Below are positions 1-37,925 of a stretch of DNA of 37,925 nucleotides, piece after piece (positions within the stretch are counted from its first letter, which is position 1; the number at the start of each line of letters is the position of its first letter). Made by a program: the position numbers and the translations under genes. The stretch is from Rozella allomycis CSF55 (Eukaryota > Rozellomycota): assembly GCA_000442015.1 (NCBI GenBank), contig KE561025.1, positions 1-37,925 on the forward strand, read 5' to 3'. Under the pieces are notes generated by a model. That model was given only the letters and a program-made list of their open reading frames with translations, did not search any database and was not told the DNA's origin.

Positions 1-15
1 ATTTATGAGGATTAG

Positions 16-1314
16 GATACTATAAGCGCATGGAGCGACAGTAAAAAAGTTGAAATTCTCGAGGCGATGGGTCAATTGTATAAAGCCACTGATGTAGCTA
101 TTGATACTTTCAAAATATTGAGGGAAACTGACCCTGAGCGTCTTCCTTTGGCAAAAAAAGCAGCAGAACTAAATAGGAAGACGGGTGTATTGGATAAAAA
201 GTCGCAATGGTTTTTGGACTGGTGCGCAAGTGGCTACGATGCATTTTGTCTATTTTGCAAAGTTGGAAAGCCATCAAAAGATCTTTTAAAATGTGAAAAA
301 TGTAAAGTGGCCCATTATTGCAACGAAGAACACCAAGAAGAAGATTATCACGAATTTGTTTGCGAGGAATTGGCCTCCTCGGTCATATATCCAGATCTTG
401 CTTCGACGTGCCAACTGCTCAGTAAAAGTTTGAAACCACGGAAAATTCCTCTAGACGTTAATAATTGGGATGATTTCATGAAAAGAATAGGTTTGAATCC
501 TAATGTATTATTTCAGGAATCGTTGGCTGAGCTTGCGACAATGGTTAGGGTCTTGCGAAAACTTCATTTGGACAAGAAACCTAAAATCAATATTCATATT
601 ATCGGTGTTGAGGAGCATCGCGAAATACTTCAAATACCACTTTTTCTACATCTCCCTGTTTTAATCGGTTGTTCAATCAAGATTACCATGGTTGGCCCGA
701 TGTTACATTCGTCTCGAACAGTGCAGGGTATCGAATGTGTAAAATTGCCTTATCATATGTATGTCGAATCATCCAAGTATACAAAACCTGATGCGATAAT
801 TGCATTTCATCCTGGATTTCATGATATTTCCTACACGACATGGTCAGAAACGTTGGTGGATATCTTGACGTCAGAAATTCCTTTGATCATGACTTCATTT
901 TCTAAACATGATTTGGATAGCTCGAATAGAGTGATGGAAAGCCCTTTTATCCAAGCTAATCTTGTCGAGTCTTTTGTTAATCCTTTCGCGGCAGCGCCAT
1001 ATTTGTTTCCCGATTTGACTGTTTTAAGAAGAGACTGGTTTGTCAATATATATAAAGGCAGCAGAATGCCTATAGGAGTTATTCATTATACTAAGGCAAA
1101 GGAATGGAACACCATATTTGATTCACTTCAAATGATTCAATTAGTATACCCTCCGGAAACACGTCAGCTTATGCTTCTTGCTGCTTTGTGGGCTGATCAT
1201 GATCTATTTTTTAACAAAGATCTTGACCTTGCAATTCAATTACTTGAAAATTACGGTGTAATTGAACGATGGAAGATGCAATTGCAACAGAAACAAAGTG
1301 AAATGTCTGAATAA
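16..1314 (+). CDS. MYND zinc-finger protein, MSS51/ZMYND17-like (5' end uncertain)
   Basis: The product resembles MSS51-type proteins, which in yeast act in mitochondria as translational activators of COX1; the role here is inferred. The first ATG is at 67 and gives 415 aa, but the frame stays open back to 16, just after a TAG that could be an intron acceptor, so an upstream exon may be missing at the window edge. Counting from the ATG at 67, a MYND-type zinc cluster lies at residues 61-99: C61/C64, C76/C79, C85, H89, H95 and C99 (with H89 where many family members have Cys). The C-terminal two thirds, starting near IHIIGVEEHREI, match the conserved domain shared by Mss51 and ZMYND15/17. The TAA stop (1312-1314) sits inside AATAAA at 1310-1315, so the 3' UTR should be very short. 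No internal intron is needed. Confidence 0.8.
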   Translation, partial: DTISAWSDSKKVEILEAMGQLYKATDVAIDTFKILRETDPERLPLAKKAAELNRKTGVLDKKSQWFLDWCASGYDAFCLFCKVGKPSKDLLKCEKCKVAHYCNEEHQEEDYHEFVCEELASSVIYPDLASTCQLLSKSLKPRKIPLDVNNWDDFMKRIGLNPNVLFQESLAELATMVRVLRKLHLDKKPKINIHIIGVEEHREILQIPLFLHLPVLIGCSIKITMVGPMLHSSRTVQGIECVKLPYHMYVESSKYTKPDAIIAFHPGFHDISYTTWSETLVDILTSEIPLIMTSFSKHDLDSSNRVMESPFIQANLVESFVNPFAAAPYLFPDLTVLRRDWFVNIYKGSRMPIGVIHYTKAKEWNTIFDSLQMIQLVYPPETRQLMLLAALWADHDLFFNKDLDLAIQLLENYGVIERWKMQLQQKQSEMSE

Positions 1315-1562
1315 ATTCCTATTCATTATTTTACGCATTGAATTTAAACTGAAGATTTTTAAGGGTCTTAATCTTATCAAAATGCAGGGATATTTTTTTG
1401 AAATAGTTGAATAGATTTATTGCAGGGACATTTTGATTTTCATACTTTCCATTAATGTTTTTCGTTTTTCAAAATATCTCACACAATGAAATTCAAATTT
1501 GGGTTCTTAATTTGATGCGGTTTTAAAGCTTAATTTCTTAGAAATTTACTGAGGGCTTGGTT

Positions 1563-1969
1563 CAGGGGTAAGCAATATATAATTGCAATATCATTGGGAC
1601 CTTGCAATGAATAACTGGGATTGGGAAAGCCTTCCAATTAATAACTGGGATATTGGCAATATTGGATATTAATAAAAGCATTGGGTAATAGCAAAGATAA
1701 AGATCAACAATTTATTCATTTTCCAATGGTTCTGGCTCATCATATAATCGCAATAATGTTTTCATATTCCATAAACGAAGATTGTACTTAAGAAATATCA
1801 ATATGTCAAGGTTCTTAGGAAGCATGCGCTTTCTCAAGTCTGTTATTGTTAACTTGGCAGCACTGAACAGACGCTCGACATGATTGGATGTTGGAGATAA
1901 ATACTTTAAATTTTGATAATTAGATAGACGTTGTTCCAAGGTGATTTTGACGAATGGATTCCCCTTTCT
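1563..1969 (-). mobile_element. hAT transposon remnant (3' end plus transposase C-terminus)
   Basis: The stretch combines a transposase C-terminal coding piece (1712-1969) with a likely terminal inverted repeat beginning CAGGGGTAAGC at 1563, the form expected of hAT elements (CAGNGGT-type ends). Between them lie short repeated subterminal motifs, for example ATAACTGGGAT twice (about 1610 and 1635) and TTGCAAT (about 1583 and 1602). I found no matching opposite terminal repeat and no partner for the possible 8-bp target copy GCTTGGTT (1555-1562), so this looks like the surviving end of a truncated element. Confidence 0.6.
1712..1969 (-). pseudogene. hAT family transposase, C-terminal dimerisation domain fragment
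   Basis: An 85-residue reading frame opens directly after a TAA at 1972-1970 and has no upstream transposase core. It contains the hAT dimerisation signature: Y-L-S-P-T-S-N-H-V-E-R-L-F-S-A-A, then TDLRKRMLPKN and FLKYNLRLW. In intact hAT proteins this is the last 80-90 residues, after the RNase-H catalytic core; that core (DDE residues) is missing here, so the fragment cannot be an active transposase. No ATG start is present in the frame. Confidence 0.85.
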
Positions 1970-2507
1970 TTAATAATCAAATTCGGTTGATATATTAAAA
2001 AAATCTAAAGATCTGTTCATTTTTCAAAATAGGAAATATGGGAAGAAATGTCAAATGCATCAATTCCTATTACTCCCAGTTATTATGGAAATTTTTTCAT
2101 GGAGTATGTTTAGCTGATAAAAGAGCTGCAAGTTTTAGTAATGTTTTTGCGATGTATAAAAAAGTCAAGTTAAAAAAACAGTGTATCATACGTCACAGTG
2201 ACAGGCCTTGCCGTCTTTTTCGTGTTTATTCTTGAAACGGGAGATTTCGTGAAACTTCGGGGAAACGATTTTGTATTATATACATGAAGCCTTCAAACGA
2301 AACTGAAAATTAGGTCATATCCTTGGTTTGCTCAGAAAATTTCATTAATCAATAAAAGAGTTGATATATTCTAAAAAAAACTTTTTGCCCAACGGCCATT
2401 TGTCAATTACGCGAAACGATATCATTTCAATTTCAATTAATGCCAAATTATCAATATCTTAACTCCAAATATATTGCTATCTAGATTCAGCGTTTATTAC
2501 GTGGAAA
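1970..2507. other. intergenic stretch between hAT remnant and CDO gene
   Basis: AT-rich sequence without a convincing gene. A 65-codon plus-strand frame starting at 2038 has no family resemblance and no supporting context. The sequence may include degraded parts of the hAT element, but I can point to no specific similarity. Confidence 0.4.
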
Positions 2508-3285
2508 TTATCCTAGAAGTTTTGTCAAAGATTTTGACTTAAATTTGCATAGCATCTTTTCTATTGTACATTTATTGTCATCATTTTCCTCCAATTCTGA
2601 ATTGATAGGAACACCCTTTACTGAGTAGAAAGGGCACTTGCTCGATGCACGCATATTTCCACTTGTTTCACAAAACGTCTGACAGATCTGGTATGGTGGC
2701 GTATATAAATGCAAAGATACACTTAATGTATCAGTATTATTTGATACTCGATGTAAGCCAATTTTGTCTGCTTTAGATGTATAAATGGCAAAATACCATG
2801 TATATAAACAGATTTGTCCTTGCTAAGATCTGTAGATGATACAAGATTCATTGGCTTATTGTCATCTTTCAAAGGCCACTCATATCTCGACTCTGTTAGT
2901 GTTCCCTCCAAAACTTTCATAATGCAATGCGACCCAGAATGATCATGAATTGGACTGTTGATATTAAAAATGCCATTTACCTTTGGGAATTTTTATCCCA
3001 TACTAAAAGAAGTAAATTATAACTTCCATTTCCATCGTCGACTAGGTTTCTTGTATATTTTCCCGGTATTAAATATGCGTATCGATCCCAATCACACCTT
3101 TTCGACTTGTATCCATTCATAATATTTAATAGTTCATTTATATCATCTTCAGAGAGCTCATTTATTCCTCTACTTCCCAACAAATTGGAGATTCGGTCCA
3201 CTAAATTGGGAAATGGATTCCCGTCGTCCATAGATACCAAACTCTGATATACGGATAAGGTTTTATCTTCGCAAACTTTACACAT
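2508..3285 (-). CDS. cysteine dioxygenase (CDO1 family)
   Basis: Converts L-cysteine to cysteine sulfinic acid with O2, a cytosolic cupin-fold iron enzyme. Three exons are read: 3285-2981, 2954-2797 and 2767-2508, giving 240 aa (mammalian CDO is 200 aa). The two introns are 26 and 29 nt, GT-AG. Key residues are all kept: YTRNLVDDGNG (substrate-binding Tyr/Arg), PIHDHSGSHC with two iron-ligand histidines and the crosslink cysteine, IGLHRV with the third iron histidine, and SLHLYTPP with the tyrosine that forms the Cys-Tyr cofactor. The second junction restores the expected spacing between VYIH and IGLHRV exactly. The C-terminal tail after the cupin is longer and more basic than in animals. Confidence 0.93.
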
Positions 3286-3393
3286 GAGAGAAATAGATGA
3301 AATTGATGTGGCGGTGCGGTACTACTGGGGAGACCAAAATAATTTTCTATTTTTAAATCATTTATTAAGAATATTATAATAATTATTAATACA

Positions 3394-3825
3394 CTATTTA
3401 CATTGACATATACAAGGCTGATAAGGAACATATGGTACAAATATTGGTTTGTCGACATACTGCTTTGAATATTGTTGTGCTGGAACTTGCTGCGGTGGCT
3501 TACTGCTCTGTAAAGGTCTTATTGGCTGACTGTTGAATGTATTAGATTGTTTTGATTGCTTTAAAGCCTCAATCTCAGTTATTTTCGTTTGGTATTTTTC
3601 CTTTTCATTGTCATCTGAGAAGAAGTCTGATATGATGTCACCAAATGTTATGTTCTTTTTGTCCATTTCATCAAATATGTCCATGACTTTATGCGCTATG
3701 TCTATTCCTACTGGTATCACTTCAGCAGCGATTGTGGCAGCACCAGCAATCAGGCCAGGTGCTATCAAATACACGTATTGGAGGTAAGTGGAAAGGTATA
3801 TCCATGTTAAGACACGTAGATTCAT
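3394..3825 (-). CDS. small secreted protein of unknown function
   Basis: 143 aa, not recognised. It starts with a probable signal peptide (MNLRVLTWIYLSTYLQYVYL), followed by a small hydrophobic Ala/Ile/Val stretch (PGLIAGAATIAAEVIP), an acidic segment around residues 50-75, then a Gln/Pro/Ser-rich low-complexity tail with KQYVDKPIFVPY and a Cys-rich end, PCICQCK. A TATAAATA box lies 34 nt upstream of the ATG, a spacing also seen for the surface protein at 5922-6605. The plan (signal peptide, low-complexity body, terminal cysteines) suits an exported or wall/coat protein. An alternative is a single-pass membrane protein if the second hydrophobic stretch spans the membrane. Confidence 0.65.
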   Translation of the reverse strand: MNLRVLTWIYLSTYLQYVYLIAPGLIAGAATIAAEVIPVGIDIAHKVMDIFDEMDKKNITFGDIISDFFSDDNEKEKYQTKITEIEALKQSKQSNTFNSQPIRPLQSSKPPQQVPAQQYSKQYVDKPIFVPYVPYQPCICQCK

Positions 3826-3858
3826 GTTTGAGTAACTATTGTTTGTGGATGCTTGCTC

Positions 3859-3866
3859 TATTTATA
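3859..3866 (-). promoter_or_regulatory. TATA box (TATAAATA)
   Basis: Perfect TATAAATA on the minus strand, 34 nt before the ATG of the secreted-protein gene (3823-3825). A closely similar arrangement precedes the GPI-protein gene. Confidence 0.55.
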
Positions 3867-3940
3867 TCCAAAGCAAAATTGTTTACTAAACAAACCATAT
3901 TTCCTGAAGGAGCTTAATCATACTAATCAGGGAAAATCCG

Positions 3941-5877
3941 CTAGTAAATATTATGTTTATTGTGCTTATAAAGGCAAATTTGCTTATACCGAAGTTTCTT
4001 TTTACCGTTAAATATATAGAACGACCTGTAGGGAAATTGAGAGGCTGCTGCATCGACTTCAGAGATGCAATTAACAACTGTAAAGTTTTCAGCCAAATCA
4101 TTGGCATTAAATGATGATATTTCGTCAGCATAGGTTCCTTTAGATCCCAATTCAGCCCGCGTTTCAGTTATAAAGAAATCGCAAGATTTTCTTTTACCCT
4201 ACATCATTTTCTAGAAATTATTATACGTATTGATCCAATTCTTCTCTGTTCAAATAATTTACTTTGCCAGAAGTTTCGTTGGTGGCAATAAAATACTTGG
4301 GAAGGAGTCCATGGAATCCTTCTCTAAGAAATACTAAACTGGAGTTATTTTGTAAATAGAAATGGCTTGGGAAGCGATACCTCTAAGTTTAATCAATGAA
4401 TGCTTACCATTCATTAGATAAACAAAGATTGGAAGAGTCAGGTACTAATTCGTACAGTGCTTTTGAATTATCGTAAAAATTTGTAACCGCCAAAATTCTT
4501 GAAGCGGAAAGGATTAAAAACAATACAATAATAATACTTCTAGTCTTTCTAAACAAAGAATTAAATGTTTTAAGCTTCAAATTATGAAAAAGTGCAGATA
4601 GGAAGAAAACAGATGAAGAGCCGTTAAAAGCCAACAAGGGGTATATTACAAATAGAAATCTTTCTTCCTTGTGAGCTTGAATTGAAAAGAATACAAATGC
4701 CCAGTAGAATGGGTACAACTTTAGACGTATAGCCTGATAAATATTTAGTTTCTTGAAAGAAGCGCGAGGTCGACTAATCATTTCAGGCAAAAACTAATTT
4801 CCTTGAAAGAACAAATTTACCGACAGCGGGAATGAGATTATTGCCAGTAGAAAGAAAACGTTAAAATTCAAAAGACAATTGAAAAAATAAAAATAGAAGG
4901 GTGATGTCCCATAGAGTTCCGGTCCTGCTCCTTCTGGCTTAAAAACATTATAAAACATTAAATTAAAAGCAGAAAAGGACCATCTGCCATAATAAGTGGA
5001 ATCTATAAAAACAGACGGCCACTAATTGCAGGAATTGATTCATATTACCACAAAGTAGAATAGAGAGATAAAACCGCAAATAAATGTCTGCTTTATCCTA
5101 TTAAACATCGCCCATTCAAAATCCAGATTGATAGTTAAATCTTTTTCATCAATCTTTTTGTCATTTAAAGTGATGTTATTATCTATTAGAACGCAAGTTG
5201 GGATATATAAAAGAGCAGGAAGAATTATGATCAACGCAAAGGGCCAGGCTACACAAATGCACATCACTGTGCATAGTAAAATCGGATTGAATCTTTGGCG
5301 GAACCAGTACCCGTAAATAAAGAACACAATAATCATCGACATCGTATTCGGTAGTAAAGCTAAGTGAAAATTATGAATCATTTATACCAGTTGAAGATAT
5401 AAAGTTACCCGCTGAAAACGCTAAACAATAAACCAAAGAATTTGCTATTTCTGGATGGATGTAGTTATAAACAGTTTCATAAAAGAAAGATTGCCCAAAA
5501 GCACATAATATTCCTGTAATTATTCTCAGTGCATAGAAAATCCCCATCTTGTTTTTGCTAAATGATTACTTTACTTTTGAAAGTCCAGTGACGGACAAAA
5601 ATGAGCCCACGATTTTGTAAATGCCCAAATACAAATAACTTCGTAATGCAAAATTTGGTGAATACTCCCATGTTTGCATACCCTTTCCAAAAAGCAGGAA
5701 ATGAAGGGGTTCCCAATAGTTGTACACTTCATCACAATCATCCATTGTCGCGAAATATGCGCAAATTATATTCACTATTGTGAAAAACAAAAATGATGAT
5801 TTCAAAATAGCTCGTGGCTTTGTTTTAGGAAGAGTAATCTGCTGAATAAAGTTCAAATACAGTTTAGTCTTGTCCAT
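3941..5877 (-). CDS. ALG9: ALG9-type alpha-1,2-mannosyltransferase (GT22, ER)
   Basis: Adds alpha-1,2 mannoses from dolichol-phosphate-mannose to the lipid-linked oligosaccharide on the lumenal side of the ER. Seven exons: 5877-5575, 5547-5388, 5359-5049, 5021-4821, 4793-4408, 4380-4227 and 4198-3941, giving 590 aa (human about 611). Introns are 27, 28, 27, 27, 27 and 28 nt. The GT22 signature DDCDEVYNYWEPLHFL lies near residue 45, followed by QTWEYSPNFALRSY; later come LLPNTMSM, GPELYGTSPFYFY and the HKEERF motif between hydrophobic helices. The last exon carries the lumenal tail (KSCDFFIT, VDAAASQFPYRSFYI) that aligns with the human C-terminus. Start is ATG at 5877-5875. One intron (4820-4794) is a multiple of three and contains the only stop in its frame. 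Confidence 0.93.
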
Positions 5878-5921
5878 CACAATTTAGAAATTCTCAAAAA
5901 GGTTAATGGCAAAGATATTTA

Positions 5922-6605
5922 TTAAAAAAACGAAGAAGCTACTGAGACAGCTAGTACCATTGTTAATCCCACAAACATTCTACTGGCGTCACTACTTTGT
6001 TTTACATCTCCCACTGAGTCACTGTAATCAGCTGGAGTATTTTCTTCAGTTCCTGCAGTTGTCGTGGAGTTACTGTTGGCAGCATAGTTCGTATCATCCA
6101 TATTTGTGTGTTCAGGCTCGCTTCCAGTCTCAGATTTCGTAGTGCCAGTAGATTCATACAAGTCAGTTTGGCTTGACTCACCAGCATCATTTTGTTCAGA
6201 GTCATGTTGGGCTGACTCGTCTCCTACTTCGGCACCTGTTTCCTTTCCAGTTTCATCCTTGGCGCCAGTGTCCTTTTCCGTTTCATACTGGGCTGAACCA
6301 GTATCATCTTGGCCTTCGTCTTGTTTTGATTCGTTTTGAGCAGAATCAGGTGCATTTTCGTTCTGCGCGGAATCGTTTTCATGATCTTGATCGTATTGTT
6401 TAGCGTCCTTTGCATCGTCACAGTCTTCCTTCTTTCCCCCCTTGTGTCTATAACGATTACGGTTACCACGGTGGGCCTTGACGTATTTATTTACAATGCC
6501 TTTAACTTCAGTGGGTAGCTCTACTGCTTTATCATATGTTGGAGCTGCAGCAGTTGAAGTGGTTGCCATAGCGATAACGGCGAGGGAAAGTACAGACAAA
6601 CGCAT
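5922..6605 (-). CDS. probable GPI-anchored acidic surface protein
   Basis: 227 aa, no intron, not recognised by family. It has an N-terminal signal peptide (MRLSVLSLAVIAMATTSTAA), a short basic stretch (AHRGNRNRYRHKGGKK), then about 130 residues dominated by Glu, Asp, Gln, Ser, Thr and Gly with degenerate repeats built on SAQxE/SAQ (DSAQNENAPDSAQNE) and repeated TG units. The C-terminus is a small-residue region (SSDASR) followed by a terminal hydrophobic tail ending in SVASSFF, the pattern of a GPI-attachment signal. Two cues suggest strong, regulated expression: TATATA 32 nt upstream of the ATG, and AATAAA just after the TAA. Likely displayed on the cell or spore surface (inference). Confidence 0.75.
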   Translation of the reverse strand: MRLSVLSLAVIAMATTSTAAAPTYDKAVELPTEVKGIVNKYVKAHRGNRNRYRHKGGKKEDCDDAKDAKQYDQDHENDSAQNENAPDSAQNESKQDEGQDDTGSAQYETEKDTGAKDETGKETGAEVGDESAQHDSEQNDAGESSQTDLYESTGTTKSETGSEPEHTNMDDTNYAANSNSTTTAGTEENTPADYSDSVGDVKQSSDASRMFVGLTMVLAVSVASSFF

Positions 6606-6636
6606 GTTTGATATTATAGGAGTTCAAACCACCAGC

Positions 6637-6642
6637 TATATA
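6637..6642 (-). promoter_or_regulatory. TATA box inside AGCTATATAGCT palindrome
   Basis: TATATA lies at the centre of a 12-bp palindrome (6634-6645), about 32 nt upstream of the ATG of the GPI-type surface protein. Confidence 0.5.
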
Positions 6643-6754
6643 GCTTTTAAGGGGTTCGTAATTATTGGTTACGTTTCAAATTATTGCAACATGTTTGCTA
6701 AAAATAAATTTATTGGGTTATTTTTGTGCCTCCAAACACTAATTTATTCATGGA

Positions 6755-8216
6755 TCAATCAAAATAACGTATGTTCGACATGTAAAACGGTCTGAAAGGT
6801 TCAATGATCGTTGACGAGGCGTCAATGGGTAAATTTGATGAAAACACTTGGTAGTATTTATTAAACCATTTGTCGTTTGATTTTAACAAGAAACTTTTCT
6901 TCGAAAAGTCTTTTTTTCATTTAATTGTTTTTTTACCTGGCGAAAAGGTGCTATCGTAGAAATCTGTTAAAAAGTTAAATGTAAATTGAAAATATTGCGG
7001 ATGCTGTCTTAGGCATTCTATTATACATTCCAAAAATAAAACGATCAGGCATGCTGCAATTTCTTTAGCGTCCATTTTACGAGACAAGAAATACCAATCC
7101 TCTTCAAGAAGTGTAATAAATCCATTAGGTGTTCTGTAGAACGGATCAAGCAACAACTTTGAAAGAGAAACAACTATGCTGGTTAAATCAAGGCCATTTT
7201 CACAATGAACCAAAATGGAAGAACCTTGCTCGAAAATACTCTTTGCTATAAAATTAGAAGGGCGTAGAATGCTTTGGATATTTTTCAAGAAGCCCCCAGC
7301 ACTTTTATAGTACGAAGAAATTGATATGTCTTCATTGCTAAGACTCTCTAGGAATTTCGCATGCGTTTCGATAATAGTACTTGTGGATTCCAAGTTTGTA
7401 AAAAGCACCTTGTAAACCCAACGTAGATCCATTTACCCTGGATTGATACGCGCTTTCTTGTTCGATATTACCGTATTTCGAGGCATTTGATTTTGTGCGA
7501 AGATCTATTATAATTGTTTCGTTTCCAAGATTGGGAACCTTAAAATGATTGAAGGAGGCTAAAATTTGTTCGTCTTCTGGGCATCGATTTCCTTTGCCAT
7601 TAACCTTTATTTGAGACGATCTTATTAGACATCCCTAGCAATTATATCATCCATGAATATACTTGAGAGTTTGCGCAATAATATGCTAAGATTGGGAAGC
7701 ATCTGTCATTTCTAAAGTGAGCAGAAAACAATAAAATATTATCGGAAACATCTTTGGGTACTATAACATGACTAGGATAAACATTGCAAATCTATCTCAG
7801 AAATTGAATTGGAGGCAACCTTTAGGGCATTATTGTCAAGAATTCTCCATTCACTTTGATTACAAGACCATCTTTTGAAACAACTTGATATAATATTCTT
7901 CGAGTCATCTTTACTCACAGTGTCTTCTACTTCTTTTCGATTCACTAATTCTTCCATTTTGCCAGTTATGATGTTCTTTAAACAACTACAATCGTCTTCA
8001 GATGTGCAATAAATAGAAAATGGTGTCATTGTTTTCAGTTCAAATCTTATTTCTTTTTCACGTTGCTCAATCCTTACAATTTGGTCTAAAAACAACTGTA
8101 TTGATATGGCTAGTGGAAATTACGTGTTTTTCATTGAAAACCAAGGCATCCGGTAGTATATTTAGATCTGATTTTACTGGCTTTAACCTATGAAGTGGAT
8201 TGAAACTGACTAGCAT
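6755..8216 (-). CDS. myotubularin-family pseudophosphatase (catalytic Arg lost)
   Basis: Myotubularins bind or dephosphorylate PI3P and PI(3,5)P2 on endosomes; this copy is probably inactive. Exons: 8216-8124, 8095-7820, 7791-7663, 7634-7437, 7408-6937 and 6909-6755, giving 440 aa; introns 28, 28, 28, 28 and 27 nt. Residues 1-120 look like the PH-GRAM domain (RIEQREKEIRFEL). Then come WRILDNN, NVYPSHVIVPKDVSD, AHFRNDRCFPIL, IRSSQIKVNGKGNRCPEDE, IIIDLRTKSNA and the P-loop VHCENGLDLTS. Active members read HCSDGWDRTS: the cysteine remains but the essential arginine is Leu (codon TTA) and the Trp is also Leu. The following LLLDPFYRT..GF and DWYFLSRK are conserved. If the last 27-nt intron is not spliced, the protein ends at 6917 instead. 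Start is the first ATG after an in-frame TAA. Confidence 0.9.
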
Positions 8217-8301
8217 GGAAGACTTTGGAATTTTACAAATTACAACTTGATCTAAATGCCTATCAAAAGTAATGAAGTTTCAAATAAACGATCAAAAATG
8301 T

Positions 8302-9080
8302 TTATTTCGCCTTCTTATTCCTTCTTCCTGGATATATTAGTTGACGATACTGAAATTTCTGTACAATTACTTGAATTCGATCAGGAGGATCGCAATAACT
8401 ATCGCAATGTTTCTATGTGAATGGCAAAATTATAAAATACCTTTAACGATAAGCATGACTTGCATGGGTAAAGCTTTGATGGATCTGTACAAGTTTCTCG
8501 GTTTTCGTCTATCAATCCCTGTTTGAACATGACTTTATGTCTGACACCATTTTCGGTATTTTTTTGAAACTCCACAAGTTTCTTATTACTAAGGCTTTTA
8601 GCTCTACGGATGATTTTCGTTTGTAAGATACAATGCTTGTATCCAGAATTTCGGATCGTATTTTTCAAAGTCTCTCTGTCAAATGTGAGTGAATCGTATT
8701 TATGTTGTATAATCTAATATTAGTAAAAATGATAGTCATACCTTGCTTTTAATTATGGACTGCAGCATGATAAGAGAATGTGTTAATGTATTTAGTTTGT
8801 GCGAGACTAGTCTCATACGAATAATTGACTGGATTGCAATAACCAGATTTCTGCGCTCTCGCCATTTTGTTTGTATGAAAGATATGAGAAAGCAAAATCG
8901 CTTGTATTTCTTAGAAAAGTGTTCAATCCAAACCGACGGAGTAGTTGACGGGGACGGAGATACATGCCTATGTTGAAGACAATTGACATTGGGTAAATAA
9001 ACTTGGTATAGCTTATCTTTGTGTAAAGAAAACGTTGAAGTGGTAGAATCTATAATTGGAGAAAGTTCTAGACGTAACAT
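8302..9080 (-). CDS. IQ-motif protein with C-terminal Cys/His cluster
   Basis: Unrecognised protein of 240 aa from exons 9080-8742, 8713-8441 and 8412-8302 (both introns 28 nt). Around residues 75-115 the sequence has IQ-like calmodulin-binding motifs (AIQSIIRMRL and LQSIIKSK), suggesting binding of calmodulin or a light chain. The C-terminus, assembled across the second junction, has PCKSC followed by HCDSYCDPPD, a possible zinc-binding cluster. The rest is basic. The TAA stop lies within AATAAA (8306-8301). Function is not assigned. Confidence 0.75.
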
Positions 9081-9157
9081 CTGATGTTAGAAAATTCGGG
9101 AAGGATATTTATTTTTGGAAACCAAATCCACTTTAAATATTAAACAAGGAAATAGTT

Positions 9158-11394
9158 TTATTTATACATAGCTTCTTCTAACGTGAGAAATCCTTCGCCT
9201 TTGCACATATTACTCATGGATTCATCTGAACGATCTAACAATCTTCTTAATTCTTCTTCACTTAACACTTGGCGAATATCTCTGTCGCCCTTTTGAATCA
9301 CCAATTTTTCGTTATCTTCAGCAGCCAATATCTGCGCCAATTCACCTAAAGAAGTTTGTTTTGGTCGAAATAGATGATCTCCTTTGAATCTCCCAGATTC
9401 TATCACAACCTTTTCCAACTTTCTTTTTGAACTTGCTGTTTCAATTATGTGGTGCTCAATTGATCTTGCAATGGCAAACCGAAATACTAGTACAGGTTTA
9501 GTTTGACCTATTCTATGCGCTCTATCTTGGGCCTGTAAATCCATTTGAGGATTCCAATCCGAATCGAAAATAATGACTGTATCTGCGCTTGTTAAATTAA
9601 TCCCTAACCCACCTGACCTTGTACTTAATAAGAAAATGCGTTTTGAAGAATCCGGATTATTAAACTCATTTATCTATTTTTTGATTATTTAAAGATTACC
9701 TCAGATTGCCTTTCCTTTTGACTAATTGTGCCATCAATCCTACAAAAATCGAAATTTCGCAAGTTGCAAAATTCTTCCAACAAGTCTAGCATTTTTGTCA
9801 TTTGGGAGAAAATTAGGACTTTATGGCCTTCTTGTTTAAATAACTCTTTCAGAATTTGGTCTAATAGAAGCATTTTCCCAGATGACATCACCAATCGTTC
9901 ATCAATGACTACTTCACCGTTTTCATCTTCAGGAATATCAAACAAATAAGGATGATCACATATTTTACGCAATTGAACGATTCTGTTTTGAAGCTTTAAG
10001 TTTTTAACTTCTAAAAGTGACGATAAAGGATTTCTTTTACTCTTGTCTAAAATCGGTTCATTTTCTTTGGATTCATCATCAGAAATAATTAAATGTTGCT
10101 GATTTTGGAAATATTCAAAATGAAGAAAACATATTTTTTTTACCTACATGAGACATTCTTCCTCTCTTTCGCCTCTTGTTTGGCTTGGCCTCTGAATCAT
10201 TGTCTCCAAAGTAGAGTTCTATGTCTAAAATATCATTTTCTGGTTTATCTCTTTCAGATTGAATCAATTCTCTCAAATCTTTATTCAAAATTGCATCATA
10301 ATATTCCTTTTGCTTCATTGTCATTGGGGCCAAAACTAAATATTCTTTCTTCTTTGGCATTTCTACCTCAACTTTAAAAATTTCTAAAATTTTGAATTTA
10401 CCATCAGATTTTAGGCGCCTCAGAAGAAATGGCTTTAAAACGGAATGAAGTTTGGAAACAATTGAATTTTCTTCCTCTTGAGAAATAATTTCTTCGTTTT
10501 CTTTATTTTCAAAATCAAACCTATAAAATACCAAAAGATAGAAATACCAAGACTGAAAAGATTGCAAATCATTGAAAACATCAGGCAACAAAAAGTTTAA
10601 CAAACTCCAAAGTTCTGACAAGTTATTTTGAAGTGGGGTTCCAGTAATTAACAAACGGTTATCAGAGTTTAGAGACTTCAATTCTCGAAACAATTTACAT
10701 TTATAATTCTTTAATCTGTGCCCTTCATCCACCACGAGATATTTCCAGACAGTTTTTTGCAAATATTTTCTATCATTCATTGCTATATCATATGACGTTA
10801 TAACCACTGGACAAGCCTTTTTCTTTTTCTCAAATCGTTTTCTTAGTTGGTTTCTTTCTCCTATATCTCCATGATAAACACATGTTGGAATAGTTGGTGC
10901 AAATCTGATTTAAACATATTGATTTTCTTACTTTTTAAATTCAGCTTCCCAATTGGCTATTGTTGATAATGGTGCAACTATTAAAAACGGACTTTAAAAT
11001 ATAACGATTAGTTTTTACCCTTTGACACCCTTTTCCCATAGGTATGCAATTAAAGAAATTGTTTGAATAGTTTTCCCAAGTCCCTTTAAACTTGATAAGA
11101 GTATTTTACCATCTCATCCGCAAGAATTCCATTTAATGCATTTTCCCACAATGAAATTAACCATTGCACACCCTTTATTTGATAATCTCTCAAAGTTCCT
11201 GCGAAAATACTGGGCTGTGAAAATTCTTCTCTTTCTTTAGAATCACTGCCGTCGGTATTCTATGCATATATGAAAAAAGATATGATAACCTTTTCTAAAA
11301 TGTCAGCTAAGAATTTAGAATATATCGAAGAACGTTCAATAACTACATTTAATGTCTCAAGCTTGCTCTTTTCATTTTCGCCGTCGACTGACAT
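9158..11394 (-). CDS. SNF2-family chromatin remodeller, LSH/HELLS (IRC5) type
   Basis: ATP-dependent nucleosome remodeller; the LSH family supports DNA methylation and repeat silencing in animals and plants and recombination in yeast (IRC5). Nine exons: 11394-11290, 11259-11110, 11083-11019, 10991-10932, 10904-10548, 10520-10402, 10371-10148, 10098-9700 and 9673-9158; 664 aa. Introns are 30, 26, 27, 27, 27, 30, 49 and 26 nt. Helicase motifs in order: [21 protein letters not shown] (split by an intron after ADEM), [65 protein letters not shown] and [16 protein letters not shown]. The last motif and the C-terminal LLDRSDE are typical of LSH. The N-terminal coiled-coil part is short compared with human HELLS. 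Stop overlaps AATAAA. Confidence 0.92.
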
Positions 11395-11555
11395 TAAAAA
11401 CAAGAGGCTTGGTTTTCAGTGTTTCTAAATATATTATCCTGTGCGATGTTTATAATTCAATTTATGTAATTTCGTTTATATGTCGCTCAATTGATTCTAG
11501 AGTTTAGTACAATCTACAGCGCCACCTTCTGACCTTGATAACTGTCAAAATATAT

Positions 11556-12263
11556 ATGAGTTCTACTACAGCACCACCGCCTGTCAATCGACGCAATAAA
11601 CCCAATATAAATGTCATCAAAGCGAATAAAAATTATAAGCCAATAAATGCCGGAGAGTTAGAGATTTATGAAGGAGATATTCTTTGTGTAATAGATAACA
11701 GCAGTAATCAGCAATACTGGACATGTAAATGCGGTTCAAATATTGGTCTTGTTCCTGTATCTTATAGTAAAATGACTTGTTTTTGAAAATTAAAGTGCAC
11801 GAAGAGGCAGAAATGATTGAAAATCCTATGCATGAAGCCGCAAAGAGATGCAATTTTGAATTGGTAGAGGACTATATCAATATTGGCTTGTCTGTAAATG
11901 CATTAGACAAAAGTGGGTGTACCCCACTTCATTGGGCGTGTAGGTCCGGTTACAAAGATATCGTACAACTTTTGTTGTCTAATGGCTGTTTGCCAAACAC
12001 ACAAGTAAAAATTATAATACCATGTTAAGTTGAATAAAATGGGTGATACTCCTCTCCACTTGGCATCATATGGCGGTCATTCTGAAATTGCAAAGATCCT
12101 ATTACAATGTACCGACATTAATACAGAAACTCTAAACAATGAAGGAAAAACAGCTTTAGAGCTCGCGAAAAATGATTCTGTCGGGGCCATTATTCAAAAG
12201 CATGTAATGTCATTTAACCGTGAAGATTTAAATGAAAATGAGGAGCAATCAGACTTTGATTAA
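11556..12263 (+). CDS. SH3-ankyrin adaptor, osteoclast-stimulating factor 1 (OSTF1)-like
   Basis: Cytosolic signalling adaptor: SH3 followed by ankyrin repeats. Exons 11556-11766, 11796-12004 and 12030-12263 give 217 aa, close to human OSTF1 (214). Introns are 29 and 25 nt. The SH3 domain occupies residues 20-75 (IKANKNYKPINAGELEIYEG, then YWTCKCGSNIGLVPVSY). Three ankyrin repeats follow: NPMHEAAKRCNFELVEDYI, GCTPLHWACRSGYKDIVQLL and GDTPLHLASYGGHSEIAKIL. The C-terminal acidic tail (NENEEQSDFD) also matches the vertebrate protein. The start is the ATG at 11556, where the proline-rich N-terminus begins. The stop is 6 bp from the stop of the convergent methyltransferase gene. Confidence 0.93.
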
Positions 12264-12274
12264 ATAAATTTATT
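12263..12274. terminator. palindromic bidirectional polyadenylation signal AATAAATTTATT
   Basis: AATAAA reads on the plus strand at 12263-12268 and on the minus strand at 12274-12269, forming one 12-bp palindrome. It overlaps the last base of the OSTF1-like TAA (12261-12263) and the whole TAA of the methyltransferase gene (12272-12270). One element could direct 3'-end formation of both convergent genes. Confidence 0.6.
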
Positions 12275-13005
12275 TGCGTTTCCAGATTCCCAATTTCTCT
12301 TTGCCTTTTCTTTTCTCAAAGCTTTCGCAGTCTGTAAGACTTATCAAGACAAAATTCTCTTCAAGTAGTTGCTTGTAACTATAAAATAAATTCCCTTTAG
12401 TTTTACATTTCAATTGATAACGAGAATGGCGGACCACCTTCGTGATCAGACAAGGGATACATCAGCGTTACAAGTAACCCACTGGGTTTAATTAAAGAAC
12501 CCATTCTGGAAGCCCATTGATTTCTAAAACTCGGATCTAACGCACATAGAAATGTGTAATCAAAAACTACGTCAGCAGGATTTGGCAAGGAAAGTTCAAA
12601 AAAGTCGGCGGCAATAAATTCCAGTTCATTATTCGAAATAGCCAACGAATTTTGCCTCTAATTAGTATCGTTATATAATATTTCTACTTTTCTATTTTCC
12701 TCTATTATTGGTTCGTACAAATCAATGCCATAAATTTTTCGCTTCCCGTTTACCAGTTCAAAGCAATCCAAGGCCAATGAAATAAATAATTAATTATTAC
12801 TTGACCGCATCCTGGAACAACAAAAGTACCACTCTCGGGAAGGACATTTTGCTTTAAAAGGTCTATCAATGCAGGTGCCGCACTTGACATGTTCCATGGT
12901 GTTATTTGATTATCCCACATTACCTTCCAGGCTGAATAAAGTCAATGACGTATCATTACCTTCTTTAGGGCCATGTTTATCATGAATTTCTTTAATGCTA
13001 CTCAT
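12270..13005 (-). CDS. SAM-dependent methyltransferase, TPMT/thiol-methyltransferase (HOL) family
   Basis: Probably methylates thiols, thiocyanate or halides with S-adenosylmethionine. Exons 13005-12960, 12931-12801, 12774-12688, 12657-12407 and 12378-12270 give 207 aa. Introns are 28, 26, 30 and 28 nt; the second (12800-12775) has a GT donor but ends in TG. Family features: ITPWNMSSAAPALI, the SAM-binding VVPGCGQALD with GIDLYE at the end of strand 2, AADFFEL, VVFDYTFLCALDP, the diagnostic MYPLSDHEGGPP, and a C-terminal KGKEKLGIWKRK. With the TG-ended intron removed, GCGQALDCFELVNGKRKIYG has the same spacing as the TPMT region after its LCGKAVE motif. A canonical AG at the end of a 59-nt intron would delete 11 residues of this helix. 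Confidence 0.88.
12775..12800 (-). other. intron with non-canonical 3' end (GT...TG)
   Basis: The 26-nt intron starts GTAATAATTAATTATT and ends TTCATTG, before GCC. It is not a multiple of three, so it must be removed to keep the methyltransferase frame. Its length fits the 24-31 nt class of this genome. The first downstream AG would make a 59-nt intron and drop 11 conserved-position residues in frame. Confidence 0.65.
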
Positions 13006-13158
13006 TGATCAATACCTTGAAATTCAGAAATTGTCCAAAAGTAGTCCAAATAATAAAATGTGGAAAATTTGTAAAAGAATGATTAATTATCCATTTATTT
13101 AACTGAAATAGTGTGAGATTCCTGTCATGTTCCATTTTGTTGTTTGTGGCTGGGTGCA

Positions 13159-15070
13159 ATGGAAGAGGTTACTGAAAACGTTTATCCAATAGCTGTATTA
13201 ATAGACGAGCTTAAGCATGAAGATGTTGCAATTAGGCTTAACGCTATTCATAGACTGGGAACTATTGCACTAGCCTTGGGTGTTGAGAGAGCTAGGGACG
13301 AGTTGGTACCTTTTTTAGAAGGTAAATGATGTTCTTGTAAAATATAAGACTCAATGGATGACGAAGACGAAGTTTTGGTAGCTCTTGCAGAAGAAATAGG
13401 GAAATTAACTGACTACATTGGGGGCCCTACTTTTGCACATGTTTTGTTGTCACCATTGGAAATCCTTGCTGCAATTGAAGAACCTACAGTTAGAGATAAA
13501 GTATTTTTGTAACTTAAATATGAAAGGCTGTTGAATCTTTAAATGGAATTGTTAGTAGAATGCCCTCAAAGCAGATAGAAGATTTCTTTTTACCTTTAAT
13601 ACGACGATTGGCAGGTGGTGATTGGTTCACTACAAGAACAAGTGCTGCTGGTTTATTTGGTCATTGTTATGAGTTGGTATCTCCATCAATACAAGAAGAA
13701 ATGCGAAAACTATTTACTCAACTTTGCCAAGATGAAACACCGATGGTGCGTAGAGCAGCAGCAACTCACTTAACAGTATATTAATTTAAATTTTTGTGAT
13801 AGTCTTTGGTGAATAAATTGTCAAGAGATCATTTAATAAATGAATTTGTACCATTGGTGGCAATGATTGTACAAGACGATCAAGTAACTATTTTGTTTTT
13901 TTATTGAAAGGATTCTGTGAGACTACTTGCAATTGATGTGATAATTTCAATTTGCAACAATCTTACAATAGATCTGATCAAAAGCCACTTGCTTGTCTTG
14001 ATAAGAACTTTGATATCCGATAAAAGTTGGAGAGTTCGTTACATGTTTGCAGATAAATTTTCAAATCTATCAAAAGTGGTTGGAAAAGAATTGACTCATT
14101 CAGAATTGGCATCTCCATTTTCCATGTTATTAAAGGATTCAGAAGCGGAAGTGAGAACGGCTTCTTGTGGTCAACTCTCAAGTAGAATAATTTGTCCAAA
14201 TTTAAGCATAGGGCTTGGAGGGTTGATTGATGTGGAATACGTGAAAAAGTTGATTTTGCCCGTTGTGAAAGAATTAACGACTGATAACTCTCAGCATGTA
14301 AGAGCAGCGTTAGCTGACAACGTTGCTGGTTTAGCACCTCTTGTTGGAAAAGACTTGACAATAGAAATTTTATTGCCACTCTTTTTGCAATTATTGAAAG
14401 ATGAGTTTCCTGATGTGAGATTAAATATTATTTCAAAATTGGGTAGCGTCAATGAAAGTAATTTGGTCCTTTACGTGTTATAGTTATTGGAGTCAATTCC
14501 CTCTCTCATTCACTTTTCCCTGCCATCGTTCAACTCTCTGAAGATAAAAATTGGAGAGTTAGACTTGCGATTATTGAACATATCCCTTTACTTGCGTCTC
14601 AACTTGGAATGCAATTCTTCAATGAGAAATTATGTGGCTTATGCCTCGGATGGCTTGGTGATTCAGTTTTTGCAATCAGAGAAGCAGCCATCAAAAATCT
14701 AAAAGGCCTCGTAGATATTTTTGGAAATGATTGGGCCAAAACAAAAATTATTCCAAAAGTTTTAGACACTTTAAGTCAAGCTAGTTTCCTCTACCGAATG
14801 ACTGCAATACATGCAATCGTTAGCCTTTCTTCTGTTATGAGCCAAGAATCTGTTAATGAATATCTTTTGCCTGCTTTAGCTCAACTTCAAGCAGATCCAA
14901 TTCCAAATATCCGGTTCAATGTGGCAAAAGCTTTTGGCTCTCTGGCACCTCTATTCAAAGATCAAGAAGCCATCATTTCGCAAAAGATTAAACCATGCCT
15001 TCAAAAATTATCAGAAGATTTGGATAATGACGTTCGTTTCTATGCCAGGGAAGCTTTGACTATCTGTTAA
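13159..15070 (+). CDS. protein phosphatase 2A scaffold subunit A (HEAT-repeat, PPP2R1/TPD3)
   Basis: Scaffold that joins the PP2A catalytic and regulatory B subunits. Exons 13159-13321, 13349-13500, 13527-13775, 13803-13883, 13911-14457 and 14484-15070 give 592 aa, the normal family length (about 589). Introns are 27, 26, 27, 27 and 26 nt. The product is a continuous array of HEAT repeats from [20 protein letters not shown] at the N-terminus to [19 protein letters not shown] at the end; typical repeat cores include [45 protein letters not shown] and [12 protein letters not shown]. The ATG at 13159 precedes the conserved first helix. The stop and AATAAA form TAAATAAA at 15068-15075, and the convergent uL13 stop is 27 bp away. 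Confidence 0.96.
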
Positions 15071-15097
15071 ATAAAATGTTTGAAAATGAATGTTTAT

Positions 15098-15730
15098 TTA
15101 GTATCCATATTGAGAAAGTTCTGATTGAACGTTTGAAATTTCTGCTTGCTTGTTGACAGCAGCCTTCTTCTTCAAAGCAAGAAGAGCCTTCTTGCGTTCG
15201 TAGAATGCCTTGGATTTTGTCTTTCTCTTTTCTTCCAAAGTCTTGACAACTTCTTGGTATTTCCATCCATATTCTTGTGAGAGTCTAGAGAGAACACAGA
15301 ATTTGCGACCAGGCTTCAAACGGAGAACACGGAGAGCATCTGGGACAACAACTCTCTTGACTTTATCATATGGGGATGGAACTCCTTCAAATACTTTCAT
15401 ACGTTCCAAAGCAGCTGCTCCACGAGCAGTCTTGTGTGGAATCATACCGCGAACAACTCTCCAGAATATTCTGCTTGGTGCGCGGAAGTGAAATGGACCA
15501 CGGGATGGATTTACAACGCAACGTTTTCTAACAAATTCTGCATACTTTAATTTGTTGCGGAAAAAGGATCCAGAAATGTTGATTTCTTCACAACGAACAA
15601 CAACAACTTTTTGACCTTTCAAAAGTTGTTTGGCAACAATAGATGCAAGACGTCCAAGCAAATGGCCTTTGCCGTCAATAATAACAGTCTCGTTAAATTA
15701 CTACACTCTATTTACCTTTTCAAAAGTCAT
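15098..15730 (-). CDS. 60S ribosomal protein uL13 (L13a/L16)
   Basis: Structural protein of the large cytosolic ribosomal subunit. Exon 1 (15730-15716) encodes only MTFEK; after a 27-nt intron, exon 2 (15688-15098) continues with [16 protein letters not shown]. Total 201 aa, as in yeast L16. The sequence is highly conserved: [74 protein letters not shown] and the basic C-terminal helix ending SQYGY. An intron just after the start codon is common in ribosomal protein genes. The stop TAA is followed immediately by ATAAA, giving TAAATAAA. Confidence 0.97.
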
Positions 15731-15820
15731 TCCTTTTTGCAGGGGTTTTTCGAAAAAATAAAAATTTTCCAAAGAAAATTCAGAAATTTCATTTACACTT
15801 TAATGGAGTAGAACTAATGT

Positions 15821-18652
15821 TTATTGATCATATTTTGCTAAAAGTTTAAGAAGAGGGCGAATAGAAAGCCACCATTGGTCCTTTGGTCTGCGCATTTTTG
15901 CATCAGCCTCTTTTACCAAACTTTGCACTGGTGTGTAAACCACATGACCTTGTTGAATGCCCAAAACAACTGCACTATCTGAAGTAATATCTTTTCCAAG
16001 CCAATTTTCAATAAACTGCATAGAGAGTACAGCGAATCTGGTTCCTCTTATTCTGTCCATGGGACTTGGGATTCTACCTTGTTGCAAGTGACCAAGTACT
16101 GCTGTCTTGGAATCAAATAATGGAGTGCCTTCTTCTTGGAAAATGTTAGACAGGACTTCTGTTGTGTATGTATCGCTCACACTCTCATTGCGAAGAACAA
16201 TGCGACCGATTCTTTTGTCTTCATGAAAATGCTTTTTCAAATGATCCACATCGTTTGATATATCGTTCAATGTTATTCCTTCTTCATGGATGTAAGTTCT
16301 AACTGCACCTGAAGCCAAACCACCAAGAGTTGCCAAGTATCCGCATCTTCCTCCTTGAACTTCAACGACGAAAACTCTGTTTCTGGAAGCAGAAGCTGAA
16401 CACTTTATTGTATCACATGCCTCAACAATGGCATTTAATGCGGTGTCTGAACCAATAGAATATTCAGTACCTTTGAAGTTAGTAATAAAAATATAAAATA
16501 CCAGGAACATTATTAGATACAGTTGCAGGAATACAAACCATTGGAATGCAAAATGCAGGATAATTTGGCCTGTTTTCTTCAAGCTTCGCCAAAGACGTAT
16601 ACGCCTCAAACCCTCCGACAATAATCAAGCCTTGGATTCCAAATTTTTGCATTTGATAAGCGACCATTCCCAAGTTTTTGACTGGCAGTGTTCTGTTTAC
16701 ACCAAGCTCCGAACCTGCCTTCATTGTCCATCCGTCAACATCCATCCATTTCATTTCTTTGAAGTCTCCATTGATTAATCCATCAAATCCATTGTAGACA
16801 GCGTAAACAATATAGCCTTTATGAAGTCCGTACCGAACAGCTGCTCTTGTTGCTGCGTTCATGCCAGCGCAGGGAGCACCACAGTTTAATATCGCTATTT
16901 TCACCTAATGTTACAAATCAATATATCATTTACTGAAGTTTTTGATTCTTCTAAAACTTTCTTGTTTAAAACCAGAGACTCTGATATTTCATAAGCTGCA
17001 CGAAAGTCAGGATCACGGAGTTCAAACGCTCTTTTGAAGTCCTTGGCTTCGACTGCCTTTGCTACTGCAAGAGTCTATAAACCCATTAAAATCTTTTTAC
17101 CATTTGTACAGCTTCCATCAATGGAACACATGTTATTTTGTTTTCATTATAGGCAATCAATGGTGACGGCTTGTTTTCAGAAGATGACAACACTTCTTCA
17201 ACGGCTTTAGATCCTTGAAGGGTGGCCTATTATAGTGAAGTTGACTTTTTTTTACCAAAATCCTGTCAAAAGCTGTGGGGAATCCACCCCTTTGTACATG
17301 TCCTAATGTTGTGACTCTTGTATCATAGTTTAGTTTCTTTGAAAGAACGTCTTTTATTTTTTCACACTTAATTGGCTGGTTGTTTCTATCTAACGCTCCT
17401 TCTGACACAACAATAATGACTTTTCTTTTTCCAAGTTGACGATGCTTAATTAACCAAAACAATTTAATAATACCTTCTTAAGAACATCACACATATCTTC
17501 TTCCCACGTTTCTGCTGGAGGCGCTTCTGGTATAAACAACCAATCAGCGCCAGTAGCTAGTGAGGCCATTAATGCTAACCAACCACAATGTCTACCCATA
17601 ACTTCAATTATAAAAGCTCTTTGATGTGAGCTTGCTGTAGAAGATATTGAATCTATAGCTTCCACTATTCTATGAAGGGATGTATTGGCGCCAATGGTCA
17701 TTTCTGTTCCTACCATGTCATTGTCAATCGATCCAACCATTCCAACAATTGACAAGTGCTGGTGCCTTTTTGCCAAATCTGCGGTTATTTTTCCCGAGTC
17801 CACAAGTTCTTGCAACAATCCATTCCATTCACTTCTAAATATATCGGCACCTGTTAATGATCCGTCTCCCCCGTTAACAATCAAGCTATCAATTCCTAAA
17901 GACACTAAATTATAACACGCTTTTAATCTTCCTGATCTTTCCCTGAATTCTTTGCACCTAGCTGTTCCTATTGCAGTCCCACCCTTAACCTAAATGTTTT
18001 ACAATAGAATTACTGTCGACAAAATTCCAGCAACATCATTCCATTCCATTTTCTTAATTAATTCATTACCAGTAACCAATCCTTATTTGGATTATATTTT
18101 TTTGATACCTTGATAGCCTTCATAGACTGCATACGCATCGCACCCTTTAGCGATTGCTACACGCACAATAGCCCTTATAGAGGCATTCATTCCACATGAA
18201 TCTCCTCCAGACATTAAAAAAGCTACCTTGCGTTTAAAATCCGATTTTGCCTGCTGCTTAGAAGATGGACTTTCATTTTTGGTCTCCACCTTGTCAATAA
18301 GAGCCTTCTCGCTGAAAAGACTTTCTTTATTTGTTAATACTAATTTGGTTCCAATAGGATCATTAAAACTATAAATTTGCTGTCCGTTTTCTGCTGTTGA
18401 GTTGAATGAAACATTCATGCATTTTAACTTTTCTTCGATATTGGTTGCAGCAAAAACTAAGGTATCGTTTAGTGTTTTGCCGGACGAGGATACAACCCGT
18501 ATTTCCAATGATAATGGAGATGAGCTGAACAATGAGAGCTTGTAAATTGATTTTCCCTTTTCGACCAAACTGAAACCAAAGTCACTATAGAATTTAAGCA
18601 ACTTATCAACTTCATGAGCTTGGCAATCCAATTGAATATGGCTGAAGTTCAT
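15821..18652 (-). CDS. ATP-dependent 6-phosphofructokinase, fungal type with N-terminal VOC domain
   Basis: Phosphorylates fructose-6-phosphate in glycolysis. Eight exons: 18652-18109, 18081-18014, 17989-17474, 17444-17256, 17226-17101, 17074-16934, 16904-16502 and 16470-15821, giving 878 aa; introns 27, 24, 29, 29, 26, 29 and 31 nt. Residues 1-110 form a glyoxalase/VOC-like domain ([20 protein letters not shown]) as in yeast Pfk1/Pfk2 but not animals. The catalytic half has [41 protein letters not shown] with the catalytic Asp, EVMGRHCGW and GHVQRGG. The C-terminal allosteric half repeats the fold with diverged motifs: [33 protein letters not shown] and [11 protein letters not shown]. The stop TAA is inside AATAAA (15825-15820). 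One copy is seen; a second subunit gene may exist elsewhere. Confidence 0.96.
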
Positions 18653-18950
18653 TGGTTAAAGTGGTCGATATTTCGTAAACAAAAACAAAAGGTTTAATAA
18701 ATACGATTATTCAAATAACTGTATATATTTAAAATATAAAAAAAATGGTAAAGCCTTGTTGGATTTGTTTTTTTGGTACTTGTCTTAGAGATCTGTACAA
18801 GAACAGTGAATTTGGGTAGCTTAATTTTGATAATAATGAAATGATTAGTCCCCATTTAAAACTTAAAACGTGAAATAAGTCAAAATAAGTGAGAAAGAAT
18901 GTTCAATAGTTTTTGGAGAGATTTAAAAACAGGTAGCTTTAATAATTTAT
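18653..18950. other. intergenic region upstream of PFK
   Basis: About 300 nt between the PFK start codon and the end of the SKA3-like gene. It is very AT-rich with TATATATTT and TATAAAAAAA runs near 18720-18745 that could include the PFK core promoter. I see no gene in it. Confidence 0.4.
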
Positions 18951-19841
18951 TCAATGCGACATTAATTTATACTTTCCTTCATGTCCAGTTTTGGTTACTT
19001 TTTTGCATTTCAAAAGAATAAACATTATAGATCTGACCATAGTTTCATCTAAGTTGTAACAAGTGGTTCTATTTACCAATCCCTGAAAACACATCACCCG
19101 GCAAAAATTCAGTAGTAAGAGGGAAGTTCACGCCACAGAGAATTCCATTCAATGTCTAAATTTGTAACATAATTAAAAAATTACTGATAATGATATCAAA
19201 TCTTTCAAATAATCGTCAATATCATTATACATGCTATTCGAAACTTCGATTTGTGTATGCCTCTGATCAATATTTGTAGTTAATTCTAAATCAAGATCTA
19301 GAGTCTTAGAGGAGACAGAGGTTAGGGTTTCACGTGATTTTAAAATAGCCAAAGAATGACTAGAAAGGCCTAGAGAATCAAGTCTCAAGGATCCCTCTGA
19401 GAAATCGGAACCATCGGAATCGAAACAAACAGAATTGTTTTGAACGGATTCTACAATCTCATCTTGAAAAGCTTTTTCATCATCATCTTGGATACATTTA
19501 TACTCATCAAATGGCTTATATCCATACGGTTTTAGATTGCTTTCAATTCCATCAAGGGTATCGTCGATATCCTTGCACTTTACGGACATGTTTTCATACA
19601 TTTCTTTAAATGTCTTTCTTCCAGTGCTTCCACTTAATATATCAATTTCAACCTTTTTTTCGTGTTCGTCAAGTAACTTTTCAAAAAGCCTCAAGCATGA
19701 TTGAGGTCGACTTAAGTTTTCCTCTTGCTCGACCAGAAATTGGCATTTTTCATTGAGCTTCTGTATTTTCTTTATATATTCAAAATAAGCTTCATCAAAT
19801 TCAGCTTCTAGATTGTCAATGAAACTCAAACCACCAAGCAT
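18951..19841 (-). CDS. coiled-coil protein, possibly SKA3-like kinetochore subunit
   Basis: Exons 19841-19185, 19155-19077 and 19048-18951 give 277 aa; introns 29 and 28 nt. The N-terminal 110 residues are predicted helical and end with IESNLKPYGYKP, resembling the close of the SKA3 N-terminal helices (I..YFQKYGYSP). A Ser/Asp-rich linker then holds LRLDSLGLSSHSLAI, similar to a short SKA3 motif (L..FG.S...). The C-terminus, only visible after both introns are removed, has an IMFILLKCKKVT...GKYKLM segment that could be a winged-helix wing. The Ska complex tracks microtubules and stabilises kinetochore attachment. The gene is well supported; the SKA3 name is a tentative pattern match. It is divergent from RAD52 with 36 bp between start codons. 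Confidence 0.6.
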
Positions 19842-19877
19842 GCAAAGCCACAGTTCTCAGTGTGAGCTTTCATAAAA

Positions 19878-20898
19878 ATGTTTGGAAGTTCCAAATTTGA
19901 TCAAGAAGACTTTAACTTTCACAGATACCTTTTGGATTTGCCTTTATCCAAGGAACATGTATCTTTTAAAAATGCACCAGGAGGAAATAATGTAGGGTAC
20001 ATTGAAGGTTGGAGATCAATAAAATTGGCAAACGATATCTTTGGATTTAATGGCTGGTCCTCATCTATATTAGATTTAACTGTTGACTTTGTAATTGAAT
20101 TGATTCCGTCCAATTCTTAGATTGATGAAAAGGAGGGAAAATTCTCTGTTGGAGTATCTTGCCTTGTGCGCATATTTCTAAAGGATGGATCTTTTCATGA
20201 TGTAATATCGGAAACTTTAAACTAATTAGGATATTGGATACGGAAATGCTGAAAATATGAGATCCAAAGGTTTGGCCATCGAAAAGGCCAAGAAAGAAGC
20301 ATGCACAGACGCTGTAAAGAGATGCCTGAGAAATTTCGGTCAATCATTAGGAAATTGTTTGTATGATAAATCCTACGCTAGCATGATAAAAAGACCACAA
20401 AATAATAAGGGGTCAACGGAAGAGATGTTTACATCAGCTGATAATGCCAAAATAAAACGACCAAAGATAAATGAAAATATTAAAATTGACGCGAATGAAA
20501 AACCAAGGCTTGTTGATATTCCGACTATAGAAAACTCACATTTAAGGAAACTGTCGAAGCCATTAGAAAATACTACTCCTCTAGAATCAAAAAAGCAAGA
20601 TGCTAGATTTGCTTCAAGTGTAATTGGGTCAACAGAGAATCCTGTCCCAATCAGACTTGAAAACAAACCAATTCCGACCTATGAGAGCAAAAGAAGCATA
20701 ATAACTAATGGTTCGCCTAACGCGGAAAAAATGAGATATCCTCCAATAACTAATGATTCGCCTAACGCGGAAAAAATGAGATATCCTCCACCTGCATTAA
20801 AGTCAAATGCTTACGCTTCCTTGGAAAGTGTCAATGAATTTCATGTAAGCACATACAAATCATTTCCTGTTAATCCTACAACTCCTAGAAGGCCTTGA
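19878..20898 (+). CDS. RAD52: DNA repair protein RAD52
   Basis: Recombination mediator that anneals single strands and loads Rad51. Exons 19878-20090, 20121-20201 and 20230-20898 give 320 aa (yeast 471); introns 30 and 28 nt. The N-terminal annealing domain is intact: NNVGYIEGWRSIKLANDIFG, FGFNGWSSSILD, a VRIFLKDGSFHDDIGYGN run, AIEKAKKEACTDAVKRCLR and NFGQSLGNCLYDK. The tail beyond residue 170 is low in conservation and rich in Lys, Pro, Asn and Ser; it should contain the RPA and Rad51 contacts but I do not recognise the motifs. A 15-residue segment (SPNAEKMRYPP core) is present twice in tandem. Confidence 0.95.
20701..20790 (+). repeat. 45-bp tandem duplication inside RAD52
   Basis: Two adjacent 45-bp copies (20701-20745 and 20746-20790) differ by one base (GGT versus GAT, Gly to Asp). 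The repeat keeps the frame, adding 15 residues to the RAD52 tail. Confidence 0.9.
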
Positions 20899-21013
20899 CG
20901 ATAATTACATCATATAATTAAAGTTTAGAGAGGCTCCACAATAAATAAATAAAGAATGTTATCAATTAATTTTTATTTTGCAATAAATACGTCGGAGATT
21001 TTGTTGATTGGGA

Positions 21014-21502
21014 ATGCTGTTGCATACTTTAACCTATTTAATCTCAATAATCGGAGTAGCTTTTTCAAAGGTCTATTTAACTATTGAAGCCTCAAATTAT
21101 GAGCCCTCGTCCACTGTTGAAATACCTGGGAACATAAAGACAACTTTTGTCCTTGACCAAGGAGCGTGCAGAAAGTCGAATTCTAAATTTGATGTTTCAC
21201 TTACATGGAATTATCCACCAAAGAATGGTGAATTGCATTTCTATGAAAACCAAGAAAAGAAGAAACGAGGTGAACCTTTTGCAATTGTCAAAGCACTTGA
21301 AACTACGTATATGCTTCCTCCTATTTGCGAATTAAAGAATGAAGAGCATAATGAATATGTTGTTAAAGTAAAGAAACCTGCGAATAGCATATTCCTTGGA
21401 GCTCAGTCTGTAATTGACTTTAAGTTTGAAGAAACGGAAACCAAAAAGAAGGTAATTTATTTCAAAGAAGGTAGTGCGTCTGGGTATAGGGGAAATAAAT
21501 AA
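21014..21502 (+). CDS. small secreted or lumenal protein, unknown
   Basis: 162 aa from the ATG at 21014, without introns. The N-terminus MLLHTLTYLISIIGVAFS is a good signal peptide. The mature part has beta-rich patterns (FDVSLTWNYPPKNGELHFYE), two spaced cysteines (QGACRK and PPICEL) and a lysine-rich end with YRGNK. No transmembrane segment or family was recognised. The stop TAA lies in AATAAA, and the next gene starts 20 bp later on the same strand. Confidence 0.7.
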   Translation: MLLHTLTYLISIIGVAFSKVYLTIEASNYEPSSTVEIPGNIKTTFVLDQGACRKSNSKFDVSLTWNYPPKNGELHFYENQEKKKRGEPFAIVKALETTYMLPPICELKNEEHNEYVVKVKKPANSIFLGAQSVIDFKFEETETKKKVIYFKEGSASGYRGNK

Positions 21503-21522
21503 AAATGATTAATTGAATTTTC

Positions 21523-23619
21523 ATGAATTTCTTTGCACAACTTGCCAGCCAATTTACATCGCCATCAAAGACTATACAGCCGACTAATACCACTGTAGTA
21601 TTAAGCAAATTTCATAGAATATGGGATTTTATTTATAAATCGCTGTCGGTTGAATTAAGAAACAAAAACAATGTGATTCTTCACCACACCGATATACCTG
21701 CAAATTTTAGGGCTATTGTGGATATTTTGGTAGAGGAAGAAGCTAGAACAGATGTAGGGTCGACAGGGATTTGTATGGAATACCTTTTGAAGAATAATAT
21801 TCTGCAGCAACTTTTTGACATGTCTGAAAGAGATGTTCCAGAAGGAGTTTTAGGAGAAACAGTTAGATTGTTTACATCATTGATTGAAAATCTAAATGAT
21901 AAATTTTTGGTTCATTTGAATATTCATAGACCTACATTGCAATTGTTAAGCAAATGTGTTGAAGATCAAAAAATATCAATGAGATATGAAGATGAACTTG
22001 TAGAGCTTGTATTTTCAATATGTAATCGAATTCATTCATTTCCAGAACTTTTAACAATATTTTATAACGATTTGGATAGGAGAAGTAAATCGCAATCTAT
22101 TGAAAATTTAAATTCTAATAATTCAATGTATGGCGAGAATGAGTTTTTGCTTTTTTCATATTTGATGAGATTTATTTCTTCCGATGGTAAAAATGGTGAT
22201 TATGCACGAACGGGGATTCTTTTAATTTTGTCATTAAAAGTTTCTTCTGTGCAGAAATTTGTGATTAATTGCAGCGATTTATGTTCTCAAGTTAGTTTTC
22301 ATTTGCATGGACTTTTTGCTCAGCTCCCTAAAACAATTGACTATGAAATTGATTTATCAATGGAAGGATCAAGATTGAATTTAAATGATGAAGAAAGTTT
22401 CACGCAATTAGAAAAATCTGACAAAAATCTTTTGCTTTCTTTTTTAAATTTGTTGGATTTTGCTCAAAATATTTTAATTAAATCAAAATCATCTTTAATT
22501 TCTGAATTGTTGTGCGAATCAATTTCAGAAAACTTTTTAGAGAAAAATATGACGCCTTCATTTTTGCATTCCTCAGATTCAGATGGAACTTATTTATTAA
22601 TGGTTTATTATTCATTTCATATTGTTAAATTTGTTCATGAGGATAGTTTGTCTGAATTGTTCATCAACTATTTTCTTAAACGCGGGCCAGATTATTCTTC
22701 AAAAGGATGGTCAAAAATTGAATCTACTGATCTAAAAACTGTTGGGCTTCAACCTTTCTTCATCTCTAAACTGCAGAGTTCTACTGATATTGCAATTATT
22801 ACTCTCAAATTCTTATCTACCATGATCAAACTTCATTCTCCCTACGCACTCCCATTATTAATAAATGGATTAGTCGAGAACAAGGATGTTGTCAACGGTA
22901 CACCATTTTTATACCCAAGGTCATTCCATTTTTCTGTTTGTAAAGCCCTTGCAAACTTGCTAAATCCTGAAACTTTAGAAATGGGATATGATTCTCATGT
23001 CAGTGAAGCAAATTCTTCTATCGCTTTTCATTTGCAAAGAATAGCCCAAAAAGAAATTTCAGACACAAACACGCTGCCAAGCCAGGGTATATCATTCCTT
23101 CATCATCATCTTTCTTTCAGCAGAGAACTATCAAAAGAAGATTTAAAGTCTAGGTATGACATGTTAAAAAGAAGTAGTTGCACTCTCAATTCCTCGCCCT
23201 TTATAAATTCTATCCTCGATCAATTCAGCAAATTTTGGATGAAAAGCTCACAATTTAATACAGCACTAATTGATTTAATCGTAGAGCTTATATCTTGCCC
23301 TGAACCTTTGGTGTACATCGCTCTAATTGCTGGTTTTGAACAACATCAAAAATGCTTAATCCAGATTTTAAATACTTTGTTCAAAAGTCAATTGCCTCCT
23401 TTAGTAAATGGAGATAAAATATATGCTAAAAGTATTCAGGATTTATCTGCCGCCATCAAAGAACTCTACATAACAGGTATATTTCCAAGCGAAGAGGAGT
23501 TGTCAAAATACTCGCCATTGGCCAGAAATGTTATATTACTAGAAGAATTTGTTAAAAGACTTTTTGCTACTTTTGAAGCTCACGGCTTAGGATTCTACTG
23601 CTTGCCCTTTTACGACTAG
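21523..23619 (+). CDS. FHIP/FAM160 (RAI16-like) family protein
   Basis: 698 aa, uninterrupted. FHIP proteins join FTS and Hook to connect dynein with Rab5 or other early-endosome cargo. Diagnostic segments: IPANFRAIVDILVEEEARTD, MEYLLKNNILQQLFDMSERD, VPEGVLGETVRLFTSLIENL, HLNIHRPTLQLLSKC in the N-terminal half, then KRGPDYSSKGWSKIESTD. The whole protein reads as alpha-helical solenoid. It is shorter than animal FHIPs (about 800-1000 aa), ending soon after the conserved region (CLPFYD). It is one of the few long intronless genes in the window. Confidence 0.85.
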   Translation: MNFFAQLASQFTSPSKTIQPTNTTVVLSKFHRIWDFIYKSLSVELRNKNNVILHHTDIPANFRAIVDILVEEEARTDVGSTGICMEYLLKNNILQQLFDMSERDVPEGVLGETVRLFTSLIENLNDKFLVHLNIHRPTLQLLSKCVEDQKISMRYEDELVELVFSICNRIHSFPELLTIFYNDLDRRSKSQSIENLNSNNSMYGENEFLLFSYLMRFISSDGKNGDYARTGILLILSLKVSSVQKFVINCSDLCSQVSFHLHGLFAQLPKTIDYEIDLSMEGSRLNLNDEESFTQLEKSDKNLLLSFLNLLDFAQNILIKSKSSLISELLCESISENFLEKNMTPSFLHSSDSDGTYLLMVYYSFHIVKFVHEDSLSELFINYFLKRGPDYSSKGWSKIESTDLKTVGLQPFFISKLQSSTDIAIITLKFLSTMIKLHSPYALPLLINGLVENKDVVNGTPFLYPRSFHFSVCKALANLLNPETLEMGYDSHVSEANSSIAFHLQRIAQKEISDTNTLPSQGISFLHHHLSFSRELSKEDLKSRYDMLKRSSCTLNSSPFINSILDQFSKFWMKSSQFNTALIDLIVELISCPEPLVYIALIAGFEQHQKCLIQILNTLFKSQLPPLVNGDKIYAKSIQDLSAAIKELYITGIFPSEEELSKYSPLARNVILLEEFVKRLFATFEAHGLGFYCLPFYD

Positions 23620-23647
23620 TATAAATTGCATTAGAATATTTTATTAA

Positions 23648-24041
23648 TCAATTTGCTTCTTCAATCTTCTTTATCAATTTTTTATTCTTCGATCTCATTA
23701 ATTTTTTTAATTTATTGGGGTTTTTAATCTATCCAACTAGCAAAAATATATTACCACTTGATACACTGCGGACTTTTGAGCATTCGCTAATCGCCTTTCT
23801 TCACGCTCTTTCTTCTCTTGTAATATCCTTTGTTTTTCTTCTTCTTTTTCTTGCTTCTTAAGAGCTTCCAATGCCTTCATCTGTTTTAATCTCTGCTTTT
23901 CCTCCATTCTTTTTTCATACGCCGACAAGCCAGCACCAACTTTTTTATTATTACGCACAATTCTTTCAGTTCTATATTTTATTTATCAACTATTTACATC
24001 GGGGTTAAATCTTTCCACTTTCTTATTTTTCTGCTCGGCAT
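23648..24041 (-). CDS. CGR1: rRNA-processing protein CGR1/CCDC86
   Basis: Small nucleolar protein for 60S ribosome assembly. Exons 24041-23998, 23971-23755 and 23728-23648 give 113 aa (yeast Cgr1 120); both introns are 26 nt. Family pattern: a Lys-rich N-terminus with RKWKDL, then LSAYEKRMEEKQRLKQ, a long basic/acidic coiled coil (EKEEEKQRILQEKKEREERR), and the conserved end VYQVIKNPNKLKKL...NKKLIKKIEE, which appears only after removing the last intron. The ATG is 24 bp from the start codon of the divergent RNase P/MRP gene. Confidence 0.88.
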
Positions 24042-24065
24042 TTTCAAAATTTATGTTCAGCCACC
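24042..24065. promoter_or_regulatory. 24-bp divergent start-codon interval (CGR1 / RNase P protein)
   Basis: Only 24 bp separate the two opposed ATGs, so both 5' UTRs and core promoters must overlap each other or the neighbouring coding sequence. The plus-strand ATG sits in CCACCATGG, a strong initiation context. Confidence 0.5.
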
Positions 24066-24503
24066 ATGGAAAACGAACATTCTCATTTTCAAACTATAAC
24101 CCAGCATTTTCATGAAAATAATATACCTTCACTAGCTTCATATTATTGCTCAGTGTTCAGATCCAGAAACCCAGAAACAGATCTGACTGATATTTGTCAG
24201 TCGTGCTCATCTGTATTTGTCCCAAACCAAAACTGTAAATTCACAATAGAAAGAAAAATAAGAAAAAATGCCATGGTAGTCCTGAAAGAAAGAAAAGTGA
24301 AGAATTGGTGTACATATCTTTGCAACATTTGCAATAAAGCAACTCAAACACCTGCCTGGTATCCTCAAAGGCAGAAAAAGGAAGCAACAAAGAATGAAAA
24401 AGTCAAAAAGAAAAAGAAAAAGAAAAGCATTTTTGATACCGTTGAACAAAAACAGAAAGCAACTTCTCATTTGTCGCTACAGGATTTTTTGACTTCACTA
24501 TAG
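24066..24503 (+). CDS. RNase P/MRP protein subunit, Rpr2/Rpp21/Snm1 family
   Basis: 145 aa, intronless. The family is a protein part of RNase P (tRNA 5' maturation) or RNase MRP (rRNA processing). The zinc ribbon is visible: C44-x2-C47 in DICQSCSSVFVPNQNC and C86-x2-C89 in LCNICNKATQTP, with the typical basic linker (IERKIRKN). An Arg/Lys-rich region (KKKKKKKS) and a short conserved tail (LSLQDFLTSL) follow. I cannot tell Rpr2/Rpp21 from Snm1. Confidence 0.8.
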   Translation: MENEHSHFQTITQHFHENNIPSLASYYCSVFRSRNPETDLTDICQSCSSVFVPNQNCKFTIERKIRKNAMVVLKERKVKNWCTYLCNICNKATQTPAWYPQRQKKEATKNEKVKKKKKKKSIFDTVEQKQKATSHLSLQDFLTSL

Positions 24504-24544
24504 ACGAGGCATGTATATTAAGAACAAATTATAAAAAGTTTATG

Positions 24545-25720
24545 TTAAACCATTTTCTTTAGTTTTCTTTGGGTCTGGGATATTTTCAAGCCAGTTTTAT
24601 CCACGCCAATTTCCAAATTAGACAGCATTTTGTTTTGAATATCTTTTATCAAACAATTAAATTACTTACCTAATTCTTGGCCAATGCTTGATCCGATTTC
24701 CTTTTGTTTTTGAACGATACTGAGCAATTGGTCCAGGTTTTCATCTTGTTTAACCATCATTTGTCTTTGTAATTGAACTAGCCCGCTGTCATCGTAATTT
24801 TTTGTTTCATTGGTTTCCTGCGCAACTCCAAATACTCTTCTCGGACTTGCACTAGTGGCTGAAAAGGCAACTTTTGACTGGATTCCATCAAATGTCGGTG
24901 GAATAGGTTTGGTATGAAGTACAATTTTTCCAAGCTTTTCTATTTCATAATTTAACTCGTGAAGTTTGTCTTGTCTTCTAGATAGTTCATCTTTTGTTCT
25001 AGTAAAGGTTTCTTCGTAATGTTACATGTTTGCATCGGTAGAGTCAAGACTTTTCTTCAATTGATCAACTTTCACTGTTACTTCAGTGAATAGTGATTTG
25101 GCCTGAGATGTTAATGCGTACGCTTCAGACACATTTTCTCCAATTTTATCTCTCTCTGGAATATTAAAATCGACAATGGGTTACTAAAAAGAAGTTGTCG
25201 GATATCCACTATACTTCTCTCTAATTTTCTGAATTCAGTGATCCAGTTTCCATGAGAAATCGAAGAGTTTAGTTCTATCTTGACAATTAATAAGATTCAT
25301 TACGAATACCCTATGATCTGGAATGTTGAAGAATTCTTTCACAATTCTATTAAACCAAAAATCTTCGTGAAAAGGCCCGTAGGTTTTTAAAAGGCCATCA
25401 CAATATGCTTCTAATTTGACCCTTCGCTCCATCAATGTTTGAGTTGATGGCTTCAACAAAGTTTTTCGTGGAAGCTCTCTAGGTATATGATACCCCATCT
25501 CTTTTATCTGTGAAATTTGAAGATAATGTGTACTTGAGAATCAAACGTAACAAAATCACTGAATCGACGTAATACCACCCAGTTTCGCAAGCTTGAGGAA
25601 ATGTTGATTTCAAATGCCTAAAAATCACTTAATTATTGTACTTACAGTGTATGTTTTCTCATTTTCATGAATCTCTTGATATTTGGGTATGATTATCGAC
25701 TCCACTATCGGTTGCCGCAT
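24545..25720 (-). CDS. PX-domain Qc-SNARE, VAM7-like
   Basis: Vacuole/late-endosome fusion SNARE that binds PI3P through its PX domain. Seven exons: 25720-25646, 25617-25534, 25507-25304, 25278-25185, 25155-25026, 24998-24670 and 24642-24545; 337 aa (yeast Vam7 316). Introns 28, 26, 25, 29, 27 and 27 nt. PX domain at residues 1-120: EKTYTAFEINISSSLRNWVV, LRRFSDFVTF, the PxxP-like LPRKTLLKPS and RRVKLEAYCDGLL. A helical middle region is followed by a C-terminal Qc-SNARE motif (DENLDQLLSIVQKQKEIGSS, then IGQELDIQNKMLSNLE with the zero-layer Gln). There is no C-terminal membrane anchor, as expected for Vam7 rather than syntaxin 8. Confidence 0.92.
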
Positions 25721-25746
25721 TTCTTAAATTTTCGAATATCTCGATA
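25721..25746. promoter_or_regulatory. 26-bp divergent start-codon interval (VAM7-like / small ORF)
   Basis: Opposed ATGs at 25720 (minus) and 25747 (plus) are 26 bp apart. If the small plus-strand ORF is real, both promoters share this spot. Confidence 0.35.
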
Positions 25747-25890
25747 ATGGATCGAGTAGTCGAAGAGAAACTAGCAGAACAAGAAAAACTAAAACAACAG
25801 ATTTTGAGAATGCAAACAAAGTATCAAAAAATGCGAACAGCTTTCGGAAAAGAAATGCGAGACAAAGTCAATGTAAATAAGGAAACATAA
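25747..25890 (+). CDS. tiny coiled-coil protein (47 aa), unknown
   Basis: ATG at 25747 to TAA at 25890 codes for 47 residues, almost all helical and charged (VVEEKLAEQEKLKQQILRMQ). A GTAAAT at 25873 could be a donor for a 24-nt intron (to 25896), which would replace the last four residues with a short Cys-containing tail. The gene fills the gap between two minus-strand genes and has no recognised family; chance coding is possible. Confidence 0.4.
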   Translation: MDRVVEEKLAEQEKLKQQILRMQTKYQKMRTAFGKEMRDKVNVNKET

Positions 25891-25950
25891 CCAAAGCTAC
25901 CCTGTCTTCATCAAAATTGCAGACTAATTAACTAACAAAATTATTTATTT

Positions 25951-27427
25951 CTATGTTTTGTTGGAACTTTTAATAATTTTGCCAAGTCTCAACAAAGCTG
26001 TATCGATCTCTTCTTCCGTCGCTGTAGAAAAGGCCGCCCTTAGGAAGGGTGATTTATCGCCATGTGGCATAAATTCCTATCACTTGAGTATTAGTTTTTT
26101 ACACGACCGGGTATGAATATTACCTTTTCTTGAATAGCCTTTTCTTTGACCAAGCTCTCACTGTCGACTATTCCTAGAATTTTCATCCATATGAACATCC
26201 CTTTATGTGTTTAAAAGTTGCTTGTACCACATTTCGGTTCATTGAAACTGACTAGATTACCTAAATGCCTCCTTGATGCCTCCAGAAAGAGGTTCTTTTT
26301 GGATTCATAATATTGACTCGTTTGTTTGCAATGATCAAGAAAACCATTATGACCCCAAGTTTTAAGTAGTTTCAGCAAAATTGATTGAGATATTCCGCAA
26401 GGATGAATATTAGAGCACTATAGACAATTTTTATCTTCCTTGGTTACTTCTTCATGTAATATTATTCTGTCTATCAATGCTTTTGGCCCCGACGCAAACC
26501 CAATTCTTGCCCCGGCAGACAAAATTTTGCTGAAAGAGTCAAAACGCAGTACCCGACCTGATTGATCAAGTGAGAAATAGCTTGGTATAAGATTGTTGTA
26601 GTTATACTATTAATACAACGCCATGAATAATACTTGTAGGTAATAGTAGGGATCATCTTCTATAATCAAAAAATCATACTCCTCTGCAAGTTTTAGCACT
26701 TCCAGCCTCTGTTGTAAATTTGTGGAGCAACCAGTTGGATTTCCGCCATTGGGTACTGTATAGAGTATCTTGGGCCTTCTTTGACTCGCATCCCAATTTG
26801 ATAGTTTCTCTTTAAGTGCATTAGGACAAATACCGTTCTTGTTTGTGTGAATTTCTATATTCACATAAACTTTATTCCTTTACCAACCATTCTACAACCT
26901 ATTGGTCTCAAGACAGCGAGAGTGCCGCTATAGGTCGGAGTTTCTAACAATACCGAGTCTTCGGAGGTCAAAAACATTTCAAAAGCCTATTAAAAGTGAT
27001 TTTACATATTGCCTTTGAAACTCCATCTTGACTTCCATTTGTCACACACATAGACCAATCATCTGATTTAGGCCGATGAAGTTGATTTTGAAGTTCACGG
27101 AGCCATTCTAAAAGCTCCATGTATCCCGCCAGAAAGGAATCAAAAGAATATTTTTACCGTGTTGGAATATTGTAATGCTCTCTTTGTTTCTGTTCTGTCT
27201 AGCTTTATGGTTTCCCCACTCTTTAAACTGAAAGATATCGAATCAATTGGGAACTTATTAGGATCCGGACTCCCTCCTCCCAGAGAAATCTGCGGAAAGA
27301 ACTCTTAATCGCTTACCATGCCTGGAATAAGGAGTAATGGTTGCAGTGCACGTATTGCGGATGGTTGCCTAAGTTTGGCAACGGAGTTTAAATATTTTGA
27401 ATAGTCGATCTTTCTTGAGATCATCAT
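25951..27427 (-). CDS. aminotransferase class I, AADAT/ARO8 (kynurenine/2-aminoadipate) type
   Basis: PLP enzyme for aromatic amino acids, kynurenine or 2-aminoadipate. Nine exons: 27427-27317, 27289-27158, 27129-27013, 26986-26884, 26854-26634, 26606-26448, 26417-26228, 26200-26103 and 26076-25951; 418 aa (human AADAT 425). Introns 27, 28, 26, 29, 27, 30, 27 and 26 nt. Key motifs: ALQYSNTAGYMELLEWL, CVTNGSQDGVSKAFEM, YTVPNGGNPTG, FLIIEDDPYYYLQ, and the PLP lysine in DSFSKILSAGARIGF; MFIWMKI and KSPFLRAAFS near the end. Two introns are irregular: 27157-27130 ends in TG, and 27012-26987 begins with GC. Only these junctions restore alignment with the family. Confidence 0.93.
26987..27012 (-). 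other. GC-AG intron in aminotransferase gene
   Basis: The 26-nt intron begins GCAATATG and ends AATAG. Its removal joins GVSK to AFEM, matching the family (GLCKVFEM in human AADAT) without gaps. No GT donor nearby keeps the frame. Confidence 0.75.
27130..27157 (-). other. intron with non-canonical 3' end (GT...TG)
   Basis: 28-nt intron GTAAAAATATTC...CCTTTCTG followed by GCG. It contains an in-frame TGA, so it cannot be translated. Removal gives YSNTAGYMELL, matching human YSPSAGIPELL position by position. The next AG would make a 43-nt intron and delete AGYME, part of a conserved turn. Confidence 0.65.
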
Positions 27428-27600
27428 TTTGTTTTGGTTTTAATGAACTGTTTTAGATTTTTAGCCAATTTTGTAATATAATTACAGTTTATTATATAAT
27501 GAGCAATAAATGAATACATTTAACTGAAACATTGTAGGTTTAATTGGTTATTATGACTTAATATGAACTTGATCTTGATATGTGTTACTCTATTCGACTT

Positions 27601-27834
27601 TTATTCAACCTTTGCCTTTTTCCTAAGCCTTTCAGGTTCGAGTATTTCTTTTTCCTTGCATTCCTCAAGCAAAATATGAAAAGCTTTGGTATTCGTACTT
27701 ACTTGAGAAATGTGGTTTTCAGAATTATCTATCTTTAAAGCCACGATGTTACACTATATTTTATCATAAAATATCATTCTTACTTTTGTTATAAAATCTC
27801 TGGTGAAGCTTTTCGTGTTTCTGGTTGGCCACAT
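27601..27834 (-). CDS. small protein, unknown (67 aa, one intron)
   Basis: Exons 27834-27784 and 27753-27601, separated by a 30-nt GT-AG intron (TATAG end), give 67 aa: MWPTRNTKSFTRDFITK, then NIVALKIDNSENHISQ and a charged C-terminal helix (LLEECKEKEILEPERLRKKA). The intron fits the local class and the frame stays open across it. No family was recognised; its size and basic N-terminus would suit a mitochondrial or ribosomal accessory protein, which is speculation. Its first exon overlaps the open plus-strand frame described next. Confidence 0.4.
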
Positions 27835-28262
27835 GGCGATATTTCGGAATTTCAGTGCGCTTTGCAAGAGACTCAAACATTAAAAAAGAAAGTCTTTGTA
27901 GTTTGTAGTGTCAGAACTGAGAATTATATTCACCATTTAATTATGCTCATTGATGTTTTACAAGATTTACAATGTTATGAACTGGGTAACGATGCTGGAT
28001 ATTTACAATGCATTTGATATTTAGAGATAACAGATACTTTTTGAATTTCTTCTATCGGTTACAAACTTGTAGATAAGGTAGATGACAATAAGTTCCAGTT
28101 CAGTCAACTTACACTGAGGAAAGGAACGATAAACATTAAATTCTGTAATGAAACTTGAGTTTCCTGGAGTGCCTTTGAAACTTTGGATCTCGTGTTTTTA
28201 ATTATCAGCCATTCGGAAGGAGGCGAATGGAGAAACCCGCCAGACAAGCTAATTTTAGCTTA
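27739..28262 (+). pseudogene. frame interrupted only by TGA codons; possible decayed Mediator-like gene
   Basis: One plus-strand frame runs from 27739 to a TAG at 28260-28262 (174 codons) with no TAA or TAG, but three TGA codons at about 28014, 28041 and 28155. Parts look coding: KKVFVVCSVRTENYIHHLI, then GYKLVDKVDDNKFQFSQLTL with RKGTINIKF, which loosely resembles Mediator subunit 18 (GF...F...HLFRKGIMKI) or 20. The first TGA could fall in a 39-nt GT-AG intron (27987-28025) but the others have no credible intron. No start ATG is evident before codon 72. It may be a pseudogene, a gene with missed exons, or chance. Confidence 0.3.
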
Positions 28263-28457
28263 GCTAAATCGCACATGTCATTTTTATAATGAAATTCCAG
28301 TGTCACGTTATTTATTAATTTAAACCTCAAAATAGTTTATACTTTGGCTTATTGGGAATTACCTCCATAAATTGAATAACTGAAAAAAGGGAATATACGG
28401 TATGATGTAAGATATTTAATATGCGTTTGTTATTCAGATTGCTTTGGTTTATTTATG

Positions 28458-30496
28458 TTAAATATTGAGATTAACCACGACTTTTTTCTTCTTTGGCCTA
28501 TTAAAATGACTTAAATTCTCCTCTGGCTCTGTTGCAGTAAATTTAGATGTTAGTTCTTCTACTTCATTCGACTTTGACGTTTGTTGCAAAATGTCTAAAT
28601 TGATTAAGTTGCTATTAATGTTCGCATTATATTCTGAGTTTAGATATGAAGGCATGTCGAACATATTTTCGAGACTTAGCTGTTTCTTAATTGAATAGAT
28701 GAAGAATTGGGTAACCCAGTCACATGCTCGACTAAAATTCTTTTCCAGAGAAATAAGTATCAAGCTTTGAGTTTCGGAATCAATTTTCATGGATATTTTG
28801 GAGTAGACTTTTAAAGCATACAAGACTCCCTCCGTTTTCTTGATTGCTAAGCATGAAAATATGAAATCAACGGGATCTGCTAAATTCTCGTGATTAAATG
28901 AAAGAAACGACATCATATACTCTAATATGATGAAATTTTTTTCATTGCCAGAAATAATCAATGGACTATTTCGAATAACACTTATCTAAATCAAAATTTA
29001 ATTAATGATTTATACAAAAAGATTAATGTAATATTCAATATTGGAATAATCAATCATGCTCATCACAGATGATATCTTTTCTTTGATTTCAGACCCTAAA
29101 AGCATGTCTTGTAAAGAAACCGATGAAAAATTACCTTTGATCTCTGCTAGTTTGCATAAAGTAAAAATTTTGAATTTATCGTCGTGAATAAAATCCAAAA
29201 GAGACAAAATTTGGCGTCCGATTTGATTTGTTGTCGATGGACTTTGACCGTCCAACTTTTGCATAAAATGTTCGATGATTGTTTTTGAATTTGAAGGGTT
29301 GGAAACATAATAAATTAAATCAATTGCCATTAGTTTAATTGTTTCATCTTCATGATTCGTCAATTCAATGAGCCTGTGGAAAACTTTCATTTCTGAAGAG
29401 ACCAATCCTTTGTCATGTACAAATAACAATTTAAAATTTAGCAAACCAACGTAGATAAGGTTTGTATCATGATCAGAAATGAATTGCTCCAGTTTACGAA
29501 TAGAAACCTTGATTATCTTTGGGTCTGCAATACCAATTTTGAACACTGTTGCAATACATTCCACAACTAAAGAAACTGAAGCATGGTTGCAGATTAAATT
29601 TGTCAAGGGCTCTTCCAATTTCTTTATTAATCTTGTCTCTAATTTTGATAGCTTAGTAAGCTCTATAGAATAAACCATCTTTTTACTATTTTCATAATCT
29701 TTATTAATGCCCAACTTGGAGTTTGATTATCAATCAGGAAACTGAATAAAACGGGTACCATTGTCATGAAATGACTAGGTTTAACATCAACAAGTTCGCA
29801 AATTGTGTTTATCAAATTAATAATACCTTTCAATCATCAAAAAGCAAACATTATACCATTTTTCTCCTTGACTTTCTCTTTCAATGTCGGTAAAATTTGT
29901 TCTATCAATTGTTCATCTTCTTTGATTAAATAATACAATGCAGCTATGGCTTTTTTTCTTATTGTAAATTTTGTGTGGTTGAGCAATGAACAAACTTGTG
30001 AAACTATTTCAGTTATTATGTTGCGGTCTGCCCATGAACACACAGCATTGAGGGCCAACGACACTTCATTAGCATTTCCTGCTAAATCTTTTCGCAATAA
30101 ATTAACGGCCAAAATTAATATGTTTTGATTGCCGTAGAAACTTCTTTCAGATGCTATATATCCTTGTTTCTTAATCTGAAGATTGCAATGACTCATAACT
30201 TGAATTATGTCAAATAATGCCCAATCTAAATTGTAAAATTCTATCATTCGTAACTATTAATCTGCATTGATAAACCTTACATATGCAATCTTTAGAACAG
30301 CTGTTGCTTTAGTAGAAGTGTCAGTGCTCTTCAATTCGTTTCTTATTTCTTCGAATGACTTTTCAATATAAGCCCTCTCATATTCTTTATCTTTATTTAA
30401 CCTGAGTCCCCTAATTAACTCATTTAGATCTTTTTGAAATAATGCTGAGACTTTCATTTCGCAAAATTGGAAAACTGTCGTAATGAGGCTCACCAT
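28458..30496 (-). CDS. AP-3 complex subunit delta (APL5-like), short form
   Basis: Large adaptin of AP-3, which sorts cargo from endosome/Golgi to vacuole or lysosome. Exons 30496-30281, 30253-29857, 29826-29687, 29660-29016 and 28985-28458 give 641 aa; introns 27, 30, 26 and 30 nt. Trunk features: FQKDLNELIRGLR, KATAVLKIAYLRMIEFYNLD, WALFDIIQVMSH, KKQGYIASERSF, NLLRKDLAGNANEVSLALNA, TIRKKAIAALYYL, SWALIKIMKILTKLSKLETR and KLEEPLTNLI, all matching delta-adaptin rather than AP-1 gamma. The protein stops soon after the trunk with a Lys-rich NRPKKKKVVV; the long hinge and ear of animal or yeast delta (over 900 aa) are absent. The first ATG is taken as start, but MKVSALF at codon 14 is possible. 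Confidence 0.9.
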
Positions 30497-31593
30497 TACG
30501 GCTTTATAAATCTAAATGAATGAAATAGAAAGAAACTTAGTTAAGAATAAACGTAAGTCGTATGAGAACGGATAATTTATTTAATATCTCCGAGCCTTTT
30601 AACTCGGTTTGTTCTATTAATAGTATTTTACTCTTTTTAAGAGATCCATCAATTGTTAACATTAATGACTATTCAATTCATGTTATTTATCATTAGTTGA
30701 ACATTATTAGGCTAGTTTGGATTATGATCTCCAAAAAGACTTCCAGGACCCCCCTAGGGTGAGTTTCAACATAGTTCGAGATTTTCAACAATGAACGTCA
30801 GATTTATGTTAAGGACTTCGAATGGAATCTCAGGGTATTAATTGTGACTCAGATCTGAGACAAAACTTCCAGGACCCCCTAAGAGGTAAAGTATGACAAA
30901 AACTATGAAGAGCTACGGATTACAACATTACTATGAAAGTCATCCGCTTCATTATAGGACACCCACCAATTGTTTTAATTTAACATTCAGAATTTGTGAC
31001 TCTTGTACATAAACATGGCGGCCATTGAGATATCAATTTCAATTTTCTGCCAAATATCAGACAATTGCTTTAGCATGCATTCAGCATTGAAATAATTATA
31101 CCATGAATTATTATAAGCTATAACATATAAGAAATTTTGGAGAGCTACTCCGTGATGTGATGAATTGTTAAATGCTTATCTATCTCTTTATAAAACCTAA
31201 ATTGTTCACGATGCTTGGAAGGAAACTTTGGGCCATGGTATTGGGATGATAAATATTTGTTGTACTTAAATAGAGAATTATGAATTCTAAGAAGGTCAAG
31301 TAAAATAGGTGGGAAGCAAAATAGTTGGCTCGAAATAAAATGCTAATTACACATAATATTTTTAGATTGTTTTAAGTTTATAGTTAATTGCATGTTTTAA
31401 ATCTTAAATGGCTTCAATGAAGGATTTATAGCATTAGCCTAATGTTGAGAACACTGTACACAGGGACATGGGGGCACGGAGCAATGCTAAATTGTCTTTA
31501 GATTTGTAAAGTCTTTGTTCTCCAAGTCCATCGAGAAAAATCCGCTCGTGAGTAACAACTAATCCACGTGGCCGTGGCAACCAAAACATTGGG
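30497..31593. other. 1.1-kb gap between AP-3 delta and talin, no gene found
   Basis: The longest non-coding stretch in the window. No frame has recognisable coding sequence and no RNA gene was recognised. It contains a diverged direct repeat around ACTTCCAGGACCCCC near 30740 and 30866. The last part should hold the promoter of the talin gene. Confidence 0.5.
30720..30883 (+). repeat. diverged direct repeat, ACTTCCAGGACCCCC core
   Basis: Two related copies, about 30719-30757 and 30842-30882, share ATTRTGA at the left and ACTTCCAGGACCCCC(C)CTA at the right, about 125 bp apart. GC-rich C runs are rare in this AT-rich intergenic DNA. Origin unknown; a transposon or regulatory repeat are both possible. 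Confidence 0.5.
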
Positions 31594-34500
31594 ATGAGCA
31601 ACTTGACCTTAAAAATCAACTACCCTGAATCCAACATAACCAAAGCCCTCCAAGTACTACACTTGAAGTAAATTCACACAGTTTCCATCTGATTATTTTG
31701 TCAACGATTGCATCAAGGAGATCAAGGAGAAATTCAACGAAACCGATCTGAGCAATGATTACGGACTATACTGTGTTGGCCAGAAGAAATGGCTTGTAAA
31801 CAACAGGACACTAGCGTTTTATGATTTGAAAAATGGTGATATTTTAGAGTTTAAAAAGAAGCACCGGCCGATGCGCGTCAAGATGCTTGACAGCACACTC
31901 AAGACTGTATTGATTGATGAATCCTGCACTGTTAGCGAGCTTGTAAAGATTGTATGCAACAAGATTGGTAATCGCGTATAATTGGTTGTGTCTAGGGATA
32001 ACAGCATTTGAAGAATACTCATTCTGTGTTGAACTATCTAACGACGAAAGATCGACGCGCCAGAAGCACGAAAAATACGAGAGAAAAGAATACAGTAAAA
32101 AGGTATTTACGATTTGACAGCTAAATGGCTGAGCCCTGAAAAGACGCTTCGCGAGCAGCTGGTGCAAGATGCGGATGTGATAATCCTCAAGCGCAAGTTT
32201 TTCTTTTCTGACCAGAACATTGACCGGAACGATCCTATCCAGCTGAACTTGCTGTTTGTGCAATCCAAGGAGAGTGTGATTTCTGGCGAGTACCCATGTA
32301 GCGAGGAGGAGGCTGTGCAATTGGCGGCGTTGCAGGTGCAGGCAGTGTTTGGCAACTATGATGGTGATAAATGCAAGCCTGGGTTTCTCGAGTACGCATG
32401 ATGGTTGTTTCTTTCTAGGTTGAAGGACTATTTGCCCGAGGTGTATCGCCGAAAAGAGGTTGAAAAGAAGATTTATGGCGAGTATAAAAAGATATGCGGG
32501 ATGTCCGAGCTGAATGCAAAGTACCGGTATGTGCAGCAGTGCCGGTTGCTGCGAACGTATGGGGTGACGTTTTTCCAGGTCAAGGAGAAGCTGGCGAAGA
32601 AGACAAAGTTTACGCCTGCGTTGATGGGGGTTACAAAGGAGAATATACTGAGGGTTGATATCGAGAGCCGGGAGATATTGCAGGTGTGGCCGTTGACTAG
32701 TTTGAAAAGATGGGCTGCGACGCCTACGAGGTAAGAGATGGGATTTGTGTGGATTGTAGTTTTACGTTGGATTTTGGGGACTATGATGCGTGTTACCAGG
32801 TGGAGACACATGATGGGGAGGATATTTCACAGTTGATTGGGGGATATATTGATATGATTATTAGAAAGAAGAGGGAGAATGATAAGACTGGGGAGCTTGA
32901 AGGAGAGGAAATGGCAATGTATGAAGAGACGATAGAGATTGCGCAACCGTCTAGAGCTACGAATAACAATAGTTCGAGTGTGAAGAGACGAGCGGATGAA
33001 AAGGATGTTGCTGGAATTGCAAGTTTAGAAAATAGTGAAATGAAGTATTCGTCTTTGTCGATTTCAAAGGCTAAGCATAATTTGAAGTTTGTGAGTAATG
33101 AAGAAGAAAATAAGGGAATGGTTGAAGGAATTAATAAACAAGCATTGCAGTTGTTTATAGAGGATCAAATTAAGAGATGTGAAGAAGAGGAAGAAAATCT
33201 TTTAAAATTAGTTGATGAGGATATTTCTGAATTTGTGACTGAAGAATGGAAAGAGAGTGTGTATAAACTAAAGATGCATGAACTGGAGTATCGAATAAGC
33301 AATCAAATTGAATCAGTTTGTGGAATTTTAAATGAACTGAATCTAATGGAGCCGAATTATGAGACATTGAAGAATCAGATAGAGAGTATTTGTGATGAAT
33401 CATTGTTTAAGAGTATTGAAGCCAAAGTTGGTGTTGAAAAAGAATTTAGCCAAACTTTTGGTAATCTTTTAAATAGCACGAAAATATTTTTGAAAGAGAT
33501 TGAAGAGAATTTGAATGGAAAAAGTAATGGAGAGCAATTAAGGTTGGTGGCTGATGAGATTGGAGGGTTGAGTAGAGAATTAATATTAAAGAGAGAAGAG
33601 GAAATAGAATTTGGAGCGATTAATGAGATGATGGAGATGTTTGATAAAAGTTGTGAAAGGATGGAGAATAAAACGCCTGATTCTGGTAGAAAGGCAGAGA
33701 TTAAAGGAATAGCTAGTTTGTTGAAAGAGAGTGTTGAGAATTTTAAAACAATTTTGAATGTTTCAAGGGGATTTAATGAAAAGGAAGGAATTAAGAAGAG
33801 AGTTGAAGAGGGAATTGTTTTAGTTAACGATGGGATTGATTGTTGTTTGGAGAGGAATGTGATGAATAAAGAAACTTCAAATAGTTTAACAAGGGTCATA
33901 AATGATTTAACTTTAACAGAATCTACTAGTGAATCTATTGGTGAATCAAAGAAAGCATTAAAGAGAGGATCTAATGTTGAAGATGAAAATGAGAAAAGAT
34001 TGAAAATAAAATTGAATGAAATTTATGCATTGAGTAATCAAATTGGCACTTCAAATGATAAGAACTTTATCTACTTGTTGAAAGAGAAAACAATAAACTT
34101 TTCCAATGAATTGAAAGCATTTGGAATTGAAAAGGATGTATTTGAAAGAAACAGAATAAACTTTGTTTGTAAAAAGATTAATGAATTAATTGAAGAAATT
34201 GATGAAAAAGATTTTAGTAAATTTCAGAAACAATTTTCAAATTTGTTAATTTTTAATAAAGAAAAAGATTTGGTAAATTTGGTTGAAAAAATGATTGAAA
34301 ATATTCAAATTAATAAAAGAGATTTGAATGATTTTGAAAAAGTTTGTTTAATTAAAATGATAGAGTATGTTAAAGATGAAAATGTTGATGGGATTTTAAA
34401 AGAAAAGAATAATTTTATTGAAAATTTTAAAGATGAAAAAGATTTGAATAAAGATTTGAAATTGTTTGAAGAAATTTGTGAATTGATTGAGAATAATCAA

Positions 34501-37500
34501 AGTTTAGAATTAATTTTAGAAAACATTAAAAGTTTAGCAGAAAATAATAAATTGTTAAAGGGAGAGAGTAAATCGTTAAAGGGAGATAGTAAATCTTTAA
34601 ATAAAATAATTCTGAATCTTTGGAATTCACTCAACAATGCATCATCCACTATTTCCACTTCTACATCCACTATTGCTACTTCTACATCTGCTATCAATCC
34701 TTCAATGTCTAATTCTTCTTCTCCATCAGAAATATTTAATAGTTTGGTTCTGTTAAATCAAATAAAACCAAATAAAGAATTAAATATTTCAGTTTTAAAA
34801 TTTGTTAAACAAGGGGTATTTGAAAAAGAAAAGATTGAAAATATTCTTTTAAATTTAGCAGAAAAGAATTCAGAGAATTTAGTAGTTGACCAAGTTTTAA
34901 ATGAAATCGATGCTTTGAATGTAGATTTAAACATTCAAGGGAATGAACAAGTAAATGAAAAGAATAAATTGTCAACGTTGATTTTAAAATTTAATTATTC
35001 ATTAGAAAATTTCAAAGAAGAATTCATCAATGTTTCCAAGGCATCAACTAAGGCATCAAATGAGCAATCAACTTCTAATTTTACTACTAATTCAACTGAA
35101 CAATCGAATGATTTGAATGCATTGAGTTTAAGCGCTTCTTCTCTTGTAAACAATTTAATAAATTTAAACAACATAAATTTAAATGATTCTAATTATAAAA
35201 ATAGATTGATTAAATTGAAAGATAAATTGTTGATAGAATTTACAGATCTGAATAACCCTTTAAAACAAAAATCAAATCTAAATTTAGATTATGAAATTTC
35301 AGAAATTGTTAAATTTTCTAATTCAAATGAAATTGATTCTTGTTTAATAAAGAATGAAAAATTATTAAAAGAAACTTTGAATAATAATATTGCCACTATG
35401 AATAAATCATTTAAAGATCTATTAAATGAGATTATTAATCAAATACAGACTTTAAGTGAGACTGGAGTTGAAACCGCAATTGAAACTAGTACTAATTCAA
35501 CTATTACTATTTCTTGGCTTTCAAATGGTTTGTATTTCTTGAATGAAAATGTTAAAAATTTGGTTTACTTGATTGGAGTTTCAGATAAAGATTCAATTAA
35601 AGCCACAATAGATCCAAATTTAATAAATTTGAATGAAAATATTTTATTTTTGAAAAGATTAAATTTCTATGAAAATCCATTTAATAAAATTAAAGAAATA
35701 GCAAAACCAATCTCATCTATTTGTGAATTTCTCAAATTAGATTTAAAGAATAAGAATTATTTAAAATCAATTTCAACTACAACATCCAATTTGATTAAAA
35801 GGGTTATGAGTGATTCTTCAAATTCTTCAAATAAACAAATTTCATTACAGACAAAATCTCTTTATGAATTTCTATTAAATGAATTGGAAGATTTGAAATT
35901 AAATTTAAAAGAAAATTCAACCAAAGCAATTTTTAGTCCAAATTCAATTTTAAAGCAACAATCTTTAATTGATCATTTTCAGTCTATTATAATTTCTTTT
36001 AATGATTTATTAAACAATCAAAGGAAGGGATTAAATGAAATTAATGTTTCAGATCTTTTAGTTTTATTAAATGATTTGCCAAATGTTATTATTTCTTCTA
36101 TCAATAAAGAATATTCTGATTCTATTTCAATCATCAATCAAAGTTCCAATAGAAACAATGAAAGGAACATTGAAACTAGTTCCAATAAAAGTACTAATAG
36201 AAGTAGCAATGGAAGTTCAAATAGAAGTAGTAATAGAAACTCTATCAATTCTTCTTTCAAGTCCAACAATTTAAACACTTCAACTCTTTGTTCACTAATA
36301 CATGAAATTGATCCATCAAATAATATTTCATTTCTTTCCATTGCTCAACCTTTGACTGAACTAATTAATTCAAATTCTAATGATGTTGTAAATTCTAATG
36401 ATGTTTTAAATAATTCATTGTCTTTTCTTAATGAATGGTATCAATTTCTATTAAATCCAACATTTGATATTTCTCAATTCAATCAATCAAGAGAATTATT
36501 AATAAATTCAATTCAATCTATTCAATCTGAATTAAATAACATGCAAAATGTCGATATTATTCAATTAATCAACAATGCAGACTCTCTCAATTCTTCGCGT
36601 GATACTCAATTTACGCTTGATAAAGTTGAAGATTTAATTAATAAATTCTCTCAATTGTTTACTTGTGAGAATCAAACAGCTCAACTCTCTTCCATTAAAT
36701 CTTCTTACATTAATCTATTCAACGCTTCAAATTCAAATACAAAATTATCTGAAATTGTTAAAGAAATTGGTTATTCTTTATCAAGTGTTATGAATTCATT
36801 AAAAGATAAAAGAAAATTATCAAAATTAGTTTCTGAAATTTCACAAAATTTAGTTGAATTAAAAACTTCAATTATTGAATCTGAAAGCGATCCAACTAGA
36901 ATAAATAATCAAAATAATCAAAATGAAAATGGTAAATTTATTTGTTTATTGTAAGTAGAATTAATTGATGAATTATCCAACGCCATTTTAGATCTTGAAA
37001 CGTTACTAGTTTTTGCCAAAGCAAATCAATTGCAAGTTTTAAACACAAATTTTGATTCTTCTCATTTAATTGAAGAAATTCAAATAAAATCTGAAATTAT
37101 TTTTGAAAATTTAAATTCAAATCTTTCTGAAGATTCATTAGTGAAAATTATTCAAACTTCAATTGAATTGAAAAATATTTTTAAAAAATTTGTTTTAAAT
37201 CTTCAAAATCAAAAATTTCAAATTCAATCTTTAAATCTATTTTTAATCTTTTTAAAATCTTTAGACTCTTCAATAGAATCCTCTTCTGCTCATCTTGGAG
37301 AATTTATTCAATTTTTGCAATTGAAATTAAATGAATCAGAAAATTCGATTGAAAATTTATTGTTTGAAATTCAAAATGAAATACAAAATGGCTTAAATTT
37401 TCTCTTTTCAGATTCAATTCTAGATGGATTTTGTACCCCTGAAGATTTATGCAAAAAAGCTAAAATTTTCACTTCAATTTCTGCCAATCTAATAAATTTA

Positions 37501-37925
37501 AACAAAAACGAATCTGAAATTTATTCTCTTCTCTCTTTGGCCAAAACTGAAATTAAAGATTTCCTAAATCTATCAAAATTAATCTCTCAAATCATTCCTC
37601 TAAACGATTCTCTCAATTTTAAAAATGAAATTTCAAATTGTTTAAATTTATTCATTTCTTTAATCCAAAATTTAAATTCTAAAAACAAATTCAATATAGC
37701 TAAAGAATTGGTCTCTTCAATAAATCAAATCATTTCATTCGCTTCTCTAATTTCAGATCATCAAAACCCTCAACTAATAGCCGAACAAGAATTACTAGCA
37801 GCCGCTGCTTCAATTGAACTCGCTGCAAAGAAACTGGCAAGTCTAGCGCCAAAAATTAACATTCCAATCGAAGAAATTCAATCTCTAGAATTCGATCAGC
37901 AAATATTCCATGCCGCCAATTCCAT
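31594..37925 (+). CDS. talin (FERM, rod, start of I/LWEQ domain; 3' end outside window)
   Basis: Talins link membrane receptors (integrins in animals) to actin. Exons 31594-31653, 31682-31967, 31996-32094, 32121-32391, 32419-32730, 32760-36931 and 36959-37925 (continuing) give at least 2055 codons; introns 28, 28, 26, 27, 29 and 27 nt. F0/F1: KNGDILEFKKKHRPMRVKML and KIGITAFEEYSF. F2: TLREQLVQDADVIILKRKFF, YSDQN-like FSDQNIDRNDPIQLNLLF and KYRYVQQCRLLRTYGVTFF. F3: LTSLKRWAATPTSFTLDFGD. The rod is helical, Asn/Ser/Lys-rich and very low in complexity, with an Asn-Ser run near 36160-36270. The I/LWEQ domain begins at about 37790 (ELLAAAASIELAAKKLASLA). The first 1.1 kb is visibly richer in GC than the rod. 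Confidence 0.93.
34555..34692 (+). repeat. short tandem repeats within the talin rod
   Basis: Two 21-bp in-frame units lie at 34555-34575 and 34576-34596 (coding LKGESKS and LKGDSKS), and Thr/Ser repeats follow at about 34646-34692 (STISTSTSTIATSTSA). Both insert flexible low-complexity linkers between predicted helical bundles. Confidence 0.7.

What the first reader, a model, noticed from the sequence alone, without database searches (positions are those of the whole stretch)
27130..27157. Aminotransferase intron that seems to end in TG instead of AG
In the AADAT/ARO8-like gene the 28-nt intron begins GTAAAA and ends CTTTCTG. Removing exactly these bases gives ALQYSNTAGYMELLEWL, which fits the family block without a gap (human YSPSAGIPELL). 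The intron contains an in-frame TGA so it cannot be retained. The nearest AG would extend it to 43 nt and delete five residues of a conserved turn. With the second case at 12775-12800, this suggests that the spliceosome of this organism tolerates a TG 3' splice site when intron length is fixed near 27 nt.
Basis: partly seen in the sequence, partly recalled or inferred. Interest (0 to 1): 0.75.

Follow-up and report, generated by a model that had tools for sequence, protein, structure and literature searches.

The report
Introns ending in TG in Rozella
In the early-branching fungus Rozella allomycis a small share of its very short introns appear to end in TG, where nearly all eukaryotic introns end in AG, and public gene models misread such genes as a result.

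Summary
The window is a contig of Rozella allomycis CSF55. Removing 27130-27157 (GT...TG, 28 nt) from the AADAT-type aminotransferase gives a gapless match to human AADAT around the junction and to 15 homologues. The nearest AG (43 nt) deletes AGYME; the NCBI protein model carries that deletion.

The case is not isolated. In 167,617 bases, a gene-structure model with equal prior for all 15 non-AG ends called 37 non-AG introns of 24-31 nt: 7 TG, at most 3 of any other kind. Six of the 7 TG introns give gapless junctions against solved proteins; one GT-CG intron is also supported. TG ends make up about 2% of AG-or-TG introns of that length.

Genes for Prp18, Slu7, Fyv6 and U2AF35 are present. 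AG remains preferred: TG is not depleted just before AG ends. Precedents exist: human alternative TG sites and EST-backed TG/CG acceptors in Micromonas. No RNA data could be examined. Verdict: new member of a known kind.

The parts
25951..27424 (-). AADAT/ARO8-type aminotransferase gene, 417 residues after removal of eight introns of 26-30 nt
   Evidence: gene model; match to human AADAT over residues 7-414, E 1.3e-114
27130..27157 (-). 28-nt GT-TG intron, the finding
   Evidence: gapless junction; in-frame stop if retained
27115..27157 (-). alternative 43-nt GT-AG intron, which reproduces the NCBI protein model and deletes AGYME
26987..27012 (-). 26-nt GC-AG intron in the same gene
   Evidence: gene model; the junction VSK|AFEM is gapless
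12270..13002 (-). thiol/halide methyltransferase gene (TPMT family) with four introns
   Evidence: gene model
12775..12800 (-).
   Evidence: gapless junction VPGCGQ|ALDCFEL
10116..10143 (-). 28-nt candidate GT-TG intron in a SNF2-type helicase gene; not counted as supported
   Evidence: called; no Pfam match over the junction

Best explanation
In Rozella allomycis the U2-type spliceosome removes a small minority (about 2% in this sample) of its 26-30-nt introns at a TG 3' end. The productive AADAT mRNA lacks 27130-27157. Shown from sequence: in six genes reading frame and protein family demand the TG junction, and the nearby AG alternatives shift the frame or delete conserved residues. Inferred: the first splicing step does not need an AG in these introns, and the second step prefers AG but accepts TG (seldom CG) at about the usual distance when no AG is there.
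For: Gapless junctions against solved proteins in AADAT, CBP80 (39), PFKFB (40), PI4K2 (41), NECAP (42) and the methyltransferase (54). TG tops the non-AG ends in likelihood gain and in calls (7 of 37). Pfam matches span the junction by 10 or more residues on each side in 6 of 7 TG calls and 5 of 30 other non-AG calls. In PI4K2 the TG reading restores DRG, which the NCBI protein lacks. Precedent: Micromonas short AT-rich introns with TG or CG acceptors, most with EST support.
Against: No RNA evidence was available. The NCBI gene models use AG in all three TG genes whose models I saw. TG is not depleted in the 3-10 nt before AG ends (167 seen, 132.8 expected) while AG is (73 seen, 112.3 expected), so TG does not rival a nearby AG. 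Genes for the known second-step factors are present. The mechanism is inferred.
Confidence: 0.87

Rival explanations
1. The AG alternatives are the real junctions, as in the NCBI models: the 43-nt intron in AADAT, 34 nt in PI4K2, and a 143-nt intron that skips an 87-nt exon in the methyltransferase.
For: NCBI proteins P0121, P0001 and P0241 have exactly these forms.
Against: These forms lose a Gly of AADAT that all 15 homologues aligned keep, the DR of the DRG motif of PI4K2 and, in the methyltransferase, 29 residues after GCGQ. P0121 also departs from the family at three other introns of the gene, which suggests prediction without transcripts. In CBP80, PFKFB and NECAP the first downstream AG shifts the frame.
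Confidence: 0.06
2. Both sites are used: TG and a downstream AG form a tandem, TG being an alternative site as in human genes.
For: The first downstream AG lies 4-16 nt from the TG in five of the six supported introns, within the 28 nt reported for human TG-AG pairs (PMC2374985, passages).
Against: In four of those five the first AG shifts the frame and in AADAT it deletes conserved residues; in the methyltransferase it is 33 nt away. AG is frequent by chance, so its nearness shows little. This rival does not exclude that the TG product is the working one.
Confidence: 0.2
3. Sequence error: the true DNA has AG at these ends, by a wrong base or a lost A in TAG.
For: The sampled loci hold 34 ambiguous letters (none in the window), and some stretches look duplicated, so the assembly is not perfect.
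Against: A fault at one given base of about 2% of introns, as a general rate, would break all reading frames, yet with the model's introns removed these frames run through 411-681 residues. Errors would not favour TG over the other ends. A lost A would mean true lengths of 27 and 29 nt, which the length spectrum disfavours about 5 to 1.
Confidence: 0.04
4. The TG introns belong to the minor (U12) spliceosome, or are not spliceosomal.
For: A weak U12 snRNA match exists in the genome (36.4 bits, gathering score 53).
Against: The TG introns have the same 5' ends (GTAAAA, GTAATA, GTAACG), lengths and composition as the AG introns. The U12-type 5' consensus (recalled) is not seen.
Confidence: 0.02

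Closest known systems
Micromonas BOC1 introns with TG or CG acceptors (PMC3879977; passages seen)
   Same: Short, AT-rich introns, mostly GT-AG; a minority (34) end in TG or CG; no discernible branch-point motif reported there, only a weak one found here.
   Different: A green alga, in one low-GC chromosome region; introns defined there as under 75 nt; the majority of the 34 validated by ESTs. Here a fungus, introns of 26-30 nt across 13 sampled contigs, no RNA evidence.
Human TG alternative 3' splice sites (PMC2374985; passages seen)
   Same: TG as acceptor in U2-type introns.
   Different: In human exclusively alternative to a nearby AG (limit 28 nt), never the sole site. Here the frame requires the TG site, and in the methyltransferase the first downstream AG is 33 nt away.
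Non-consensus 3' splice sites in yeast without Prp18 (PMC10711555; passages seen)
   Same: CUG, AUG, UUG, ACG and UGG sites among those used; upstream poly(U) favours non-consensus sites.
   Different: A mutant effect in yeast. Rozella has a Prp18 gene, and the pyrimidine excess before TG ends here is not significant (p 0.054).

Membership tests
U2-type spliceosomal introns | 5' end like that of the genome's ordinary GT-AG introns | tested here: met
   GTAAAA, GTAATA, GTAACG starts and 26 or 28 nt lengths, as in the AG introns
U2-type spliceosomal introns | AG at the 3' end | tested here: not met
   TG end required in six genes
U2-type spliceosomal introns | junction seen in transcripts | not testable with these tools
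   no Rozella RNA data held
Human-type TG alternative acceptors | AG acceptor within 28 nt that is also used | tested here: inconclusive
   an AG lies 4-16 nt downstream in five of six, 33 nt in the methyltransferase; use unknown
Micromonas-type short introns with TG/CG acceptors | short, AT-rich introns with TG or CG acceptors | tested here: met
   six TG introns and one CG intron, 26-28 nt
Micromonas-type short introns with TG/CG acceptors | no discernible branch-point motif | tested here: inconclusive
   motif search of 211 AG introns gave only a weak TTRAW-like motif
U12-type introns | U12 snRNA gene | tested here: inconclusive
   one match at 36.4 bits, below the gathering score of 53
U12-type introns | U12-type 5' consensus (recalled) | tested here: not met
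   starts GTAAAA, GTAATA, GTAACG

The most novel reading that the evidence does not exclude
Rozella, near the root of fungi and Microsporidia, has a spliceosome that sets the 3' end mainly by distance in 26-30-nt introns, so that TG (and rarely CG) serves as the sole acceptor in some hundreds of genes: a natural counterpart of the relaxed second-step proofreading seen in yeast without Prp18, although Prp18, Slu7 and Fyv6 genes are present.
Probability: 0.33. Interest if true: 0.75.

Novelty: new member of a known kind. Interest (0 to 1): 0.56.

Why it matters
If RNA data confirm it, roughly one in fifty introns of this fungus breaks the AG rule with no workable AG beside it, which the human data were taken to exclude. 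It would give a second lineage besides Micromonas for asking how the second splicing step chooses its site in minimal introns. It also means that canonical-only gene models damage proteins of a fungus that is used in studies of early fungal evolution: each of the three NCBI models seen here (AADAT, PI4K2, methyltransferase) lacks conserved residues at the TG junction.

Tried and rejected
Loss of second-step or AG-reading factors as the cause: rejected at the level of gene presence. Prp18 (gene model read), Slu7 (51), Fyv6/FAM192A (52) and U2AF35 (33) all match. Altered function was not tested.

Altered U2 snRNA: rejected. A text search of locus L016 on one strand found no GTAGTA; the Rfam alignment shows the gene on the other strand with GUAGUA intact.

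Branch-site motif: a motif search of 211 AG introns gave only a weak TTRAW-like motif near the 3' end.

TG as an equal rival of AG: rejected. AG is depleted in the 3-10 nt before AG ends, TG is not; 135 of 330 AG introns carry a TG at or beyond position 18.

More pyrimidines before TG ends: not significant (0.66 against 0.51, p 0.054; 7 and 330 introns).

Not counted as supported: RICTOR L005:8445-8475 (31-nt TG reading gapless, but the equal-prior model chose a 28-nt CT end, and a 26-nt AG exists in a shifted frame); CBS-domain protein L013:366-391 (GG end, junction at the edge of the domain); SNF2 10116-10143 (no Pfam match over the junction); 7760-7787 (GC...GT, inside a myotubularin match, ends unclear). 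Non-AG calls at L003:3100, 5486 and 5745 and L007:1102 sit in duplicated stretches.

In one search TG had 10 of 43 non-AG calls; seven of those ten are the TG calls, and the other three (3896-3923, 21484-21515, L009:8432-8461) are not among its 24-31-nt calls, which leave out one further TG call outside that range.

Taxonomic placement by 18S rRNA was tried five times and not answered; the organism rests on protein matches instead.

Full report
What the window is. The window is a whole contig (C124, 37,925 bases) of a 9,970,177-base assembly in 213 contigs. NCBI proteins named Rozella allomycis CSF55 match its aminotransferase (95% identity) and methyltransferase (86%) genes and carry a longest contig of 37,925 bases; a PI4K2 protein of the same organism carries one of 28,911 bases, the length of contig C1 here. 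The organism is therefore taken as Rozella allomycis, a parasite of the water mould Allomyces (host recalled). An 18S search did not complete.

The observation. On the minus strand 27130-27157 reads GTAAAAATATTCTTTTGATTCCTTTCTG. Its removal joins KRALQYSNT to AGYMELLEWL. The gene then gives 417 residues that match human AADAT over residues 7-414, with no gap near the junction. I aligned it with the NCBI Rozella protein and 15 homologues picked from the 120 listed: all 15 have the block without a gap, with the Gly two places after the junction conserved. Two close homologues come from contigs of 1,344 and 1,396 bases that code for 416 and 415 residues, so they are intron-free there and probably from transcripts (an inference). 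Retention would bring an in-frame TGA. There is no AG within the intron; the first AG downstream makes it 43 nt and removes AGYME.

The gene is otherwise sound. It has eight introns of 26-30 nt: six GT-AG, one GC-AG (26987-27012) and the GT-TG one. The NCBI protein P0121 lacks AGYME, as the 43-nt intron would give, also lacks VSK at the GC-AG intron, gains FFPQ at another and loses VIFIPGR at a third. This points to prediction with canonical ends only, not to transcript evidence; that is an inference.

Is it a class? Introns are very uniform: of 211 GTA...AG introns of 24-31 nt, 202 are 26-30 nt. Allowing one extra 3' dinucleotide at a time, TG raised the log-likelihood by 62.3 and the other 14 by 14.8 to 39.0 (mean 25.4, SD 7.8). 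With all 15 allowed at equal prior, 37 non-AG introns of 24-31 nt were called beside 348 AG ones: 7 TG and at most 3 of any other kind (Poisson P 0.0065 for 7 or more given the mean of the others). When I scored single introns against the best AG-only reading, TG led at thresholds of 2 to 5 log units but not above 6, where GG had 3 and TG 1; several of those GG, GC and CC entries are other readings of the same two places (12775-12800 and L013:359-394).

Homology test. All 37 calls were given to Pfam as segments around the junction (up to 95 residues each side for the 30 non-TG calls, 140-151 residues in all for the 7 TG calls). A match spans the junction with at least 10 residues on each side in 6 of 7 TG calls and in 5 of 30 others: a GC...GT call with unclear ends, two calls in duplicated stretches (L003:5486, L007:1102), the RICTOR call and a tRNA-endonuclease call. 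Against solved proteins the junction is gapless in the six testable TG introns: AADAT, CBP80 (39), PFKFB (40), PI4K2 (41), NECAP (42) and the methyltransferase at 12775-12800 (54). In PI4K2 the TG reading gives RNTDRGLDNW where the NCBI protein reads RNTGLDNW; in the methyltransferase it gives GCGQALDCFEL where the NCBI protein skips an 87-nt exon. The tRNA-endonuclease intron L011:598-623 ends in CG and its junction is gapless too. The seventh TG call, 10116-10143 in a SNF2 gene, has no Pfam match over the junction. A RICTOR intron can be read as 31-nt GT-TG without a gap, but a 26-nt AG reading plus a small sequence error is possible, so it is not counted.

Frequency. Seven TG among 355 AG or TG introns of 24-31 nt is 2.0%; the Poisson interval for 7 is 2.8 to 14.4, so roughly 0.8 to 4%. 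Scaled by 59.5 to the genome this would be a few hundred, with wide error.

Sequence error is unlikely. A fault at one given base of about 2% of introns would, as a general rate, destroy all reading frames, and with the model's introns removed the frames around these introns run through 411-681 residues. A lost A (TAG to TG) would mean true lengths of 27 and 29 nt, which the length spectrum disfavours about 5 to 1. The fetched loci hold 34 ambiguous letters, the window none.

How it may work. U2 snRNA is normal, with GUAGUA intact, and U2AF35, Prp18, Slu7 and Fyv6 genes are present. A U12 match is below the gathering score, and the 5' ends are those of the ordinary introns. No strong branch motif was found in 211 AG introns. 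I infer that the first step proceeds without AG recognition and that the second step takes AG at the usual distance or, failing that, TG. Against a stronger claim: AG is depleted in the 3-10 nt before AG ends (73 seen, 112.3 expected) but TG is enriched (167 seen, 132.8 expected), so TG does not rival a neighbouring AG. Also 68 of 330 AG introns contain an earlier AG at or beyond position 18, so the first AG is not always taken.

Comparison with what is known. Human TG acceptors are described as exclusively alternative, never the sole site, with AG within 28 nt (PMC2374985, passages). Here the first downstream AG is 15, 33, 16, 16, 4 and 5 nt away in AADAT, methyltransferase, CBP80, PFKFB, PI4K2 and NECAP. 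It shifts the frame in the last four, deletes conserved residues in AADAT, and in the methyltransferase lies beyond 28 nt. PI4K2 alone also has an AG inside the intron, at 20 nt, in a shifted frame. The closest precedent is Micromonas, where 34 short AT-rich introns have TG or CG acceptors, the majority with EST support, and no branch motif is seen (PMC3879977, passages). Yeast without Prp18 uses TG-, CG- and GG-ending sites (PMC10711555, passages). A survey of 130 fungal genomes does not contain the words Rozella or GT-TG in its main text (PMC7072748, term search and passages). A survey of fungal introns gives Rozella 2.5 introns per kb and has no hit for non-canonical (PMC8476143, term search and passages). 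Searches for Rozella with intron words (20 of 47 listed, 3 of 3, 15 of 38, 8 of 8) listed no title on its splice ends. Papers outside the held library were not searched, so absence from print is not established.

Verdict. It belongs to a small class in this genome. The kind is known from Micromonas; the instance in a fungus with 26-30-nt introns appears new within the searches named. RNA evidence is the missing step.

Noticed in passing
L011:598-623: A 26-nt GT-CG intron in a tRNA-splicing endonuclease subunit gene; its junction is gapless against solved homologues and its Pfam match covers 81 residues against 81 profile positions.
   Followed up: partly
L013:366-391: A 26-nt intron-like stretch ending in GG in a CBS-domain protein gene, with the largest single likelihood gain of the non-AG calls (11.3); homology over the junction is too weak to decide.
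   Followed up: partly
L003:3100-3127, L003:5486-5770, L007:1102-1129: Coding stretches that appear twice in a row (DNA polymerase epsilon exonuclease and thumb parts, an amino-acid permease), joined by intron-like sequence; real partial duplications or assembly faults.
   Followed up: no
32701-36954: One open frame of 1,417 residues, rich in Ser and Asn, in a stretch with GC skew 0.453 (32001-34000) and GC only 22.5% (34001-36000).
   Followed up: no
27290-27316: The NCBI protein has FFPQ here, as a 15-nt intron ending at an earlier AG would give; the model uses 27 nt.
   Followed up: partly
G000 contig C191:364863-364995: A U12 snRNA-like match of 36.4 bits over the full model, below the gathering score of 53; whether Rozella keeps a minor spliceosome is open.
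   Followed up: no
all sampled loci: 68 of 330 GTA...AG introns contain an earlier AG at or beyond position 18 that is passed over, so site choice is not simply the first AG.
   Followed up: no
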